Assembly (NCBI RefSeq): GCF_900109225.1
Contig: NZ_FNZK01000002.1
Span: 186,001 to 250,000 of the forward strand
Length of the DNA stretch: 64,000 bases
Origin: Propionispira arboris
Lineage (GTDB): Bacteria; Bacillota; Negativicutes; Selenomonadales; Selenomonadaceae
Reading direction: 5' to 3'
The notes under the pieces were generated by a model. The model saw only the letters and a list, made by a program, of their open reading frames with translations, had not been told where the DNA came from and ran no database searches. The position numbers and the translations under genes were made by a program. Shown piece by piece: positions 1 through 64,000 of this stretch (within the stretch, counting starts at the first letter, position 1; every line of letters starts with the position of its first letter).

Positions 1-2
1 GA

Positions 3-164
3 GAATATGACGTTCATGATATCTATCTAGGAACTACTGAACTTTTTTTAGCGGCGCACCGTTTCTATGCGAAACATAAATTTGTTCAAATAAAGAAAGA
101 AACACTGCCAGATACTTTTCCTATTATGAAAGTTGATACAAGGTTTTATCAGCTTAAACTTTAA
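3..164 (+). CDS. GNAT family N-acetyltransferase, C-terminal end (partial)
   Basis: Frame 3 is open from the window edge to a TAA at 162-164, giving 53 residues. The peptide contains AAHRFYAKHKFVQI and then LPDTFPIMKVDTRFY, the usual C-terminal strand pattern of GNAT acetyltransferases, where the H-x-F-Y helix caps the acetyl-CoA site. The N-terminal part lies outside the window, so substrate and start cannot be judged. A good intrinsic terminator follows at 248-278, so this looks like the last gene of its transcript. Confidence 0.75.
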   Translation, partial: EYDVHDIYLGTTELFLAAHRFYAKHKFVQIKKETLPDTFPIMKVDTRFYQLKL

Positions 165-247
165 TAAATAAATAGATAATATGTATTTACATATTGAAAA
201 TTGTAAAGTTAATCCATTTATCGACTTCAAAATGAGATCGTTATTTT

Positions 248-278
248 ACCGCGCTGGTCTACCCAGTGCGGTTTTTTT
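248..278 (+). terminator. Intrinsic terminator after the GNAT gene
   Basis: ACCGCGCTGG and CCCAGTGCGGT pair across a TCTA loop (one G-T pair) and are followed directly by seven T residues. Confidence 0.85.
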
Positions 279-750
279 GCCTTTTGCCTTAGTGTAAAAT
301 AGTTCTCGGTAGAAGTTGCAAAATAAACATAAACTTATTTTCAAGCAATGCTCTAACATATAAAAACATATGAAAACTATTTGTGGCGATGGGAGGCAGA
401 TATAATAAAAATAATTTAAAAAAATAACAAATAAAATTTTAGATATATATCTTAATAACACTTGGCGATTAGAAAGCTAAAGGCTGCTGGAATTGTGCAT
501 AACTGCAGCAATACAGTAATAAGTTCATAAAACTAAATTGAAAATTTGCCTGGAGATATGTTTCTGGGCGAATTTTTATGGTGGAATTTAGTGGAAAAAT
601 GAAGCCGGTTAGAAAATAAATTATTGAAGTGATAAAGGAGATGGTATATATTGGTACTATAATACAATTCTTTTCTAAGCAATAGCAAAAATAGTAAGAA
701 AAATTATAAAAGATTTTATTGGACAAACAGTTAAAAGCAGGCTAATAAAT
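279..750. other. Long AT-rich intergenic region
   Basis: About 470 bases without a convincing gene. A GCTGC/GCAGC hairpin lies near 486-514 and a TATAAT-like box at about 657-662, but no good -35 goes with it. I see no RNA gene or repeat shared with the rest of the window. Confidence 0.4.
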
Positions 751-767
751 TTTTAGGAGGAAAATGG

Positions 768-1556
768 TTGATGATAAAATTATTAGCATTAGATATGGAT
801 GGAACTTTACTTGATGATGATAATAAAATACCAGAAAGCACGGTGGCGGCAATAAAACAAAGTGTGGAGTCTGGTATCAAAGTGATTTTGGCATCGGCTC
901 GTCCGGTCTGCGCGATGCTCCCATATTATAAGCAGCTTTCTTTGAATTCTCTTCCAATTGTTTCTCTTTGTGGAGCGTACATACTTGATATAAAAAATAC
1001 AAAGGAACTTTTTGCGTGCAGTCTTTCTGAAGGGATGTGCCAAAAAATCTATGATCTGTTTGAAAGGCACTATATAAAAAGTTATGGAAAAAACACTTTA
1101 TATGTGAATGAAATAAAGGCGGAGACCTTGCGTTACGCTGAAAATTTTTAAGTGGATTATCATAAAATAAAAATTAATCGAGACACAAAAATTCCAGAGG
1201 AAATATACCGTATATTTATTCCTGATTTGTCAAATAATGAAATAGAGGAAAGCTTGAACTTGATCAACAGAGGAGCTGATCAAGTGGCTGGTAAGTTGGA
1301 ACAGGGTATTGAAATATTACCACCGCACGTCAACAAAGGGATGGCAGTGAAATTTCTATGCCATCAATATGGAATTACCCGCGAGCAGGTTATGGCAATT
1401 GGCAATGAAAATAGTGATATTTCTATGGTTAAATTTGCTCGAATCGGTGTTGCTGTTGCCAATGCAAATACAGATTTAAAAAATGTTGCGAACGAAATAA
1501 CGGCTGCTAATACACAGTTGGGGGTTGAGCTTATGATAAAAAAATATTGTCTATAA
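768..1556 (+). pseudogene. Cof-type HAD phosphatase interrupted by an in-frame stop
   Basis: AGGAGG at 755-760 precedes a TTG (768) or ATG (771) start. The first part holds HAD motif I (LALDMDGTLLDDD) and a typical Cof/YidA-like region. A TAA at 1149-1151 stops translation, but the same frame continues without shift as VDYHKIKINRDTK to 1556 and supplies the cap and the C-terminal HAD core, about 262 codons in all, which is normal Cof length. The last acidic motif reads GNENSD where the family has GDxxND, so a magnesium-binding Asp is also lost. Both changes point to a dead phosphatase. A sequencing error at the stop is the alternative, but it would not explain the motif change. Confidence 0.8.
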
Positions 1557-1652
1557 TATTTTTTAAAAGCGAATTACTGAAACGCATTGTTTTCATTTTT
1601 TGCCTGTGCGCCGATGCAAGGATTGATGGTTTTTTATTTAATGGGTATAAGT

Positions 1653-1718
1653 TATAATAATTTTAAAGACAAAGCAGTCTGTTTATGAGAATTTACAGAT
1701 GGCTTTGTCTTTTTTTTG
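1653..1718 (+). terminator. Hairpin with T-run downstream of a TATAAT box
   Basis: AGACAAAGC (1667-1675) pairs with GCTTTGTCT (1702-1710), followed by eight T residues. A TATAAT box sits at 1653-1658, only about 10 bases before the stem, so the unit could be a minimal transcript or leader attenuator rather than just the terminator of the upstream phosphatase gene. The loop contains GAATTTACAGAT, a string that also occurs just after the promoter at 22257-22285. Confidence 0.65.
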
Positions 1719-1755
1719 TAGCTATATTGTTGTATCTTTAGCAGAAAAAACTTTA

Positions 1756-1777
1756 TTTGCCTGTTTAGTGAGGCAAA
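1756..1777. promoter_or_regulatory. Inverted repeat and -10 box upstream of the PRD regulator
   Basis: TTTGCCT (1756-1762) and AGGCAAA (1771-1777) form a perfect 7-bp inverted repeat with an 8-base spacer, 33 bases upstream of a TATAAT box (1810-1815). It is a candidate operator for the dga-type operon. No binding partner is shown by the sequence. Confidence 0.45.
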
Positions 1778-1869
1778 CAATGCATGTTTTAAATTTATTG
1801 TTTTGCTACTATAATAAGTATAGAAAATTACAATAATTGCGACAATTTATATGGAGAGGAGAATGGAAA

Positions 1870-3774
1870 ATGCTTACGGTTCGTTGCTGTAAAATAATGA
1901 ATGATTTATTGACTGCATCCTATCCAATCAGCAAGAAGGCACTAATGGAAAAATATCATGTAAGTGATCGCAGTATTAAATATGATATCAATAACTTGCG
2001 CGGTTGGTTAGAAGATGAAGCATCAAATATTTTAGTGCAATATATACCAAAATGTGGTTTCAAACTTTCTGGCAGTGCAAAGGATATTTGTGAGTTGCAG
2101 CAATTGTTTAGCAAAGAAAAAGAAAAGACCAGAATTTTTTCTACTGAACGTACTCGATATATTATACTGATGCTTTTGACAAGTAGTGAATTTATTACAA
2201 TACAGGATTTTTCATCAAAGTTAAACGTGAGTAAAAATACAGTAACGAGAGATATCGATACAATCTCAGATATGCTGGCGATCTGGGATATTTATCTGGA
2301 CAGAAAAGCCCATTGGGGGTTTAAGATAAATACTACAGAAACTAAAAGACGGCAGGCTATCGAGTATTTTATTTTATCTATGTTTGATGTAAGAGCGATT
2401 GAAGAAATTTTACAGGGGTTACGGCAATGCTTTTTGCCAGAATTTTTTAAAAAAGTCATGTGCCAGTATCTGATAGAAGACCAGGATGTGGGAAATTTAT
2501 GTAAATTATGTAAACAACTTTTAGAGAATATTTACAAGATGACAGATGTGCTCGACGATAAAGGGAGCATTGAAGTGTTCATTCGCATTTGTGTTGCATT
2601 ACATCAAATTCGGCATAAATCTGGGATTGGAGATTTAGTAAAAATTGCTGCAATATCAAATGACACAGATCACTTTTTCCGTATTGAGTTAAAAAAAATG
2701 TTTGGACATTTTAATATAAATATAGAGGAAGCTGAACTCAATTGGTTGTTGTTGCCTTTTACAAAAGATAATTCCATTAAAACGACGATTGATATTGAAA
2801 AAATAACTTTACAGATTATACAAAAGACAAGTCATAGTACTAAAATACCTTTTTCAGCAGATTGCGAATTGTATGAAAATCTTCTTATGCATATAAAAAG
2901 AGCTTTTGTAAAAAAGCAGTATCATATGGTTAATGTTAATCCGTTGCTGGATGATATACTGCATCATTTCGGTCAATTATTTAATGTTGTAAAGCAGATT
3001 TGCTATGATGTTTTTGGCAGATACAATATATATCTTCGTGATGAAGAGATTTCTTATATAGTTCTATATTTCCAATTGAGTTATGAAACATTGTTTGGTA
3101 AAGAAAGAATACGAACGATTGTTGTTTGCAGCACGGGAATATCTTCGGCCAAACTTTTGATGGCCCAGCTTAAAAACAAATTTGATGTATTGCAGATCGT
3201 TGGTTGTTGTTCTATTTTGCATGCGGAAACATTTATTGCCCATAATCCGATTGATCTCATCATAAGCGTATTGCCAATGCAAACAGAAACGCCTTGCATT
3301 GTAGTCAATGCTTTCTTGCAAAAGGATGATATAAAAAAGATACAAAGTGTATTAGACAATTTCAAATTAACACCATCGGTTACGAGAAATTTAAAAAAAG
3401 TAGAGCCTAAAATTGCTGGCAACTGGCATGGTGCTGATTTTAGTGATATGGCAAAGATTGAAAAGTTTACACAGGAAGTGATTAGCAAAGGTTTTAACTT
3501 GACGATGGCACTAAAGGAAAGTTTGGGAAAGTATTTAACAAGACAAAGTGAAACTGGGTTGATGTTTCATTGTTTATTGATGGCAAATCGCTTTGCCTGT
3601 GGAGCACCTTATGCCAATATCGTGGATGCAGGCAATGATACTGTCAATATCGTAAAAGTTAAAGAAAAAATAAGAGAGGCTGTCAGTAACTACTACGAAG
3701 ATGTACCAGAGAGTGAGATAATTGCTATTTTGAATTATTTCACTCTAAATCAAAAATTTCATAAAAAGGAGTAA
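1870..3774 (+). CDS. PRD-domain transcriptional regulator with EIIB-like domain
   Basis: A regulator of the BglG/MtlR class, 634 residues. Two N-terminal helix-turn-helix segments (about 1-60 and 90-150) resemble DNA-binding activators rather than the RNA-binding CAT domain of BglG. Two PTS regulation domains follow, with histidines in ALHQIRHK and LLMHIKRAF. A PTS IIB-like domain starts at RIRTIVVCSTGISSAKL with the phospho-acceptor type Cys. The C-terminal 130 residues look like a further, degenerate PRD. ATG 1870 is preferred over the upstream TTG at 1837 because AGGAG lies 8 bases before it. The gene leads the operon, so it probably activates the operon in response to PTS phosphorylation. 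Confidence 0.85.
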   Translation: MLTVRCCKIMNDLLTASYPISKKALMEKYHVSDRSIKYDINNLRGWLEDEASNILVQYIPKCGFKLSGSAKDICELQQLFSKEKEKTRIFSTERTRYIILMLLTSSEFITIQDFSSKLNVSKNTVTRDIDTISDMLAIWDIYLDRKAHWGFKINTTETKRRQAIEYFILSMFDVRAIEEILQGLRQCFLPEFFKKVMCQYLIEDQDVGNLCKLCKQLLENIYKMTDVLDDKGSIEVFIRICVALHQIRHKSGIGDLVKIAAISNDTDHFFRIELKKMFGHFNINIEEAELNWLLLPFTKDNSIKTTIDIEKITLQIIQKTSHSTKIPFSADCELYENLLMHIKRAFVKKQYHMVNVNPLLDDILHHFGQLFNVVKQICYDVFGRYNIYLRDEEISYIVLYFQLSYETLFGKERIRTIVVCSTGISSAKLLMAQLKNKFDVLQIVGCCSILHAETFIAHNPIDLIISVLPMQTETPCIVVNAFLQKDDIKKIQSVLDNFKLTPSVTRNLKKVEPKIAGNWHGADFSDMAKIEKFTQEVISKGFNLTMALKESLGKYLTRQSETGLMFHCLLMANRFACGAPYANIVDAGNDTVNIVKVKEKIREAVSNYYEDVPESEIIAILNYFTLNQKFHKKE

Positions 3775-3783
3775 TGGCTTTAA

Positions 3784-4914
3784 ATGAATATGAAATCGTT
3801 AGATTTGCTTATCGTAAATGGTCTTCTTCTGGACCCTTTTACCGGAGCTGAAGGAAGATATTCTATTGGTGTTCAAAATGGAAAAATTGCAGGTGTTTAC
3901 CCTGAGCAGGCAATACTTCCACGTTATAACAATTTACTTGATTTGGCGGGGGCTTATATAACGCCAGGCTGGATTGATTTGCACACGCATGTAGCTTATA
4001 AAGAAGCAGTGATCGGCATCGAAGCCGATTGTATTGGTATTCAGCAGGGTGTAACAACGGTGGTTGATGCTGGTAGCAGTGGAAGTAAAAACTTTTTACA
4101 ATTTGAAAAAAACATTATAAAAAAAGCAAAAACAAGAGTTCTTTCTTGGCTGAATATTTCTGCAGCAGGCTTATATGAAGGCAGGTCTGAACTAGAAGAT
4201 CTTGCATCGATTGATGTGGAAGCTACAAAAAAACTTATTAGCAGTAAAGCGGAAATTCGCGGTATAAAAGTAAGGATGAGTCATTCTGTAGTAAAAGAAA
4301 CCAATACCGGGGGGTTGAAAATAGCAAAAAAACTGGCGTCTCAATTGCATGTGCCTTTATTTGTTCATGTTGGGAACTGTCCGCCAGTTCTCGGGGATAT
4401 ACTCAACCTTTTGGAGCAGGGCGATATTGTTACCCATATATTTCACGGGAAAGCAGGTGGTTGTCTTGATGCAGAAGGGTACATTCTTCCCGAATTAAAA
4501 GCGGCAATAGACCGTGGCATTTATCTTGACCTGGGGCATGGAACGGAAAGTTGTTCTTTTTTCCGCTTTAAGAATGCCAGAGAAAAAGGCATTTGCATTG
4601 ATAGTATAAGTACGGATTTATATAGTCAAAATTATTCCGGACCGGTATATAGTTTAAAACATACAATGGAGAAATGTATGGCACTGGGAATGTCTTTTCG
4701 CGAGGTTATTACTGCAGTAACGCTTAAACCGGCAATTATGCTCAATATGCCCGAACTTGGGCGGATTAAAGCAGGAGCATTGGCTGATATGACTTTTTTT
4801 GAGAAAGTTGAAGGTGAGCAAACCTATATAGATGCAGATGGTAACGAGATTACTGGAACTCAGCAATTGCAGGTTAAAGGAGTAGTGCGTGAAGGGAAGG
4901 TAATCTGGCGATGA
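3784..4914 (+). CDS. Amidohydrolase/deacetylase family metallohydrolase
   Basis: A 376-residue amidohydrolase-superfamily enzyme of the adenine-deaminase/dihydroorotase type. The metal motif DLHTHV occurs near residue 65, further metal ligands are likely in FVHVG and HIFHGK, and the late aspartate in SISTDLY. Homologues in dga-like clusters are annotated as amidohydrolase/deacetylase. A role in removing an acyl or formyl group from an amino-sugar acid before DgaE acts is inference from context. An AAGGAG site precedes the ATG, 9 bases after the regulator stop, and the end overlaps the next gene by 4 bases (ATGA). Confidence 0.85.
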   Translation: MNMKSLDLLIVNGLLLDPFTGAEGRYSIGVQNGKIAGVYPEQAILPRYNNLLDLAGAYITPGWIDLHTHVAYKEAVIGIEADCIGIQQGVTTVVDAGSSGSKNFLQFEKNIIKKAKTRVLSWLNISAAGLYEGRSELEDLASIDVEATKKLISSKAEIRGIKVRMSHSVVKETNTGGLKIAKKLASQLHVPLFVHVGNCPPVLGDILNLLEQGDIVTHIFHGKAGGCLDAEGYILPELKAAIDRGIYLDLGHGTESCSFFRFKNAREKGICIDSISTDLYSQNYSGPVYSLKHTMEKCMALGMSFREVITAVTLKPAIMLNMPELGRIKAGALADMTFFEKVEGEQTYIDADGNEITGTQQLQVKGVVREGKVIWR

Positions 4915-5270
4915 AAACAAAAGTCTTGCAGCAAATTTTACGGGATGCATCACTTGACGCAGAAGGAAATGTTTTACTAAAAAAAACACTTGACGATATT
5001 GAAGAGATACTGATTGATACGAGAAATTGCATTCCGGATGAACGGTATTTGGCCGTGGGGCATCATATGGCAGAAGTGATTAAGCGAGCTCAGAGGGGGG
5101 AAGTGTTAGCAAAAATTGATCAGGATACAGAAGATCAGATTGAAGGCTCTTACAAAGAAAAAAGTAGGAATATTCTTACTTCGTTGAAAAGCTTGGGAGA
5201 TACGACGACGAGTTCTTCAGAAATAATTCTTTTGGCAATTCATTTACAGTGTGCCTCAAATGGTTTTTAA
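4911..5270 (+). CDS. Small stand-alone PRD-domain protein
   Basis: A 119-residue, mostly helical protein that overlaps the previous stop codon (ATGA). The segment YLAVGHHMAEVIKRAQRGE fits the histidine-bearing helix of a PTS regulation domain, and homologous clusters carry a small PRD protein at this place. There is no DNA- or RNA-binding part. It may act as a phosphorylation-dependent partner of the operon regulator or of the membrane module downstream. The family call is moderate and the role is inferred. Confidence 0.65.
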   Translation: MKTKVLQQILRDASLDAEGNVLLKKTLDDIEEILIDTRNCIPDERYLAVGHHMAEVIKRAQRGEVLAKIDQDTEDQIEGSYKEKSRNILTSLKSLGDTTTSSSEIILLAIHLQCASNGF

Positions 5271-5290
5271 ATAAAGGAGAGTGATTTATT

Positions 5291-5653
5291 ATGGAAAAAA
5301 TAAAAGTAGTAATTGGAGATCGCCTTGGTAAAGGTAAAAGAGTAGCAGCTGGTGTTGAGGCAGCAGGTGCAGAAGCTATATTAATTCCAGGTGTTGGCGC
5401 GGACATGAAAGTCGGAGACTATATGAACCAAAATAAAGCAGATTTTGGCATTTCTTTTTGTGGAAGCGGCGGTGCCGGTGCGATTACGGCAAAGTCAAAA
5501 TATGGTTATTCAGCTGAGTTTGGGCTCCGATCCATTGAGGCGGGAATTACTGCAATAAAAAATGGTGCACAGGTTGTCGGTTTTGGTTTCATGGATCTTG
5601 AGGAATTGGGACAGAGATTAGCCGAAGCCTTTATTAAAAAAAGTAAAGTGTGA
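5291..5653 (+). CDS. SFCGS-family glycine-rich protein
   Basis: A 120-residue soluble protein containing GISFCGSGGAGAITAKS, the signature after which the SFCGS family is named. It is glycine- and alanine-rich with an alternating strand/helix pattern (IKVVIGDRLGKGK at the N-terminus), so a small alpha/beta fold is likely. The cysteine-containing glycine loop recalls the phosphocysteine loop of PTS IIB proteins; that likeness is my inference. The start has a clear AAAGGAG site. It always travels with DUF4312, DUF4311 and DUF4310, as here. Confidence 0.85.
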   Translation: MEKIKVVIGDRLGKGKRVAAGVEAAGAEAILIPGVGADMKVGDYMNQNKADFGISFCGSGGAGAITAKSKYGYSAEFGLRSIEAGITAIKNGAQVVGFGFMDLEELGQRLAEAFIKKSKV

Positions 5654-5676
5654 CATTGTAAGGAGGTGGAAGTAGT

Positions 5677-6015
5677 ATGTTCATCGTTCATGAGGAAGTT
5701 TTGCAAATAGAAGGTACAGGTGAGACTGAGAAAGAATCTTTTCAAGACATTTTTAGTCGTATTAAACCAGAATTGGAAAAAAAGTATCCGGGAATATTGC
5801 TGCAGATAGAACCAAAGAAAATGGACATAAAGGATGCGGTGATTTCGGTTCATACAGAACGATTTTTAGGTATGCTGTTTCCACGTAAACGTAAATTATA
5901 CAAGATAACAGCGGAAATTACGGTAAAACTCAGTGTTTTTTTGACAGATACAATAAAATATCGTCACGAAGAGGAAAAATTATCGGTAGTTCAACATATA
6001 TTGGAAATGAGATAA
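5677..6015 (+). CDS. DUF4312 family protein
   Basis: A 112-residue soluble protein of unknown function, recognised from sequence and position between SFCGS and DUF4311. A predicted alpha/beta pattern is visible (FIVHEEVLQIEGTGETEKES, then two strands near the end). It has no membrane segment and no obvious catalytic motif. AAGGAGG lies 8-14 bases before ATG. It probably works as a cytoplasmic component of the membrane module encoded next to it. Confidence 0.8.
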   Translation: MFIVHEEVLQIEGTGETEKESFQDIFSRIKPELEKKYPGILLQIEPKKMDIKDAVISVHTERFLGMLFPRKRKLYKITAEITVKLSVFLTDTIKYRHEEEKLSVVQHILEMR

Positions 6016-6039
6016 GACTCATAGGAAAGGGGTTAAAAT

Positions 6040-6822
6040 ATGGACTTTATAGAAATTCTGATGAAATCTGTTATTATTGGTGCCTGCATGGGGTTTGCTG
6101 TAGGTGCAGGAGCTGCTCGAATGTTTCATGCGCCGCAGGCACAAGGAATGGGAGCTTTTCGCACCTTGGGAGAATTGAACGCTTGCGAAGGTGATCCCAT
6201 TGCACATTTTTCGTTTGGATTGGGTTTTTTGTTTAATTCATGGGCGTCTATTGTCGGCACAGGAGCTTTTACACAGGATGTAGTGCATCGCATTATCCCG
6301 AACTGGTCTGCCGCTGTTCTTTTGATGCGTAACAAGAATATAGCAGAAACTTTACATAACCCGGCGAAAATGGCATTAACGGGAGCTGTTATAGGTGCAG
6401 TAGTCATTGGTCTTATGAATTCGACGGCGGTTGCTATACCACCAGCTTTGCAGCTTATTGCAACAAAAGTGCTTGTACCGGCAGCAAATTGGCTGATTAA
6501 CCTTGTAATGCCGATTGTATTTTGGATGGCAGCTCTTGATGCTGGAAGAAGAACCGGAGTTTGGGGCACGATACTGGGGGGGCTGTCGCACCTTGTTATG
6601 GGAAACGCTGTACCGGGGATTGTTTTGGGCATTCTGATTGGTAAAGGCGTTGATGATGGTGGTTGGAACCACATTACCAGAATTTTAGTAGTAGCAGTGG
6701 TATTGCTATTTGTTTTAAGCGGATTTTTCCGGGAATTTGATATAAAACTTCTTACGGAATTTTACGTTGATGTTCCAGACGGACTTAAAGCATTTCATGC
6801 ATTATTTAAAGCAGGAGCGTGA
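6040..6822 (+). CDS. DUF4311 family membrane protein
   Basis: A 260-residue integral membrane protein with about six to eight hydrophobic segments. The N-terminal segment ends in GMGAFRTLGELNACEGDP, a conserved polar stretch followed by HFSFGLGFLFNSWASIVGTG; such glycine-rich re-entrant loops are common in PTS IIC-like and other transporters. AGGAAAGGGG precedes the ATG. Together with DUF4310 it forms the membrane part of the module. The transporter role is inferred from topology and context, not demonstrated. Confidence 0.82.
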   Translation: MDFIEILMKSVIIGACMGFAVGAGAARMFHAPQAQGMGAFRTLGELNACEGDPIAHFSFGLGFLFNSWASIVGTGAFTQDVVHRIIPNWSAAVLLMRNKNIAETLHNPAKMALTGAVIGAVVIGLMNSTAVAIPPALQLIATKVLVPAANWLINLVMPIVFWMAALDAGRRTGVWGTILGGLSHLVMGNAVPGIVLGILIGKGVDDGGWNHITRILVVAVVLLFVLSGFFREFDIKLLTEFYVDVPDGLKAFHALFKAGA

Positions 6823-7484
6823 TGATAGTGGATAATAATGAAGATTTACAGACAGGGTTTTGGTTATCTGAGTGGGCCTTTCCTATTTTTACAGCATTTT
6901 TGGCAGCTGGTGTATTTGCTGGTACACATATGTATTATGTATATCATATCGGTGCATTCAATGAAATTGCAATTGTGGCTATGCTCGAAGCGGGGCTTAA
7001 GGGTGGAAGCTTTGGAGCTGCAGCGGCTTTTGGTGCCAGTTTTCTCTTTGCCCGCATTTTGGAAGGTCCGCTAGTAGGGATATTGGATATTGGCGGCTCT
7101 ATTATGACAGGAGTAGGTATCGGTATTCCGGCGATTTTTTTGAGTATGGGAATTACAGGACCTTTAGAGTCGTTTCCGTTGGCACTTTTGACGGGAGCGG
7201 TTATTGGACTTGCCATAGGCTGTATTATTATTATTATTCGAAAATATACAGTTGCTTCCAATGAATCTACTTTTGGTGCGGATGTCATGATGGGAGCTGG
7301 TAATGCTTCAGGCCGATATTTAGGACCGATGATCGTTATTGCGGCGGCAATGGCGTCCATTCCAGTGGGAATCGGGGCAACCATTGGTGCTGCTGTGTTT
7401 TATGCATGGAAAAAACCAATTGCCGGTGGGGCTATTATCGGAGCTATGATTTTAGGGGCGCTTTTTCCAATTATGACAAAATAA
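6822..7484 (+). CDS. DUF4310 family membrane protein
   Basis: A 220-residue membrane protein with about six glycine/alanine-rich transmembrane segments, including GGSFGAAAAFGASFLFARI. The stop of DUF4311 and this ATG overlap (GTGATG), so the two are translationally coupled and probably form one complex. A GTG at 6819 or 6828 could also serve as start; GGAG at 6814-6817 does not decide. The polar loop RKYTVASNESTFGADVMMG divides the protein in two. Likely the second half of an uncharacterised permease. Confidence 0.8.
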   Translation: MIVDNNEDLQTGFWLSEWAFPIFTAFLAAGVFAGTHMYYVYHIGAFNEIAIVAMLEAGLKGGSFGAAAAFGASFLFARILEGPLVGILDIGGSIMTGVGIGIPAIFLSMGITGPLESFPLALLTGAVIGLAIGCIIIIIRKYTVASNESTFGADVMMGAGNASGRYLGPMIVIAAAMASIPVGIGATIGAAVFYAWKKPIAGGAIIGAMILGALFPIMTK

Positions 7485-7499
7485 GAAGGAGATAAAAAG

Positions 7500-8615
7500 A
7501 TGAGTGTTTTTGAACAGTATGGTCCACGTAAAGTTATAAATGGCTGTGGAAAAATGACGGTTTTAGGTGCTAGTGCGGTTGATAAGGATGTTGCAGATGC
7601 CATGGCGCAGGCTGCCATGGACTATGTTGAAATTGCAGAACTTTTACCATCAGCTGGAAAGTTTATTGCACAAGCAACGGGGGCGGAAGATGGCTGTCCA
7701 ACTTGTGGTGCGGCTGCGGGTATTGCTATCAGTACAGCTGCTGTAATTAGTGGTATCAATCTTGATATTATAGAAAATTTGCCAGATAGTGAAGGCCTTA
7801 AAAATGAAATTATCCTGCAAAAAGGGCATGCCGTCAACTTTGGAGCCCGTGTGACTCAGATGATGAAGCTGGGAGGCGGGAAACCGATAGAAGTGGGAAC
7901 AGCTAATCTCGTTGTTGCACAAAACATTGAAAATGCCATAAATGAAAAAACAGCAGCCCTTTTTTATATTAAGTCACACCATGCTGTACAAAAAGGTATG
8001 GTATCAATTGAAACGATGCTGGATATCGCACACCGGCATAAATTGCCGCTCATTATTGATGCAGCTGCCGAGGAGGATTTACACAAATATATAAAATTAG
8101 GAGCCGATCTTGTTATATATAGTGGCGGTAAAGCACTGGAAGGGCCGACTTCCGGTTTTATTTGCGGGCGCAGTGATCTTTGTCGGGCTTGCCGTATGCA
8201 GTATCAAGGAATAGGTCGTCCTATGAAAACAGGCAAAGAAAGTATTATTGGACTACTTACTGCACTGGGGAAATATGCGGCAAAAAAACCAAATGCAGAA
8301 CAGCAAAAAAAACGCATGAAACTGCTTTTAGCTGAATTAAAAAATATTCCGGGGATTACAGGAAGTATTGCACAGGATGAAGCTGGCAGAGAAATTTATC
8401 GGGCAAGACTTGATATTGATGCCAATATCACAGGGATCAGTGCAACGGTGATTGCTCAAAAATTAGAAACAGGGAATCCAGCCATTCATACAAGAAATTA
8501 TTGCCTGTCACAGGGACAAATCTTTATAGATCCGAGGCCTTTGCTGGAAGGACAGGAAAATCTTATAGCAGATCGTTTTAAAGAAATTTTAGCACAAACA
8601 AAGGGGAATAAATAA
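7500..8615 (+). CDS. dgaE: DgaE-family PLP-dependent ammonia-lyase (D-glucosaminate-6-phosphate dehydratase type)
   Basis: A 371-residue fold-type I PLP enzyme of the SelA-like DgaE family. Lys211 in IYSGGKALEGPTSGF is the expected Schiff-base lysine and Asp187 in LIIDAAAEED the pyridine-nitrogen aspartate. In Salmonella DgaE removes ammonia from D-glucosaminate-6-phosphate to give 2-keto-3-deoxygluconate-6-phosphate. The next gene encodes the matching aldolase and starts 2 bases after the stop. AAGGAG precedes the ATG. The exact substrate here may differ, because the usual dga PTS is replaced by the DUF4310-4312 module. Confidence 0.9.
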   Translation: MSVFEQYGPRKVINGCGKMTVLGASAVDKDVADAMAQAAMDYVEIAELLPSAGKFIAQATGAEDGCPTCGAAAGIAISTAAVISGINLDIIENLPDSEGLKNEIILQKGHAVNFGARVTQMMKLGGGKPIEVGTANLVVAQNIENAINEKTAALFYIKSHHAVQKGMVSIETMLDIAHRHKLPLIIDAAAEEDLHKYIKLGADLVIYSGGKALEGPTSGFICGRSDLCRACRMQYQGIGRPMKTGKESIIGLLTALGKYAAKKPNAEQQKKRMKLLLAELKNIPGITGSIAQDEAGREIYRARLDIDANITGISATVIAQKLETGNPAIHTRNYCLSQGQIFIDPRPLLEGQENLIADRFKEILAQTKGNK

Positions 8616-8617
8616 AA

Positions 8618-9337
8618 ATGGCAACAATAAAAATAAATGTACTGGCAGCAGATGCACAAAATGCGAAAGAAATAGTAGAAGCCACCAATGGAAATGTTTA
8701 TATTGGTGTTATGGTAAAACCTTTTCCAACGGCAGAAGCAGCAGCAAAGACGGTTAGAGAAATGCAGCGCTTAGGTATACCCGTGTCGGTTGGGCTTGGC
8801 GGAGCAGATCCGTTGATGTGGCATAAGGTTGTAGAAACAGCTGTTTTGACAAAACCAGCACATGTAAATCAAGTCTATCCTGGAGCTGGCTATACGCTTG
8901 CCGCACTTAAAGCTGCAGGAAGTGAAGATACCATTGTCAATGCATTGATCAAGCCAAGCGGTATAACGGGGAAAGTATCTATTCTTACGGGACCAGAAAG
9001 TCAGGCTTTTGATGAATATATTAGTTGTGAGGCAGCAGCAGCAGCCTTGAAAGAGTTACATATTCCTTCGGTAAAATTTTATCCAATAGGTGGAGCCAAA
9101 CATCTCGATGAAGTTGCGGCCATGGTAAAGGCGGCTGTAAATGCTGGTATTACTATGTTTGAACCAACGGGCGGGATTGATGCTCAATCTATAGAAGCTG
9201 TTGTCAAAGTTTGTTTGGAAAACGGCGCACAAACCATAGTTCCTCATGTTTATACTGCTTTTGTCGACAAAAATACAGGAAAAACAGAACCATCTCAAGT
9301 AAAAAATTCACTGGAAAAGCTTTTAAAGTTACTCTGA
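8618..9337 (+). CDS. dgaF: DgaF-family 2-keto-3-deoxy-6-phosphogluconate aldolase
   Basis: A 239-residue TIM-barrel protein of the KDGP aldolase family found with DgaE. Segments fitting barrel strands are GNVYIGVMVKPFP, VSVGLGGADP, VKFYPIGGAKH and MFEPTGGID; the lysine of the MVKPFP segment or of FYPIGGAK may be the Schiff-base residue. It splits KDGP into pyruvate and glyceraldehyde-3-phosphate, completing the pathway. It is the last gene of the operon and a terminator follows at 9449-9480. Confidence 0.88.
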   Translation: MATIKINVLAADAQNAKEIVEATNGNVYIGVMVKPFPTAEAAAKTVREMQRLGIPVSVGLGGADPLMWHKVVETAVLTKPAHVNQVYPGAGYTLAALKAAGSEDTIVNALIKPSGITGKVSILTGPESQAFDEYISCEAAAAALKELHIPSVKFYPIGGAKHLDEVAAMVKAAVNAGITMFEPTGGIDAQSIEAVVKVCLENGAQTIVPHVYTAFVDKNTGKTEPSQVKNSLEKLLKLL

Positions 9338-9448
9338 GATAAACTTTAAAAAATGCGATATGAAATCGATGATAAAAACACTAGTTAGGTGCTTTTATTA
9401 TACAAAACAAGAAGTTATGTAGAAAAGAATCAATGGAGTTTTGTTTGT

Positions 9449-9480
9449 AATGCAGGGTCAACTGGCCCTGCATTATTTTA
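9449..9480 (+). terminator. Terminator of the dga-type operon
   Basis: AATGCAGGG (9449-9457) pairs with CCCTGCATT (9466-9474), followed by ATTTTAATTTG. Confidence 0.8.
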
Positions 9481-9571
9481 ATTTGTTCTCCAAAGAAAAT
9501 CAAAAGGTAAGATATTATGTTAATAAAAATATGAACTTATGTCACTTTTTATTTTTGCAAATTTTTGTTTT

Positions 9572-9862
9572 TTATTTTATCTCATAGCAAAAAGATGCCT
9601 GTGTATCTAGAACACCACCTATATATTTAGCAACTTCCAAATGTGCCGGATGTGTAAGGTATGCATCCAAATCTTCTAAAGATGCATATTTCGTAATCAG
9701 AAGCAGATCATAAGTGCTTTTTCCAGGACGTACGTTCTCTTCAACTTGTATGTCCTGCAAAATATTTATTTTTCCTTTCATGCTAAGAAGAACACCTTGC
9801 GCTTTGTTTATATTGTTCTTATCCTGATTTTTTAGCTTTAATAGTACATTGTTTACAATCAT
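9572..9862 (-). CDS. Dabb (stress-responsive alpha/beta barrel) family protein
   Basis: A 96-residue dimeric ferredoxin-like barrel protein. The family pattern is visible in YDLLLITKYASLEDLDAY followed by HPAHLEVAKYI near the C-terminus. The open frame extends to 10015, but the ATG at 9862 has GGAGG eight bases upstream and starts exactly where similarity to the family begins, so I use that start. Function is unknown; it lies in the same direction after the SnoaL and SDR genes and may help a small oxidative or detoxification operon. Confidence 0.8.
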   Translation of the reverse strand: MIVNNVLLKLKNQDKNNINKAQGVLLSMKGKINILQDIQVEENVRPGKSTYDLLLITKYASLEDLDAYLTHPAHLEVAKYIGGVLDTQASFCYEIK

Positions 9863-9983
9863 GATTTTGACCTCCAGTAATAATTTTCTTTGTGCAGCCA
9901 AATGATGCCAACGCTTCATTCTTAGCTTTGCGAATAAGGGGATGACAGCCTCCCAGAATAGAAATTCACCAACTTCTAAATGT

Positions 9984-10325
9984 TTAATAAATTGATAATT
10001 CGATAATTTTATCATCCTTTATACTGAAATGGAAATCCAGTAGTAAAGGATCCGGTAAACCATTTTTATTGTAATCTCCATCTAATTTAAAAGTAATAAT
10101 TATTTCATTCGAATCCCATTTAATTTGCTTGGGCTCCAGTCTTACGTTTAATGCAAACTGATTTTCGTCGCTCCATTTTTTTATAGCAGATTTTCCGTAT
10201 TTTTTTTGACCTTCATCAAGAACTATTGCATCCTCAGCAAAACAATCTAAATATGCGTCCGCATCAGGTTTGTTAGTAGCCGTGATAAAATTGTTAATCA
10301 CTTGCGGTATTTCATTTAAATTCAT
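9984..10325 (-). CDS. SnoaL-like / NTF2-fold protein
   Basis: A 113-residue protein with the NTF2-like pattern: an N-terminal helix pair (VINNFITATNKPDADAYLDC), FAEDAIVLDEG, then long beta strands ending in LLLDFHFSIKDDKIIELSIY. Such proteins include small isomerases, cyclases and dehydratases, but many have no known activity. It lies 23 bases downstream of the SDR gene in the same direction, with AAAGGAG before its ATG, and is probably cotranscribed with it. Confidence 0.8.
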   Translation of the reverse strand: MNLNEIPQVINNFITATNKPDADAYLDCFAEDAIVLDEGQKKYGKSAIKKWSDENQFALNVRLEPKQIKWDSNEIIITFKLDGDYNKNGLPDPLLLDFHFSIKDDKIIELSIY

Positions 10326-10348
10326 ATTTTTAGACTCCTTTTAAAGTG

Positions 10349-11146
10349 CTAAATCGTGCGGATGATTCCGCCGTCAATGATATGCTCACTACCTGTGATA
10401 TAGGAAGCTCTGTCTGATACGAGAAAGGCAACAAGTTCCGCAATTTCTTCTGGTTTTGCCGGGCGTCCCAGTGGTATACCGCCGAGAACATTCATTAATT
10501 CTTGTCGGGCTGCATTATAATCACTTTTTGAGTTTTCGGCCATCCTTTCAATCAGGTGTTCTGCTGCCTTCGTCTCGGTAAATCCGGGAGCGACAGTATT
10601 TATGCGAATGCCTTCTGAACCAAACTGAGTTGCAAGATTTTTACTGTAATTAGTCAGAGCAGCCTTGGCTGCGGAATATGCCATTGTCATTTTTCCGGGA
10701 AGTCTGCGCTGAATAGATGTTATATGAATAATAACTCCCTTATGTTGTTCGAGCATAGATGGTAAAAAACCTCGATCCAAACGTACAGATGAAAAAAGAT
10801 TCCCATTAAAATTTGTCAGCCAGTCTTCATCACTTAGTGCTAAAGCTCCTGCAGTAGAGGTTGATGAACCGCCTGCATTATTAATCAAAATATCTAATCC
10901 TCTGAGCTTTTTCAAGGTTTCCTTAATTATTTTTTCAGTACCTTCAGGTGTTTTAACGTCAGCTTGAATGAATCCTACGGATTTTGGTAAGTTGTCAGGA
11001 ATTGTTCGTGCTGTAGTTATTATGGTTGCTCCCGATTTTAGCAAACGATTAACAATAGCCTGACCAATCCCTTTGGTTCCACCCGTAACAAGTATCCGTT
11101 TGCCTTCGAGTTCCTTGCTGAAATCTAATAAATTTTGATTTTCCAA
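10349..11146 (-). CDS. Short-chain dehydrogenase/reductase (SDR)
   Basis: A 265-residue classical SDR oxidoreductase. The NAD(P) glycine motif GGTKGIG lies near residue 22, NNAG near residue 90, and the catalytic pair appears as the serine of HITSIQRR and YSAAK with Tyr and Lys. The C-terminus ends in ITGSEHIIDGG, standard for the family. Substrate unknown. A GGGAGG site lies upstream. An operator-like palindrome at 11195-11220, shared with the WYL regulator promoter, lies in front of this gene, so it is probably the main target of that regulator. Confidence 0.9.
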   Translation of the reverse strand: MENQNLLDFSKELEGKRILVTGGTKGIGQAIVNRLLKSGATIITTARTIPDNLPKSVGFIQADVKTPEGTEKIIKETLKKLRGLDILINNAGGSSTSTAGALALSDEDWLTNFNGNLFSSVRLDRGFLPSMLEQHKGVIIHITSIQRRLPGKMTMAYSAAKAALTNYSKNLATQFGSEGIRINTVAPGFTETKAAEHLIERMAENSKSDYNAARQELMNVLGGIPLGRPAKPEEIAELVAFLVSDRASYITGSEHIIDGGIIRTI

Positions 11147-11194
11147 AATGTATTCCTCCCTTCAATTGAGTTACATGTCTAGTATATCCAATAA

Positions 11195-11220
11195 AACTTG
11201 ACTACAGTACGTCAGGTTAT
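11195..11220. promoter_or_regulatory. Candidate WYL-regulator operator in front of the SDR gene
   Basis: AACTTGAC and GTCAGGTT flank an 8-base spacer and form a near-palindrome. Twenty-one of 26 positions are identical to the site at 12161-12186. It overlaps the stop codon of the regulator gene. Confidence 0.6.
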
Positions 11221-12129
11221 GGGTGAATATTTATTTGCCATGTTTTTAATGCGAGTTTTCATCTCTAAACGTATACTCGGAGGTTCTATAACTTCAAGCA
11301 GCGGCCCAAAAGAAAAAAGGTAATTGAAAATCCATTCACCACTCGGCATAGAAGCATTGACAGTATAGGAGCCGTCTTCATTTTTTATAATATCTTTTTC
11401 AGAGAAATCATCATATACCCGGTAAGCTCCCTTTGCTGATATTTTAAGTTTAAGGGAAATGGCAGCAGGAGCAGCATCATTTGATGAGACTGTCGCAGGC
11501 TGTTCCTGTGAAGCGGCATGGCTGCAAGGGTCGCCTGTAGGTTGAACATCTGACATACGTGTTATTTTAAAAGTTCGACAGGACATTCGTTGTAGGCAGT
11601 ATCCTTTCAGATACCATGATTTATCCTTGAAAAGCAGCTTTATAGGTTCAACACGGCGATCACTTTTTTCACCAGCAACATTGAAATAGGAAAACGCAAT
11701 GACTTGCTGTTTCAGTATGGCGTTTTTGAGCAGGCTGAATACCTCTTTTTGCTTTTGATCACTTCCCCAGGACGAAAATTCTACTTCTATCCAGTTAACG
11801 TTGCTTTTTAAAAATAAGTTGCTTAATTTTAATAATATATCATCGAATTCTGGATATCTGACAGCGGCTAAGCTCTGTAAAGCAATCAAAATTTCATCCT
11901 GCTCTTTTTCAGAAAGAAGAGACTTATTGAGGATAAACTTTTCAGTCAGAGAAATTCCACCGCCTTTGCCCTGGTTTGCATAAATGGGAATTCCAGCTTG
12001 GCTTAATGCATCAACATCTCTATAGATCGTCCGAACAGATACTTCAAAACGTTTGGCTAGCTCGGGGGCAGTTACTATACCTTTTTCAAGAATGATATAT
12101 ATAATTTGAAAGAGTCTGCTAATTTTCAT
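11212..12129 (-). CDS. YafY-type HTH/WYL-domain transcriptional regulator
   Basis: A 305-residue regulator. The N-terminal DeoR-like winged helix reads LFQIIYIILEKGIVTAPELA, then VSVRTIYRDVDALSQAGIP as recognition helix. The WYL domain starts near residue 140 and contains RRVEPIKLLFKDKSWYLKGY, and a C-terminal extension follows. Such proteins sense small ligands through WYL. It is transcribed toward the SDR gene, and both promoters carry the same palindrome, suggesting autoregulation plus control of the SDR operon. Confidence 0.88.
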   Translation of the reverse strand: MKISRLFQIIYIILEKGIVTAPELAKRFEVSVRTIYRDVDALSQAGIPIYANQGKGGGISLTEKFILNKSLLSEKEQDEILIALQSLAAVRYPEFDDILLKLSNLFLKSNVNWIEVEFSSWGSDQKQKEVFSLLKNAILKQQVIAFSYFNVAGEKSDRRVEPIKLLFKDKSWYLKGYCLQRMSCRTFKITRMSDVQPTGDPCSHAASQEQPATVSSNDAAPAAISLKLKISAKGAYRVYDDFSEKDIIKNEDGSYTVNASMPSGEWIFNYLFSFGPLLEVIEPPSIRLEMKTRIKNMANKYSPIT

Positions 12130-12142
12130 TTTATCACCTCCA

Positions 12143-12202
12143 TTTAAGTATAAAACATATAACTTGACAATAGTATGTCGAGTTATATGTTTTATACTTA
12201 AA
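12143..12202. promoter_or_regulatory. 60-bp near-perfect palindrome containing regulator operator and promoters
   Basis: Two 26-base arms (12143-12168 and 12177-12202) match with one mismatch around an 8-base centre. The central part AACTTGAC...GTCGAGTT is the second copy of the 11195-11220 site. On the plus strand it contains TTGACA (12164-12169) and TATGTT with a 16-base spacer, so transcription in both directions is possible. Confidence 0.7.
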
Positions 12203-12301
12203 TATTACAAGGTGGAAACTTATGGAGAGCTGAAAAAAGATATTGGATGGATTTTAAGAAAGTTGTGTGAAGATAAAAGTGGAGAAATTATCGAGGAAAA
12301 A

Positions 12302-12352
12302 GCTTGGCAAATGAGTGAAATCCGTTGGAATAAACAAAATTTACTATAATTT
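12302..12352 (+). repeat. Partial copy (F) of the dispersed tRNA-like repeat
   Basis: GCTTGGCAAAT, AAATCCGTTGGAATAAAC and AAATTTACTATA match the core of the repeat found in full at 46080-46412 and 53984-54313. The terminal hairpin is missing. An open frame at 12164-12349 runs through it but is not a gene. Confidence 0.7.
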
Positions 12353-12451
12353 TACATGGATACCATTTAAAATGGCAATATTTTCTTCTGTAAGAAAGTG
12401 ATATACTAATAGAAAATGAGATGAATGGTGGAAGAAATCATGGAGAAAATC

Positions 12452-13603
12452 ATGGAAGAGGTCATTCTTAAAAAGTGTAACTCTTATGATTATAAAGAAG
12501 TAGAAACGGCTGTTTTTTCTGGTATGGAACATTGCTCTGCTTTAAAAACAAAGGAAAAAAAGACAGGGAAAGCTTTAATCAAGGTGAACTTATTGAAAAA
12601 AAACGAACCGGAAGATGCGGTGACAACACATCCTGCGGTTGTCGAAGCAGCCGTCAGATATCTGCAAAAATTAGGCTGGAACGTTATAATTGGCGATAGT
12701 CCGGGTGGCCCTTTTTATAAAAAACGTTTGGAAGAAATTTATAAAGCAAGTGGAATGGCAAAGGTTGCTGAAGCTACAGGCTGTGAATTGAATTATGATA
12801 TAAATTCGGTCGAAGTAAAAAATGAAAAAGCGGAAAAGTTGAAATCAATGAAAATTATTCGTGTGGTGACCGAAGTAGATCTGATTGTTTCCATTGCCAA
12901 ATTTAAAACACATTGTATGATGTCGTATACGGGTGGGGTCAAAAATTTATTTGGCGTTATACCCGGACTGACGAAAGCCGAATATCATTTTAAAATGCAT
13001 ACGGCTGAAAACTTTGCAGATCATTTAGTTGATATTTGTGAATATGTCCGACCAGATTTTACCATGATTGATGCGATTGAAGGTATGGAAGGGAATGGAC
13101 CTTCTTCAGGAACAAGCCGGCATGTTGGACTATTGCTGGCGGCTGAAAATCCTTACGCGCTCGATACAGTTGGTACTTACATTATGGGGATGGACCCGCT
13201 TACAGTTCCAACCGTTCAATCTGCTAAAAGACGCGGATTATTTTCTGGTGAATTGGCGGATATAAAAATAGCAGGTGATGATGTTAAAACGATTCCGATC
13301 GTTCCATTTAAACGACCAGATTCTATTAAAAAAAGTTTGATCAGCGGGCTTGTCCCACGTAAAGTGGAAGAATTTTTTATCAAGTCATTACGGCCAAAAC
13401 CAATTTTTCATCATGAAAAATGTATTTCCTGTGGTGATTGCCTGCGGGGCTGTCCGGCAAAAATAATTGAGATGAAAAATGGAAAACCAGTTGCTAATCT
13501 GGAAAAATGTATTAGTTGTTTTTGTTGTCAGGAATTGTGTCCGGAAAAAGCCATTGATATAAAAGTACACTGGCTGCATAAGCTATTATTTGGCAATACA
13601 TGA
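12452..13603 (+). CDS. DUF362 domain protein with two [4Fe-4S] ferredoxin motifs
   Basis: A protein of 383 residues. The DUF362 domain fills residues 1 to about 300 (VEAAVRYLQKLGWNVIIGDS; SIAKFKTHCMMSYTGGVKNL), and the C-terminus has two cluster motifs, CISCGDCLRGCP and CISCFCCQELCP. It probably transfers electrons or builds on iron-sulfur chemistry in the cytoplasm; the reaction of the DUF362 part is unknown. ATG codons at 12425 and 12440 are possible starts, but 12452 has GGAG seven bases before it and begins like family members. A TATACT box lies at 12402-12407. Confidence 0.88.
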   Translation: MEEVILKKCNSYDYKEVETAVFSGMEHCSALKTKEKKTGKALIKVNLLKKNEPEDAVTTHPAVVEAAVRYLQKLGWNVIIGDSPGGPFYKKRLEEIYKASGMAKVAEATGCELNYDINSVEVKNEKAEKLKSMKIIRVVTEVDLIVSIAKFKTHCMMSYTGGVKNLFGVIPGLTKAEYHFKMHTAENFADHLVDICEYVRPDFTMIDAIEGMEGNGPSSGTSRHVGLLLAAENPYALDTVGTYIMGMDPLTVPTVQSAKRRGLFSGELADIKIAGDDVKTIPIVPFKRPDSIKKSLISGLVPRKVEEFFIKSLRPKPIFHHEKCISCGDCLRGCPAKIIEMKNGKPVANLEKCISCFCCQELCPEKAIDIKVHWLHKLLFGNT

Positions 13604-13680
13604 TAAAATTTATTATATGGATAAGTCCGCAAGGTCAGTCTATATACTTTTTTATAAAATTGTTGGAATAAAAAATATCC

Positions 13681-13853
13681 AACAATAGATATGAGGGGTA
13701 ATCGTATCCTGACTCTTATATTTATAACATCGATCATAATGGGATAAATCGGATTGAATATGAAGATACAGAGCATGTTACTATACCTAAAAATTTTTTT
13801 AATCATTATAAGATGATGCTTAATGAACTTATGAAGTTGGATGAATAGTAAAT
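13681..13853 (+). pseudogene. Deletion remnant of the AAA ATPase gene found at 32168
   Basis: Bases 13681-13702 match the start of the ATPase gene (AACAATAGATATGAGGGG) and, from about 13703 on, the sequence jumps to its last 140 bases (from CGTATCCTGACTCTTATA to the shared stop region GATGAATAGTAAAT). About 600 bases of the middle are gone. It cannot encode a working ATPase. Confidence 0.85.
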
Positions 13854-13896
13854 TTACGATTCCATTCATGGAACTAGCGTATTACTTTTATGATAT

Positions 13897-13947
13897 TAAA
13901 AAGACCGTTAAAACGCATTTATGCGCTTCGACGGTCTTTTCTTTTTG
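13897..13947. terminator. Bidirectional terminator
   Basis: AAAAAGACCGT (from 13898) pairs with ACGGTCTTTT (13931-13940), with an inner CGCAT/ATGCG stem; T-rich on the plus side and A-rich on the other, so it can serve both the remnant and the converging DeoR gene. Confidence 0.75.
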
Positions 13948-13979
13948 ATAGTGGAAAAATAAGTTTTAGTGATTCAGTA

Positions 13980-14786
13980 TTAAAGGGCGTCGCTTTTTGT
14001 TTTTTTTGTAGAGAAGGTTTCAGCCAAAATAAGGTTGGTAGTCGTTTTTTTAAAACTGTTGACCGTATATTTACTTAGGCCTGAATCCGTAATAATATAG
14101 TTGATTTTATTTAAGGCAGCGATGCTTATGGTAACATTTCTATCAAATTTACTGCTATCAGCAGCCACAAAGACCTCGTTCGATCGTTCGATGATTATTT
14201 TTCTTGTAACGGCTTCTTGCATATTGAAATCAGAAATTCCATTTTCCACAGTGATGCCGCCAGCGCAAATAAAACTTTTTTGAATGTTTAGCTGGGAAAA
14301 GTCAAAAATATAATCGTAGGTAACAATGGAACTTTCATCGTGACGAACTTTCCCACCAATAATAATGATTTCAAAATCAGTGGACATTAATTCATTCACT
14401 ACGGGCAGTGAATTTGTGATGATGGTGAGATTTTTTTTTGTTTTTATATATTTAACGATTTGAAATGTGGTGGAACCGCTATCGATAAAAATACAGTCGC
14501 CATCTTTAATAAAATCACAGCATTTTTTCCCAATGGATTCTTTTTGCAACAGATGATAAACCAATCTGCTTTCCATGGTAGGTTCAGAGAATGTAGAAAT
14601 TTTAAGCTTGGCTCCGCCGTAAATTTTTTGAATACGATTTTGTTTTTCTAAAATCGTTAAGTCGCGGCGTGCGGTTTCTATCGATATTTTGAATTCCGTC
14701 ATTAATTCTGGAATAGTGACGACATCTTTTGTCGATAAGAGGTCTAAAATCTTTGTATGTCTTTCATTTGGCAGCATGCATATCAT
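13980..14786 (-). CDS. DeoR/GlpR-family transcriptional regulator
   Basis: A 268-residue repressor of the DeoR family. The N-terminal helix-turn-helix contains LPNERHTKILDLLS and ISIETARRDLTILEKQN, and the sugar-phosphate-sensing domain shows FIDSGSTTFQIVKYI, TNSLPVVNEL and VAADSSKFDR. It is divergent from the 2-aminoethylphosphonate operon and shares its promoter region, so control of that operon is likely. A phosphonate or aldehyde ligand would be unusual for DeoR, so the inducer is uncertain. Confidence 0.87.
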   Translation of the reverse strand: MICMLPNERHTKILDLLSTKDVVTIPELMTEFKISIETARRDLTILEKQNRIQKIYGGAKLKISTFSEPTMESRLVYHLLQKESIGKKCCDFIKDGDCIFIDSGSTTFQIVKYIKTKKNLTIITNSLPVVNELMSTDFEIIIIGGKVRHDESSIVTYDYIFDFSQLNIQKSFICAGGITVENGISDFNMQEAVTRKIIIERSNEVFVAADSSKFDRNVTISIAALNKINYIITDSGLSKYTVNSFKKTTTNLILAETFSTKKTKSDAL

Positions 14787-15050
14787 CCTTATCCAATTCT
14801 ATTTGTTAATATATACAAAGTGTAGCATAAAAAATGACAATGTTAAAGAAAAATATTAATAATATATTAAAATATTGTCAATTATTAAAAGATAATTATT
14901 AATAATGTTGTAATAATATTATCAATAATGATGATGTTTTAACAATGTGTTAACAAATTTATAACAAAAGTTGGGCGGAAGATGTGTATAGTAAAGACGT
15001 AAAGCGGTGTTTCGCTTTATTGATCAAAATAAAACAGCTTATTGAAATAG
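14787..15050. promoter_or_regulatory. Divergent promoter region rich in ATTAATAAT repeats
   Basis: The region between the DeoR gene and the phosphonate operon contains repeated and inverted AATATTAATAATA, AATTATTAATAATG and TAATAATATTATC elements between about 14845 and 14935, plus AACAATGTGTTAAC at 14941-14954. These suggest several regulator-binding sites. I cannot assign a single promoter. Confidence 0.45.
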
Positions 15051-15067
15051 AAAGGGGGAGAACTATT

Positions 15068-15820
15068 TTGTTGAAATTAAAAAATATAAGTAAGCAATTT
15101 GCAGGAAAAGTTATATTAGATGAAATTAATGTTGAAATTGAAAACGGCGAGATTGTTTCGATGCTGGGACCAAGTGGCAGCGGTAAAACCACATTATTAA
15201 ATATAATATTAGGTTTGACGCCTATGGATAGCGGCACTATTATTTTTAATGACAAAGACATAAGCCAGACCTCGATGAAAGAACGTGGTTTTAATATTGT
15301 TTTTCAAGATTATGCACTGTTCCCCAATCTCAATGCATATAAAAATATTATTTATGGACTCAAAAACAAACCAAAGTTAATAAGCTCTGACGAACTTGAT
15401 AGTTTAATTGAATTTTTAGAGTTGAAGCCGCATCTGCTAAAAGGGATTGATCAGTTATCGGGTGGGCAAAAACAACGGGTCGCACTTGCTCGCACGTTAG
15501 CCGTAAAACCGAAGATACTTCTTTTGGATGAACCATTAAGCGCTTTAGACGGGGTTATAAAAGAAACGATTAAAGAACGAATTAAAGCCATTACCCAAAA
15601 ATACAAGTTGACTACCATTATCGTAACCCATGATCCAGAAGAAGCTTTGACAATGTCGGATAAAGTATTGATCCTCGAGCAAGGTAAGGTTTCTCAATTT
15701 GGAACACCAAAACAAATTATTCATCAACCCAATAATAACTTTGTGGAGGAATTTATATTGCGTCAACTTAAAATAAAACGAGACAATATTTATGATTTGT
15801 TTGAAGGCTGCCATGCTTAA
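15068..15820 (+). CDS. ABC transporter ATP-binding protein, 2-aminoethylphosphonate type
   Basis: A 250-residue nucleotide-binding subunit: Walker A GPSGSGKTT, signature LSGGQKQR, Walker B ILLLDEPLSALD and the switch histidine in IIVTHDPEEAL. The open frame begins at 14984, but AAAGGGGGAG lies 8 bases before the TTG at 15068 and similarity starts there (LKLKNISKQF). It belongs to the Fe/spermidine/phosphonate importer branch. The gene overlaps the permease start by 8 bases, and PhnW/PhnX downstream indicate 2-aminoethylphosphonate as substrate. Confidence 0.88.
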   Translation: MLKLKNISKQFAGKVILDEINVEIENGEIVSMLGPSGSGKTTLLNIILGLTPMDSGTIIFNDKDISQTSMKERGFNIVFQDYALFPNLNAYKNIIYGLKNKPKLISSDELDSLIEFLELKPHLLKGIDQLSGGQKQRVALARTLAVKPKILLLDEPLSALDGVIKETIKERIKAITQKYKLTTIIVTHDPEEALTMSDKVLILEQGKVSQFGTPKQIIHQPNNNFVEEFILRQLKIKRDNIYDLFEGCHA

Positions 15821-17438
15821 ACAAAAGCTGGAAATAAAATTCATTTATATCGTACTAACCCTGTTTTTTGGAGTCTTTCTGTGCGCTCCCTTACTCATGC
15901 TGTTGCTGAATTCTTTTAAAAGCGGACAAAACGTGGGACTTGCCAATTATATTACAGTTATTGGGGATAAGGACATTTTCCTGGCAATTCAGCACAGTAT
16001 CTATATATCAGCTCTTACAGCATTCATCGCAACTAGCTTAGCTTTCGTTTTAGCATATGCTGTAAATTGTACTAACATCCATAAATTGTTAAAACTTATC
16101 ATACGAATTGGGATTTTGATTCCAATGCTTTTGCCTACCATAACATATGGTTTTGCCATTATTTATTCCTTTGGCAAACAAGGCTTACTGACTCATTTTT
16201 TTGGCAGAGAATTATTTTCGATTTATGGCTTTAATGGACTTTTAATCGGCTATGTTATTTACACTTTACCAGCGGCGTTTTTATTAATTCATAATTCGTT
16301 TGGTTATGTTGATAAAAAATACATCATTGTTTCAACATTGATGGGGGATAATTTTTTTAGGAATTTCATCAATACAATCCTTCGTCCGCTCATCGGTACG
16401 TTAGGAGGAGCGTTTGTCATTTCGTTCATCTTGAGCTTTACAGATTTTGGCATACCTGCTTCGGTTGGAGGTACGTATGGTGTCATTGCCGGGCAGCTGT
16501 ATCAGGTGATGCTGGGATCTATTCCAAACTTCAATAGTGGTTCGGCTATCGCGATGCTGATGCTGTTGCCGGCCATTATGGGGGTTTGGTTTTTGAATTA
16601 TCTTGAAAAATTTAATTTTTCTTATGATAAATTCACCCAAACAGATTTACTTAAAAACAGGTTTCGTGATATTTGCTGCGCGATCATATCCATTAGCACC
16701 GTTCTGGTTATTGGGATGGTTTTTTTGGTAATGTTTGTAACGCCGTTTGTAAATAATTTTCCTTACGATATGCATTTTACCACTGATTTTTTTAGACGCA
16801 CACTTTTTTCGACCCCGATATTAAATGTATATGAAAATTCATTGCTCATAGCAATCCTGACAGCAGGACTGGGTACGTTACTTTCTTATAGTGCAGCCAT
16901 CATAAATGCCCGTACCTCGATGAATAAACGAATCAAAATGAGTCTGGATGTCTTCGCGATGATAACAAATACGGTGCCTGGTATGGTGCTGGGGCTGTCT
17001 TATTTGTTACTGTTTAATCATAGTGATTTAAAGGGAACTTTCACTATTATCGTTATTTGTAATCTGGTGCATTTTTTTACTACACCTTATTTGATGGCGA
17101 AAAATTCACTGCTTAAAATGAATCAAGCTTGGGAAATTACCGGTTTGTTAATGGGGGATACTTGGTTGCAGACGATTATGCGCGTTATTGTTCCAAACTC
17201 CACAACAACTTTGGTGGAAATGTTTTGTTATTATTTTATAAATTCCATGGTTACAATTAGTGCGATTATTTTTTTAGTGACGGCGCGAACGGCGGTTGTA
17301 ACCAGTAAAATAAATGAGTTGCAGCATTTCGCCAGCTTTAATGAAATATTTGTATTATCCATACTTATTTTTGCGACCAATTTATGTATGAAAACTTGCA
17401 GTGAATTTTTTAATAAAAAACGATCATTCACGAATTGA
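15813..17438 (+). CDS. Fused ABC permease, 2-aminoethylphosphonate type
   Basis: A 541-residue permease with about twelve membrane segments, made of two BPD-transp-1 units in one chain. The two EAA-like loops appear as STLMGDNFFRNFINTILRP in the first half and EITGLLMGDTWLQTIMRVIV in the second. This fused form replaces the separate PhnU and PhnV permeases of Salmonella. ATG 15813 is chosen because GAAGG precedes it; an upstream ATG at 15792 has no ribosome site. A CATTCACG/CGTGAATG stem-loop (17425-17446) overlaps the stop codon. Confidence 0.85.
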   Translation: MLKQKLEIKFIYIVLTLFFGVFLCAPLLMLLLNSFKSGQNVGLANYITVIGDKDIFLAIQHSIYISALTAFIATSLAFVLAYAVNCTNIHKLLKLIIRIGILIPMLLPTITYGFAIIYSFGKQGLLTHFFGRELFSIYGFNGLLIGYVIYTLPAAFLLIHNSFGYVDKKYIIVSTLMGDNFFRNFINTILRPLIGTLGGAFVISFILSFTDFGIPASVGGTYGVIAGQLYQVMLGSIPNFNSGSAIAMLMLLPAIMGVWFLNYLEKFNFSYDKFTQTDLLKNRFRDICCAIISISTVLVIGMVFLVMFVTPFVNNFPYDMHFTTDFFRRTLFSTPILNVYENSLLIAILTAGLGTLLSYSAAIINARTSMNKRIKMSLDVFAMITNTVPGMVLGLSYLLLFNHSDLKGTFTIIVICNLVHFFTTPYLMAKNSLLKMNQAWEITGLLMGDTWLQTIMRVIVPNSTTTLVEMFCYYFINSMVTISAIIFLVTARTAVVTSKINELQHFASFNEIFVLSILIFATNLCMKTCSEFFNKKRSFTN

Positions 17439-17446
17439 CGTGAATG
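17425..17446 (+). promoter_or_regulatory. Intercistronic stem-loop between permease and binding protein
   Basis: CATTCACG and CGTGAATG form a perfect 8-bp stem with a 6-base loop around the permease stop codon. There is no T-run. Stem-loops at this place often protect the abundant binding-protein mRNA; that role is inferred. Confidence 0.45.
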
Positions 17447-17545
17447 TAATGATAAAAATTGGCTTACGTTAAGTTTTACGTGTTTTTATTGAAAATCAAG
17501 GGTCAAGAGAATTAAATTATTTTTTGCAAAGGGGAAATATAAATT

Positions 17546-18556
17546 ATGAAAAAAATACGAAAAAGTCTTCTGTTATGTTTTATTTTGGCTGCAATGGTTA
17601 TGAGCTTGAGCGGCTGTGGGCAAAGTAATAACAATGATGCAGGTGCTGCAACGGCCCAAAAGGTTGTGATTTATACCAATGCCGATAAGGAAGCTGTAGA
17701 TGCCATGCAAAATAGTCTTAATGCCGCGGGGTATGAGGGGGAATATGTACTGCAAACGATGGGAACATCAGAACTTGGTGGTAAACTCATTGCTGAGGGG
17801 GATAAAATTGAAGCCAATTTAGTAACAATGAGTTCATACTTTATTGATAGTGCACAAAAGCAGCATAACATGTTTGTTGATTTGGATTTTGATACGAAAG
17901 CATTGGACAAATATCCAGCCTATTATACGCCAATCCTGGCGAATACGGGAGCGATCTTTGTTAATACGCAAGTGCTTACAGAGAAAGGGCTGCCTATGCC
18001 AAAGTCGATAAAAGATTTAACGAAAGATGAATATAAAGGGCTCGTTTCCATTCCTAACATAATGAATTCATCAACGGCATGGCTATTGCTGCAGGCTATT
18101 ATCAGTGAATATGGAGAGGTTGAAGGTAAGGAGATTTTGCATAAGTTGATTGAAAATTGCGGCCCACACATCGAAGCTTCCGGATCGGGACCAATAAAAA
18201 AAGTTAGAATTGGTGAAGTGGCAGTAGGATTTGGACTCCGCCATCAAGCGGTAGCAGATAAGGCTGCGGGAAAGCCGATTGATTATATTGATCCAATAGA
18301 AGGTAATTATACGCTTACGGAATCCATCGCAGTTGTTAAAAAAGAAGATACAGCGACGACAAAACTTGCAATGGAAATGGCAAAAGTCATCATTGAAAAA
18401 GCCAGACCTGAATTGATTAAAAGTTATCCGGTAGCTTTATATCAAGGCGAATCGATAACGGATTTAAATAAGGCTGGTAATCCAAAAACCTTTAATGAAC
18501 CCTTGACAGTAGAACTTCTTATGGCACATCAAGCTTTTTTCAAAGCGGCACAATAA
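17546..18556 (+). CDS. 2-aminoethylphosphonate ABC transporter substrate-binding lipoprotein
   Basis: A 336-residue extracytoplasmic binding protein with a lipoprotein signal peptide: basic start MKKIRK, hydrophobic core, and lipobox LSGC with Cys24. The mature part has the extracellular solute-binding family 1 fold (KVVIYTNADKEAVDAMQ, then GLVSIPNIMNSSTAWLLLQA). It would present 2-aminoethylphosphonate or a hydroxylated relative to the fused permease. AAGGGG lies before the ATG. Its place directly before phnW supports the substrate. Confidence 0.86.
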   Translation: MKKIRKSLLLCFILAAMVMSLSGCGQSNNNDAGAATAQKVVIYTNADKEAVDAMQNSLNAAGYEGEYVLQTMGTSELGGKLIAEGDKIEANLVTMSSYFIDSAQKQHNMFVDLDFDTKALDKYPAYYTPILANTGAIFVNTQVLTEKGLPMPKSIKDLTKDEYKGLVSIPNIMNSSTAWLLLQAIISEYGEVEGKEILHKLIENCGPHIEASGSGPIKKVRIGEVAVGFGLRHQAVADKAAGKPIDYIDPIEGNYTLTESIAVVKKEDTATTKLAMEMAKVIIEKARPELIKSYPVALYQGESITDLNKAGNPKTFNEPLTVELLMAHQAFFKAAQ

Positions 18557-18585
18557 TAATGGGATAAAATGGAAGGGACCTATAT

Positions 18586-19683
18586 ATGGAAAATTATAAA
18601 CTTTTGACCCCCGGACCGTTAACTACAACAAGTAGTGTTAAAGAGGAGATGCTCTTTGATCGCTGCACCTGGGATGATGATTATAAAAAAATGACACAAC
18701 AGATTCGCCGTCGTCTTTTAGAGATCGCCCTTGTATCACCGCATACATATACAGCGGTTTTACTGCAAGGAAGTGGAAGCTTTGGCGTAGAAGCTGTTTT
18801 GGCAACATGCATTCAACCAGAAGATAAATGTCTTATTATTGTCAATGGTGCGTATGGAGAAAGAATGGTAACCATGGCAAAATATATTGGGATAAATTAT
18901 GTTGTTTATAGTGTCCCATATGACAGGATACCTGCAGTGAATGATATAGCTGTGATGCTAAAAAATGATCGCTGTATCACGCATATTGCAATGGTACATT
19001 GCGAAACGACAACGGGTATACTCAATCCGCTTGAAGAGATAGCAAATATTTGTAAAAAGAATAATATAACTTTTATTGTTGATGCTATGAGCAGCTTTGG
19101 TGGTATAGAAATTAAGGTTGAGGATTTAGCGATTGATTATCTGATAAGTAGTGCAAATAAATGTATTCAAGGTGTGCCAGGTTTTTGTTTTGTGGTGGCT
19201 AAAATTGAAAAATTGTTAAGCTGCCAGGGAACTGCAAAAAGTTTATCGTTGGATTTATATGATCAGTGGAAATGTATGGAAAAAGAAGGGAAGTGGCGAT
19301 TTACTTCGCCCACCCATGTTGTAGCAGCTTTTTCTAAGGCACTTGAAGAATTAACCGCAGAAGGCGGTGTTCTTGCACGCTATAAACGCTATCGAGAAAA
19401 TAATAGGGTGCTTAGAGACAAACTCAAAGCTATGGGCATTACTGCATATATAAGAGAAGAAGTTCAATCTCCAATTATAACGACCTTCCTGTTTCCCGGT
19501 ATAAAGTTTGACTTTGCTGATTTCTACCAGTATGTTAAAGCCAATGGGTTTGTTTTATATCCCGGGAAGCTCACTGATGTGAATACTTTTAGAATTGGGA
19601 ATATCGGTGAAGTCTATAAACAAGATATTGTGCAACTATGCGATATAATCGAAAAATATATGGAGGAGAGAATCAATGAATAA
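18586..19683 (+). CDS. phnW: 2-aminoethylphosphonate-pyruvate transaminase
   Basis: A 365-residue PLP enzyme of class V aminotransferases. The start LLTPGPLTTTSSVK is typical of PhnW, Lys192 in SSANKCIQGVPGF binds PLP, and Asp166 in IVDAMSSFGG pairs with the cofactor. It moves the amino group of 2-aminoethylphosphonate to pyruvate, giving phosphonoacetaldehyde and alanine. Its end overlaps phnX by 8 bases, which fits tight coupling to the hydrolase that removes the reactive aldehyde. Confidence 0.93.
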   Translation: MENYKLLTPGPLTTTSSVKEEMLFDRCTWDDDYKKMTQQIRRRLLEIALVSPHTYTAVLLQGSGSFGVEAVLATCIQPEDKCLIIVNGAYGERMVTMAKYIGINYVVYSVPYDRIPAVNDIAVMLKNDRCITHIAMVHCETTTGILNPLEEIANICKKNNITFIVDAMSSFGGIEIKVEDLAIDYLISSANKCIQGVPGFCFVVAKIEKLLSCQGTAKSLSLDLYDQWKCMEKEGKWRFTSPTHVVAAFSKALEELTAEGGVLARYKRYRENNRVLRDKLKAMGITAYIREEVQSPIITTFLFPGIKFDFADFYQYVKANGFVLYPGKLTDVNTFRIGNIGEVYKQDIVQLCDIIEKYMEERINE

Positions 19684-20497
19684 AGTTGCTGGTGTAATAT
19701 TTGACTGGGCGGGAACAACCGTCGATTTTGGCTGTTTCGCGCCGGTAAATGTATTTGTTAAGATCTTTAAAACAGTAGGAATCAATGTAACAATTGCTGA
19801 AGCCAGGCTGCCTATGGGAATCCTAAAAAGAGACCATCTCAAGGTTATGCTGGAAATGCCAAGAATCAGTAAAAAATGGCAAGAACAATATGGCAGATGT
19901 TTTAATGAATACGATATTGATGAATTGTATTTGAAATTTGAGTCAATGCTGTTGTTGTCTCTTGAGGAATATACACAGCTGCTGCCAGGAGTAATAGAAA
20001 CGGTGAGCAAGCTTAGAAAAAACGGATTGAAGATTGGGTCAACGACGGGATATACGGATACTATGCTAAACATAGTAAGGCAAGGCGCTAAGACACAAGG
20101 TTACGAACCTGATTTTTGGATTACACCTGATTCAATAAATGGCATGGGACGACCGAATCCATATATGATATTTAGAAATATGGAGGCTCTAAAATTAACA
20201 GCACCATGGCAAGTTGTAAAAATTGGGGATACGGAGGCAGATATAAAAGAAGGATTAAATGCTGGCGTATGGTCAGTGGGCGTAGCAGTTGGAAGTTCAC
20301 AAATGGGACTTAGCTATGACGAATTTATTGGATTATCGGATAGCGAACAAAAAAGCTTCATAAGAAAAACAGAACAGACATTTTTAAATTATGGTGCGAA
20401 CTTTACCATTGCGACTATGGAAGAAATCCCTGAGCTGCTTAAAAATATTAATACACTGCTTGCAAAAGGAAAAAGGCCTTATGCTCTATCAAACTGA
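19676..20497 (+). CDS. phnX: Phosphonoacetaldehyde hydrolase (phosphonatase)
   Basis: A 273-residue HAD-family enzyme that splits the C-P bond of phosphonoacetaldehyde to acetaldehyde and phosphate. The nucleophile is Asp10 in IFDWAGTT, and Lys51 in MGILKRDHLKVML is the Schiff-base lysine special to this family. The late acidic motif is KIGDTEADIKEG. GGAGAG precedes the ATG. It overlaps both phnW upstream and the aminotransferase-like gene downstream, so all three are translated as a block. Confidence 0.94.
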   Translation: MNKVAGVIFDWAGTTVDFGCFAPVNVFVKIFKTVGINVTIAEARLPMGILKRDHLKVMLEMPRISKKWQEQYGRCFNEYDIDELYLKFESMLLLSLEEYTQLLPGVIETVSKLRKNGLKIGSTTGYTDTMLNIVRQGAKTQGYEPDFWITPDSINGMGRPNPYMIFRNMEALKLTAPWQVVKIGDTEADIKEGLNAGVWSVGVAVGSSQMGLSYDEFIGLSDSEQKSFIRKTEQTFLNYGANFTIATMEEIPELLKNINTLLAKGKRPYALSN

Positions 20498-21836
20498 TTT
20501 CAACCGTGAAGGTGATGTTAATTTTAGTCCGTTAAGAAAGAATTGGCTTGATACGATAGGTGGAGAAACCATCGAGGTATTAAAAGCGGATGAATCTATA
20601 TTCATGCGACAATCCATGTCAACTCCCTGCTTGAATGTTATCGTAGATGCGGTCGGTGCCTATATAACAGATAAAAATGGCAAAAAATATCTGGATTTTC
20701 ATGGAAACAGTATTCATCAGGTCGGTTATAAAAATTCAGCAGTCATTGCAGCGGTTAAGAAACAATTTGATGAATTGCCTTTTATCCCGAGGCGATATAC
20801 TGCTAATATTGCAATAGATGCAGCACAAGCATTGAACGATAAAACAACATCAAAAGATTACAAAGTTTTATTTACACCATCTGGTAGTGCTGCTGTAGGA
20901 ATTGCCCTTAAAATGACCCGTAAAATTACTGGCAGACATAAAGTGATCTCTATGTGGGAGTCTTTTCACGGAGCAGGGCTGGATGCTATTTCGGTGGGAG
21001 GTGAATCTGTTTTTCGGAAAGATATGGGAGCTCTTATGCCAGGTGGCATAAGAGCAATACCATACAATGCGTATAGGAATCTTATACATAGCAGCTGTCC
21101 GGAAACTGTCGCAGCATTTTGTCTGGATTATATTGAATATATCATTAAAAATGAAGGGGCTATAGGAGCTATATTACTTGAACCCATTCGCGCAACAGAC
21201 ATTCATATTCCACCGCGATCCTATTTTACAAGGTTGCGAGAAATCTGTGATGAAAATGATATATTGTTAATTTTTGATGAGATTCCAACCGCGTTTGGTA
21301 GAAGCGGAATGTTTTATGTACACCAAAATTTTGGCGTTGAACCAGATATACTTGTACTTGGTAAAGGGATTGGTGGAGGTATTGTACCGCAGGCCGCGGT
21401 TCTCGTTAAATCCAAGTACGATTGTGCACAGGATATCTCGTTAGGACATTATACGCATGAGAAACCAGCAGCTGGCTGTGCAGCTATTTGTGCAACTATA
21501 AAATATATAGATGAACATAAACTCTTGGAAAACTGCCGAAACCAAGCTGCATTTGCCTTACAGTATTCGGAAAACCTTTATAACAAGTATCAATGTATCG
21601 GTGATTTTCGGATAAAAGGTTTATTGATGTCCTTTGAACTTGTTACCGATAGAGTTTCAAAGGGGAAAAATGATAAGCTTGCGGAAGCGATTCTCTATTA
21701 TTGTCTGGAACATGGATTGTCCTTTAAATTATCAGCGGGAAATTGTATCACGTGGCATCCACCGCTCATTGTCACCACGGAACAATTGACTTTTGCCTTT
21801 CAATTGTTAGAAGAAGCGATAAAAAACAATTGTTGA
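20481..21836 (+). CDS. pbfA: Class III aminotransferase-fold enzyme, PbfA-like ((R)-1-hydroxy-2-aminoethylphosphonate ammonia-lyase)
   Basis: A 451-residue class III aminotransferase-fold PLP protein. FTPSGSAAVGIALKM binds the phosphate, LIFDEIPTAFGRSG carries the cofactor aspartate, and VLGKGIGGGIVP the lysine. Such proteins next to phnW/phnX include PbfA, which lyses (R)-1-hydroxy-2-aminoethylphosphonate to phosphonoacetaldehyde and ammonia. The position makes this the best guess; a second transaminase is the alternative. ATG 20481 is chosen because it overlaps phnX by 17 bases with AAGGA upstream, and similarity begins there. Confidence 0.78.
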   Translation: MLYQTDFNREGDVNFSPLRKNWLDTIGGETIEVLKADESIFMRQSMSTPCLNVIVDAVGAYITDKNGKKYLDFHGNSIHQVGYKNSAVIAAVKKQFDELPFIPRRYTANIAIDAAQALNDKTTSKDYKVLFTPSGSAAVGIALKMTRKITGRHKVISMWESFHGAGLDAISVGGESVFRKDMGALMPGGIRAIPYNAYRNLIHSSCPETVAAFCLDYIEYIIKNEGAIGAILLEPIRATDIHIPPRSYFTRLREICDENDILLIFDEIPTAFGRSGMFYVHQNFGVEPDILVLGKGIGGGIVPQAAVLVKSKYDCAQDISLGHYTHEKPAAGCAAICATIKYIDEHKLLENCRNQAAFALQYSENLYNKYQCIGDFRIKGLLMSFELVTDRVSKGKNDKLAEAILYYCLEHGLSFKLSAGNCITWHPPLIVTTEQLTFAFQLLEEAIKNNC

Positions 21837-21870
21837 ACAAGGAAAAAATATTTATATTTTGCTAAATATT

Positions 21871-22019
21871 TTTCGCATTTATGGAAAACTAAAAAACTGC
21901 ATATTGTTGAATACCCCCTTTGGATAGACAGTTAACTAATAAAACTGTCTGAGCAAAGGGGGTATCTTAATCTCTATAGTGCTTTAAGTTATTTTGGGAA
22001 CAACATATAATTATTGAAT
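21871..22019 (+). repeat. Dispersed palindromic intergenic repeat, copy 1
   Basis: About 149 bases nearly identical to 42045-42198. The centre is a hairpin with ATACCCCCTTTG (21911-21922) pairing with CAAAGGGGGTAT (21954-21965), and inner ACAGTT/AACTGT. It lies just after the phosphonate operon and may stop or protect its transcript, though no T-run follows. Confidence 0.85.
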
Positions 22020-22256
22020 CTTTAAATTTAAAATATTAAGCAAATTTGCAACTATTCAGGTGTGTTCTGAAATATAAAAATTGGTAAATGTTTTAAGAGA
22101 GATGAGAGTAGGTCTTTCAAAACCATCTGTTTCTGAATGCGGGCAGGATAAGTTTAGAAAAAACTGAATGGCTGTTGGTGCAAAGGCCCTGATACATGAG
22201 TTTTTTAGTTGTGCGTGCCGCATAGAAAATGCATAAATTATTGGGCGGGAAATATA

Positions 22257-22382
22257 TTGTTAAGAACAGTATTTATGCCTATAATAAATACATGAAAAGA
22301 ATTTACAGATAAAGCTGTATGGCAAAGGCGCCATTTTTGCAAGGAATTTGCAAAATGTTGCTTTTGCTGTACAGCTTTTTTT
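22257..22382 (+). promoter_or_regulatory. Promoter and terminator-like leader of the deiminase gene
   Basis: TTGTTA (22257-22262), a 17-base spacer and TATAAT (22280-22285) form a strong sigma-A promoter. The roughly 100-base leader contains a small TTTTGCAA/TTTGCAAAA hairpin and a long stem in which AAAGCTGTA (about 22311-22319) pairs with TACAGCTTT, followed by seven T residues just before the ribosome site. The layout resembles an attenuator or riboswitch expression platform, but I do not recognise a known aptamer. Confidence 0.6.
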
Positions 22383-22397
22383 ATGGGGGATGAAGGT

Positions 22398-23243
22398 ATG
22401 AGTTATGTCAAAAATGCTACAAATACGTTAAAAAAGGTTTTATTGTGTCCACCTACTTATTTTGAATTTGAGCCAATCAACGTAATTACGGAAGAGTGGC
22501 TTAGGCAGGGGGAAAGCGTAAATAAAGAAGCTTGCCTGAGAGAGCATGCAGATTTTGTACAGGCATATAGGGAAAATGACGTAGAGGTTGTTCTTATGGA
22601 ACCAACACCGGGTCTGACCTATGAAGTTTTCGCCAGGGACTTTGGTGGTTGTGTAGCAGAAGGTTATATTATGGGTAAATTCAGGGAACCCTGCCGTGTC
22701 GGAGAAACGGAAAAATATGAAGCCAAAATGAAAGAACTTGGAATTGCACCGATTGCACGTTGTACGTCGGGAGCCTTTGAAGGCGGTGATTTCTGGCTTC
22801 TGGATGAATACACGATTGTCCATGGGATTATTGCTAGAACGGATCAGGATGGTTATATAAATATTAAGCGTCAAATGCAGACATTGGGTTATACGATGAT
22901 AGGGATACCCTGCAATAGAGAAAATCTTCATTTAGATATGTGTTTTAACATTGTTGCTGATAAGGTTGCGGTTGTATGTAAAGCTGCATTGCCGGATTTT
23001 TTCTTAAAGATGTTAGAAAAGAGACATTTTACATTAATTGATGTTCCGCAGGAAGGCGTATTCAGGCATTATTGCAATTTACAAGCATTAGGTGCAGGAC
23101 GGGTTATCTCTTTTACGGACAATAAAAATGTTAATGAAAAAATGCAAACTTTGGGACTTAACGTGATTCGAGTAGATCTTGTGGAAATTCTAAAGGGCGG
23201 TGGAGGTCCTCACTGTATGACATTTCCTCTGCTGAGGGTATAA
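22398..23243 (+). CDS. Arginine deiminase / dimethylarginine dimethylaminohydrolase-fold enzyme
   Basis: A 281-residue guanidine-modifying enzyme of the pentein fold. The expected active-site residues are visible: Asp81 in ARDFGG, FEGGDF with Glu128 and Asp131, HLDMCFN with His178 and Asp180, and Cys273 in GGGGPHCMTFPL. The family hydrolyses guanidino groups to ureido groups, or transfers amidines. ATG 22398 with GGGGGA seven bases before it is preferred to ATG 22383, which lies in the terminator-like hairpin. With the transporter and the carbamoylase-like hydrolase downstream, a guanidino acid is the likely substrate (inference). Confidence 0.85.
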   Translation: MSYVKNATNTLKKVLLCPPTYFEFEPINVITEEWLRQGESVNKEACLREHADFVQAYRENDVEVVLMEPTPGLTYEVFARDFGGCVAEGYIMGKFREPCRVGETEKYEAKMKELGIAPIARCTSGAFEGGDFWLLDEYTIVHGIIARTDQDGYINIKRQMQTLGYTMIGIPCNRENLHLDMCFNIVADKVAVVCKAALPDFFLKMLEKRHFTLIDVPQEGVFRHYCNLQALGAGRVISFTDNKNVNEKMQTLGLNVIRVDLVEILKGGGGPHCMTFPLLRV

Positions 23244-23268
23244 CGTATAAAAACATATATGTTCATTA

Positions 23269-23311
23269 AGCAAGGGCGCTTAATTTAGAATGAATGCCCT
23301 TGCTTTTTTAT
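23269..23311 (+). terminator. Terminator after the deiminase gene
   Basis: AGCAAGGGC (23269-23277) pairs with GCCCTTGCT (23296-23304), followed by a T-rich run. Confidence 0.8.
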
Positions 23312-23348
23312 TGTGAATTTTAATGAGCCGTAGATAGGAGAAAAAGAA

Positions 23349-24143
23349 ATGAAAGATGACTTTAGGCTGCGCCAGAGTATTAACAAAAAAACATATATGA
23401 TGATTACAGCAGTTACTTTTATCATATTTCTTGTTTTTTGGTATGTTGTTACAGCAGGCGGATTTGTAAAAGCTATGTTTTTACCGGCACTTACAAGTGT
23501 TTTGAAAAACCTTGCAGAAGGAACAGCGGACGGGAGTTTGGGGAGCAATACGGCTATAAGTATTTACCGCATTACAATGGGCTTTGCGGCAGCTGTTGCA
23601 TTAGGGGTTCCCATTGGTATTTTATGCGGTTGCTTTCAGAAAGTAGAAGCGGTGATTAGTCCACTCTGTGAATTTATTCGTTATATGCCAGTTCCAGCAT
23701 TTGTACCTCTTGTTATGGTGTGGGCTGGAATTGGCGAGATGGCAAAAATTATTGTGGTATTTATAGGGACCTTTTTTCAGATGATTTTGATGATTGCTGA
23801 TGATGCCAGACTGGTTCCAGAGGATCTTTTATCAGCAAGCTATACTTTAGGAACGAAACGATGGAGTACGATTTTCAAGGTATTGATTCCGGCGATGGGA
23901 CCTAAAATTATGCTTACATTGCGGGTGATGATCGGCTGGGCATGGACGTATCTTGTCGTTGCTGAACTTGTGGCATCGAATTCAGGCTTGGGTTATACAA
24001 TTCTTAAAGCACAGCATTTTTTTAAGACAGATGCTATTTTTTCAGGCATTCTTGTTATTGGCTTTTTGGGACTGATTACCGATCGCTTTTTTGCTTTGCT
24101 GATTAAGCGGATGTTTCCGTGGGATGAAAGGAGCAATCCATGA
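23349..24143 (+). CDS. ABC transporter permease, taurine/sulfonate/nitrate type
   Basis: A 264-residue SsuC/TauC-like permease with about six membrane segments. The EAA loop that contacts the ATPase reads ASYTLGTKRWSTIFKVLIPA, and PVPAFVPLVMVWAG is a typical family stretch. It opens a permease-ATPase-binding protein operon and overlaps the ATPase start by 4 bases. Members of this branch import taurine, sulfonates, nitrate, cyanate, thiamine precursors and related compounds; the neighbours argue for a guanidino or ureido compound. Confidence 0.87.
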   Translation: MKDDFRLRQSINKKTYMMITAVTFIIFLVFWYVVTAGGFVKAMFLPALTSVLKNLAEGTADGSLGSNTAISIYRITMGFAAAVALGVPIGILCGCFQKVEAVISPLCEFIRYMPVPAFVPLVMVWAGIGEMAKIIVVFIGTFFQMILMIADDARLVPEDLLSASYTLGTKRWSTIFKVLIPAMGPKIMLTLRVMIGWAWTYLVVAELVASNSGLGYTILKAQHFFKTDAIFSGILVIGFLGLITDRFFALLIKRMFPWDERSNP

Positions 24144-24976
24144 TGCAAAAAACAGCAGCAGATGATATGGAAGCAGCTTTTGCGGTAAATGCCGCTGCCA
24201 ATAAAATTATTCTTCACAATGTTGGAAAATCCTATAAAATAGGCAAGGGGAACTTTACGGCAATTGCAAATGTGAATATAACAATTCAGGATAATGACTT
24301 TGCTTGTATTGTCGGACCATCCGGCTGTGGAAAATCAACTTTGCTGCATATGCTGGCAGGTCTTGATTTTCCCACACAGGGAGCAATATGGATCAATAAT
24401 AAAAAAGTGACTTCTCCAGGAGCAGACCGGGGGATGGTTTTTCAGACTTACACGCTTTTTCCCTGGATGACAGTGGAGGATAATATCCAATTTGGCTTAA
24501 AACTGAAAAAAATGCCCATAAAACAAATAGAGGAAATTACAGATAAATATTTAGAGGATATTAAGCTTACAAAATTTCGAAAGAGCTATCCTAAGGAATT
24601 ATCAGGAGGTATGAAGCAACGTGTTGCTATCGCCAGGGCTCTGGCAAATCAGCCCGAAGTCATTTTAATGGATGAACCCTTCGGCGCGCTGGATCAATAT
24701 ACGAAAAACAGGATGCAGCTTTTGTTACGGGAACTTTGGCAAAAAGAACAATCGACGATTGTATTTGTTACGCATGATATTGATGAAGCTGTTTTTCTGG
24801 CTACTAAGATTTTTGTTATGGATGCGCATCCCGGAAAAGTTAAAGAGGTTGTGAATATAGGGATAGGTGAGAACCGAACGCTGGAGGTAAAGGATACTTT
24901 TGAATTTATTCAACTTCGCAAATATATCAATGAACTTCTTTATGATCATCAGGACGATGATGAAGAAAATATATAG
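24140..24976 (+). CDS. ABC transporter ATP-binding protein, taurine/sulfonate/nitrate type
   Basis: A 278-residue SsuB/TauB-like ATPase: Walker A GPSGCGKST, Q-loop MVFQTYTLFPW, signature LSGGMKQR, Walker B VILMDEPFGALD, and switch histidine in FVTHDIDEAV. ATG overlaps the permease stop (ATGA), and a second ATG follows at once. An N-terminal extension of about 20 residues precedes the nucleotide-binding domain; the C-terminus is acidic (HQDDDEENI). It energises the permease encoded just upstream. Confidence 0.9.
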   Translation: MMQKTAADDMEAAFAVNAAANKIILHNVGKSYKIGKGNFTAIANVNITIQDNDFACIVGPSGCGKSTLLHMLAGLDFPTQGAIWINNKKVTSPGADRGMVFQTYTLFPWMTVEDNIQFGLKLKKMPIKQIEEITDKYLEDIKLTKFRKSYPKELSGGMKQRVAIARALANQPEVILMDEPFGALDQYTKNRMQLLLRELWQKEQSTIVFVTHDIDEAVFLATKIFVMDAHPGKVKEVVNIGIGENRTLEVKDTFEFIQLRKYINELLYDHQDDDEENI

Positions 24977-25096
24977 CGAGTTTTTTACATAAAAACAGAA
25001 TATCTGGATAAGTATTTTTTATAGGGTGAAAAGTGAAGACCGCGCATTTTTTCTAAAAATTATATTGTTGGCGGGGACGATAAAATGGAGGGTATT

Positions 25097-26113
25097 ATGA
25101 AAAAAAATAAAGTGATCATTTTCTTTTTTATAGGGGCTTTGACAATATTTTTCCTTGTTGGCTGCGGCAATACAAAAAATGCAGAGCAGGGCAGTGGTGG
25201 ACCAAAGGGGCTTACAAAAATAAGTGTTGGGTTTACTTCATGGCCGACGAATATGATGATTTATTTAGCACAAGAGAAAGGTATTTTTGAAAAGAATGGT
25301 CTGGATGTTTCATCAGAGGAGTTTTCGTCGACGACAGAAAGCAGCAATGCTTTTCTGGCCGAAAACTTGGACATGTGCACGTATCCGGCACCAGATATAA
25401 TTGCACCCATCAGCCGGGGAGCAGATTTTAAGGTTATTATGATGACAGACAAGTCACTTGGATCAGATGGATTAGTTGTAAAACCTGCGATTCAGCGAAT
25501 TGAAGACCTGAAGGGTAAGACGATAGCAACACAGCTGTATAGTGTTGATCATATGTATTTATTGACTTTATTGGATGGAGCCGGAATGTCATCGGATGAT
25601 GTAAATATTGTTGATATGAGCATGTCGGATGCTGGAAATGCTTTTTTAGCAGGACAGGTAGATGCAGCTTCGATTTGGGAACCGTATTTAAGTAAGGCTG
25701 TTGCTGGTGGTGGAAAATTATTGTATTCAACGAAAGACAATCCAGATTTAATTACAGATTGCATTGCAGCTTCCCATAAATTTGTAACAGATAATCCAGA
25801 AGCAGTCGCTGCTTTTGTAAAAAGTTGGGATGAAGCTGTTGCCTATTGGAAAGAACATCCGGAAGAATCGGAAGCTTTGATGGCTAAAAAAATGAATGTT
25901 TCCGATAAGGAATTTCACGATATGATGGGTACATTGTATATTACGACGGTACAAGATAGTGTAAAAGGATTTTCCAAGGCGGAAGATGCGAGTTATTGGG
26001 GTTATACACAGCAAAAAATTGTTACATTTCTAAAAAAACTAAATGTTATTGAAAAAAAGATAGATGCAGGTTCTATAATTGATAGTACTTTTGTTAATGA
26101 GGCAGCAAAATAA
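25097..26113 (+). CDS. ABC transporter substrate-binding lipoprotein, SsuA/THI5/NMT1 type
   Basis: A 338-residue binding protein with a lipoprotein signal (MKKNKVIIFF..., lipobox LVGC with Cys23). The mature protein has the NMT1/THI5-like fold: VGFTSWPTNMMIYLAQEKGI at the start, then EDLKGKTIATQLYSVDHM and VDAASIWEPYLSKAV. The open frame begins at 25085, but that ATG is part of the GGAGGG site used for the ATG at 25097. A terminator follows at 26121-26158. The ligand is unknown; nitrogen-rich compounds fit the neighbours. Confidence 0.87.
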   Translation: MKKNKVIIFFFIGALTIFFLVGCGNTKNAEQGSGGPKGLTKISVGFTSWPTNMMIYLAQEKGIFEKNGLDVSSEEFSSTTESSNAFLAENLDMCTYPAPDIIAPISRGADFKVIMMTDKSLGSDGLVVKPAIQRIEDLKGKTIATQLYSVDHMYLLTLLDGAGMSSDDVNIVDMSMSDAGNAFLAGQVDAASIWEPYLSKAVAGGGKLLYSTKDNPDLITDCIAASHKFVTDNPEAVAAFVKSWDEAVAYWKEHPEESEALMAKKMNVSDKEFHDMMGTLYITTVQDSVKGFSKAEDASYWGYTQQKIVTFLKKLNVIEKKIDAGSIIDSTFVNEAAK

Positions 26114-26120
26114 AAAATTC

Positions 26121-26158
26121 GGCGCTTTCTATATAAAAATGAAAGCGCCGTGCTTTTT
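26121..26158 (+). terminator. Terminator after the binding-protein gene
   Basis: GGCGCTTTC (26121-26129) pairs with GAAAGCGCC (26141-26149), followed by GTGCTTTTTATG. Confidence 0.75.
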
Positions 26159-26196
26159 ATGTTATGTCTTACTGAGAGGAAAATGGAGGAAATTAT

Positions 26197-27435
26197 ATGA
26201 GAAAATTTGATTTAACAAGTGCGGCACAAGATGTTGTTGCTGAGCTGCGGGAACTGGCAAGTCTTACTTCCAATGAAAATGGGGCGCAGCGTATCGCTTG
26301 GACACCAATTTGGGATCGGTCCATTGAATGGTTTAAGGGCAAAATGCAGGCAGAAGGCGCGGAAATCCATATAGATGCTGCACATAATATATGGGCAAAG
26401 ATTGAAGGCGAGATGGAGGATGCTGTTGTTATCGGCAGCCATCTGGATTGTGTGCCCGATGGCGGCTGGCTGGATGGTGCATTAGGAATTGTTAGTGGTA
26501 TGGGGATTTTAAAGCAATTCGGTAAAAATGGAAAAAAACCAAAACATACAATCTATATTGTATGTTGGGCAGATGAAGAAGGCGCACGCTTTGGTTCAAG
26601 CTGCGTGGGTTCGGCAGCGGTAAGTGGTTCGCTGCATATTGAAGAAATTAAAAAACTTAAAGATAATGACGGTATATGTTTTTCTGATGCGTTAAAGCCA
26701 TATCATATGAAATTGGAAGATTTTCCGAAAGCAAGAAAAGAATTTTTAAAAAAGCATATAAAAGCATATCTTGAACTTCATATAGAGCAAGCTCCACTGC
26801 TCGAATCGCAGGGGAAATCCGTTGCCAGCGTTTACGGTATTACTGGCTGTGAACGTCAGTATATCATATTCACAGGGCAATCTGCTCATTCCGGTGCACC
26901 GCTTTCAATGCGGCGGGATGCTTTTCTCGCAGCAGCGCAGGCGGTTTTGGAATTTCGCAAGATTGGTTTACAGTACGATGCCTACTGCACAGTGGGAAAA
27001 ATAATTGTGGAACCAAATGTTGTAACGATTTTCCCAGGAAAATGCAAGATATCATTGGATCAACGTTCTATTCAGCCGGATATGCTTAAAATAATTTATG
27101 AAGAAGCACGAAAAGCTTGCGAGAAAGCAGCAAAAGCTAATAATGTATCTGTGTCGTTTGAACATGTATGGTCCAATCCGCCAACTGCTTTTGATGAAAA
27201 TTTGATAGCCGCTTGTGAAGCTTCAGTGTGGGAAGAAACAGGAGAAAACACAAGCATGTTTTCCGGTTCACTGCACGATGCTGCCGAAATTGCCAAAATT
27301 GTACCGTCGGTCATGATGTTTGCAATGTCCTCAGCAGGATTATCACATTGTAAAGAAGAAAATACACCTGATGGTGATTTGGAAACAGCGATACGAGCAT
27401 TTTTTCGTCTGGCAGAAAAAGTGATTCAAGGATAG
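26197..27435 (+). CDS. M20-family Zn-dependent hydrolase (N-carbamoyl-L-amino-acid hydrolase / allantoate amidohydrolase type)
   Basis: A 412-residue M20 amidase. Metal ligands are His82 in GSHLDCVPDGG, Asp93 in WLDGALG and the Glu pair in WADEEGARFG, with further metal or substrate residues in ELHIEQAPLLES and LSHCKEEN. The family cuts carbamoyl groups from ureido acids, releasing ammonia and CO2 (beta-ureidopropionase, allantoate amidohydrolase, carbamoylase). Behind a deiminase-fold enzyme this would complete guanidino acid to ureido acid to amino acid. The GGAGG site is strong. Confidence 0.88.
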   Translation: MRKFDLTSAAQDVVAELRELASLTSNENGAQRIAWTPIWDRSIEWFKGKMQAEGAEIHIDAAHNIWAKIEGEMEDAVVIGSHLDCVPDGGWLDGALGIVSGMGILKQFGKNGKKPKHTIYIVCWADEEGARFGSSCVGSAAVSGSLHIEEIKKLKDNDGICFSDALKPYHMKLEDFPKARKEFLKKHIKAYLELHIEQAPLLESQGKSVASVYGITGCERQYIIFTGQSAHSGAPLSMRRDAFLAAAQAVLEFRKIGLQYDAYCTVGKIIVEPNVVTIFPGKCKISLDQRSIQPDMLKIIYEEARKACEKAAKANNVSVSFEHVWSNPPTAFDENLIAACEASVWEETGENTSMFSGSLHDAAEIAKIVPSVMMFAMSSAGLSHCKEENTPDGDLETAIRAFFRLAEKVIQG

Positions 27436-27535
27436 TCAAAAGTGTGTACTTGTGAATCTATTATTCCTGGTTAAAGTCACAAATATAAAAAGATTTGTCA
27501 GATGAGGCTTTGATACTTTATAGGAGGCGCTGAAT

Positions 27536-28732
27536 TTGTTTTATGCGGATATTATGAAACTTCCTCAATTAAAGGAACTTGTCCTGTTAGGCGGGGCAAA
27601 AGGGATTCATCGACCAATTCGCTGGTTATATTTTGCTGATTGCATGGAATGTCTGGAAAACTCGGATAACCTGGGAGACTGGATTCATGGAGGAGAACTC
27701 ATTATTGTAACCAATATAAGTATTACCCGAAATATAAAAAAGCTGAAGCAATTTATGTATGCGGCAGATAAAAAGAACGCAGCAGGGTTTATTATTAACG
27801 TCGGGCAGATTTCTCCAGAGATTATTCAGGTGGCGGATACGCTTGCCATGCCTCTTTTTGAGCTTTCTTTGTCGATTAAACTGGTGGATTTATCGCAACT
27901 TGTCTGCAAAAAATTGATTGAACAAGAAAACAGAGAAAATGCTTTAGACCGTTTTTTTGCCGATCTTTTATACACGACGTATAAATCCGATATGGAAACT
28001 ATTTACAAAGCACAATATTATGGCATTGATTTGCAGAAACCAGCTTGCATCGCTATATTTAGGCTGTTTAGCGAAAAAGGGACAGTAAATGAAGCCGAAC
28101 AAGAGGAATATAGAACTAATTTGCAGAAGGCTATTCAATATGAATTTTATAATCAGGGAAGTAAAAATTTGCTGTTGCTTACGCAAAATAATGACATCAT
28201 TATTCGTATACCTTTATATACATTGCAAGCAGACATAAAAGAAGTTTTACAGCATATACGAAATTATTTTGCCCGATTTTGCAAGCTTTCCTTTTGGGTA
28301 GGTGTTAGTGATACTTGTGATACGGTAGAAGGTTTAAAGGCTGCAGTAAAAGATGCAGTCAAAACGATAAGAATTTCCCAGATCATGGATAAAAAAGAGC
28401 TATTTTACAAAGAAATGGGAATTTATTCTATATTAACCAATGTAGAAAATGAAAGTTTACTCGTTGATTATTATAAGGATCGTTTAGGCTTGCTGATCGA
28501 TTTTGATAAGCGACAGGATAAAAATTTATGCGATACATTGGAGACGTATTTGGAGTGTGACTGTAATGTCAGGAAGACCTCAAGTGTTTTATTTGTCCAC
28601 CGTAATACGTTAAGGAATAGGCTGGATAAAATAGAGAATATTTTAAACCAAAAAATAGAGGGACTTTCTTTTTGTATGGAATTGCAATTTGCTTTCAAAG
28701 TAAAAACATATTGTGATATGTTTTTACTATAA
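27536..28732 (+). CDS. PucR-family transcriptional regulator
   Basis: A 398-residue activator type regulator. The N-terminal PucR domain begins LPQLKELVLLGGAKGIHR and includes WIHGGELIIVTN; the C-terminus has the PucR helix-turn-helix KTSSVLFVHRNTLRNRLDKI. The TTG start at 27536 has GGAGG nine bases upstream. PucR proteins govern purine, allantoin and other nitrogen-compound catabolism, which supports the nitrogen-salvage reading of this cluster. Confidence 0.9.
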   Translation: MFYADIMKLPQLKELVLLGGAKGIHRPIRWLYFADCMECLENSDNLGDWIHGGELIIVTNISITRNIKKLKQFMYAADKKNAAGFIINVGQISPEIIQVADTLAMPLFELSLSIKLVDLSQLVCKKLIEQENRENALDRFFADLLYTTYKSDMETIYKAQYYGIDLQKPACIAIFRLFSEKGTVNEAEQEEYRTNLQKAIQYEFYNQGSKNLLLLTQNNDIIIRIPLYTLQADIKEVLQHIRNYFARFCKLSFWVGVSDTCDTVEGLKAAVKDAVKTIRISQIMDKKELFYKEMGIYSILTNVENESLLVDYYKDRLGLLIDFDKRQDKNLCDTLETYLECDCNVRKTSSVLFVHRNTLRNRLDKIENILNQKIEGLSFCMELQFAFKVKTYCDMFLL

Positions 28733-28776
28733 AATTTCACTGAAAATAAGAGCATTTTCAGGTGGGAGGCAATGAA

Positions 28777-29319
28777 ATGAGAGAAATGGATATTGGGAAA
28801 GCTTTTACTTTTTTAGAATCTGGACCAGTTACGTTGGTTACAACCTTTGACGGAAAGAAAAACAACATTATGACGATCTCATGGCATATGATCATGGATT
28901 TTAGCCCACATATTGCTATTTCTACAGGACCATGGAACACGTCTTTTGAAGTGATGATGAGGACAAAAGAGTGCGTTATTGCTGTTCCGGGAGTTAATTT
29001 GATTGAAGCTGTTATTGGGATTGGTACTGTTAATGGAGACATCGTGGATAAGTTTGATAAATTTTCTTTAACATCGCTTGCGGCTAAAACAGTTAAGGCA
29101 CCTCTTATTAAGGAATGTCTGAAATGTATTGAATGTAAGGTGATTGACTATGTAGAGAAACATGGTTTGGTTATTTTATCAGGAGAAAGAGCTTGGATAA
29201 ATGAAACGGCTGTTGAGCAACGAACATTTCATGCTGTGGGAGATGGAACTTTTATAGTGGATGGAGAAATGATGGAATACCGGGCTATGATGGGAAACCG
29301 TCTGCCACCGGGAGTATGA
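28777..29319 (+). CDS. Flavin reductase-like / FMN-binding split-barrel protein
   Basis: A 180-residue flavin reductase-domain protein: GPVTLVTTFDGKKNNIMTIS is the classical N-terminal barrel segment, followed by FSPHIAISTGPWNTSFEVM and a mid-protein VPGVNLIEAV. Three cysteines occur in KECLKCIECKV. The GTG at 28762 is part of GGGAGG, which serves ATG 28777. It probably binds FMN and reduces it or acts as a redox partner. Its link to the guanidino/ureido genes is positional only. Confidence 0.83.
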   Translation: MREMDIGKAFTFLESGPVTLVTTFDGKKNNIMTISWHMIMDFSPHIAISTGPWNTSFEVMMRTKECVIAVPGVNLIEAVIGIGTVNGDIVDKFDKFSLTSLAAKTVKAPLIKECLKCIECKVIDYVEKHGLVILSGERAWINETAVEQRTFHAVGDGTFIVDGEMMEYRAMMGNRLPPGV

Positions 29320-29495
29320 TTTTGAAATGTTTTCGATTACACAGAAGATCACAAGATCAAATGAAGGAAAATCTCTAATACCAATTCTTGATTTAATGTA
29401 TCAATGGGGAGAAAAACATATTATCAAATAATAAGTATTTTAATGTGCTTTAAGAATATTAGGTTCTATAATAAATGTTGGGGTAAGCAAAAAAA

Positions 29496-29700
29496 CGATG
29501 CGAAATTTTTTTCTTTTCTGCTTCAATTTGTATTAGTGACACAATAATTTCTCCCCTAATATACTTTGATTTAAGCATGGTATAATTATTTTTGTTATAC
29601 ATTTAAAACATCTAACGGTTCATTATTATAACACTAAAAAAATCAATAAAATATCGAATAGTTATAATCTTTATTTGTAAAGGAAATTATTTGCTAATAT
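29496..29700 (-). pseudogene. Remnant of promoter and 5' end of the methylmalonyl-CoA decarboxylase-like gene
   Basis: This stretch matches 35125-35430: AACGATGCGAA, then the coding start CAATTTGTATTAGTGAC, TTTCTCCCCTAATATACTTT and the upstream ATCTAACGGTT and ATATCGAATAGTTATAAT. About 100 bases inside the coding part are deleted. It is a decayed duplicate without a usable frame. Confidence 0.8.
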
Positions 29701-29717
29701 ATAATGCCATTATGCAA

Positions 29718-29762
29718 CAGTAATAAGCTGATTCCTGTTCAATACAGAAATCAGCTTATTAC
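29718..29762. terminator. Stem-loop terminator between convergent units
   Basis: GTAATAAGCTGATT pairs with AATCAGCTTATTAC across a 15-base loop; T-rich sequence follows on the plus strand. Confidence 0.6.
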
Positions 29763-29867
29763 GTTTATTGTCCTTGATAAAGGATACCTGTTATTCTAAT
29801 ATTACATAGTGATTTTACTGAAAATTGAAGTTGTCCGGGTTAGGTCCCCAACGATAATTTTGCTATT

Positions 29868-30791
29868 TTATGACGTTATAGTAAGGTGTAACTGCTTTTT
29901 TAACTTATACAGAGGCAACCATTCTTCTCTGACAAACATTTCGAAAGATATAGGAGCCGAATTGTCTTCTGAGTGAGGCTTCAACATTCGTATATAGCCT
30001 GAGTTCATTGCATCTGCCACTTCGAGAATAAGCTTAATGATATGCTCGGAAAAATTAAGTTCCAGCAGGTCATTCCGAGTCTTAACTTTCGAATCCTGGA
30101 TATAGGCAAGAGCAGGATTATGAATTGCTTTCCCTATAATTGCGGAAACTTCGTGCATTGTCAGATCTTGGCTTCCATGAAGTTCACGGACCTGTTTGCC
30201 TTGGAAATCAAGCTTCAATAGAGCCTCTCCCACGGCAAGGCCGATGTCGTGCGTGGCGATAAACGGAAACTTTACATTTGGACTAAATGGACCGGCTGCC
30301 GTACCACGAGTTAAAATTGTATCGACTAGAGAAAGCGTATTTTCCATAAAATAGCCCGCGCGTAGATGAAGGACATTCAAATCTGCAATACGGTTTAGTC
30401 GTTGCTCAAGCTGGTGCAGGCCGACGACAGGACCTGTTCCTTCCGATTTATCCGCACCCCAACTGCTTAATGATACGACATATTTTACCTGTGCTTTTTC
30501 CAAAGCGGGTATAATTGCATTCATGATTCGGTCTTGATGGGCTCGAAAGTTGTTGCTTGTAGCAATATAATTAGGCTGAAGCATGACATAGACTGCCTTT
30601 GCCCCAATAAAAGCCTCGGTTAACGCTACCTGATCCGTAGGCTCGGCGACAAAAGCGTCAGCCCCTTTGCTTGTGAATGGTTTTAGGCGTTCTGCATTTC
30701 GGCCAATTACCCGTACAGACTGTCCTTGCTCTAATAAGTAATTTGTAACCACGCTTCCTGTTCTGCCAGTTGCACCTATAATAACATACAT
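29868..30791 (-). CDS. NmrA-family NAD(P)-binding protein (QOR2-like)
   Basis: A 307-residue atypical SDR. The nucleotide motif IIGATGRTGSVVTNYLLEQG is at the N-terminus, and the NmrA core follows with VVSLSSWGADKSEGTGP and LHLRAGYFMENT. ATG 30791 is used because GGGGGGAAAT lies before it; the open frame begins earlier. Members reduce quinones or sense redox state by binding NADP(H). The gene is divergent from an AraC regulator, a common pair in which the regulator controls the reductase. Confidence 0.87.
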   Translation of the reverse strand: MYVIIGATGRTGSVVTNYLLEQGQSVRVIGRNAERLKPFTSKGADAFVAEPTDQVALTEAFIGAKAVYVMLQPNYIATSNNFRAHQDRIMNAIIPALEKAQVKYVVSLSSWGADKSEGTGPVVGLHQLEQRLNRIADLNVLHLRAGYFMENTLSLVDTILTRGTAAGPFSPNVKFPFIATHDIGLAVGEALLKLDFQGKQVRELHGSQDLTMHEVSAIIGKAIHNPALAYIQDSKVKTRNDLLELNFSEHIIKLILEVADAMNSGYIRMLKPHSEDNSAPISFEMFVREEWLPLYKLKKQLHLTITS

Positions 30792-31055
30792 GTGATTTCC
30801 CCCCGATCTAATTCTTGTCAAATTTGCGTTTACATTCCGAGTAGATCCTTTCGTTTTGTTCTGGTAAATAGCCCAAAGGCTTTGTTTAAATGATCACAGG
30901 TTTCCTTTCGTACTATATTCATTATCTAACAATCAGGGCTTTATCTGGTAGACTATTATGCGCAAATCATTGCCTAATTCTCTCAGGTATGCTAAAGTCA
31001 AAATAGAGTTAAGGAAAGTTTAGTGGTGTATGTCGAAAGCAGGAGTGAATTAATT

Positions 31056-31985
31056 ATGGTAAGAACTAAAGAAGATGATAAGATTGTAGAAATACAGGCA
31101 GAGTTGGTTCAACTTATCGAACGAGGTGCTAAATGTGATGGAACTCATTCAACTGCTATTCCTTCATTGTATTTTTCACGCATATCATATAAAGAAGGGC
31201 CTGTCCACGCGTTTCAGGGACCCGCCTTATGTATCATTGCCCAAGGAGAAAAAACATTTATGCTGTCTGAGAGCAGTTATTACTATGATCCTTTTCATTA
31301 TCTTGTGGTTTCTGTGGATTTGCCACTTTCCGGACAAATTATCCAGGCAACTCCACAAACCCCGTTATTATGTTTGAGTCTGAATTTTGAACCGGAATTG
31401 ATTTTCGACATTATCCAAAATTCCGGGTTATCCATTAATGTAAAGAAAAATTCTCAGCGGGGGATGTTTGTGGGCGAAACGAATTTGCCTCTTCTGGAGG
31501 CAGCCTTAAGACTGGTTGGTCTTTTGGATGAACCACAGGATATCCCTGCACTTGCACCTTTGGTGATAAGGGAAATATTTTATCGGATTCTCCAAGCTGA
31601 AAAAGGGGGTTTCTTAAAACAAATTGCGATCAATGGCAGCCATGCCCAAAGAATCATTGAAGCCATTCGTCTCATTAAGCAAGATTTTGCGAAACCTTTA
31701 CGTATTGAAAAATTAGCATCGGCTGCAAATATGAGTATTTCCTCTTTACATCGCCATTTTAAACAAGTAACTGCAATGAGTCCCTTGCAATATCAAAAGC
31801 AATTGCGGCTGCAGGAGGCACGCCGCCTTTTGCAGTCCGAAAAGACAGATGCCGCTGATGCAGGCTTTCAGGTTGGTTATGAAAGTCCTTCACAATTTAG
31901 TCGTGAATATTCACGTTTGTTTGGCTTACCGCCGATCAGTGATATGAAGCGTCTGCATAACGTTTCAAAGAGCAGCTCAATATAG
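31056..31985 (+). CDS. AraC-family transcriptional regulator
   Basis: A 309-residue regulator with the AraC_N sensor domain (GPALCIIAQGEKTFMLSES, then YLVVSVDLPLSGQI) and two helix-turn-helix motifs at the C-terminus (IEKLASAANMSISSLHRHFK and DAGFQVGYESPSQFSREYSR). ATG 31056 has GGAG ten bases upstream; an upstream GTG at 31023 has none. It probably controls the divergent NmrA gene. Confidence 0.9.
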   Translation: MVRTKEDDKIVEIQAELVQLIERGAKCDGTHSTAIPSLYFSRISYKEGPVHAFQGPALCIIAQGEKTFMLSESSYYYDPFHYLVVSVDLPLSGQIIQATPQTPLLCLSLNFEPELIFDIIQNSGLSINVKKNSQRGMFVGETNLPLLEAALRLVGLLDEPQDIPALAPLVIREIFYRILQAEKGGFLKQIAINGSHAQRIIEAIRLIKQDFAKPLRIEKLASAANMSISSLHRHFKQVTAMSPLQYQKQLRLQEARRLLQSEKTDAADAGFQVGYESPSQFSREYSRLFGLPPISDMKRLHNVSKSSSI

Positions 31986-32167
31986 CTAATCGATTCACTA
32001 ACAATTAGTGCATTTACTCATATTTGTGTTATAAGCATCAAAGAAATTATTGCGGTAGGAAGAACTGAACTAGCGTAGCAATACGAAAAGTGAGCCATAT
32101 GAGAGTCATACCTATTATCCTGCATTCCTGAAATATTTATAACAAGGAATACAGGGCTTCAAAAAGA

Positions 32168-32941
32168 ATGACTAACAATAGATATGAGGGGGTAATTAAA
32201 GTAAACGTCTTTAATACGAGTCAATATATATTAGAAGTAGCTTTAAATAGAGACAAAGTAGAGTCATTTAATGAGTATCCTTTTTCTATACCTGCCATCG
32301 TAAAACTAAATGAAATTGAATTGCATCCCCATGTCACTTTTTTTGTTGGAGAAAATGGATCAGGTAAATCAACTTTAATTGAGGCTATAGCGGTAGCCTT
32401 TGGGCTTAATCCTGAAGGTGGGTCTAAACACTTCACCTTTTCAACGGAAAATTCTCATTCAGAATTGCATAGATACCTGGTCTTGCGCAAAGGGATCAAA
32501 CGGCCGAGAGATTCTTATTTTTTACGCGCCGAGAGCTTTTACAACGTAGCAACGAATATTGAAGAATTAGGCATAGGATATGTATATAGTGATAAGTCTT
32601 TACATCACCAGTCGCATGGCGAATCCTTTATGTCGTTATTTTTGCATCGTTTTTTAGGCAAAGGGCTCTATATCCTTGACGAACCGGAAGCGGCGTTATC
32701 TCCGATGAGACAATTAAGTTTGATTAGCCGAATTCATGAATTAGCTTCAAATAATTCGCAATTCATTATAGCGACACATTCGCCAATGCTGTTATCGTAT
32801 CCTAACTCTTATATTTATAACATCGATAATAATGGGATAAATCGGATTAAATATGAAGACACAGATCATTTTACTATAACTAAAAATTTTTTTAATCATT
32901 ATAAGATGATGCTTAATGAACTTATGAAGTTGGATGAATAG
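32168..32941 (+). CDS. Stand-alone AAA family ATPase
   Basis: A 257-residue ABC/SMC-like ATPase of the small AAA_21-type. Walker A is FVGENGSGKSTLIEAI, the Q-loop region follows, and the Walker B side reads LYILDEPEAALSPMRQLSL with switch FIIATHSP. The signature part is shortened to HQSHGESFMSLFLHRF. Such proteins are often partners in defence or DNA metabolism; no partner gene lies beside it. The ATG has no clear ribosome site. A deleted second copy lies at 13681-13853. Confidence 0.82.
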   Translation: MTNNRYEGVIKVNVFNTSQYILEVALNRDKVESFNEYPFSIPAIVKLNEIELHPHVTFFVGENGSGKSTLIEAIAVAFGLNPEGGSKHFTFSTENSHSELHRYLVLRKGIKRPRDSYFLRAESFYNVATNIEELGIGYVYSDKSLHHQSHGESFMSLFLHRFLGKGLYILDEPEAALSPMRQLSLISRIHELASNNSQFIIATHSPMLLSYPNSYIYNIDNNGINRIKYEDTDHFTITKNFFNHYKMMLNELMKLDE

Positions 32942-32977
32942 TAAATCAAAATTCAATTACAAGAAAAGTATATTAAT

Positions 32978-33012
32978 GAATTGCCCCCTGTCCATTGGAC
33001 AGGGGGCAATTC
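32978..33012. repeat. 35-bp near-perfect palindrome
   Basis: GAATTGCCCCCTGTCCA and TGGACAGGGGGCAATTC are exact complements around a single central base. It follows the ATPase gene. No T-run follows, so it may be a factor-aided terminator or a protein-binding site. Confidence 0.7.
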
Positions 33013-33188
33013 ATGTGGAGATGGGTGTTTTTTTGCCATTCCATTCTATTGGAAAAATTAATGCAATTTGAACTGAAACGTTAATAACGGACGTTATAGT
33101 GCTGGATACAATGTGAATATTTAGCAAAAAAAGACAAAAAAAGCCTCTCTGCTAGTGCTTTTAGAGGACAACCGTATATAATAAAGCG

Positions 33189-34124
33189 TTATAAAAGCTG
33201 GCACTGCCAATCTTTAAAAGATCGAACCGTACGATCTTTTATTTCATCAGTGGGTCCAATTTCGCCAAATAAAAGTGGTGAGCTTGGATTATGGATTGCA
33301 AAATTTTTTGTTACGGTACTGTTGTTATAGTTTGCATAGCAATATAAGCAGCCGTTTTTACAAGTATTATAAGTTCCAATATCAATACTGGAACTACAGC
33401 CGCATTCAGGTCTTTGATTTTTGTCTTTTGCAATGTCTAGTTTATAGTTCCCTATTTGTTCAAATCGATTTTTGTCAATACAATGGGCATGAGCAATGCC
33501 AAAGACATCAAGGTTAAGTTTTTCGGCACATGTATCCAGCTTAATCCCAAACTCTTTTGCTATTTTTGCAAAACGCTGCATTATTTCAATTTGCTGTTGC
33601 TGTGTTTCGGGATTTATATTGAGGCATTGCATATTATGGTGAGTGTTTTTATATAAATCAAGAAAACTTACGGTGCATTTTTCGGTATAATTGTGGAGCT
33701 TTTCTGCAAGGACTTTAAAATATTTACAGTGATATTCCATTGTATACGTTTTATTAAAAAAAACAGGGTCGTACCGCCATATGATTTTATCTTTGCCAAT
33801 CAAAGAAGAAAGTTTTTGAAAAGAAGGGATAATAACATGGCTTTTTGATGGAACATTTGGTTCTACATCTTTTCCATACGCAGTAAGAGTGAATTGGAAA
33901 TAATACGTGTAGGCATCTAAGTCTGAAAGTCGACTAAGCAGCGGAATCGGGTTTTTTGTCCAAAATACAATTCCATCGACAACGTTCGGAAGCAAATTTA
34001 TTTTGCTGATCTGATGAAAATTCATGGGGTTTCGAACAAGAACATACCCTTCTTTGATTCGATTAAAAAACCATTCGGAATAGTACGTTGGAATGTCTGT
34101 CCGACGGCTGGCACTGATAATCAT
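33189..34124 (-). CDS. DUF1848 family protein (radical SAM-related)
   Basis: A 311-residue protein starting IISASRRTDIPTYYSEWF, the signature start of DUF1848, with the C-terminal cysteine region CGCSSSIDIGTYNTCKNGC followed by LYCYAN, which probably holds an iron-sulfur cluster. The family is widespread in anaerobes, and its reaction is unknown to me. ATG 34124 has AGGAGG before it. It is a single-gene unit. Confidence 0.87.
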   Translation of the reverse strand: MIISASRRTDIPTYYSEWFFNRIKEGYVLVRNPMNFHQISKINLLPNVVDGIVFWTKNPIPLLSRLSDLDAYTYYFQFTLTAYGKDVEPNVPSKSHVIIPSFQKLSSLIGKDKIIWRYDPVFFNKTYTMEYHCKYFKVLAEKLHNYTEKCTVSFLDLYKNTHHNMQCLNINPETQQQQIEIMQRFAKIAKEFGIKLDTCAEKLNLDVFGIAHAHCIDKNRFEQIGNYKLDIAKDKNQRPECGCSSSIDIGTYNTCKNGCLYCYANYNNSTVTKNFAIHNPSSPLLFGEIGPTDEIKDRTVRSFKDWQCQLL

Positions 34125-34140
34125 AGGAGACCTCCTTTGT

Positions 34141-34386
34141 AAGTTAGCTATTTTAATTATAAACGCTGCAGCGTAATAAGTACCGTTTTTGATGTGGATC
34201 GGAGTGTGTTATTATGAAATATTTGAAAAACATCTTTGTATGTGACAAATTTGATGGAAATGACAAAAACAAAACTTCCCAATTGTATTCAAGATACCTT
34301 TTGGTATACAGATGCATATAAGACTAGGCGATAATTTTCAAAGAGCAGCGGGGCGGGGATCTTGTCTCACATAATTCTAAGAACGA
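34141..34386. other. Intergenic region without a confident gene
   Basis: A 35-codon frame starting at ATG 34214 with a weak GGAG site is present but resembles nothing I know. A TACC-TTTT-GGTA inverted repeat lies near 34300-34311. I see no other structure. Confidence 0.35.
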
Positions 34387-34431
34387 AAAAGGGATTTTCG
34401 AGCTATAGTGGCATCGAAAATCCTTTTTTCG
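34387..34431. terminator. Terminator of the methylmalonyl-CoA decarboxylase-like gene
   Basis: AAAAAGGGATTTTCGA pairs with TCGAAAATCCTTTTTT, so it can end transcription from either side. Confidence 0.8.
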
Positions 34432-34494
34432 TAGCAGTTGTTATAAATCATAACCGAAGCAAATACAACAGGTGTATTTCATTCAGTTTTTGGT

Positions 34495-35274
34495 TTATTC
34501 CCCTTTAAAATTGGCAGGCCGTTTTTCTAAAAAAGCAGTGATTGCTTCTTCATAATCATGGCTGTCATAAACTTTTCTACGCAAGCCTTGCACCCGTTCA
34601 AAAGCAGACGGCGTAATTGCATATGCTTTTGATAATACACGAAATTGTTCTTTGATTACTTCTATAGACAAATGTGATCGCGTACTAATTGTCGCAGCTA
34701 ATTTTAGCGTAAAAGAAAATAATTCGGATTCTTCGACTAAATGATTGATGATTCCTACACTTAAGGCCCTGTCAGCATCCATCAATTCAGCCGTGAAAAA
34801 CATTTCTTTAGCGATATTAATCGGAAGACGATTAATAAAATGCAAGATGCCTGTCGAATTATACGGAACACCAAGTTTTGCTGGAGTCATGGCAAATTTG
34901 GCAGTTTTATCGGCAATTACCATATCACAAGTCATGATCAGATCACAGGCACCGCCCCAAACACTACCATGTATCATAGCAATTACCGGGCCTGGGTATT
35001 CTTCAACAGAACGTAACAGTATTTCAAGAGAATCATAGTAGCTTAATGGATCTCTCATTTTCAATGGCAATTCTTTTACATCATGTCCGGCTGACCAAAC
35101 TTTCGTATTCTCTGGGGCACGCAAAATAACGATGCGAATTTTTTCTTTTTGCAATCTATCAAGAGCTTCAACAATTTCACTGACAAGTTCAGCGCTTAAT
35201 GCATTTAATTTTTTTGAATTATTCAATGTAATAATTCCTATTTTCTTTTCTGTTTCAATTTGTATTAATGACAT
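34495..35274 (-). CDS. Methylmalonyl-CoA decarboxylase (crotonase superfamily)
   Basis: A 259-residue crotonase-fold protein closely resembling Escherichia coli YgfG/ScpB. Shared features include SAGHDVKELPLKMRDPLSYYD, GSVWGGACDLIMTCD with the oxyanion-hole glycines, FAMTPAKLGVPYNSTG and the C-terminus VYDSHDYEEAITAFLEKR. It converts methylmalonyl-CoA to propionyl-CoA and CO2, a step in propionate-forming fermentations. ATG 35274 with GGGGAG upstream is preferred to the ATG at 35310. Its promoter region is duplicated in decayed form at 29496-29700. Confidence 0.87.
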   Translation of the reverse strand: MSLIQIETEKKIGIITLNNSKKLNALSAELVSEIVEALDRLQKEKIRIVILRAPENTKVWSAGHDVKELPLKMRDPLSYYDSLEILLRSVEEYPGPVIAMIHGSVWGGACDLIMTCDMVIADKTAKFAMTPAKLGVPYNSTGILHFINRLPINIAKEMFFTAELMDADRALSVGIINHLVEESELFSFTLKLAATISTRSHLSIEVIKEQFRVLSKAYAITPSAFERVQGLRRKVYDSHDYEEAITAFLEKRPANFKGE

Positions 35275-35570
35275 AACAATTTCTCCCCTGATATACTTTA
35301 AATTAAGCATATATAATTATTTTTGTTATATATTTTTAAAACATCTAACGGTTTTTTATTATAGCACTATACAAAAGATCAATGAAATATCGAATAGTTA
35401 TAATCTATATTTCTGAAAAGAATTATTTGGTAATGATATTTCGTAAATTGCTAAATATGATTTACGAAAACTGCTAATTGTAAATACTGAAAAGTGCTGA
35501 ATGGAATTGACGTAAACTGCTGAATGAAGTAAAATTTGGTTAGAAATATGGCATGGAAGGGCGTTTTGTT

Positions 35571-36112
35571 ATGGCATTAACCAGGCCCGCTTATCGGCAG
35601 AGAATCGTAGACGATTCAACCCGATTGTTACTGGTGAAGTGGATTTGCGCCATTTGATTGATTTAACGGTTCGGGGCGGCTGGCCTGGAAGTTTAAATTT
35701 AAAAGTACCTGTTTCGACAGAGCTGGCAAAATCTTATCTTGATACAGTGGTTTATGAAGATATGTATAAAGTGGATGGCATCAAAAGAGATTATAAAAAA
35801 GCGATTTTATTGCTACGATCTTTGGCACGTAATGAATGTACAATTGCGGGTAATGCGAAACTAGTCAAGGATATACAAGAATATGATGGTGAATCCATAG
35901 ACAGAAATACCGTGAGTAATTATTTGGAGATATTCCAGCGACTTTTTATTTTAGAGGACCAGCCCGCATTCAGTCCAAATCTTCGTTCATCCATTCGGGT
36001 TTTTATTTGAGACTTTATGCGAGCGTGATTTGCGTATTTACGCGGAGACGAATAGTAAACAGAAATTGAATTTCGTGAAAATTTTAGAAGCATGCTTGAA
36101 TTGTGACACTTA
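35571..36112 (+). pseudogene. Decayed ATP-binding protein with DUF4143 domain
   Basis: An ATG at 35571 opens ALTRPAYRQRIVDD, like the start of DUF4143 AAA proteins, but the ATPase domain with Walker motifs is deleted. The middle resumes at TGEVDLRHLIDLTVRGGWPG (about 35630) and runs to EDQPAFSPNLRSSIRV. After a frameshift near 36000 the homologous GFLFETLCERDLRIYAET continues to a TAA near 36112. At least two deletions and a frameshift make it a clear pseudogene. The longest open piece is 35639-36010. Confidence 0.85.
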
Positions 36113-36125
36113 ATACGAAAAAAAT

Positions 36126-36260
36126 GACAAATGGGTGAAATCTATTGGAATAAAGAAAACATACTGTATTGTAGGTTTTTATAAGGCAATTGAACGGCTG
36201 GATAATATGGTTCCAGTCGTTTATTTTGCGTTGTGAGAAATGTAAATATTTAGAAGATGC
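36126..36260 (+). repeat. Diverged copy (G) of the dispersed tRNA-like repeat, 3' part
   Basis: Contains AAATCTATTGGAATAAAG, the hairpin arms around AATTGAACGGCTGG and TTCCAGTCGT, and the tail TTGCGTTGTGAGAAATG. Less similar to the other copies than they are to each other. Confidence 0.7.
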
Positions 36261-36616
36261 CAACAAACAAATGTATGCAATGCTGCTCTGTTGTAAGAAT
36301 TTACGGGCAATTGTCGCTGAATTGCAGAATGCATCAAATGATAGCACTTGTTTTGCAGTAAATTGGAATATTTGAAGCATTGCTCAATCGACAACTCCCC
36401 GTATTTTTAACTGAAATTACGAAAGTAAATTATTCAGATAATTCCATATTATTAAAAAATTGAGAATAAAGAAGAAAATAGAACAAAATCATAGAATAAT
36501 AAATAAAATCCGAAATATTCATCTATTTTTGAAGATTGTGATAATATACTTTTTTTGTTATTATTTGACCAAAAGAGTATGTTAATCGATTGCGTAAGTA
36601 AGGGAGCTGTAGCATA
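36261..36616 (+). promoter_or_regulatory. Upstream region and operator 1 of the LacI regulator gene
   Basis: Mostly featureless AT-rich DNA. TGTTAATCGATTGCGTAA at 36580-36597 is the first of three copies of a LacI-type operator; the other two are at 37637 and 37727. It lies 20 bases before the regulator start, fitting autoregulation. A -10-like TATACT lies at about 36545-36550. Confidence 0.65.
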
Positions 36617-37621
36617 GTGGAAAAAAAAGATCATGTAACAATTTCTGATGTAGCAAAACGTGTGGGTGTTTCAACGACTACAATTTCTCGTTACTTAAAT
36701 GGAAAATATGGATTCATGTCAGAGGATTCACGAGCTAGGATTGCATCGGCAATTGAGGAAGTTGGGTATCGTCCAAGTGGATTGGCTCGAGCTCTTAAGT
36801 TTCAAAAAAGCCGCACTTTGGGCTTGATTGTGGCTGATATTACAAATCCCTTTTCAGCAATTTTAGTTAAGGGTGTTAATGACAGATGTCAAGAATTGGG
36901 CTATAGCTTAAATATTGCAAATACCGATGAAGATCCTGAAAGAGAAAAAGCATATGTGCAATCTATGATTGATCAGAGAGTAGAAGGCTTAATTATACAT
37001 AATACCGGGGAGAATAATTTGTTTTTTCAAAAAATTGCGACAGAACAAATGCCGATTGTGTTAGCAGAACGACCTATTGGGCAACCTCCAATATTAGATA
37101 CTATCAAGACAAATGATATGGAAGCTATTCATAAAGTGATGAAATATATAAAAAAACATGGTTATGAACGAATAGGATTTTTTACGGAACCGCTCAAAAA
37201 TATTGAAACACGAATTCAACGTAGTGCAGCTTATCATAATGTTTATCCAGAATTGTTTAATAGTGAAGCAGAGGAGTATGTGCTGACTTCGCATGAACCT
37301 GAATTTGTGCAACGTATGTTGCAGTCGTTTTTAGAAAATTCAGGGCGAAAAAGCATTTTAACAGGGAATGGTGTTGTGACCTTGAATTTACTTAAAGCAA
37401 TTAAGGCTATGGGCCTTTCCTATCCGGATGATCTGGGTATATGTAGTTTTGATGATTGGGAATGGATGGAATTGGCTGATGTTACGGCAATTACACAACC
37501 ATCATATGAAATTAGTATAGAATGCGTGAATCGTTTGATTGAACTGATTGATAACAAAGGTAAGGGAGTGCCGAAAATAAGAGAAATTCCTTGTAAAATG
37601 GTAGTTCGCAATTCAATTTAA
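36617..37621 (+). CDS. LacI-family transcriptional regulator, KdgR-like
   Basis: A 334-residue repressor. The N-terminal helix-turn-helix ISDVAKRVGVSTTTISRYLN and hinge GYRPSGLARAL are typical LacI; the sugar-binding domain includes GLIVADITNPFSAILVKGV, close to KdgR-type members. GTG is the start with GGGAG upstream. Three operator-like sequences with the core GCAATCGATTAA lie before this gene and before the operon downstream, making it the probable local repressor. The inducer is probably a sugar acid or its phosphate. Confidence 0.9.
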   Translation: MEKKDHVTISDVAKRVGVSTTTISRYLNGKYGFMSEDSRARIASAIEEVGYRPSGLARALKFQKSRTLGLIVADITNPFSAILVKGVNDRCQELGYSLNIANTDEDPEREKAYVQSMIDQRVEGLIIHNTGENNLFFQKIATEQMPIVLAERPIGQPPILDTIKTNDMEAIHKVMKYIKKHGYERIGFFTEPLKNIETRIQRSAAYHNVYPELFNSEAEEYVLTSHEPEFVQRMLQSFLENSGRKSILTGNGVVTLNLLKAIKAMGLSYPDDLGICSFDDWEWMELADVTAITQPSYEISIECVNRLIELIDNKGKGVPKIREIPCKMVVRNSI

Positions 37622-37636
37622 AATTATTTTATGTTT

Positions 37637-37653
37637 TTAGCAATCGATTAACA
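37637..37653. promoter_or_regulatory. LacI-type operator 2
   Basis: TTAGCAATCGATTAACA, identical to the copy at 37727-37743, directly downstream of the regulator stop codon. Confidence 0.75.
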
Positions 37654-37726
37654 CAAACAATCATAAAAAATGAAACAATATGAGGTGTGGTGCGGATAAA
37701 TCGTCGCCACATTCTATTTTATAGTT

Positions 37727-37743
37727 TTAGCAATCGATTAACA
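37727..37743. promoter_or_regulatory. LacI-type operator 3
   Basis: TTAGCAATCGATTAACA, 27 bases before the first structural gene start. Ninety bases (about 8.6 helical turns) separate it from operator 2, a spacing compatible with looping. Confidence 0.75.
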
Positions 37744-37770
37744 TAGAATTTTAAGAAGGATGTGAGGAAA

Positions 37771-38493
37771 ATGGTTAAAGTGATATTACCAACGCTAGTT
37801 TTTTCGACTCCAATTGCAGTAGAAAAAGAAATAAATGAAATTAAGTCGTATGGAGCTGATGGAATTGAAATTAGACGCGAACGACTTATACCGACACAAG
37901 AATTATTGCAAACAATGAAAACCTATATTGATAAGGTAGACTTATCTCCAGTTATTTATTCAGTGCCAGAGGATCTTTGGATGGCAGATGGTAGATTAAA
38001 TGATAAATTTGCTACTTTTTGTCGCGAAGCAGCATGGGTATCAGCAAGTTATATAAAATTTTCTTTGGGAAACTTTTCGCTAGAAAAAGCTTGTTCTGAA
38101 TCTGTATTGAAACAAAATCTGCAAAAAATTCCGGGAAAGCTTTTAGTAGAAAATAATCAAACAAAAGAGGGAGGGAGTTTAGCTGGTTTCGTAAGATTTT
38201 TTAAATGGAACAAAACCTTACCTGTTTCCATGACTTTTGATACAGGTAATTGGATAACGGTTAAGGAAGATGCCGAGCTGGCTTATGAAATTTTACGGGA
38301 GCATATTGAATATATGCATATAAAAGACACTATTTGGCGAGGCAAGTATGAAAGCATTCCTGTAAAAATAGATAGTCCTTGGTTTATAAGGGCTGCACAA
38401 CATCAGATGGCGGCAGTAGAATTTCCATTCTCTGCACCAGCTGATGAAGGTCCTAAGTGGGTACAATGTATAAAAGGGAGTGGTATGAAATGA
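37771..38493 (+). CDS. TIM-barrel sugar phosphate isomerase/epimerase-like protein
   Basis: A 240-residue protein of the xylose-isomerase-like barrel type. Four probable metal ligands stand at the usual strand ends: Glu in LLVENNQT, Asp in MTFDTGNW, His in YMHIKDT and Glu in AAVEFPF. It would isomerise or epimerise a sugar or sugar acid before phosphorylation by the next gene, whose start overlaps this stop (ATGA). An upstream GTG at 37762 is too near AAGGA to be used. The substrate is unknown. Confidence 0.75.
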   Translation: MVKVILPTLVFSTPIAVEKEINEIKSYGADGIEIRRERLIPTQELLQTMKTYIDKVDLSPVIYSVPEDLWMADGRLNDKFATFCREAAWVSASYIKFSLGNFSLEKACSESVLKQNLQKIPGKLLVENNQTKEGGSLAGFVRFFKWNKTLPVSMTFDTGNWITVKEDAELAYEILREHIEYMHIKDTIWRGKYESIPVKIDSPWFIRAAQHQMAAVEFPFSAPADEGPKWVQCIKGSGMK

Positions 38494-39443
38494 AAAAGTT
38501 TATTACATTTGGCGAGGCAATGGTTATGTTTGTTGCGCAGCAAGAAGGTGAGTTAGCACAACAACAAGATTTTAAAAAATTTATGGCAGGTGCGGAAACA
38601 AACGTAGCAATTGGTATGGCACGTTTAGGTTATAACAGTACCTTTATCAGTCGTGTTGGTAAAGACTCTTTTGGAAAATTTATTGTACAAGATCTTGAGC
38701 GAGAAGGAGTCAATACGGATCAGGTTGTTTTTGATGATGTATGGCCAACCGGATATCAAGTAAAATCGAAAGTGAGTACAGGTGATCCACAAATCGAATA
38801 TTATCGAAAATTTACACCATTTCGTCAAATTTCCAAAGATCAAATGAATACGGATTGGTTGAGTCAAGCCGATCATCTCCATACAACAGGAATTCCATTA
38901 GCACTTTCGGTATCAACTTATGAATATGGAATAGAAATAATGAGAAAAGCAAGGGAAAATCAGCTAACAATTAGTTTTGATCCCAATTTACGACCAACGC
39001 TGTGGAGCTCTACAATTAAAATGCGTCAATTTATTAATGAAGCAGCTGGCTTAGCGGATTGGATTTTACCGGGACTATCTGAAGGACAATATCTGACAGG
39101 TTTAGAAAAACCACGTGAAATAGCTGATTTTTATTTAAATAAGGGAGTAAAACTTGTTGTAATTAAGCTTGGGAAGGAAGGTGCTTACTATTGTGACTCT
39201 GGAGAAAATGAAGGAATGATAAAAGGAATTCAAGCAGTAAAGGTTATTGATAGCGTTGGAGCTGGTGATGGATTTGCAGTTGGAATAATTAGTGGATTAT
39301 TAGAAGGATTGACATTAAAAAAGTCTGTCGAACGAGGAAATGCAATCGGCGCATTAGCTATAAAATCGCAAGGGGATCATGATGGATTGCCTAATAGAGA
39401 GGTATTAAATAACTATATAAAAGAAAATTATCATAGACAGTAA
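38490..39443 (+). CDS. kdgK: PfkB-family sugar kinase, 2-keto-3-deoxygluconate kinase-like
   Basis: A 317-residue ribokinase-family kinase. It starts MKKFITFGEAMVMF, has GAETNVAIGMARLG for substrate binding and the catalytic GAGDGFAVG with the base aspartate. The overall pattern is closest to KdgK. ATG 38490 overlaps the previous stop and has GGGAGTGG upstream; the frame start at 38457 is rejected. It would phosphorylate the sugar acid brought in by the MFS transporter downstream. KDG specificity is not certain, as no KDPG aldolase gene lies in this cluster. Confidence 0.85.
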   Translation: MKKFITFGEAMVMFVAQQEGELAQQQDFKKFMAGAETNVAIGMARLGYNSTFISRVGKDSFGKFIVQDLEREGVNTDQVVFDDVWPTGYQVKSKVSTGDPQIEYYRKFTPFRQISKDQMNTDWLSQADHLHTTGIPLALSVSTYEYGIEIMRKARENQLTISFDPNLRPTLWSSTIKMRQFINEAAGLADWILPGLSEGQYLTGLEKPREIADFYLNKGVKLVVIKLGKEGAYYCDSGENEGMIKGIQAVKVIDSVGAGDGFAVGIISGLLEGLTLKKSVERGNAIGALAIKSQGDHDGLPNREVLNNYIKENYHRQ

Positions 39444-39506
39444 TAGAAAATGAGTTTTGTAAACCAAGTCATTTGTTTGCAAAATTGTGATGAGGAGAGA
39501 ACAGAA

Positions 39507-40769
39507 ATGGAAAAAACTCTGAGTATCAAAAGATGGTATCGTTTAATGCCAATTGTTTTTATCACGTATAGTCTGGCTTATCTTGATAGGGCAAATTTTA
39601 GCTTTGGTGCAGCGAGTAATATGGCACATGAATTAGCAATTACTCCCGCCGTTTCTTCTTTATTGGGAGCACTTTTTTTCTTGGGATATTTTTTCTTCCA
39701 GGTTCCAGGCGCAGCTTATGCGGAAAAGAAAAGTGCAAAAAAACTTGTGTTTTGGTCTCTTTTGCTTTGGGGCGGCTTTGCAGCATCAACGGGGGTGTTA
39801 TCGGATCCGTACCAACTAATGATAGTACGTTTTATGCTGGGAGTAGTAGAAAGCGTTGTTATGCCAGCAATGTTAGTATTTCTTTGTCATTGGTTTACAA
39901 AAGGTGAACGTTCTAAAGCAAATACAATTTTGATCCTTGGCAATCCAGTTACAGTTCTTTGGATGTCTATTGTTTCTGGTTATTTACTTGATATTTGTGG
40001 TTGGCGGATGATGTTTATTTTAGAAGGAATACCACCACTCATATGGGCATTTTTTTGGAATAAAATGGTCAATAATCATCCACATGAAGCAACCTGGCTG
40101 GATAAACAGGAACAGATGGATTTGGAACTGGCACTTCAGGCAGAACAAAAGGGTATTAAGCCAATAAAAAACTATGCAGAAGCATTTAAAAATAAAAAAG
40201 TAATTCTTTTATGTGTACAATATTTTTTATGGAGTATTGGTGTATATGGGTTCATGATGTGGCTGCCGTCTATTTTGAAATCAGCACCGAATATGACAAT
40301 GGTGTTAACCGGATGGTTGAGTTCTGTACCTTATTTATTGGCCATTATTGGCATGATATTAGCTTCATATTTTTCAGATAAGTTTTTGAATCGACGCGAT
40401 TTTGTATGGCCGTTTCTTTTTCTGGGAGCCATTTGTTTTTATGCATCTTATCTTGTGGGTACGCAAAATTTTATGCTTTCATATATCTTGTTGGTTCTTG
40501 CAGGAGGAATGATGTATGCACCTTATGGACCGTTTTTTGCCATTATTCCAGAACTTTTACCATCTAATGTGGCCGGTGGAGCGATGGCTTTAATTAATAG
40601 CTTTGGAGCTTTAGGTAGTTTTACGGGTGCCTACGTGGTAGGCCTGCTTAATAGTTATACTGGCGGCTATGGAGTGTCATATATGTTGATGGCAATATCT
40701 CTTTTGTTAGCGGCTGGAATTACTTATTATGTTTGTACTGTGAAGAAGTCTGAGGGGGAAGTTCAGTGA
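39507..40769 (+). CDS. MFS transporter, anion:cation symporter family (sugar-acid type)
   Basis: A 420-residue protein with twelve predicted membrane segments. The start IKRWYRLMPIVFITYSLAYL followed by DRANFSFGAA is the signature of the ACS family that takes up hexuronates, galactonate, tartrate and similar acids. GAGGAGAG lies before ATG 39507. It is the only transporter in the LacI-controlled operon. Its stop overlaps the next start (TGATG). Confidence 0.9.
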   Translation: MEKTLSIKRWYRLMPIVFITYSLAYLDRANFSFGAASNMAHELAITPAVSSLLGALFFLGYFFFQVPGAAYAEKKSAKKLVFWSLLLWGGFAASTGVLSDPYQLMIVRFMLGVVESVVMPAMLVFLCHWFTKGERSKANTILILGNPVTVLWMSIVSGYLLDICGWRMMFILEGIPPLIWAFFWNKMVNNHPHEATWLDKQEQMDLELALQAEQKGIKPIKNYAEAFKNKKVILLCVQYFLWSIGVYGFMMWLPSILKSAPNMTMVLTGWLSSVPYLLAIIGMILASYFSDKFLNRRDFVWPFLFLGAICFYASYLVGTQNFMLSYILLVLAGGMMYAPYGPFFAIIPELLPSNVAGGAMALINSFGALGSFTGAYVVGLLNSYTGGYGVSYMLMAISLLLAAGITYYVCTVKKSEGEVQ

Positions 40770-41407
40770 TGGATAAATATTTTATACAATTGGCGTTAGA
40801 TCGAATGAATATAGAAGAGGCTATTCGGCTGACTCAGAAAGTAGAAGAAAATGTGGGATGGATTGAAATTGGTACATCTTTGATAAAAGAATTTGGCATG
40901 AAAAGTGTACGGAGTTTTCGCAATGCCTTTCCTGAAAAAATGTTGCTTGCCGATATGAAAATTATTGACAATGCACGCTATGAATGCGACCTTGCCTTTA
41001 CAGCTGGAGCAAATGTTGTAACTGTTATGGGTTGTGGTCCGCTGATTACAGTGCAGCTTGTGGCGGAGACAGCAAGAAACGCGAATCAAAATTTTATGAT
41101 AGATTTATTGAATACGACAGAAAAACAACAAATACTTTTACGGGATACGTTTCCAGATGCAATCTTTTGTTTGCATACAAGCAAGGATCAGCAAGAAAGA
41201 ACTGGTGATACATTTCGTTCAAACGACATTGGCTGGAATGGTCGTCGAATTGCGGTAGCAGGTGGATTAAATGAAGAAACTTTGCCACCGATCATTGTAC
41301 AGTTACGACCAGAGATATTTATTATTGGAAGCAGCATTACAAAAGCAACTAATCCAGTTGCAGCGATTCGTACTTATCAGCAGATTATAAAAGATAATCA
41401 ATTTTAA
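40769..41407 (+). CDS. OMPDC-superfamily decarboxylase (3-keto-L-gulonate-6-phosphate decarboxylase / hexulose-6-phosphate synthase type)
   Basis: A 212-residue single-domain barrel. LALD (Asp11 region), WIEIGTSLI, the metal/acid motif LADMKIID (D-x-K-x-x-D complete) and IAVAGGLNEETL with IIGSSITKA are the markers of the KGPDC/HPS group. The enzyme either decarboxylates a 3-keto-hexonate-6-phosphate or joins formaldehyde to ribulose-5-phosphate. In a sugar-acid operon the decarboxylase role seems likelier, yet the next gene encodes the isomerase normally paired with HPS. Confidence 0.83.
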   Translation: MDKYFIQLALDRMNIEEAIRLTQKVEENVGWIEIGTSLIKEFGMKSVRSFRNAFPEKMLLADMKIIDNARYECDLAFTAGANVVTVMGCGPLITVQLVAETARNANQNFMIDLLNTTEKQQILLRDTFPDAIFCLHTSKDQQERTGDTFRSNDIGWNGRRIAVAGGLNEETLPPIIVQLRPEIFIIGSSITKATNPVAAIRTYQQIIKDNQF

Positions 41408-41428
41408 AATGAGGAGGAAATATTACAA

Positions 41429-41980
41429 ATGTCTATAATGGAAACGATTTTAAATGAAATTCATGGTGTTATCAAAGAAATAAATGAAACTGAAATAGAT
41501 CAAGCCGTTACAAAATTGTTAACTGCAAAACGAATTTTTGTGATTGGTGAAGGCAGAAGCGGTCTTATGGCAAAGGCATTCGCTATGCGACTCATGCATT
41601 TAGGTGCAGAAAGCTATGTCATTGGTGAAACGATTACACCAGCAATTCACAAAGAAGATATGTTGGTGGCGATTTCAGGGTCAGGCAGTACACATCATGT
41701 TGTTTGGACAGCCCAAAAGGCCAAGGAGGAAGGTGTTGTTGTACAAGTGATTAGTGCAACAAAAGAAGGAGAATTGGCTAAATTTGCTGATTCATTAATT
41801 TTTGTGCCAGCGGCAACAAAGTTTCGGCATAAAGGAGAAGCATCAAGTATGCAGCCTTTAGGTTCTTTATTTGATCAGAGTGCTCATATTATATTTGATG
41901 CATTATGTATGAAGTATGCTATTGAAAAACAGGTTAGTCAATCTGAATCTTTTAAAATGCATAGTAATTTGGAATCTTAA
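41429..41980 (+). CDS. hxlB: 6-phospho-3-hexuloisomerase (SIS domain)
   Basis: A 183-residue SIS-domain protein. FVIGEGRSGLMAKAFAMRLM, the AISGSGSTHHV phosphate loop and the C-terminal PLGSLFDQSAHIIFDALC are characteristic of HxlB/PHI, which converts arabino-3-hexulose-6-phosphate to fructose-6-phosphate. AGGAGG precedes the ATG. It is the last gene of the operon. With the preceding decarboxylase-like enzyme it could form a formaldehyde-fixing ribulose monophosphate pair or a ketose-phosphate route from a sugar acid. Confidence 0.88.
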   Translation: MSIMETILNEIHGVIKEINETEIDQAVTKLLTAKRIFVIGEGRSGLMAKAFAMRLMHLGAESYVIGETITPAIHKEDMLVAISGSGSTHHVVWTAQKAKEEGVVVQVISATKEGELAKFADSLIFVPAATKFRHKGEASSMQPLGSLFDQSAHIIFDALCMKYAIEKQVSQSESFKMHSNLES

Positions 41981-42044
41981 TATGTCAGCAATGATAAGTT
42001 TTAAACTTAAATAATGGGAAGTCTCATAAATGGAACTAAATAAA

Positions 42045-42198
42045 TTTCGCATTTATGGAAAACTAAAAAACTGCATATTGTTGAATACCCCCTTTGGATA
42101 AACAGTAGTTAATAAAACTGTCTATCCAAAGGGGGTATCTTAATCTCTATCGTGCCTTAAGTTATTTGGGGAACGGAACAACATATAATTATTGAATA
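42045..42198 (+). repeat. Dispersed palindromic intergenic repeat, copy 2
   Basis: Matches 21871-22019 over about 150 bases. Its hairpin is the better preserved: ATACCCCCTTTGGATA (42085-42100) and TATCCAAAGGGGGTAT (42123-42138) are perfectly complementary. It lies after hxlB, as copy 1 lies after the phosphonate operon. Confidence 0.85.
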
Positions 42199-42221
42199 TA
42201 TTCTGAATATTTATGTGGAAA

Positions 42222-43043
42222 TCAAACATTTATCCTCTTCTTAATCCATGAAATGATATCTTTCATGATCTCATGTCTGGCTGGCTCATTCAAAATTTCA
42301 TGATACAGTTTCGCGTATATTTTTAGTTCTTTATCTGTTGAAGCAATATCACCGTAAAAATCACGCGAGTCCTTTTCCATTACTAATTGGTCATCGCAGC
42401 CATGAAGAATGAGCGTCGGAGCAACAAAAGAGTGGGTATTGTTCTTCAGCCATTGAACCCCGTTGTCAATTTCATAGAATAAACCAGCACTGATTTGAGT
42501 TAATACCAAGGGATCATTTTGATACGCAGCAACTACGGACGAGTCCGTACAAATCAAGTGTCCCAATTCGTTAGGCAAATAGTCTGTAACAGCAAGTCCT
42601 TGTGGAACACTACGGATTAGCCCCTTATTATCGTTGGTAAGTGCTCCCGAGAGAATAATACCGTCGGCCTTATTGGGATACTTGCTACCGAAACCAGCAG
42701 ATGCAAATCCCCCCAGACTATGCCCCAGAATAAACAAAGGAACTTGAGGATGTTCATTCCTCGCCATTTCAACAATAAACTTTACATCTTCAATTATTAC
42801 GGTGAAATTGCTAAAATAAGCCCTTTGTCCTTCCGATTTACCATGACCACGAAGATCAAAGCGATAAACCGCAAAATTATTCTCCGCAAATGTATTTGCT
42901 AATTCATCATAGCGCCCTAAATGTTCGGCTAACCCATGTACAATAACAACCGTAGCCTTTACTGTGGCAGGAATTAACGTAGAAGCATAAAGACTGGTAC
43001 CGTCAAATGATTTTACCATTTTCTCTGTTTTCACATAAATCAT
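42222..43043 (-). CDS. Alpha/beta hydrolase, lysophospholipase / monoacylglycerol lipase type
   Basis: A 273-residue serine hydrolase. VIVHGLAEHLGRYDELANTF, RFDLRGHGKSEGQR and the nucleophile elbow GHSLGG (Ser) are textbook for the monoacylglycerol lipase/PldB-like group; ILHGCDDQLV holds the acid and LYHEILNEP the histidine. GGAG precedes the ATG. It is divergent from a MarR regulator with a long palindrome between them, so it is probably controlled by it. It may act on lipids or on a lipophilic toxic ester. Confidence 0.88.
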   Translation of the reverse strand: MIYVKTEKMVKSFDGTSLYASTLIPATVKATVVIVHGLAEHLGRYDELANTFAENNFAVYRFDLRGHGKSEGQRAYFSNFTVIIEDVKFIVEMARNEHPQVPLFILGHSLGGFASAGFGSKYPNKADGIILSGALTNDNKGLIRSVPQGLAVTDYLPNELGHLICTDSSVVAAYQNDPLVLTQISAGLFYEIDNGVQWLKNNTHSFVAPTLILHGCDDQLVMEKDSRDFYGDIASTDKELKIYAKLYHEILNEPARHEIMKDIISWIKKRINV

Positions 43044-43067
43044 CTCCGTTTGAATTTTCAGATTTTT

Positions 43068-43110
43068 TATTTGACATTATTGTATCCTTGGGACACAATA
43101 ATGTCAAATA
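43068..43110. promoter_or_regulatory. Perfect palindrome between hydrolase and MarR genes (candidate MarR operator)
   Basis: TATTTGACATTATTGT (43068-43083) and ACAATAATGTCAAATA (43095-43110) are exact inverted repeats with an 11-base spacer, 25 bases upstream of the hydrolase start. Each arm contains a TTGACA-like -35. Confidence 0.7.
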
Positions 43111-43275
43111 CTATTTTCAAAATAATATTTTGTCAACCATAACGGGAGAAAGAGACAGCGTAATCCGAGAAGTGTATATATTGGCAAAAACAAAGTTTTT
43201 ATGCATTATTATTGCTTTATGCTATACTTAAACTTGACATTTAATTTGGTTTATTAAGGAGTTGTCTGATTAACT

Positions 43276-43761
43276 ATGGAGCTGGAATGGATGAATAAGC
43301 ACCGTCAACTTGTTGAAAAAATCATTAAATTTGGAAATGCTTATGCACACATTTATAATAAGCAAATGAATTATCATGCGGATATTGATTTTTCTGCCGC
43401 ACAAATTCAGGTAATGGAATATGTATTGGAAAACGAGGATCAGAACATGTCGGAAATTGCTAAGCGGTTAGGAATTACACGTAGTGCATTTTCAAAAAAT
43501 GTAACAAAATTAATGAATAAGGGGCTATTGGAAAAATTTCATTGTAATAACAATCAAAAGCAATTTTTTTTGAAAATAACGCCACGAGGAGAAATGGTTT
43601 ATAAAGAATACTCTAAATTTATATTCGAAAAAATTTTTAAAGAAATGTTTGCGTTAATAGATCAAATACCACAACAACATGAAGTAACGATGGCGAAAAT
43701 GTTGGATGTTTTTGCGGAAAAAATTATTCTCTTCGAAAATGAAGAAAATAAGAGAACTTAG
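43276..43761 (+). CDS. MarR-family transcriptional regulator
   Basis: A 161-residue winged-helix regulator. The recognition part reads NMSEIAKRLGITRSAFSKNV and TKLMNKGLLEKFHCNNNQKQ with the beta-wing following; helices at both ends form the dimer region. It is divergent from the lysophospholipase-like gene and probably represses it and itself via the palindrome between them. AAGGAG precedes the start. Confidence 0.88.
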   Translation: MELEWMNKHRQLVEKIIKFGNAYAHIYNKQMNYHADIDFSAAQIQVMEYVLENEDQNMSEIAKRLGITRSAFSKNVTKLMNKGLLEKFHCNNNQKQFFLKITPRGEMVYKEYSKFIFEKIFKEMFALIDQIPQQHEVTMAKMLDVFAEKIILFENEENKRT

Positions 43762-43775
43762 ACTCTGGTGCACCG

Positions 43776-43914
43776 TTTAGTGTAACCTATCCAATCTCTA
43801 TTGTGGAGTTCTTGACGATGGGCGCGTTTTCGGATTGCCAGAGAATGCAATAAACGTTCAGGGCGGCGGTGAGGTACACTTAAGTGTACCTCAAAATATA
43901 TAAGGGAAGTTTAT
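43776..43914 (+). pseudogene. Possible C-terminal gene fragment beside a 17-bp inverted-repeat end
   Basis: TTTAGTGTAACCTATCC (43776-43792) recurs inverted at 53687-53703. After it an open stretch of 40 codons encodes GVLDDGRVFGLPENAINVQG and then GGEVHLSVPQNI before a stop. It looks like the end of a real protein, but there is no start codon with a ribosome site and I do not know the family. GAGGTACACTTAAGTGTACC at 43871-43890 is the main part of a 22-bp palindrome inside it. Confidence 0.4.
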
Positions 43915-43973
43915 TTTTATATCGTGATGAATCATTCAGGATGAAGTATGTTTAATAAGGGAGTGCGTAAAAT

Positions 43974-44294
43974 TTGATATCAAGAACATGGCATGGAATC
44001 GTTCCTTTAGCAATGAAAACAGGATTTGAAGCTTATGAATATGAGACTGGTGTAAAAGATACTTTGGCAATCAAAGGAAATTGTGGTGCTTATTTAAAAA
44101 TTGTTAATCAAGGAGCATATGCGCATTTTTTTCTTTGTACGAAATGGGATTCTTGGGAAAGCATGGTTGACTATGCGGGGATTGAACCAGAAATTGCAGT
44201 AACGTATCCAGAAGATGAAAAGTATGGTCTTATATCTGATCCGATTGTTATTATTCAAGAGGTTACGGACAGTAAGAATCCTTTCGATAATTAA
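43974..44294 (+). CDS. Antibiotic biosynthesis monooxygenase-like dimeric barrel protein
   Basis: A 106-residue small alpha/beta barrel starting MISRTWHGIVPLAMKTGFEA, with AHFFLCTKWDSWESMVDYAG and YPEDEKYGLI, like ABM-domain proteins. The start is a TTG with GGGAG ten bases before it. Function unknown; relatives are often oxygenases or sensors. The last 45 bases of coding sequence and the following region recur at 51366-51447 as a remnant. Confidence 0.72.
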   Translation: MISRTWHGIVPLAMKTGFEAYEYETGVKDTLAIKGNCGAYLKIVNQGAYAHFFLCTKWDSWESMVDYAGIEPEIAVTYPEDEKYGLISDPIVIIQEVTDSKNPFDN

Positions 44295-44372
44295 ATATGC
44301 AGCAGATTTTTGCTTGACAGCCTGAGTAAAACACAGTGATTGGCGACATGTAAATATTTACCAGGAGACGAA

Positions 44373-44882
44373 ATGAAAATGGATGTTTTACGCGAGTTTT
44401 TTACGGCACAGGATATTATTGATTTTTTTAATGAACAAAATATGCCTTTTGAATTTTATCAACATGCGCCAGCCTATAGTATTGATGATTTAGAAGCATT
44501 GGCTATTCCGCATAAAGAGGATATTGTAAAAAATCTTTTTTTGCGTGATGATAAGAAGAGAAATTATTATTTAGTGACACTTCCAGGACATAAAAAGATA
44601 GATTTGAAGATGCTTAGTGAGAAAATCCCCAGTCGCAGGTTGAGCTTTGCTAGTGAAGAGCTGTTATATGAAAAACTGCTTTTGAAAAAAGGAAATGTGA
44701 CACCACTCGGGGTGCTGAATAACAAAGAAAAAAATGTCATCGTAGTATTCGATAAAAATTTACAAGGCAAAACGATAGGGGTTCATCCAATGGACAATAG
44801 CAAAACAGTTTTTTTGCGTTTTGAAGCACTTATTGAATTGATTAAAAACAATGGAAATCCCATTATCCTGTGTGATATTTGA
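44373..44882 (+). CDS. YbaK/ProX-type aminoacyl-tRNA deacylase
   Basis: A 169-residue editing domain protein of the PrdX/ProX group. LREFFTAQDIIDFFNEQN, the central KNLFLRDDKKRNYYLVTLPG with the conserved lysine, and TPLGVLNN are typical. It would hydrolyse alanyl-tRNA(Pro) made in error by prolyl-tRNA synthetase. Starts at 44373 (AGGAG five bases before) or 44379 are possible; the TTG at 44340 is not supported. A second, frameshifted copy lies at 52066-52568. Confidence 0.86.
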   Translation: MKMDVLREFFTAQDIIDFFNEQNMPFEFYQHAPAYSIDDLEALAIPHKEDIVKNLFLRDDKKRNYYLVTLPGHKKIDLKMLSEKIPSRRLSFASEELLYEKLLLKKGNVTPLGVLNNKEKNVIVVFDKNLQGKTIGVHPMDNSKTVFLRFEALIELIKNNGNPIILCDI

Positions 44883-44983
44883 ACGGTTGTTACAAACGTT
44901 CTTAGATAACTTTAGGCCTAGGTGATGTTTATCCTAATCTCTATTTTTATCTTGCAATCATGGGATGAAAGTTTTAAAATTAT

Positions 44984-45180
44984 ACAGTAATTGAATATTT
45001 TTGAATAAATTTAAAATGTAAGTTTTGTTGATTTTTATGTCGACGTCAATAAGTCTTGTAACGCTTGAAGTATGGAACTGTTTGATTTTTATAAGTCGAC
45101 TGAACGGTTCGATAGTATGGTTTCAGTCGTCTGTATTTGCGTTGTGGGAAATGCAAACATTTAGAAAAAGATGACAAAAA
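44984..45180 (+). repeat. Dispersed tRNA-like repeat, copy A (internally deleted)
   Basis: Shares AAAATGTAAGTTTTGTTGAT, CTTGTAACGCTTGAAGTATG and the terminal hairpin CGACTGAA/TTTCAGTCG with copies B, C and E, but the tRNA-like middle (about 100 bases) is missing. Confidence 0.85.
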
Positions 45181-45330
45181 ACAAACGATCTCATTGTTTC
45201 TCAATAAAAATTGATATCTAAAAATGTCTATTTAATTAGGTTTGTTTAGTGCGGATTTTTCGGGAGCTGTTTTCAGAATAACATTCCCATTGACGTTTAG
45301 CAAAATAAATAATGAAGAGGTGTTTTCTAT

Positions 45331-45957
45331 ATGGAAATGACTAATATATATCTATTTATTTCTGTATCGTTTATTCTCCTTATATCGCCTGGACCAAATA
45401 CAATATACGTTGTTACGAAGGGAATGAATGAGGGACGTAAATCCGCATTTAAGGCAGTGATGGGAGCATCAGCCGGAGATTTGGTTCAAGTATTAGCAGC
45501 ATCTCTAGGTTTGGCAGCATTATTACAAGTATCTGCGTTGATGTTTTTTATCGTCAAAATGTTTGGTGCTAGTTATTTATTTTATGTCGGAATACAGTGT
45601 TTTCTAAATAAACAGCGGATGCTGGTAAACTCATCAGAGAAACCAACTAAAGGTAAAAAACTGTTTTTCACTGGATTCTTAACCTCCGCATTAAATCCGA
45701 AGACGACATTGTTTTTTGTGAGTTTCTTACCTCAATTTATTGATAATCAAAGTGTTTATGCTCAACAGCAAATGATTTTGCTTGGTTCAAGCTTTGTTAT
45801 TATGGGCTTTTTTGTAATGAGCATGTATGCTGTCTTAGCTGGAAAATTACGCTTTTGGATTGGAAAAAATGATAGAATACAGGCATATTTCAATTGGGTA
45901 ACAGGGGCAGTTTTTATAGGTTTTGGATTGCGGGTGGCTTTTTCAGAACGGAAATAG
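45331..45957 (+). CDS. LysE-family amino-acid exporter
   Basis: A 208-residue membrane exporter with about six transmembrane segments. The LysE signature LLISPGPNTIYVVTKGMNEG lies at the N-terminus, and the second half contains FLTSALNPKTTLFFVSFLPQ. The family exports basic or neutral amino acids, homoserine lactone-type compounds or analogues. GAAGAGG precedes ATG. It stands alone between repeat copies A and B. Confidence 0.92.
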   Translation: MEMTNIYLFISVSFILLISPGPNTIYVVTKGMNEGRKSAFKAVMGASAGDLVQVLAASLGLAALLQVSALMFFIVKMFGASYLFYVGIQCFLNKQRMLVNSSEKPTKGKKLFFTGFLTSALNPKTTLFFVSFLPQFIDNQSVYAQQQMILLGSSFVIMGFFVMSMYAVLAGKLRFWIGKNDRIQAYFNWVTGAVFIGFGLRVAFSERK

Positions 45958-45981
45958 CCATAACTAAATTATGATAGGTAT

Positions 45982-46031
45982 CAATAAACTATATTTAAGA
46001 AAAAGTTGTGTGCCTTAAATATAGTTTATTG
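45982..46031. terminator. 18-bp perfect stem-loop after the LysE gene
   Basis: CAATAAACTATATTTAAG (45982-45999) and CTTAAATATAGTTTATTG (46014-46031) are exact inverted repeats. No T-run follows, so termination is likely but not certain. Confidence 0.55.
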
Positions 46032-46079
46032 AGAAAAGATACTAAAAATAATACGAGAAACATTTTTTCTTGTGCTTAA

Positions 46080-46412
46080 TTGAAATCATAGGACAAAAAG
46101 TTTATAATTGTATAAAAATTAATTCTTTTGAATAAAGTCAAAATGTAAGTTTTGTTGATTTTTATGTCGACATCAATAAGTCTTGTAACGCTTGAAGTAT
46201 GGAACTGTTTGATTTTTGTAAGAAAATGCATGGCAATCGATACGAAAAGAAGTAGCGAAATGGCAGATGTTTGGCAAGTGGATGAAATCCGTTGAAATAA
46301 ACAAAATTTACTATATTTTAGGTTTTTATAAGGCGACTGAACGATTCGATAGTATGGTTTCAGTCGTCTTTTTTTGCGTTGTGGGAAATGAAAACATTTA
46401 GAAAAAGATGAC
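46080..46412 (+). repeat. Dispersed tRNA-like repeat, copy B (full length)
   Basis: About 330 bases. Order: TTTATAATTGTATAAAAATT, GTAAGTTTTGTTGATTTTTA, GCATGGCAATCGATACG, the tRNA-Leu-like AGAAGTAGCGAAATGGCAGA, then AACAAAATTTACTATA and the hairpin GGCGACTGAA/TTTCAGTCGTC followed by a T7 run. Confidence 0.9.
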
Positions 46413-46795
46413 AACCCCCATTGTCTTTCATGTCAAGCCGTGGAACTTGTTATTGTCTTTGATAAAGAATCCACTTTAATGTTATAAAATGTAGGATTTA
46501 CCTCTTTTTTTATTTTAAGAGAAAAAAGTTAATTTTAAATTATAATAATATTTAGAATTTTTTTACAATATTAAAAGGATTTTCCAATAAAGTACAGAAT
46601 GTTTTTTAATAAAGTGAATAATAAGTGTTAAATAATAATTATCGTGAAATTATTCAAAGGACTTTTCATCGTAGAGAGCCTTGGTGTAATTAACGAATAT
46701 AATTATATTATTGAATTAACATTGTTTGATTTGGTTGTATATTGCTTATAGTATGAAATACTTTATCTATAAAATGCTACAAGGAGCGATGTAAA
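46413..46795 (+). other. AT-rich upstream region of the chemotaxis receptor gene
   Basis: No gene seen. TATAGT at about 46750-46755 is a possible -10 and AAGGAG sits just before the receptor start. I do not see a convincing sigma-28 promoter. Confidence 0.4.
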
Positions 46796-48517
46796 ATGGA
46801 ATGGTTTAAGAATTTAAAAGTTAAGCAAAAACTTAGTGTTTTGATCATTGTTTTTAGTTTTGCTATTATTTTGGTGGGGTCTATTGGATATATTAATTTG
46901 AAGCAAAGCAGTGAATACACGGATAAGATATACGAGAACAATTTAACAGAAATGCAATTATCATATGAAAGCCAACTTTATGTACGAAAAGTTCGAACCG
47001 ATGTATTAGATCTCATGATTACGACAGATGCGAATGAAAATAAGAAATTATCCGGTCAAATAACAGATTCCAGAAAATTATTAGGAGAAACTTTAGCAAA
47101 ATATGATTCATTACCATTATCACAAGAACAAAAAAATAATGTCAAGGAGTTACAAAATAATATAACGCAATACCGTGACGGTAATAATATGGTTGTTGAT
47201 TTAGCATCGAAAAATAAAAACAAAGAAGCATATACATTATATAAGACAACGGTAGAGCCTTTGGCTGATATAACATCTAAGACATTGCAAACGATTATAG
47301 ATGTATCAAAGAAAAATGCAGAGCAGATGAACCAGGCATCAAAAGACAATTTTGTTAAAGCGAGTATGATGTTTATACTTATTACAATTTTTGCTATTAT
47401 TGTGGGCGCCGGTCTAGGAATTTTGATTATAAAGCAAATTATGAAACGTTTAGGCGAATCAGTAAATTTCTTAGGCGGAATTGCCGCGGGCGATTTTTCA
47501 CAAAATGTTGAAGAAAGCAATATGCAAGATAAAAGTGAATTTGGTATCTTGTCAAAAGCCGTTGACCGAATGAACCGGAATATTCGGGCGTTAATTAAGC
47601 AATTACTAAATACATCCGAACAATTGGCGGCAGCATCAGAGGAATTAACCGCTAGTGCAGAACAATCAGCACAGGCATCTAATCAAGTTGCAGAGACAAT
47701 TACAGAAGTCGCCAAAGGTGCGGAAAAACAGTTGGAAATGGCTGTTAAGACAAATCACATTGTCGAAGAGATGGCAAAGGGGATTCACCAGGTGACCGAA
47801 AATACCATTGAAGTGGCTCGGTCGACAGATAAGACATCAACGGCTGCTATAGAAGGTAGTAGGGCTATTGAAAAAACTGTTTTACAGATGGAAACTATTG
47901 AAAAACGAACGGATGACACGGCTGATGTCATTGGTGAATTAGAGGGGAAATCAAAACAAATTGATACCATTGTCGGATTAATTTCAAATATTGCAGCGCA
48001 AACGAATTTATTATCTTTAAATGCGGCTATTGAAGCAGCTAGAGCTGGTGACGCTGGCAGGGGATTTTCAGTAGTTGCGGACGAAGTCAGAAAACTGGCT
48101 GAACAATCAGCACGTGCGACAAAAGATATCACGGAACTAATTGTTGATGTACAGGCCAAAACAAAAACCGCCGTCAACTATATGAATGAAAGTAAACGTG
48201 AAGTCAAAATGGGATCGGAACTTGTTGATTTGGCGGGTAAGAATTTCAATGAAATATTGTCGATGATTAAGGGCGTAGCTGATGAAATCAATGAAATATC
48301 GGCAGCGACCGAAGAATTGACGAGTGGAACTGAAGATGTTGTTGCTGCGGCAAATAGTATTAGTGGAGAAACGAAAAAAACAGCTGACGCTACGCAGACT
48401 GTTTCAGCTGCAACAGAAGAACAATCCGCTTCAATGCAGGAAATAGCATCAGCAAGTACGCACTTGTCAAAAATGGCAGCAGATTTACAAACTGAAATAC
48501 AAAAGTTTAAAGTGTGA
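46796..48517 (+). CDS. Methyl-accepting chemotaxis protein
   Basis: A 573-residue receptor. Transmembrane segment 1 spans about residues 13-33, a 4-helix-bundle sensor domain follows, segment 2 about 190-212, then HAMP and a long signalling coiled coil. The conserved hairpin tip is [20 protein letters not shown] followed by [20 protein letters not shown]. Methylation-site-like [18 protein letters not shown] stretches flank it. It senses an unknown signal and controls CheA. AAGGAG precedes the ATG. Confidence 0.95.
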
Positions 48518-48617
48518 TTAGACTTACTAACTTAATGATAGAATAAGTTAAAACTTTGCTGTTGTTTTTGGCTTTAACGTAATTTTTGCAATAGATCATA
48601 ATAAAATAGTATATAAG

Positions 48618-48665
48618 AAAGAGGCCCCATGATGAAATAAATATCCATCATGGGGTCTCTTTTTA
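48618..48665 (+). terminator. Terminator after the chemotaxis receptor gene
   Basis: GAGGCCCCATGATG pairs with CATCATGGGGTCTC across a 12-base loop, followed by five T residues. Confidence 0.85.
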
Positions 48666-48979
48666 CTGAAACAAAAAAACCTGTCCTTGATAAAAAAAAG
48701 AATCTCTAGGCTCAATCATAGAGAGAATAAAGACAATCTTCAGTGAATCAACATCTTGAGTATAGCACATTTACCAATAAAAGGGGTAAATGAAATTTAT
48801 TCTATATATTAAAGGTGAAATTATGCCCATAGTTACAACTCCATTATGAAAAAAACTATCCTAATGCCACTTATTTTTATGCGATCTAACGTTGACACTA
48901 ATACAGGGAAAACCAAGTGTGGTATTATTGATGGAAAGCAACGCTTACAAACTATAACGGGAGTCAAGGAGGTCTTTTT
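48666..48979. other. Intergenic region with possible minus-strand small transcript
   Basis: On the minus strand a TATACT box (near 48757-48762) is followed by about 60 bases ending in a weak CTCTA/TAGAG hairpin and a T8 run at about 48693-48700. It might be a small RNA. The plus strand has no gene before the acetyltransferase. Confidence 0.3.
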
Positions 48980-49537
48980 ATGCCAAGATTATTAGGAAAG
49001 AATATTATGCTGCGTGAGTACCAAGCAGAAGATTTATCTTTTATGCGGGCATGGGTAAATGATGCAAATATAACGGATAATTTGTCTGATCTATTTTTAC
49101 AGCCACATTCTCAAAAAGATACGGAGCGGTATTTAAATTCTATTTTGAATCATGAATACTCTGATCAAATCCATTTTGTAATTGCTGAAAAAGAATCAGA
49201 TAAATATTTAGGGCAAGTTGATATTATTCACATTGATTGGAAAAATCGATTCGCTGAATTTGGAATCGTAATTCCTGCCGAATCAAATCAAAATAAGGGA
49301 ATTGGGTCAGAAGCTATTCATCTTTTACAAGATTATGTTTTTAGAAAGTTAAACCTCACTCGGCTTCAGTTAAATTTGCACGAGTATAATCTGCGAGCCT
49401 ATAATTGCTATAAAAAGTGTGGTTTCATTGAAGAAGGTCGGCTGCGAAAACATTTTTTTACGAACGGTCAATATTGGGATACGATATCGATGAGTATTTT
49501 AAAAGATGAATATTTGCAATTACAGTTAAGCGATTAA
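48980..49537 (+). CDS. GNAT family N-acetyltransferase (RimJ/RimL-type)
   Basis: A 185-residue acetyltransferase. The acetyl-CoA loop reads ESNQNKGIGSEAIHLLQDYV, and NLRAYNCYKKCGFIEEGRLR closes the fold, as in RimJ/RimL-like enzymes; acceptors vary (ribosomal proteins, antibiotics, polyamines). GGAGG precedes ATG. The 3' half plus the following repeat recur at 53704-54313. Confidence 0.9.
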   Translation: MPRLLGKNIMLREYQAEDLSFMRAWVNDANITDNLSDLFLQPHSQKDTERYLNSILNHEYSDQIHFVIAEKESDKYLGQVDIIHIDWKNRFAEFGIVIPAESNQNKGIGSEAIHLLQDYVFRKLNLTRLQLNLHEYNLRAYNCYKKCGFIEEGRLRKHFFTNGQYWDTISMSILKDEYLQLQLSD

Positions 49538-49578
49538 TACTATAGCAAATTAACGGTGGAGGAAATACGCTTTTTGTG

Positions 49579-49925
49579 TGCCACTTGAAATTCTAGGACA
49601 AAAGATTTTTAATTGTATAAAAATTAATTTTTTTGAATAAATTTAAAAATGTAAGTTTTGTTGATTTTTATGTCGATATCAAGAATTCTTGTAACATTTG
49701 AAGTATGGAACTGTTCAGTTTTTGTAAGGAAATGCACGGCAATCGATACGAAAAGAAGTGGCAAAATGGCAGATGTTTGGCAAGGAGATAAAATCCGGTG
49801 GAATAAACAAAATTTACTATATCATAAGATTTTTATAAGGCGACTGAACGGCTAAATAGTATGGTTTCAGTCGTCTATTTTTGCGCCATGAAAGATCTAA
49901 ATATTTAACAAAATAGGATAAAAAA
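49579..49925 (+). repeat. Dispersed tRNA-like repeat, copy C (full length)
   Basis: Same order of blocks as copy B, including AAGAAGTGGCAAAATGGCAG, AATAAACAAAATTTACTATA and the GGCGACTGAA/TTTCAGTCGTC hairpin. Directly follows the acetyltransferase gene. Confidence 0.9.
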
Positions 49926-49967
49926 ATAAGTATGTTGAGAACGCTAACTGTATTAATAAATTTTATA

Positions 49968-50015
49968 TTATCTACCACTATTCTACCTGTATTGTGGTAC
50001 AATGGTGGTAGATAA
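49968..50015. promoter_or_regulatory. Inverted repeat and promoter region of the AlbA-type ATPase gene
   Basis: TTATCTACCAC (49968-49978) and GTGGTAGATAA (50005-50015) are exact inverted repeats with a 26-base spacer that contains a second, imperfect pair (TTCTACC/GGTACAA) and a -10-like TACAAT (49998-50003). It is a candidate operator for autoregulation. Confidence 0.55.
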
Positions 50016-50048
50016 CTAGTAGAATATCTGGGAAAGGAAATAGATACT

Positions 50049-51344
50049 ATGAATTTTATAGAGAGTCAGACCGTTGAATTAAAAGAGAAGGTTGTAGATG
50101 ATATAAAAAAAGAAGTCATTGCATTCGCAAATAGTGATGGTGGAACTCTATACGTAGGGATTACGGATGATGGCAATATTGCTGGGGTGGATGATCCAGA
50201 TGCTAATATGTTGCAAATATCTAACATGATTCGTGATGCAATTAAACCAGATATAACCATGTTTGTTGAATATTATATAGAAGAAATAAAAGATAAAAAG
50301 ATCATTCGGGTTTATGTACAGAAAGGCACGCATTCACCATACTATTTAGTTGGAAAAGGCATTCGCCCAGAAGGGGTTTATATAAGGCAAGGAACATCCG
50401 CAGTTCCAGCCTCAGAAGAAGCGATTCGACGTATGATCAAAGACACGGATGGGGAACATTTTGAATGTATACGTTCGTTGACGCAATCGTTATCTTTTTC
50501 AGCACTTGAAGCAGAATTTAAGTCTAGAAAAATTATGTTTGGTGAGAATCAATTAGTCACATTGGGTATTAAAACTACGGAAGGCATTTATACAAATTTA
50601 GGATTGCTTCTTTCAGATCAGTGTGTTCATACAATAAAGGCTGCTGTTTTTGAAGGGGAAAAGAAAGCTGTATTCCAAGATCGTAGAGATTTTTCTGGTT
50701 CGTTATTACAACAGATGAACGAAGCATATAACTTTATTGATTTGAATAATAAGACAAAAGCAACTTTTTTAGGGCTTCATCGAATAGATCAACAAGATTA
50801 TCCAGAAGAAGCTGTTAGGGAAGCATTGCTTAATTCACTGGTGCACAGAGAGTATTCTTTTAGTGGCAGTACTTTAATTAGTATTTTTTCCGATCGCCTA
50901 GAGTTCGTTTCTTTTGGTGGATTGGTAAAAGGTCTTACTATAAATGATATATTATTGGGAATATCTCAATGCCGCAATGAAAAGTTAGCAGCGATATTCT
51001 ATCGATTAAAATTAATAGAAGCTTATGGAACAGGAATACCTAAAATTATGGAAAGTTATGAAGGAAGTCCATATAAGCCCCAAATTGAATCATCAGATAA
51101 TGCCTTTAAAATTATATTACCAAACAGAAATTTTGCGGTAGGAAATTTAATTGATGTTACAGATCAAGAAAAAATTATTTTGGAATTGGCTAAGGAAAAA
51201 AAGAAGTTATTGCGTCGGGACATAGAAGAACGTTTGAATATTTCTTCTAGTAGAGCCGGGGTTCTTCTTAAGCAACTGGTGGAACATAATTTGTTAGACG
51301 CAGTTGCAAATGGACGAAATAGATTTTATATTGTAAAAAAATAA
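50049..51344 (+). CDS. ATP-binding protein with AlbA_2 and HATPase_c_4 domains
   Basis: A 431-residue protein. The N-terminal AlbA_2 (schlafen-like) part contains ESQTVELKEKVVDDIKKEV and FANSDGGTLYVGITDDG; a GHKL-type ATPase domain follows (EEAVREALLNSLVHREYSF), and a C-terminal winged helix (LRRDIEERLNISSSRAGVLL). Such proteins are usually regarded as transcription regulators or as parts of defence islands. AAAGG precedes the ATG. The upstream palindrome fits autoregulation. Confidence 0.85.
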   Translation: MNFIESQTVELKEKVVDDIKKEVIAFANSDGGTLYVGITDDGNIAGVDDPDANMLQISNMIRDAIKPDITMFVEYYIEEIKDKKIIRVYVQKGTHSPYYLVGKGIRPEGVYIRQGTSAVPASEEAIRRMIKDTDGEHFECIRSLTQSLSFSALEAEFKSRKIMFGENQLVTLGIKTTEGIYTNLGLLLSDQCVHTIKAAVFEGEKKAVFQDRRDFSGSLLQQMNEAYNFIDLNNKTKATFLGLHRIDQQDYPEEAVREALLNSLVHREYSFSGSTLISIFSDRLEFVSFGGLVKGLTINDILLGISQCRNEKLAAIFYRLKLIEAYGTGIPKIMESYEGSPYKPQIESSDNAFKIILPNRNFAVGNLIDVTDQEKIILELAKEKKKLLRRDIEERLNISSSRAGVLLKQLVEHNLLDAVANGRNRFYIVKK

Positions 51345-51365
51345 AAAGAGAAAAAGCAATTTAAA

Positions 51366-51447
51366 ATCGATTGTTATTATTCAAGAGGTTACGGACAGTA
51401 AGAATCCTTTCGACAATTAATTATGCAGCAGATTTTGTTTGACAGTC
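51366..51447 (+). pseudogene. Remnant of the 3' end of the ABM-like gene
   Basis: TTATTATTCAAGAGGTTACG, ACAGTAAGAATCCTTTCGA and ATGCAGCAGATTTT match 44247-44310, the end of the small monooxygenase-like gene and its downstream sequence. The rest of the gene is absent. Confidence 0.85.
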
Positions 51448-51569
51448 TTCGTGAAACAATTTTTAGAAGTGCTTTTATTATGGAACGACTCGATTTTGTA
51501 AGAAAAAGCGACTGAATGAATCGCCTTGATCGAGTTCAGACGCTTATTTTTATGTTAGGAAGATGTAAT

Positions 51570-52016
51570 ATGAGAATAGAAAAGATTTTTTCGAATAAAA
51601 AGAAATTTATTGATTTGCTTTTGTTGGCGGATGAACAAGAATCGATGATTGATCGATATCTAGAATCTGGTGATATGTTTGCTTTATATGATGATGATTT
51701 AAAGTCAATTTGTGTTGTAACAAAAGAAACAGAAGAGACTTATGAATTGAAAAACATTGCTACTTATGAGAAAGATCAGGGAAAAGGCTATGGGAAGAAA
51801 CTAATAGAGTATATTTTCGAATACTATGCTGGGAAATGTAAAATCATGTTGGTTGGTACAGGTGATAGTCCGCGAACCATTTCGTTTTATGAACATTGTG
51901 GATTTACAATATCGCATCGTATTAAAAATTTTTTTGTGGAAAATTATGACCATCTCATCTTTGAAGCAGGAAAGCAGTTGGTCGATATGGTTTATTTAAA
52001 AAAACTTTTGAAATGA
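51570..52016 (+). CDS. GNAT family N-acetyltransferase
   Basis: A 148-residue acetyltransferase: [20 protein letters not shown] is the acetyl-CoA loop and [20 protein letters not shown] the closing segment. ATG 51570 with TTAGGAAG upstream is preferred over the earlier ATG at 51516, which lies in a stretch related to the repeats. It sits between the ABM remnant and the second deacylase copy, whose parents are adjacent at 44 kb, so it looks inserted into the duplicated segment. Confidence 0.88.
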
Positions 52017-52065
52017 AACACAGTGATTGAGCAATAGGTAAATATTTACCGGGAGGTAAAATAAA

Positions 52066-52568
52066 ATGGATGTTTTACGCGAGTTTTTTACGGCACAGGA
52101 TATTATTGATTTTTTAAATGAACAAAATATTCCTTTTGAATTTTATCAACATGCACCAGCCTATAGCATTGATGATTTAGAAGCATTGGCTATTCCTCAT
52201 AAAGAGGATATTGTGAAAAATCTTTTTTTGCGTGATGATAAGAAGAGAAACTATTATTTGGTGACACTTCCAGGACACAAAAAGATAGATTTGAAGGAAC
52301 TTAGTGAGAAAATCCCCAGTCGCAGGTTGAGCTTTGCTAGTGAAGAGCTGTTATATGAAAAACTGCTTTTGAAAAAAAGGAAATGTGACACCACTCGGGG
52401 TGCTGAATAACAAAAAAAAATGTCATCGTAGTATTCGATAAAAATTTACAAGGTAAAACGATAGGGGTTCATCCAATGGACAATAGCAAAACAGTTTTTT
52501 TGCGTTTTGAAGCAATTATTGAATTGATTAAAAACAATGGAAATCCCATGATCCTGTGTGATATTTGA
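52066..52568 (+). pseudogene. Second YbaK/ProX-type deacylase copy, frameshifted
   Basis: Nearly identical to the gene at 44379-44882. An A-run of seven (six in the intact copy) at about 52372-52378 shifts the frame, so the open frame ends at 52410, and a second run near 52432-52440 has two bases fewer. The remaining sequence runs to the same stop context (CCTGTGTGATATTTGA). The N-terminal 100 residues are still open with a good GGGAGG site, so a truncated protein could be made. Confidence 0.9.
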
Positions 52569-52571
52569 GGT

Positions 52572-52703
52572 GAAATCCGTTGTAATAAAAAAGCTTTACT
52601 ATAATCTTAAGATTTTTATAAGGCGACTGAACGGCTAGATAGTATGGCTTCACTCGTCTATTTTTCATTGTGAAAGATGCAAATGTTTAGAAAAAGATGA
52701 GAA
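52572..52703 (+). repeat. Dispersed tRNA-like repeat, copy D (3' part)
   Basis: Contains AATCCGTTGTAATAAA, AAGGCGACTGAACGGCTAGA and GCAAATGTTTAGAAAAAGAT. The hairpin right arm is altered (TTCACTCGTC). It follows the deacylase copy as copy A follows the intact gene. Confidence 0.8.
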
Positions 52704-52964
52704 AAAAACGTCACTGTTGGCGTTCTGCTAAAGTTTGTATTAATTAGGCAGGGGTTTTGTGTTTTATATTGAAATTTATAATTTAGAAATGTATAGGGCT
52801 AACTCAAGGAACCCTTTTCGGTGAGTCTTATGATAAAACAAGGATTAATTGCGTGAGCGAGATTGGTGAATCCTTTTTCAGATATTGATCAGCCAATTGG
52901 AAATGCAATTCAGCAGATTGCTCTAAATTAGAGTTGAAATACAGGCTTGGGGAGATGATAAACA

Positions 52965-53681
52965 ATGATTTTAAATATTGCGAATGGTAAAGAATTGCAA
53001 GCCTATTTAACAAATAAATGTGATGTAGATGAAGATATTATGGCTTTCAATGAATCAATGGTTACAGGGGAAAGCAACGAGAAGATTTTTAGTGATGCTT
53101 TTTTTCATGTGCGAGCAAAATCTTTAAACATTAATTATGAAGAGTATTCTGCAATTTCGATTATGGAACTAGATAAATTATTAAATAAATCATATGCCAA
53201 AGTTATCTTGTGGTTTGATGAGGATATGTTTTGTCAAATTAATTTGCTGACTTTATGTGCATATCTAGACTATAGTAAATACGGTGGGATAGTATTATTA
53301 AATATTATTCGGAAAGATTTTTGGCAATATGACAAGCTGGATAATATAGTAATTAAATCTTACAATATAAATCTAAGTGGCTATTATTCAATATATCAAG
53401 ATATCCTTATCAATAAAGTATTTACAAGAAATGATTACCTTGTTTTCGAAGAATTACGAGAAGGCATTAAATTATATAAGAATTATACTTCTGGCAATAG
53501 CGAAATTAGGTCCGCTATAAGAGCAATGATCAAGGATAAAAAGAGTAAAGAAGATATAATAAAAGTTATAATTGAAGCGTATCCCCAATATGGTATAGGT
53601 GATTATAATATCAAATTATTGTATCAACTGGAGAAAGACGTTATTGACGGATATAATCCCGGTTCACACCCCCAATATTAA
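52965..53681 (+). CDS. DUF1835-like protein of unknown function
   Basis: A 238-residue protein. KVILWFDEDMFCQINLLTLC resembles the core of DUF1835 (LWF-x-D-x-x-D/C-Q) and ELDKLLNKSYA precedes it; the C-terminal third is helical with a possible winged-helix-like end (SKEDIIKVIIEAYPQYGIGD). GGGGAG lies before the ATG. The family is of unknown function. The gene ends only 5 bases before the 17-bp sequence that recurs inverted at 43776. Confidence 0.6.
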   Translation: MILNIANGKELQAYLTNKCDVDEDIMAFNESMVTGESNEKIFSDAFFHVRAKSLNINYEEYSAISIMELDKLLNKSYAKVILWFDEDMFCQINLLTLCAYLDYSKYGGIVLLNIIRKDFWQYDKLDNIVIKSYNINLSGYYSIYQDILINKVFTRNDYLVFEELREGIKLYKNYTSGNSEIRSAIRAMIKDKKSKEDIIKVIIEAYPQYGIGDYNIKLLYQLEKDVIDGYNPGSHPQY

Positions 53682-53686
53682 AGTCT

Positions 53687-53703
53687 GGATAGGTTACACT
53701 AAA
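53687..53703. repeat. 17-bp sequence, inverted copy of 43776-43792
   Basis: GGATAGGTTACACTAAA is the exact complement of the sequence at 43776-43792. The acetyltransferase remnant begins immediately after it, so it marks a rearrangement boundary. Confidence 0.75.
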
Positions 53704-53938
53704 TTGGGTCAGAAGCTATTCATTTTTTACAAGATTATGTTTTTAGAAAGTTAAACTTAAATCGGCTTCAGTTAAATTTGCACGAGTATAATCTGCGAGC
53801 ATATAATTGCTATAAAAAATGTGGATTCATTGAAGAAGGTCGGCTGCGAAAACATTTTTTTATGAACGGTCAATATTGGGATACTATATGGATGAGTATT
53901 TTAAAAGATGAATATTTGCAATTACAGTTAAACGATTG
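53704..53938 (+). pseudogene. 3' fragment of a GNAT acetyltransferase gene
   Basis: Matches bases 49303-49537 of the intact acetyltransferase gene with few differences (TTGGGTCAGAAGCTATTCAT, TATAATTGCTATAAAAA, GATGAATATTTGCAATTAC). The first half is missing and there is no start. Confidence 0.9.
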
Positions 53939-53983
53939 ATACTACAGCAACTTAAATGTGGAGAAAATACGCTTCTTGTGTGC

Positions 53984-54313
53984 CACTTGAAATTATAGGA
54001 TAAAAGGTTTATAATTGTATAAAATTAATTTTTTTGAATAAATTTAAAATGTAAGTTTTGTTGATTTTATGTCGATATCAAGAATTCTTGTAACGCTTGA
54101 AGTATGGAACTGTTTGTTTTTGGTAAGAAAATGCATGGCAATCGATACGAAAAGAAGTGGCGAAATGGCAGATGCTTGGCAAATAAATAAAATCCGTTGG
54201 AATAAACAAAATTTACTATATCGTAAGATTTTTATAAGGCGACTAAACTGCTAATGGGTATAGTCGTCTGTTTTTGCGTTATGGGAGAATGCAAATGTTT
54301 AAAAAATATGACA
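53984..54313 (+). repeat. Dispersed tRNA-like repeat, copy E (full length)
   Basis: Contains AAAAGAAGTGGCGAAATGGC followed by AGATGC, the best match to a tRNA-Leu 5' half in the family, then AATAAACAAAATTTACTATA and a hairpin GGCGACTAAA/GTATAGTCGTC. Follows the acetyltransferase remnant as copy C follows the intact gene. Confidence 0.88.
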
Positions 54314-54324
54314 AAAAACCAAAA

Positions 54325-54375
54325 AATAAAGGGTTATCGACAGTGCTTTTTCAACAATGTCGATAACCCTTTATT
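54325..54375 (-). terminator. 18-bp stem-loop terminator
   Basis: AATAAAGGGTTATCGACA (54325-54342) and TGTCGATAACCCTTTATT (54358-54375) pair exactly. A/T-rich flanks on both sides allow termination of the minus-strand small gene at 54395-54586 and of the plus strand. Confidence 0.7.
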
Positions 54376-54394
54376 TCCCCTTTTCACCCGGATT

Positions 54395-54586
54395 TCAAAG
54401 GATCGTCAGTAAGCTTTGCTTATAAGAGAAGATGGCTAAATAGTTAATGTGGAGTACAAGTAAAGGTCTTATTACTAAATCAATATTCATATAGCAACAC
54501 ACTCCTTGGAGTAAAAAGTTAAGAACGGGTTTGATTAAAAACCAGCCTGTCATCATCAGCACAAGGTAGCCATCTCTTGTGAACAT
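54395..54586 (-). CDS. Possible holin-like type I toxin or other small membrane peptide
   Basis: A 63-residue frame starting MFTRDGYLVLMMTGWFLI, a hydrophobic segment like the start of the small holin-like toxins of Firmicutes. A minus-strand promoter TTGACA (complement of 54628-54633) and TATAAT (54607-54612) with a 15-base spacer lies just upstream, and a strong stem-loop terminator at 54325-54375 downstream. No ribosome site is visible before the ATG; an internal AAGGAG could start a 31-residue peptide. The frame may be degenerate after about residue 20. Confidence 0.42.
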   Translation of the reverse strand: MFTRDGYLVLMMTGWFLIKPVLNFLLQGVCCYMNIDLVIRPLLVLHINYLAIFSYKQSLLTIL

Positions 54587-54834
54587 TGTTATGTTTCGAC
54601 CAAACTATTATATCACATTTTTTTTGTTGTCAAGATACACTTTTGATCAAAAAGTTATTTTGTGATTTTTGTTTATTTTAGGGAAAAATATACAAAAAAT
54701 AGTTGAAATGATATAGTAAGAGTTATAATATAATGAGATAAAACATGAATTAAATGAGTTGCAGACTATAAGTAATTACTGTTGCTTTTTTGCCTGTGGC
54801 AAACTATAGATGATGTATCAGAGGAGAGTGGCGA

Positions 54835-56442
54835 ATGCTCAATTATTGGTGGGTAACACGGCCTAAACGAAAATTAAATTCAGTTCCAGATGTTTTAGCG
54901 GTCTTTGCAGAGCAATCTTTGGATCAGGTGTGGCAAGGACAGCGTGAATCACATTTATCATTGGAAGATGCTTTAGAAAGTAGTGGGCTGAAACGAGAGG
55001 GAGATAGGCGCGATCAAACTGGTGGTGGTGCCAGAACATATAAAGCATGGCTGCTAAGTTTAGGCCTTATTTTTTCTCAGCAGGAAACAAATCAACTTCG
55101 TTTGACTCTGGCCGGAGAAGCGATTATGAATGGTGCATCGCCAGTTCATATTTTAACTAACCAAGTTTTAAAATACCAATTTCCGTCCGCTTATTCTTTA
55201 GGACGTGGCGTACAGGTACATGAACGTTTTAAAATTCATCCTTTTTGGTTTTTGCTAAAACTTTTGATAGATGACAGACTTAGGTGGCTGTCACAGGAAG
55301 AAATTGCAAAAATCGTTTTAGTTGAAGCTGAAAATGAAAGTGATCAATCTTACGAACAGATTGTAAAGAGAATTTTACTGTTTAGAGAAATGGGTGATAG
55401 GTGTCTATCAAAAGATTTTTTCACATTATATAAGCCGTCAAAAGGCGATGTTAATCCAGAACATCCCTTTTCTCATTTAGAAGATACGGCCAATACAATG
55501 ATTAACTGGATGGAATATACACAGTATGTTTTTCGAGAAGATGGGAAACTGCGGGTGCTAGAAGATCGCTATGATGAAGTGAAACAGATTATTAGTAAGC
55601 GATTGCCATTTATTGATCGTCCGGGAGACCATGAGTTTTTTCAGCGAAAATATGGTTTAGATCCGGCACATCGCAAAGATACGAGAAATCTTAGTCAAAC
55701 AGAAACGGTTACGGCCGATATGATTGCTGAATATCGAGTTAAGCAGGCGTTTGTATCACTTTCGTTAAAAGAACCAATTGGCGCTATTAATGCGGCTGTG
55801 GTGGATAAAATTGCAGAATTAGCAGGGATCTCAGCAAAATTTGTTGAAGAAATTCTGCAAAAAAAATATCCGCATGGTTCGATTGGCGCTTTTATGGCTA
55901 ATTATTTTGAATTGGCATTTAATGGCCGTGAAGATTGCCGAAAATTTGAAATTGCAACGGCAGAAATTTTTAAAAATGTGTTTGGTTTTACATCGCATCA
56001 TATTGCGGGTGGTGCAAAGGAGGTGCCAGATGTTTTGTTGATTGCTGAAAATGCTGGATACCAAGCCATCATTGATACAAAAGCATACAATAGGTACGAT
56101 TTAGGGGCGACGCAGCGTGATCGTATGATTTATCATTATTTGCAGGATATTCAAACGTATAGTTCTAGTACTCTGCCGGTAGGCTTTTTTTCGTACATAG
56201 CAGGTGGATTTTCTAATAATATTGCTTCACCGCTTTGTAAAATTGTGAATGCTACTGGCGTAAACGGTTCCGCAATGCCAGTAGCGGCTTTTATTAAAAT
56301 GGCAGAGCGGCAAGGAAATAGTCCTTACACGAAAGACGAGATATGTCAGATCTTTTCTGTGAATCGAAAAATAGAACTCAGCGATTTAGATATATGCAGC
56401 TCTCTTATGGTAGCCGAAAACTCTATAAAATATGGGAAATAA
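54835..56442 (+). CDS. Type II (IIS-like) restriction endonuclease with FokI-like cleavage domain, AlwI/FokI group
   Basis: A 535-residue endonuclease. Residues 1 to about 340 form the recognition part with winged-helix-like segments (LSLEDALESSGLKREG, SQEEIAKIVLVEAENE). The C-terminal domain matches the FokI nuclease: Asp399 in KEVPDVLL, then AIIDTKAYNRYDLGATQRDR with Asp414 and Lys416 (PD-D-x-K), and PVGFFSYIAGGF near the end. It should cut outside or beside its site after dimerisation. Context with a C5 methyltransferase and Vsr confirms a restriction role. The specificity cannot be read from sequence. Confidence 0.85.
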   Translation: MLNYWWVTRPKRKLNSVPDVLAVFAEQSLDQVWQGQRESHLSLEDALESSGLKREGDRRDQTGGGARTYKAWLLSLGLIFSQQETNQLRLTLAGEAIMNGASPVHILTNQVLKYQFPSAYSLGRGVQVHERFKIHPFWFLLKLLIDDRLRWLSQEEIAKIVLVEAENESDQSYEQIVKRILLFREMGDRCLSKDFFTLYKPSKGDVNPEHPFSHLEDTANTMINWMEYTQYVFREDGKLRVLEDRYDEVKQIISKRLPFIDRPGDHEFFQRKYGLDPAHRKDTRNLSQTETVTADMIAEYRVKQAFVSLSLKEPIGAINAAVVDKIAELAGISAKFVEEILQKKYPHGSIGAFMANYFELAFNGREDCRKFEIATAEIFKNVFGFTSHHIAGGAKEVPDVLLIAENAGYQAIIDTKAYNRYDLGATQRDRMIYHYLQDIQTYSSSTLPVGFFSYIAGGFSNNIASPLCKIVNATGVNGSAMPVAAFIKMAERQGNSPYTKDEICQIFSVNRKIELSDLDICSSLMVAENSIKYGK

Positions 56443-56448
56443 CCATGA

Positions 56449-56592
56449 GAAAAAAGAAATGTAAAAAGTAGGAAATGTTTAAAGGCATTAGAACCATGGC
56501 TTACTAGCTGTAATCCAGAGATTGGTGATAAGGTAAAAGTGAGACGGGTAACGGATACTGAAATTGAATTGACGCTTCTCACATATCACTAA
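56449..56592 (+). pseudogene. C-terminal gene fragment after the endonuclease
   Basis: An open stretch of 47 codons ending EPWLTSCNPEIGDKVKVRRV and TDTEIELTLL before a TAA at 56590-56592. The pattern resembles the last strands of the protein at 57416 (VGDTIRVTWVTATSVRITL). The only ATG, at 56445, is in another frame and meets a stop after eight codons. Probably a remnant of a small DNA-binding-type protein of this locus. Confidence 0.45.
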
Positions 56593-56788
56593 AACCTGCA
56601 ATCCCGCTAACTCATAACGAGGATTCTTATACATCCAATAAAATCAGCACTTTGAGTGATTATAATACTTCAAAATGTATCGTTATGTTAAAAATACGTA
56701 ACGAGTTAGCTTTCTAGTAGTTATGCGGGTTAGAGATCACCTTGTTATGTGTTTCCGGGAATCTAGGCTAAAAGGTTGCGTGAATACT

Positions 56789-57196
56789 ATGGATAATCTT
56801 ACATCTTCCCAGCGACATAAAAATATGAAACATATAAAAAGTCAAGATACAAAGCCAGAGGTTCTTCTTCGTAAAGCTCTTTGGAATTATGGTATACGCT
56901 ATAGAAAAAACTATAAAAAGTTGCCGGGAAAACCAGATATTGTTTTGATAAAACAGAAAATCGCTATTTTTGTAGATGGCGATTTTTGGCATGGCCGTGA
57001 TATGGGGGGGATTCGTCGGCAGGTAAAAACAAATAAAGCGTATTGGCTGCCCAAAATTGAACGCAATATAGAACGAGGAAAAGAAGTCAACGATGCTTTA
57101 CTGAATGAAGGTTGGCTCGTACTTCGTTTTTGGGAAAGCGACATAAAAAAAGATCTTGCCGGGTGTGTAAAAACGATATTAAGTTATTTGGCATAG
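56789..57196 (+). CDS. vsr: Very short patch repair endonuclease
   Basis: A 135-residue Vsr protein: MDNLTSSQRHKNMKHIKSQD is the usual start, PDIVLIKQKIAIFVDGDFWH the catalytic core with its Asp residues, and NEGWLVLRFWESDI the end. Vsr nicks beside T:G mismatches caused by deamination of 5-methylcytosine, and it accompanies C5 methyltransferases. An upstream in-frame ATG at 56723 is not conserved in type. The neighbouring methyltransferase defines its target. Confidence 0.92.
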   Translation: MDNLTSSQRHKNMKHIKSQDTKPEVLLRKALWNYGIRYRKNYKKLPGKPDIVLIKQKIAIFVDGDFWHGRDMGGIRRQVKTNKAYWLPKIERNIERGKEVNDALLNEGWLVLRFWESDIKKDLAGCVKTILSYLA

Positions 57197-57305
57197 GCTG
57201 TTATTTATTAAGTAATAGGTTTGGAGATATCTTTACTTTTGTTAGTTAGGCTAACGATAAAACGTGTTGAAGTATTTACGAATAATCATAGTTGCAAAAT
57301 AAAAA

Positions 57306-57347
57306 CTCGCACTAAACCAATTTTAAAAATAAGGTTTGGTGCGGGCT
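57306..57347. terminator. Terminator between vsr and the minus-strand gene
   Basis: CGCACTAAACC and GGTTTGGTGCG pair (with one G-T) and are followed by GGCTTTTCG. Confidence 0.65.
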
Positions 57348-57415
57348 TTTCGTATTTACATATAGGGACGGGGGATAACCTCTTTTTTCAGAAAGTTTAG
57401 TGATTGTAGCATACT

Positions 57416-57781
57416 TTAGTTTGTGCATTCGAGCGTAATCCTGACGCTTGTAGCTGTGACCCAAGTGACGCGGATCGTATCTCCAACTTGAGCATGCAAT
57501 TCATCTATAAGATAATGCCCTAATAATGTTAAATCTCCGCGGCTTTCTAAATTCTTTCCATATTCATGGCATGCTCCTTGTGATCCACCAGGAAATACAT
57601 AAAAAGATTGTCCTTCAACTAGGTAATCAGGACCTGTTTTTAAAAGTTGTAATCTTCTTGCCGTAGGCATATCAATTTTTATATAGGCTTCATATGGATT
57701 GCGTTGATAGTTTGGACGATTTCCCCAGTGCACATGAACATTTTTTAATGGTGCAGTGAAATAATCATTTATTTGCGGCAT
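57416..57781 (-). CDS. Small protein of unknown function within the restriction locus
   Basis: A 121-residue protein starting MPQINDYFTAPLKNVHVHWG, beta-rich, with a strand-loop pattern at the end (VGDTIRVTWVTATSVRITLE). I do not recognise the family. The strand pattern might form a small DNA-binding pseudobarrel of the kind seen with some restriction systems. It lies on the opposite strand between vsr and the methyltransferase gene. AAAGGGAG precedes the ATG. It may be a control or accessory protein; that is inference. Confidence 0.6.
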   Translation of the reverse strand: MPQINDYFTAPLKNVHVHWGNRPNYQRNPYEAYIKIDMPTARRLQLLKTGPDYLVEGQSFYVFPGGSQGACHEYGKNLESRGDLTLLGHYLIDELHAQVGDTIRVTWVTATSVRITLECTN

Positions 57782-58307
57782 AATAGCACTCCCTTTAATA
57801 TTAAGTTCCTAAATTGTACCATATTTATTAAGAAAAGTGAATTTAACAAGATATGAAAAATTTCTTGATCATGAAATTAAAATTCTGCACAATCATTAAA
57901 AGTATGATATAATACATAATAAATCGAACGTGTATTCTCTTGTGTTACGAATTTTATGTGAATATGAAAAAAGATGATTGTAAATCAAGGTTTCATGAGA
58001 ATAGTGCAAAACCTGTTTTTGGTAGATGTTTATATAGAGAAAACAGTCCTTTGTTGAAAGCTATTTATTGCAAAAATTCATAAGTTGAATTAAGTATAGA
58101 TTTAAAATCTGTTGGAATGTATAATGTTATTTATGAAAAATAGTACGATATACGTTACTGTTATGTTTTTATCATATATGAGTTGAGGCAGAGGCGTTTC
58201 CGCTGCTTTATTTCTATTGAAATTTTTCTGAATTTATTATAATAATCACGATAAAGTGAAATAAATAAAATATGAATATTATTTAAGAAGTTGAGGAGTA
58301 TATTAGT
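57782..58307. other. AT-rich region upstream of the methyltransferase gene
   Basis: About 520 bases with no gene seen in either strand. TATAAT occurs near 57909-57914. The methyltransferase gene has a GAGGAG ribosome site at its 3' end. Confidence 0.4.
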
Positions 58308-59360
58308 ATGATTTTTAAATTAGGTGAATTATTTTGTGGACCTGGAGGAATAGCATTAGGTGCAACAAAAGCTGATATAGGATTAGATGATTTTAAAATA
58401 ATACATGAGTGGGCAAATGATTATGATAAGAGTACATGCGATACATATGTAAATAATATTTGCCGAGAACATCCCGAGTCGGTTATTTGTGGCGATGTTC
58501 GAACGTTAAATATTGAATCATTATCGCCAATAGATGCTTTGGCGTTCGGTTTTCCGTGTAATGATTTCAGTGTAGTGGGAGAGCAAAAAGGCTTTGATGG
58601 AACATTTGGTCCTTTGTATACATATGGAGTGAAAGTTCTCAAATGTTTTCAGCCACAATGGTTTTTAGCTGAAAATGTTGGCGGATTGCGTAGTGCAAAT
58701 GGGGGAGACGCATTTGATACAATACTCGCAGATTTAAGAGATGCTGGATATAGAGTTTATCCACATTTGTATAAATTTGAGGAATATGGAATTCCTCAAG
58801 CACGGCATCGTGTTATTATTATTGGCATTCGTAATGATTTACCGCATGAGTTTAAAGTTCCGAGTCCAGAAATTTATGCAAATATAGACAATTCTTGTAG
58901 AAAAGCATTAGAAGATCCACCTATTCCAGAAAATGCTTATAATAATGAAATAACAAAACAATCTAGTACGGTTATTGAACGGTTAAATCATATTTTACCA
59001 GGGCAAAATGTTTTTACAGCTGATCTTCCTGAACATCTAAAATTAAAAATTAAAGGTGCTAAAATTAGTCAGATATACAAACGACTTGATCCAGAGAAAC
59101 CTGCATATACAGTTACAGGATCTGGCGGTGGTGGAACACATATGTATCATTATGATGAACCGCGAGCATTGACAAATAGAGAACGAGCCCGCTTGCAGAC
59201 TTTTCCGGACTGGTATGAGTTTCTTGGTTCAAAAGAAGCTGTAAGAAAACAGATAGGTATGGCTGTTCCACGTTTAGGTGCTCAAATAATATTTGAAGCA
59301 GTATTGAGGACTTTTGCAGGTCTGGAGTATCCCAATATAGTTTGTAATATAAAAAAATAA
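58308..59360 (+). CDS. DNA (cytosine-5)-methyltransferase
   Basis: A 350-residue C5-methyltransferase with all main motifs: I ELFCGPGGIALGA, IV GFPCNDFSVVGEQ with the catalytic Cys84, VI AENVGG (122-124 ENV), VIII QARHR (164-168) and motif X in IGMAVPRLGAQIIFEAVL. The target-recognition region lies at about 185-290. It modifies one cytosine in the restriction site and protects host DNA from the FokI-like nuclease upstream. GAGGAG precedes ATG. Confidence 0.95.
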   Translation: MIFKLGELFCGPGGIALGATKADIGLDDFKIIHEWANDYDKSTCDTYVNNICREHPESVICGDVRTLNIESLSPIDALAFGFPCNDFSVVGEQKGFDGTFGPLYTYGVKVLKCFQPQWFLAENVGGLRSANGGDAFDTILADLRDAGYRVYPHLYKFEEYGIPQARHRVIIIGIRNDLPHEFKVPSPEIYANIDNSCRKALEDPPIPENAYNNEITKQSSTVIERLNHILPGQNVFTADLPEHLKLKIKGAKISQIYKRLDPEKPAYTVTGSGGGGTHMYHYDEPRALTNRERARLQTFPDWYEFLGSKEAVRKQIGMAVPRLGAQIIFEAVLRTFAGLEYPNIVCNIKK

Positions 59361-59491
59361 GTGGAAGCATATACAACCATTAATGATTTCGAAAAGGTAA
59401 GCGAAAAGCAAATATAGAAAAAGTAAAAATTTGACGGTTTATTCATAGATGTACAAGAAAAATAATTTCCAAAAACCATGGAATGGGTAGT

Positions 59492-59507
59492 CTTCGAATA
59501 TTCGAAG
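59492..59507. repeat. 16-bp perfect palindrome
   Basis: CTTCGAATATTCGAAG reads the same on both strands. It lies between the methyltransferase and XRE genes. Perhaps a regulator site; no promoter is clear around it. Confidence 0.45.
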
Positions 59508-59598
59508 GTGTATACTTGTTGTCGATATCTTTACGAATATGGTTTATTTTTAAAATCTTGTTAGTTATACTGATTTTGAGTAAGTGTTGCAAGAATGT

Positions 59599-59651
59599 AA
59601 AAAGACGATATAAATTAGGCAATTACAAGCCCAATCTATATCGTCTTTTTT
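59599..59651. terminator. Terminator between methyltransferase and XRE gene
   Basis: AAAAAGACGATATA (59599-59612) pairs with TATATCGTCTTTTT (59637-59650); usable from both strands. Confidence 0.85.
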
Positions 59652-59660
59652 GGTGCATTT

Positions 59661-60032
59661 TTATTTTTCAGTGGGGTAATAGTCTGCAAACGCTTTCTGT
59701 AATTGAATTTTAGCCCATATTTGAAGTTCTGGGTTTGGGTCATTTAAAAGTTTACGAGGCACATCCAATAATTGTTCAATTTCGGCATCTTTAATAATAG
59801 TTTGTGGGGATTTTGCAGGGTCTTGGACGCCAGTTAGTAACCAATCAAAAGATACATGGCAGTTTTCTACTACCGCAAATAAATATTTAAGACTAGCTTT
59901 CTTACCTCTTTCAGTACTTTTTACATAAGATACAGATAATTTCATCATATCAGCTAGTTTTTGCTGCGTTAAATTGGCATTTTTTCTTGCTTGCTGTAAG
60001 CGTTTACCTATATCTATATCGTTTGGTTCCAT
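59661..60032 (-). CDS. XRE-family helix-turn-helix regulator (1)
   Basis: A 123-residue protein. DIGKRLQQARKNANLTQQKL and KLSVSYVKSTERGKKASLKY form the helix-turn-helix in the first 65 residues; the rest is a helical region ending in QIWAKIQLQKAFADYYPTE. Relatives regulate phages, mobile elements or restriction systems. The gene faces the methyltransferase, so it might serve the restriction locus, but no shared operator is seen. Confidence 0.85.
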   Translation of the reverse strand: MEPNDIDIGKRLQQARKNANLTQQKLADMMKLSVSYVKSTERGKKASLKYLFAVVENCHVSFDWLLTGVQDPAKSPQTIIKDAEIEQLLDVPRKLLNDPNPELQIWAKIQLQKAFADYYPTEK

Positions 60033-60478
60033 AAAAACACGTCCTTTAGATGCATATTTACAACTTTTATATTGACTGGATGTATATAAGAGACTATAAT
60101 GAAGACGTAAGATAAATAGTTATAAAAATTTGCTATAGAAAAGAGGGGAAGAGATCTTATTTAAAGACTATTCGTCTTTAAATTAAATTGATTAATATTA
60201 ATATGATTTGATAGATGCTTTCTAAAATTGGTGATTGAGAAAAACCTATCAAGTGATATAAAACGAAAATCAAATTTTAAAAAAATTTAAAGTATCTTTA
60301 AACGATATTTTAGAAAAGGTTTAGCTGTCAGTATTATTAAGTCGCGTTCTATATATCTATAACTAAATCATTATATCACGAAGAAAAATTTGTTTAAATG
60401 TAAAGTACAATGTTCATTCATTTTCTAGATGCGTATTGAAAGAAAGATAAGAGAGCAGCGCGTGCATATGTTATTTAG
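60033..60478. other. Intergenic region between XRE genes
   Basis: About 445 bases of AT-rich DNA. A TCTTTA-rich stretch near 60160-60185 contains an inverted ATTTAAAGACTA/TCTTTAAATT pair, possibly an operator for regulator 1. No gene seen. Confidence 0.35.
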
Positions 60479-60706
60479 TTATCTTCGTTTTTTAATATCA
60501 CTTATACCAACCAGATAGTCGAGAGAAACATCAAAATAATCTGCAATCGCTGCAACTGTATCGAGAGTTGGTATCCGGTCACCTAATTCCCAACGACTTA
60601 CAGTTTGCTTTGTAACTTCAAATTCAGTAGCAAGTTGTGTGGTTGTCATCTTTTTATCTTGTCGTAACTGTCTTAAGCGTTGGCAAAAAATTTCTTTTTT
60701 AAACAT
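60479..60706 (-). CDS. XRE-family helix-turn-helix regulator (2)
   Basis: A 75-residue single-domain regulator: LRQLRQDKKMTTTQLATEFE, VTKQTVSRWELGDRIPTLDT. Almost nothing lies outside the DNA-binding domain, so it works as a small dimeric repressor. Two palindromes TCACC-5-GGTGA lie just upstream (60725-60739 and 60760-60774) and probably form its own operator. Confidence 0.88.
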   Translation of the reverse strand: MFKKEIFCQRLRQLRQDKKMTTTQLATEFEVTKQTVSRWELGDRIPTLDTVAAIADYFDVSLDYLVGISDIKKRR

Positions 60707-60724
60707 ATAAAAATCTCCTTAACG

Positions 60725-60774
60725 TCACCATTTAGGTGATTTATAATAAGGATATAAAGTCACCTAATCGGTGA
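60725..60774. promoter_or_regulatory. Twin operators of XRE regulator 2
   Basis: TCACCATTTAGGTGA (60725-60739) and TCACCTAATCGGTGA (60760-60774) share TCACC-5-GGTGA arms, centre to centre 35 bases. Between them is a TATAAT-like stretch, so binding would cover the promoter. Confidence 0.8.
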
Positions 60775-60999
60775 TGAATGAAAACTTAATATGATATTAA
60801 AATCAAAGCAAGTTACTGGAGACCATGTTTTTAGCAATATAAATTAAAGCACATTTCTATTATGTGAGGAAGAAAGTTAAATTTGTTTGTATTAAATTAT
60901 TATAACATGGTCTAACTTGACGAAAAATAGAAAAGGATAATTCTATTTTTCGTCAAGTGGTAGTAGTGGCTGTCAAGAGCCATATGATTTTTACAAAGG

Positions 61000-61320
61000 C
61001 TATTTTTTATCAGAGTTATTAACTTTGATAACGGTATCAACTATTTCTCGTTTGTCAGGTGACAGGTTTTTGATTTTTTGTAAAAGGGTAATATCATCTT
61101 CAGATATTTCTAGATGTGAAGGTCTGGATTTTATTTCATCAAGTCCTAAAAGGTAATCTGTCGTGACCATAAAATAATCAGCTATTTTTTTCAATGTCTC
61201 AGTATCGATACTGCGCTTGCCAGTTTCCCATTGAGATACTGTATTCTGTGCAACATTAAAGATCAGACTAAATTCCTTTTGACTTATCTTTTTTTCTTTT
61301 CGTAATTCAGTTAGACGCAT
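61000..61320 (-). CDS. XRE-family helix-turn-helix regulator (3)
   Basis: A 106-residue regulator: RLTELRKEKKISQKEFSLIF, VAQNTVSQWETGKRSIDTET, ADYFMVTTDYLLGLDEIK in the first 65 residues, and a 40-residue acidic tail (EDDITLLQKIKNLSPDKREI). Upstream, ATATCTC-5-GAGATAT (61429-61447) and two weaker copies near 61347 and 61389 look like its operators. Confidence 0.87.
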   Translation of the reverse strand: MRLTELRKEKKISQKEFSLIFNVAQNTVSQWETGKRSIDTETLKKIADYFMVTTDYLLGLDEIKSRPSHLEISEDDITLLQKIKNLSPDKREIVDTVIKVNNSDKK

Positions 61321-61346
61321 CTAAAATCACCCTTCCAATATTTTGA

Positions 61347-61447
61347 TTATCTCAAAAAGCGATATAAAATGAAAGGAAATAGATGCTTATATCTCAAAAT
61401 GAGTTGACAAGTAAACGAAAAAGTAATAATATCTCATTGAGAGATAT
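61347..61447. promoter_or_regulatory. Operator cluster of XRE regulator 3
   Basis: ATATCTC-ATTGA-GAGATAT (61429-61447) is a perfect palindrome. ATATCTCAAAATGAG near 61389-61405 and TATCTCAAAAAGCGATAT at about 61347 are related half-matched copies, all with TCTCA/TGAGA-type arms. They lie between the divergent regulators 3 and 4. Confidence 0.65.
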
Positions 61448-61547
61448 TATAGAAAGGCAAAAGATGGAGAGACCGTTAAAAAAATTAGATTGAAAAAAAT
61501 TAGCTGAATGTGGATATAAGGAAAATTAAAACATCGAGGTGAGGAAC

Positions 61548-61757
61548 GTGATACGGGACTTGGTACTTTATATCAAACAGGAACGTATAGCACAAAATCT
61601 TACCATGAACGAATTGGCTTTGAAAAGCAGTGTCAGTCAAAAGCATATATCCAATATTGAAAATGAAAAAGTGATACCAACGATTGAAACATTAGAAAAG
61701 CTGGCTAAGGCATTAGGCTTTGAGATTGCCCTGCAGGTAAAAGTCCGCAAATCGTAA
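61548..61757 (+). CDS. XRE-family helix-turn-helix regulator (4)
   Basis: A 69-residue single-domain regulator: YIKQERIAQNLTMNELALKS, SVSQKHISNIENEKVIPTIE, followed by LEKLAKALGFEIALQV. The GTG at 61548 has GAGGTGAGG just upstream; GTG 61539 is the alternative. It lies 93 bases before the PTS gene start in the same direction, so it could govern the PTS operon or merely be cotranscribed with it. Confidence 0.83.
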   Translation: MIRDLVLYIKQERIAQNLTMNELALKSSVSQKHISNIENEKVIPTIETLEKLAKALGFEIALQVKVRKS

Positions 61758-61850
61758 ATTTAAGTCGGAAAATTCTGTTAATAAAAGGAGGTGGTGTGGA
61801 ATTCAGGGATGTTTGAGAGTTTGGAAAATCAACGGAAGGAGGTGAATAAC

Positions 61851-62279
61851 GTGATTGGTATTATACTTGCGACACATGCGGATTTAGGACAGGAACTAAT
61901 TCAGGCAATCACACTGATTTTGGGTAAACAGTCGAATTTAAAAGCCATTGGTTTAAAACACGGGGACAGCATTGAGACCTTTGAACAGAAATTGCTTGGC
62001 TTATTCGATGAAATCGATACAGGGGATGGTGTATTGGGATTCTGTGATTTTCTGGGTGGTACGCCAGCTAATACGCTGATGCGGTGTATGAAAAAGAAAT
62101 ATTTCCCCTGCATCACGGGCGTTAATATGCCAATGCTGATCGAAGCTCTCACAAATCGAGAGTCTATTTCAGTAGAGGAATTAAAGGATCGTTGCATCAT
62201 CATCGGCACCAATAGTATTTTGAGCTTGAAAAATGTAATCGAAGAAGCTGCACAACAAAATACGGAAGAAGAATTTTAA
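61851..62279 (+). CDS. PTS system mannose-family IIA component
   Basis: A 142-residue EIIA of the mannose type. The phosphorylated histidine is in ILATHADLGQELIQAI (His9), and GDGVLGFCDFLGGTPANTLM is the family core. GTG 61851 with AAGGAGG is the start; the frame extends 20 codons upstream without support. It receives phosphate from HPr and passes it to the IIB encoded next. Confidence 0.9.
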   Translation: MIGIILATHADLGQELIQAITLILGKQSNLKAIGLKHGDSIETFEQKLLGLFDEIDTGDGVLGFCDFLGGTPANTLMRCMKKKYFPCITGVNMPMLIEALTNRESISVEELKDRCIIIGTNSILSLKNVIEEAAQQNTEEEF

Positions 62280-62293
62280 GGAGGTCTTTTATC

Positions 62294-62773
62294 ATGTATA
62301 TAAGCGGAATTGTCTTAGTGCGGATTGATGATAGACTCATTCACGGACAGGTTATGACTTCGTGGTTAAATTATACGGGAGCTAATAAAATCATGATTAT
62401 TGATGATGAATCTGCCGTTGATCCGTTTATGAAAAGTGTATTTAAAACGTGTGTGCCGGATGATGTTAAGGTAGCAGCCTTCACGGTTGCAAAAGCGATT
62501 CCTCGTTTGAAAAAAGGTTTTCAAAAAGATAAGTGCATTATACTGGTGAAATTTCCGAAAACTTTGTATGAGTTAATGGAAGCTGGCATTATTTTTGAAC
62601 ATATTAATATAGGTGGTATGGGAATTCGCGGGACGAGAAAGAAATTTTATAAGAATATTTCAGCTTCGGAGGAAGAACGCGGCATGTTAAAAGCATTAAT
62701 AGAAAAAGGTTCAAAAGTTTCTGTACGAATTGTCGCGGATGATACGGAAACCGATGTTGCTACGCTGGTATAG
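62294..62773 (+). CDS. PTS system mannose-family IIB component
   Basis: A 159-residue IIB of the mannose/sorbose family. RIDDRLIHGQVMTSWLNYTG contains the phospho-accepting histidine, and INIGGMGIRGTRKKFYKNIS is typical near the middle. AAGGAGG precedes ATG, 14 bases after IIA. It phosphorylates the sugar transported by IIC/IID. Confidence 0.93.
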   Translation: MYISGIVLVRIDDRLIHGQVMTSWLNYTGANKIMIIDDESAVDPFMKSVFKTCVPDDVKVAAFTVAKAIPRLKKGFQKDKCIILVKFPKTLYELMEAGIIFEHINIGGMGIRGTRKKFYKNISASEEERGMLKALIEKGSKVSVRIVADDTETDVATLV

Positions 62774-62829
62774 TTTTTGGGAATACTTCGTTTAGCGAAA
62801 CATATTTTAATTAAAATGGAGTGATAAAA

Positions 62830-63630
62830 ATGACAATTGAATTTTGGCAGGCAGCCTTAATTGGCGTATTCTATTATTTAAGTCAAACTGGATCACTGTT
62901 TTTTGGCTGCATCGGCAGTTTATCCATTCTTTATAAACCACTGGTAGCTGGTACCATCGTAGGATTTATTCTGGGTGATCCAGTTAGCGGTTGTATCATT
63001 GGGGCAGCGATTCAACTGCCGTATATCGCCTTTATATCTGCCGGAGGCTCTCAGCCGATGGACCCAGGACTTGCCGGATATGTCGGGACGGCCTGGGCTA
63101 TGGTTGCCGGCGTATCTCCGGCTGCGGCAGTAACCATTGCCTTGCCTTTGGGATTGTTGGGAACTATGATTTGGATCGCCCATATGACGTTAGATGTTAC
63201 GTTTGTGCATATGGCAGATAAAGCGGCTGAAAAAGGTGATTTGGATAAAATTTGCTTTTTGCATGTTTGGCCGCCGCAGATTTTACTGTTTTTTCTTAGT
63301 GTGATTCCAGCGACGATTGCTGTTTATTATGGTGCGGATGCAGTCGCTGATATTATTGCTAGTTTATCAAGTACGCCTTTGCATGTTTTAGAGGTTATTG
63401 GTGGTTTACTTCCAGCACTTGGTATTGCGATGAATCTTAGAGCTATTGGACGTACGGGAACAATACCGTTTTTCATTTTAGGGTTTATTTTTATCATTTA
63501 TTTCAAATTGCCTATTACGGCAGTCGCTGTTATAGCGGCAATTATCGCTTTTTTCTATACGCAATTAAGTCATCCGGCAGAAGAAGCTTTGGCCAGTGCC
63601 GGGGATAGCACGGAAGAGGAGGACTTTTAA
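62830..63630 (+). CDS. PTS system mannose-family IIC component
   Basis: A 266-residue membrane permease of the EII-Sor type with about seven to eight segments. PLVAGTIVGFILGDPVSGCI and SAGGSQPMDPGLAGYVGTAW are family patterns. GGAG lies before ATG 62830; GTG 62821 is part of that site. The acidic end (SAGDSTEEEDF) is cytoplasmic. Confidence 0.92.
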   Translation: MTIEFWQAALIGVFYYLSQTGSLFFGCIGSLSILYKPLVAGTIVGFILGDPVSGCIIGAAIQLPYIAFISAGGSQPMDPGLAGYVGTAWAMVAGVSPAAAVTIALPLGLLGTMIWIAHMTLDVTFVHMADKAAEKGDLDKICFLHVWPPQILLFFLSVIPATIAVYYGADAVADIIASLSSTPLHVLEVIGGLLPALGIAMNLRAIGRTGTIPFFILGFIFIIYFKLPITAVAVIAAIIAFFYTQLSHPAEEALASAGDSTEEEDF

Positions 63631-63631
63631 A

Positions 63632-64000
63632 ATGATTGAACAGAAAAGTTTATCCAAAAAGGATTTAGTGATTGCTTATTGGAGATGGATACTTTTTTCA
63701 AATTGCAATTACAATTATGAAAGATTAATGGCAACAGCGGTTGTATTTTCATTTAAAAATGTATTCAAAAAGCTGTATGGGGATAACAAAGTGGAATATA
63801 AAGCCGCATTGAAACGGCATATGCAGTTTTTTAATACAGAACCGCATTTTGGCAGTATTATACACGGCATTGTTTTAGCGATGGAAGAACAGCGTGCGCA
63901 GGGGAAGCCTGTTACGGATGAGGCTATTAATGGTATAAAAACAGGGTTAATGGGGCCATTTGCCGGAATCGGTGATACGTTGTGGCAGGGGACTTTGACA
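63632..64000 (+). CDS. PTS system mannose-family IID component (partial, cut by window end)
   Basis: An ATG one base after the IIC stop, with GAGGAGG upstream, opens 123 codons that run off the window. LSKKDLVIAYWRWILFSNCN and NYERLMATAVVFSFKNVFKK, then MGPFAGIGDTLWQGTL, are classical IID. The window lacks the C-terminal half and any enzymes that would reveal the sugar. Confidence 0.92.
   Translation, partial: MIEQKSLSKKDLVIAYWRWILFSNCNYNYERLMATAVVFSFKNVFKKLYGDNKVEYKAALKRHMQFFNTEPHFGSIIHGIVLAMEEQRAQGKPVTDEAINGIKTGLMGPFAGIGDTLWQGTLT

Follow-up and report, generated by a model that had tools for sequence, protein, structure and literature searches.

A conserved five-gene unit beside DgaE and KDGP aldolase genes in Propionispira arboris as a candidate PTS-dependent permease

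Operon layout and conservation of the five-gene unit

The window analyzed here is a 64,000 nt stretch of the Propionispira arboris genome (contig NZ_FNZK01000002.1, positions 186,001 to 250,000). It contains an operon spanning from a PRD regulator gene (1837) to a KDGP aldolase gene (9337), with the following features.

1837..3774, + strand: operon regulator with two HTH domains, a PRD, an EIIB-like stretch (VCSTGIS) and a PRD-like C-terminal part
3784..4914, + strand: metallohydrolase of the amidohydrolase/deacetylase family, EF_0837-like (profile matches)
4911..5270, + strand: stand-alone PRD protein (profiles, conservation and hhalign to the YhfY family)
5291..5653, + strand: SFCGS protein with a predicted RpiB-like alpha/beta fold (Pfam, conservation, model and hhalign)
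5677..6015, + strand: DUF4312 protein with a dodecin-like predicted model (Pfam PF14189)
6040..6822, + strand: DUF4311 polytopic membrane protein (Pfam and conservation)
6819..7484, + strand: DUF4310 polytopic membrane protein, its start overlapping the DUF4311 end (Pfam and conservation)
7500..8615, + strand: DgaE-type PLP ammonia-lyase (profile and residue comparison with characterized DGL)
8618..9337, + strand: KDGP aldolase family protein, DgaF-like (profile matches)
9447..9476, + strand: terminator-like hairpin with a 13-bp stem and a T-rich tail, ending the operon (pattern match only)

The likelier start of the regulator is the ATG at 1870. The amidohydrolase gene and the PRD gene that follows share positions 4911-4914, and the two membrane genes are joined by the expected stop/start overlap, GCG TGA TG, with AGGAG upstream. 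An Rfam search gave no match. The initial annotation described a four-gene membrane module and noted that recognizable PTS IIA and IIC were missing. The module is real and all ORFs lie where they had been placed beforehand, but five genes occupy the stretch and the unit includes the PRD gene, in the order PRD–SFCGS–DUF4312–DUF4311–DUF4310. Profile scans of the window operon found neither a kinase nor a known PTS permease subunit, and none of the five proteins contains an EIIA, EIIB or EIIC domain at Pfam E<1.

Four of the proteins match Pfam families well above cut-off: SFCGS (PF14272, E 1e-56) and the three DUFs (PF14189, 8e-21; PF14188, 3e-114; PF14187, 8e-103). The PRD gene falls just below it (21.8 bits vs a cut-off of 23). 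The complete unit is found in 82 of 83 loci in Bacillota and Proteobacteria; PRD, SFCGS, DUF4312 and DUF4311 are each present in all 83, and the single missing DUF4310 is cut off by a contig end. Above-cut-off SFCGS and DUF4310 are held by the identical six of 348 genomes, for which the chance expectation is ~4e-13. This near-complete co-occurrence indicates that the unit is not a product of chance. A further DUF4310 match (L008) proved to be an unrelated membrane protein. The five genes also occur without adjacent DgaE and aldolase genes (L015, L082, L088 and L092), so it is with the membrane pair, and not with the enzymes, that SFCGS and PRD are linked.

Soluble proteins and membrane pair

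SFCGS had been likened to an EIIB because of a cysteine among glycines, as in a phosphocysteine loop, and a fold comparison with PTS IIB and IIC had been proposed. In structure-model alignments, from which rows of the plasmid collection were left out, the predicted model corresponds to the ribose-5-phosphate isomerase B (RpiB) fold (Z up to 12.6 over 117 residues, 2.8 A; Foldseek E 2e-5), and the match to Pfam LacAB_rpiB is just below cut-off (5.7e-5). As the fold search matched the model to RpiB/LacAB isomerases, an EIIB fold was rejected. The sole invariant cysteine, C57 (75/75), lies in a CGSGGAGA loop that corresponds to the CGTGIG active-site loop of RpiB; no histidine is invariant. A phospho-cysteine role of C57, arisen on a different fold, is possible judging from its conservation, while we know of no RpiB-fold protein that acts as a phosphocarrier. 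In the PRD protein, H52 and H111 are the sole invariant histidines (78/78), and we propose from this pattern that it may accept His-phosphate from HPr.

The model of DUF4312 is dodecin-like, with a beta-alpha-beta-beta arrangement; its Z scores of 7.2-7.4, obtained across whole dodecins of 66-68 aa, are below the reliable level of 8, and hhalign (0.1%) detected no sequence homology to dodecins. Its conserved hairpin tip is Phe-rich and basic (E-R/K-F-L-x-x-x-x-P-R-x-R) and perhaps docks to the membrane subunits. SFCGS, DUF4312 and PRD are separate small proteins, and the earlier notion of split soluble subunits is supported.

DUF4311 has four invariant histidines, H56, H83, H106 and H253 (82/82), and DUF4310 has conserved GAFN and MMGAGN motifs. 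The membrane pair found no counterpart in the fold search (lowest E 0.07, highest Z 3.5), with a model of moderate quality (pLDDT 73) in which a known fold could be missed. The profiles of DUF4311 and DUF4310 gave hhalign probabilities of <1% against mannose- and galactitol-type IIC, the IIC families that were profiled; homology to either of these, or to E. coli YhfT, is without profile support. The same holds for the uracil/xanthine permease family, an idea prompted by one weak match to the YhfT profile and by a beta-bridge that AF2 placed between the two GAF motifs.

Phosphorylated substrate, HPr/EI linkage and competing readings

The phosphate pocket of characterized DGL has been defined (PMC9529869). 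Its arginines, R301, R332 and R346, are kept in the window DgaE and in all 70 relatives, as is H161, the equivalent of DGL H163. Because these arginines are retained, the substrate of DgaE should be a phosphate ester. The score of DgaE (441) is under the equivalog cut-off of 600, so the exact substrate assignment is putative. In Salmonella, the phosphate is supplied by the DgaABCD PTS (PMC9529869). A protein cluster of PfkB-type kinases is represented in only five of the loci (Pfam on one member).

Of the 83 loci, 19 have an HPr gene within or next to the cassette and nine have an EI gene there. In four lineages the operon comes with a dedicated HPr gene, or with HPr and EI together, and the arrangement differs: Paenibacillus has HPr-EI upstream of the regulator, HPr follows the aldolase in Brevibacillus, a Bartonella plasmid (L096) encodes one HPr-EI fusion, and HAD-HPr-EI follows the aldolase in genome G159 (L254, besides the 83 loci). 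No EIIA, EIIB or EIIC genes were recognized in the scanned HPr/EI-bearing operons, except for an EIIA domain in the Bartonella regulator. Together with the two invariant histidines of PRD, these dedicated genes support the earlier suspicion that PTS phosphorylation is involved. The regulator had been described as carrying PRDs and an EIIB-like domain; the PRD part holds, but the EIIB-like stretch of the window copy is not significant in Pfam, and no EIIA domain was found in that copy. Among 47 regulators scanned, PRD was found in all, EIIA_2 in 11 and PTS_IIB in 10 (E<0.01). PRD shares one reading frame with the regulator in L079 and with SFCGS in L253, the latter locus also having an in-frame stop in DUF4311; since both fusions contain an internal start codon and a ribosome-binding-like site, they are not firm evidence.

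We tentatively favor, at slightly less than even confidence, a PTS-dependent permease in which soluble subunits stand in for IIA and IIB. This reading draws on the HPr/EI genes in or beside the cassettes, in differing arrangements and with no EII genes recognized in scanned operons; on the phosphate pocket of DgaE in an operon without a kinase; on the one invariant cysteine of SFCGS and the two invariant histidines of PRD; on the fact that SFCGS and PRD follow the membrane pair; and on homologous SFCGS/PRD partners that flank another membrane protein in YhfY-YhfU-YhfT. A heterodimer of DUF4311 and DUF4310 would form the membrane channel, and DUF4312, dodecin-like in its model, would keep the soluble proteins attached to it. 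Phosphate would be passed from PEP via EI and HPr to PRD (His52/His111), then to Cys57 of SFCGS and to C6 of the crossing substrate, probably a 2-amino-2-deoxy sugar acid or its N-acylated form. The phosphorylated product would be handed to the amidohydrolase, then to DgaE with loss of ammonia, and finally to the KDGP aldolase, yielding pyruvate and glyceraldehyde-3-phosphate. The enzyme fold of SFCGS and a membrane pair with neither IIC profile similarity nor a fold match speak against this reading.

The main rival, which we hold to have a real if smaller chance, is a PTS-regulated secondary transporter: DUF4311/DUF4310 would import the substrate or a ready phosphate ester through facilitated or ion-gradient-driven transport, phosphorylation of PRD and the regulator would serve as an on/off signal, and SFCGS would be a non-catalyzing substrate-binding or gating subunit. 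PRDs are usually regulatory, being classic targets of HPr and EIIB. Given this and the PRD in frame with the L079 regulator, the link to HPr/EI could be purely regulatory; the EIIA domain within 11 of 47 regulators and a membrane pair lacking known IIC similarity fit as well. However, a secondary transporter does not by itself explain where the phosphate ester for DgaE comes from in an operon without a kinase, nor does it account for the recruitment of complete HPr-EI pairs.

We consider it improbable that SFCGS is a sugar-phosphate isomerase of the pathway and the membrane pair alone the transporter. The RpiB fold and the active-site cysteine loop are kept, but SFCGS has no conserved histidine, unlike the RpiB set with its conserved H17 and H106, the protein accompanies the membrane genes even where DgaE and the aldolase are not adjacent, and its relative YhfU adjoins an unrelated enzyme set. 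Very unlikely, in our judgement, is a sensor/signalling membrane complex (or exporter) that imports no small molecule and reports the substrate to the PRD regulator: the strong PRD/regulator linkage and the lack of a match to transporter folds would suit it, yet it would leave the enzymes of the window operon without a substrate importer, and two large, strongly conserved polytopic proteins would be excessive for a sensor.

Comparison with known systems

The window operon shares its gene families with the NCBIfam cassette EF_0829-EF_0839 / AHA_3910-3917 (TIGR03577-TIGR03583), for which hypothetical models giving no function were already available; a literature search found no functional description of it. 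SFCGS, DUF4311, DUF4310 and the aldolase score above the cut-offs of these models, and PRD, DUF4312 and the amidohydrolase below, so the window operon represents a divergent member. To this cassette we add the predicted RpiB-like fold of SFCGS in place of an EIIB, the dodecin-like model of DUF4312, the kinship of SFCGS and PRD to E. coli YhfU and YhfY, the operon-borne HPr or HPr plus EI of four lineages, and the retention of the phosphate-binding arginines of DgaE despite the lack of a kinase or known PTS permease in the window operon.

The D-glucosaminate operon dgaABCDEF of Salmonella (Miller et al., 2013, to the extent described in PMC9529869) likewise combines DgaE/DgaF-type enzymes, including the phosphate pocket, with transport genes. 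Its permease is a mannose-family PTS (DgaABCD), whereas the window operon has the five genes, an amidohydrolase and a PRD regulator. This supports the initial annotation in placing the module in the genomic slot of that PTS, where it would act in transport. RpiB/LacAB isomerases have the fold and the Cys-Gly-Ser/Thr-Gly loop in common with SFCGS, which differs in its lack of conserved histidines, its shorter chain and its constant partnership with membrane proteins.

E. coli YhfY-YhfU-YhfT has the same order of a PRD, an RpiB-like protein with an invariant cysteine in a Gly loop and a polytopic membrane protein. By hhalign, SFCGS aligns with YhfU (DUF2620) at 90.6% over 117 columns and the PRD protein with YhfY at 95.8%; DUF2620 matches were obtained in 8 of 40 scanned SFCGS members (best E 0.0068). 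An apparent DUF2620 fusion (L128, 575-aa frame) proved to be no more than an extended open frame in GC-rich sequence. YhfT is one 430-aa protein whose sequence shows no detectable resemblance to DUF4311/DUF4310, and the yhf set has different enzymes and no DUF4312. From these alignments, YhfT/YhfU/YhfY look like a sister system. If the PTS-dependent reading is true, it would give a first testable function to the uncharacterized yhfT-yhfU-yhfY of E. coli K-12, and a function to five hypothetical DUF/TIGR families of Bacillota and Proteobacteria.

The folds of IIC and IIB divide the PTS permeases into a small number of superfamilies. The unit resembles such permeases (EII) in its genomic link to HPr/EI, its PRD, the EIIB-like regulator and the phosphorylated product expected, and differs from them in that its five proteins include no recognizable EIIA, EIIB or EIIC. 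It may represent a further class, with PRD in place of EIIA, an RpiB-fold phospho-Cys protein in place of EIIB and a two-subunit non-IIC membrane unit, and with YhfT-YhfU-YhfY as a second branch; phosphate-coupled import would then have arisen again from different, unrelated proteins.

The operon and its five-gene unit

The window derives from contig C36 of a 4.26-Mb draft genome and carries the following features near its start:

1837-9337: operon encoding, in order, a PRD regulator, an amidohydrolase, a stand-alone PRD protein, SFCGS, DUF4312, DUF4311, DUF4310, a DgaE-type lyase and a KDGP aldolase
9447-9476: terminator-like hairpin downstream of the operon

The initial annotation placed a four-gene module at 4911-7484. 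The location holds, but five genes lie there, the PRD gene being part of the unit; the described overlap of the DUF4311 and DUF4310 genes was borne out. These families are already in NCBIfam as hypothetical members EF_0829-EF_0839, and our literature search found no paper assigning them a function. Upstream of the operon lies a Cof-type HAD hydrolase gene (768-1556) that an in-frame TAA at 1149-1151 divides in two; each part matches one and the same Pfam model. In L035, L041, L042, L253 and L254, loci of other genomes, the cassette is followed by an intact HAD gene of this family.

The locus set (n=83) comprised 79 loci found by scanning named genomes with DUF4311, the window's own locus and three from annotated plasmid records. 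PRD, SFCGS, DUF4312 and DUF4311 are present in 83/83 loci and DUF4310 in 82/83, the sole exception (L029) ending at a contig edge. DgaE accompanies them in 75 of the 83, the aldolase in 69. As DUF4311 was used to find the loci, this count alone would be biased towards it; a co-occurrence test in 348 genomes of the phylum is free of this bias, and SFCGS and DUF4310 exceeded their cut-offs in the identical 6/348 genomes (chance about 4e-13). In some loci (L015, L082 and L092) the five genes have the regulator as their only companion. Therefore, the unit is the five genes rather than the pathway. Brevibacillus daliensis (L019) carries it twice, in tandem.

Predicted folds of the subunits

SFCGS matched Pfam LacAB_rpiB with an E-value of 5.7e-5, 1.2 bits below the cut-off, and its fold was therefore tested. 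An AlphaFold2 model was built from locus L071, where SFCGS and DUF4312 lie in one frame, as a single chain with the intervening stop codon treated as a residue (mean pLDDT 89). RpiB structures were the top match of the SFCGS model in both programs (Foldseek E 2e-5; VIA Z 12.6 over 117 residues at 2.8 A, the best unrelated protein scoring 8.5). Thus, the EIIB-like character proposed for SFCGS gives way to a predicted RpiB fold. C57 occurs in 75/75 SFCGS sequences, yet their alignment lacks any conserved histidine, of which the RpiB set has two, so that SFCGS is unlikely to be an ordinary isomerase. C57 may carry phosphate. In Providencia stuartii (L056, 9281-9958) SFCGS and DUF4312 form a single open frame of 225 aa, either a genuine gene fusion or the product of an indel in the assembly.

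The DUF4312 model is beta-alpha-beta-beta and aligns with entire dodecin chains at Z 7.2-7.4 in the structure aligner; sequence comparison gave no support for this relation. Its hairpin tip, conserved in most members, is rich in Phe and Leu and ends in Pro-Arg-x-Arg, and could help DUF4312 to dock to the membrane or to membrane proteins.

DUF4311 and DUF4310 are highly conserved, and some of their His, Asp, Asn and Gly residues are invariant. Their joint model, built by the same stop-codon read-through (pLDDT 73, pTM 0.64), contains only two beta-bridge stretches, one at each subunit's GAF motif; the two GAF motifs thus pair in the model. The pair matched neither of two IIC profiles, and the model matched no solved structure, which at this moderate quality falls short of proving a new fold. 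In L253 (8588-9321, genome G274), an in-frame TAG interrupts DUF4311 where a tryptophan is normally conserved, in an otherwise complete cassette.

PTS phosphorylation and the source of the phosphate ester

The PRD protein has exactly two invariant histidines (78/78). All regulators contain PRDs, with an EIIA domain also in 11/47 and a detectable EIIB-like domain in 10/47. HPr genes lie within or adjoining the cassette in 19/83 loci and EI genes in 9/83; in the further distant genome of L254 the order is cassette-HAD-HPr-EI. Because their positions differ among Paenibacillus, Brevibacillus, Bartonella and the L254 genome, we take these as four separate recruitments, for which a rough estimate, with 30 lineages and a 0.6% chance at each locus assumed, gives a probability of about 3e-5. 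The recruitments argue strongly that PTS phosphorylation is important to the cassette, be its role transport or regulation.

The window's genome is itself PTS-rich (9 mannose-IIC and 17 galactitol-IIC matches), and towards the window end, at about 62842-63552, there is a mannose-type PTS IIC gene. The 55.7 kb plasmid of Bartonella sp. HY406 (L096) bears the whole cassette with its own HPr-EI fusion gene, adjoined by type VI secretion genes. In Enterococcus and Lactococcus (L094, L069, L074 and L086), a PTS IIC and a MupG-type protein, often with a protein of ~97 aa without Pfam match, separate DUF4310 from the amidohydrolase as an insertion, which suggests an N-acetylmuramate-type link in these species.

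In Salmonella, D-glucosaminate-6-phosphate is delivered by the PTS DgaABCD, and docking placed the phosphate site of DGL, the characterised DgaE-type enzyme, near Arg301, Arg332 and Arg346 (PMC9529869). These residues and the proton donor His163 are kept in 70/70 cassette-linked DgaE proteins. A phosphate ester would need a maker; the window operon encodes no kinase, and the five-gene unit occupies the place of the PTS permease in the Salmonella operon. Among the loci, five have a PfkB-type kinase cluster (one member annotated), the remaining scanned neighbors being unrelated genes. For these reasons we tentatively favor group translocation by the five-gene unit, with a confidence somewhat short of even. 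Possibly the ester is made by a kinase encoded at another site of the genome, or is imported ready-made. The strongest rival (ALTERNATIVES), a secondary transporter that the PTS merely regulates, is plausible but less likely: the in-frame joining of regulator and PRD in L079 favors a regulatory PRD, whereas that of PRD and SFCGS in L253 favors a PRD-SFCGS relay. In both joins a start codon lies inside the frame, accompanied by a ribosome-binding-like sequence; because of these starts and the stop codon in the L253 DUF4311 we give them little weight. Our verdict is that the module is real, conserved and uncharacterised, and probably serves PTS-linked transport with an RpiB-like subunit. An extra lactonase (PF10282) in the Klebsiella operon (L095, 13792-14946) suggests that the pathway includes a sugar-acid lactone.

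Kinship with the E. coli Yhf proteins

Profile comparison related SFCGS to the YhfU family (DUF2620; 90.6%, 117 columns) and the PRD protein to YhfY (95.8%); individual SFCGS members match DUF2620 weakly. The membrane protein YhfT has no sequence similarity to DUF4311 or DUF4310. In related Bacillota genomes the gene order is YhfY(PRD)-YhfU-YhfT, and the E. coli system is probably a sister of the cassette.

Follow-up and report, generated by a model that had tools for sequence, protein, structure and literature searches.

Gene content of the locus

At 22398-29319 the window, that is, the whole stretch of 64,000 nucleotides from the anaerobic Negativicutes bacterium Propionispira arboris that was analysed, contains seven open frames on the + strand, each with a ribosome-binding-site-like stretch ahead of its start. 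Together with a promoter and leader they are arranged as follows.

22257-22397, + strand: promoter, and a leader containing a long hairpin and a T-run close before the pentein start
22398-23243, + strand: pentein-fold guanidine-modifying hydrolase, a predicted guanidino-acid deiminase (PF19420, 135 bits; PF02274, 89 bits)
23349-24143, + strand: TauC/SsuC-type ABC importer permease (PF00528; top NCBIfam match TauC, below cut-off; 78% identity to Propionispora)
24140-24976, + strand: TauB/NtrD-type ABC importer ATPase (PF00005; top matches SaoA/TauB/NtrCD, below cut-off; 73% identity to Propionispora)
25097-26113, + strand: NMT1/SsuA-type substrate-binding lipoprotein (PF09084; TIGR01728 above cut-off; 68% identity to Propionispora)
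26197-27435, + strand: M20 carbamoyl-amino-acid hydrolase, predicted to be beta-ureidopropionase-like (PF01546; TIGR01879 above cut-off; motifs; clade)
27536-28732, + strand: PucR-family regulator (PF07905, PF17853, PF13556; 62% identity to the Propionispora protein at the equivalent position)
28777-29319, + strand: flavin-reductase-like protein (PF01613), separated from the PucR gene by 41 bp and outside the conserved unit

The importer subunits belong to the NitT/TauT family, the binding protein scoring 193 bits against TIGR01728 (cut-off 163.5) in a profile search, with SsuA and TauA as its nearest solved structures. All of them score under the cut-offs of the TauA, TauB and TauC equivalogs, and the TauABC-type importer class is not diagnostic of substrate. 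The M20 protein scores 287.5 bits against the hydantoinase/carbamoylase profile TIGR01879 (cut-off 204) and retains the metal-binding motifs GSHLD, DEEGARF, LHIEQ and GLSH in an alignment to 3n5f and 1r3n.

Conservation of the unit and its leader

Six of the seven genes recur in identical order in Propionispora sp. 2/2-37, a member of another family, at 62-81% identity (pentein 81%, permease 78%, ATPase 73%, binding protein 68%, M20 70%, PucR 62%), and the flanks of that locus are unrelated to those of the window. Because the gene order matches, we delimit the unit as pentein–TauC–TauB–binding protein–M20–PucR (22398-28732). No flavin reductase is present in the Propionispora sp. 2/2-37 locus; a preliminary description of this DNA had seen no clear part for that gene.

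A congeneric genome (G310) has neither the pentein nor an M20 of the window type; positions 12186 to 32470 of the window are missing from it as a single block, with flanks that are 98% identical, and the six-gene segment is accessory. The right breakpoint of the gap cuts an ORF (32168-32941) of which the window has an intact copy, and loss in the congeneric genome is therefore as likely as gain here. A tRNA gene was looked for near the segment and none was found. This accessory status is what might be expected of chance neighbours held in common through recent inheritance, but the recurrence of the six-gene order in a different family, at the identities given above and with unrelated flanks and a retained promoter and leader, indicates that the gene set is more than chance; the conserved order by itself largely refutes this explanation, which we consider very improbable.

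The preliminary description overlooked the conserved leader at 22257-22397. A promoter match (TTGTTA-17-TATAAT, 22257-22285) lies upstream of the pentein gene, and the leader folds into a hairpin of -39.9 kcal/mol that is followed by a T-run. Window and Propionispora have in common the leader sequence CTGTATGGCAA[A/T]GGCGCC...GCTGTACAG[C/T]TTTTT as well as the promoter spacing, and the outer G-C pair of the hairpin is replaced by A-U in Propionispora. On these two sequences the hairpin is a candidate attenuator or operator, with no claim to an RNA family. Rfam gave no family at gathering score over positions 10000-34000, and a riboswitch was rejected after a relaxed scan returned only implausible eukaryotic and plastid models at sub-gathering scores. 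The leader motif TATGGCAANGGCGCC is found in 45 of 379 genomes of the class, an apparent enrichment; a wider RNA class was discarded, the loci inspected being mostly coding sequence, and among them a leader with a terminator hairpin occurs only in the window and Propionispora.

Active site and neighbours of the pentein

The pentein is a protein of 281 aa in which D81, E128, H178, D180 and C273, counted from the ATG at 22398, are present and do not vary across an alignment of 16 proteins; Asp81, Glu128, His178 and Cys273 stand exactly where the preliminary description had placed a complete active site. An AlphaFold model (pLDDT 93.6) has ArgZ, AgrE, ADI and DDAH as its top structural matches, with Z of about 30-34, and NnhA, a 2-nitroimidazole nitrohydrolase, is also a close match. 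These fold searches served to confirm the pentein fold alone and substrate was not inferred from them. The predicted fold together with the Asp, Glu, His, Asp and Cys residues places the protein in the pentein guanidine-modifying superfamily. In profile searches it lies far under every deiminase or DDAH equivalog cut-off, with 68.7 bits against ArcA TIGR01078 (cut-off 489.1) and 88.1 bits against DDAH NF045659 (cut-off 300). Nor does it have the Asn by which the ArgZ dihydrolase replaces the deiminase Asp: Asp81 is aligned to ArgZ Asn71, which is consistent with an enzyme that would halt at the ureido stage and require a partner. The five active-site residues make a guanidine-to-ureido reaction likely, and two invariant arginines of the family alignment, R100 and R147, are candidate carboxylate-binding residues that would favour an acid as substrate. 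The leaving group may be ammonia or, as in DDAH, an alkylamine, between which the sequence does not discriminate.

A pentein of this kind was found at E<=1e-30 in 15 of approximately 380 Negativicutes genomes, and an M20-family hydrolase adjoins it at 13 of the 15 loci, being of the TIGR01879 type in the window and Propionispora and RocB-like (PF01546) in the other eleven; one of the two loci that have no M20 neighbour is at a contig end. These counts come from sampled genome searches, a single-sequence contig scan having given only three relatives. As a rough estimate that assumes a few M20 carbamoylase copies per genome, such adjacency would arise by chance at about 1% per locus. On the opposite side, the window-type pentein and M20 are known to share a locus in only two genomes, and the partners differ for the third and fourth closest penteins. 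In a Syntrophomonadaceae MAG a 73% pentein has as its neighbours an OTC-like protein (395 bits; TIGR00658 cut-off 281) and a protein of the amino-acid-kinase family that is 61% identical to the gene in the CarbKin position of the window genome's arc cluster. A plasmid of Enterococcus mundtii has a 49% pentein next to another OTC-like protein, and a 75% pentein in C. tyrobutyricum adjoins a GABA aminotransferase. At approximately 30% identity, penteins are also independently paired with Zn-dependent carbamoylase-type M20 hydrolases in Alphaproteobacteria, in Alisedimentitalea beside ProU-type importer and arginase-family genes, and in Rhizobiales, on Sinorhizobium and Phyllobacterium plasmids, inside a polar-amino-acid-type importer set.

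Since its close relatives adjoin carbamoyl-consuming enzymes, the product of the pentein is most likely a ureido or carbamoyl compound. The preliminary description had proposed that a deiminase-type pentein works together with a carbamoylase-type M20, next to an importer and PucR, and would have taken restriction of the pairing to one genome as a refutation; no such restriction holds, since Propionispora has the pair as well and Alphaproteobacteria have it beside different importers. It is conceivable that one importer and regulator instead serve two separate activities, the M20 enzyme acting on an imported ureido compound (e.g. N-carbamoyl-beta-alanine) while the pentein, for example, detoxifies a guanidine or nitro compound. 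M20 relatives that lie with LIV-type importers and no pentein (L086, L088, L089) and the structural closeness of NnhA would suit such an arrangement, but pairs of pentein and M20-family hydrolase are found in separate lineages and the other partners of the pentein are enzymes of carbamoyl chemistry, and we regard it as unlikely.

Candidate substrates and proposed pathway

A rival reading takes arginine or a methylarginine as the substrate, with the pentein producing citrulline and the M20 enzyme serving as a citrullinase, the role presumed for RocB. Sister penteins (46-59%) do adjoin a RocB-like M20, in two loci with an ornithine aminotransferase too, DDAH is a structural neighbour of the pentein, and a review (PMC4813224) describes RocB as probably a citrullinase. 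The window genome, however, already has its own arcA and arcB elsewhere: a separate ArcA (426 bits to PF02274), two OTCs and an arc-like cluster. Six residues before the catalytic Asp, ArcA and every RocB-linked pentein keep an Asn, where the window (Tyr75), Propionispora, C. tyrobutyricum and Syntrophomonadaceae proteins have Tyr and that of E. mundtii has Val; the Arg of GRGGPRC is Gly268 in the window pentein, and the genome's own ArcA has both Asn and Arg. Residues of the Asn160/Asp231 type are established as the amino-acid head-group binders in ADI and OTC structures, and we take the Asp of the OTC motif TD-x-W-x-SMG to bind the alpha-amino group of ornithine. That Asp and the GDG-NN motif are kept in five OTCs, but the two OTC-like partners of penteins have Asn or Met for the Asp and GDI-YN or GNL-YN for GDG-NN. 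C. tyrobutyricum carries a RocB-linked copy of the pentein alongside one of the window type, as would be expected if their substrates differ.

The M20 enzyme also appears to be beta-ureidopropionase-like and not a RocB, judging by its clade and by the clusters of its relatives. Among 380 Negativicutes genomes only 10 have its closest relatives (53-71%), several of which adjoin PreA, dihydropyrimidinase, a nucleobase permease, PucR, an aminotransferase and an Fe-alcohol dehydrogenase, clusters that by their gene content are those of reductive pyrimidine degradation. In the window genome itself, a 61% paralogue stands in a cluster whose dihydropyrimidinase and PreA score above their curated cut-offs, and in a tree the window and Propionispora enzymes group together within the pyrimidine-cluster clade (83/88). 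Because of the genome's own arcA and arcB, the change of Asn to Tyr75 and the partner transcarbamylases that have no ornithine-amino Asp, arginine is an unlikely substrate of the pentein, and the citrulline route as a whole seems improbable to us. The preliminary idea of a guanidino-acid deiminase gains by these results, and arginine, which headed its list of compounds to assay, loses ground.

A beta-ureidopropionase-like M20 points to short omega-guanidino acids. The simplest guess for the M20 substrate is N-carbamoyl-beta-alanine and hence, for the pentein, 3-guanidinopropionate; 4-guanidinobutyrate finds support in the GABA aminotransferase next to the pentein gene of C. tyrobutyricum, and taurocyamine is left open by the taurine-type importer. 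In a rough split we place 3-guanidinopropionate first, tentatively, and 4-guanidinobutyrate a close second, as a possible substrate; the others taken together, including creatine, guanidinoacetate and N-methylated compounds, are unlikely, and taurocyamine more so. These three named omega-guanidino compounds, 3-guanidinopropionate, 4-guanidinobutyrate and taurocyamine, are natural and are found in animals (PMC9772407). An Asn-to-Thr change in the carboxylate site of the M20 was discarded as a clue to specificity, the whole Negativicutes clade having Thr.

We think it probable, on the comparisons above, that the unit serves the uptake and degradation of an external guanidino acid that has no alpha-amino group. 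The acid would enter by the NitT/TauT-type importer, as the family of its subunits suggests. From the complete active site, the fold and the partners, Cys273 of the pentein would attack the guanidinium carbon, held by Asp81 and Asp180 with Glu128 and His178 as acid and base, and deimination would release ammonia and leave a ureido acid. By family and clade, the metal-dependent M20 would then convert the ureido group to CO2 and ammonia and free an omega-amino acid. PucR, and perhaps the leader hairpin too, may control the operon, given their positions. This succession, from guanidino acid to ureido acid to amino acid, CO2 and NH3, is that of the preliminary description, and the recurrent pairing supports it with a substrate narrowed away from arginine. 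Relatives elsewhere have a transcarbamylase and a carbamate-kinase-like protein in place of the M20, which would yield ATP. More tentatively, and with rather less confidence, we suggest that the penteins form an undescribed deiminase family for des-alpha-amino guanidino acids that would feed alternative carbamoyl-removing modules, either M20 (window, Propionispora), where a cis leader is shared, or a specialised transcarbamylase and carbamate kinase (Syntrophomonadaceae, the Enterococcus mundtii plasmid).

All the parts belong to known families. In the AguA/AguB system, agmatine deiminase is followed by N-carbamoylputrescine amidohydrolase, AguB is of the nitrilase family and the substrate is an amine; the proposed route likewise deiminates and then hydrolyses a carbamoyl group in two steps, but its hydrolase is an M20 and its substrate probably an acid. 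The arginine deiminase pathway (arcABC) also passes through a ureido product of a pentein deiminase, and within the window clade the Syntrophomonadaceae variant resembles it further in adding a transcarbamylase and a carbamate-kinase-like protein; the 281-aa window pentein, however, is far under the ADI cut-off and has neither the ADI Asn nor the GRGGPRC Arg, and M20 hydrolysis would take the place of phosphorolysis. ArgZ/AgrE arginine dihydrolase is the closest fold to the pentein by VIA-align (Z 33.8), but ArgZ performs both hydrolyses itself, with Asn71 against Asp81 in the window. With reductive pyrimidine degradation (PreAT, dihydropyrimidinase, beta-ureidopropionase) the unit shares an M20 in the clade of that pathway's beta-ureidopropionase candidate, although the source of its ureido acid would be a guanidino acid and not a pyrimidine. 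The ureohydrolases GbuA, GpuA and human GDAH (PMC9772407) handle the likely substrates 4-guanidinobutyrate, 3-guanidinopropionate and taurocyamine, but release urea in one step where the window enzymes would give two ammonia and CO2 in two.

The routes of guanidino-acid breakdown that we found described are such urea-releasing hydrolases (PMC9772407). In the open-licence literature we found no report of a deiminase route for guanidino acids and no description of the six-gene combination, which is apparently new, although its deiminase and hydrolase logic is known for agmatine. If the reading is correct, a deiminase route would add a second way of breaking down guanidino acids, would account for genes annotated merely as 'arginine deiminase family protein', and might yield ATP in some anaerobes by guanidino-acid fermentation. 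The amino-acid product would probably pass to aminotransferase routes for beta-alanine or GABA in other parts of the genome, where a GabT-like enzyme scores above cut-off with PucR and aldehyde dehydrogenase genes adjoining, and where the pyrimidine cluster has an omega-aminotransferase.

Gene partners of related penteins

A RocB-like M20 protein adjoins the second pentein group in every case (loci L033, L034, L035, L037-L041, L043, L093, L098 and L099), and an ornithine aminotransferase is also present at the RocB-linked locus L034. Together, these penteins and the RocB-like proteins probably provide a hydrolytic route from arginine through citrulline to ornithine, which, if true, would support the identification of RocB as a citrullinase. 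Three Alphaproteobacterial clusters (L027, L102 and L107) hold a pentein and an M20 gene; they differ in their importers and carry as extra genes an amidase, a class III aminotransferase or a pair of arginase-family genes. Transcarbamylases accompany the pentein at two loci:

L031:3960-8696, pentein, OTC-like transcarbamylase and amino-acid-kinase protein
L026:6655-10840, pentein and OTC-like transcarbamylase

In both OTC-like proteins the ornithine-amino Asp is replaced by N or M, and these gene sets appear to form a deiminase pathway that yields ATP from a guanidino acid other than arginine.

Genomic setting of the window pentein

Two features lie upstream of the pentein gene:

17546-21836, 2-aminoethylphosphonate cluster, directly upstream of the pentein unit
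21910-21967, long hairpin with perfect pairing (ATACCCCCTTTG...CAAAGGGGGTAT) in the gap that separates PbfA from the pentein

In the cluster, an importer precedes the genes for PhnW, PhnX and PbfA, all of which score over the cut-off. The hairpin folds at -33.5 kcal/mol and has no T-run.

Positions 12186-32470 (20.3 kb) are missing as a single block from the congeneric genome G310, where the 98%-identical flanks abut. A short dispersed repeat (29455-29496) has approximately 15 copies in G310.

The adjoining flavin reductase

A relative of the window flavin reductase (53%) is found in genome G151 (L088:10299-10904), upstream of an M20 and LIV-type importer set, and this hints that the window gene may not be a wholly accidental neighbour.
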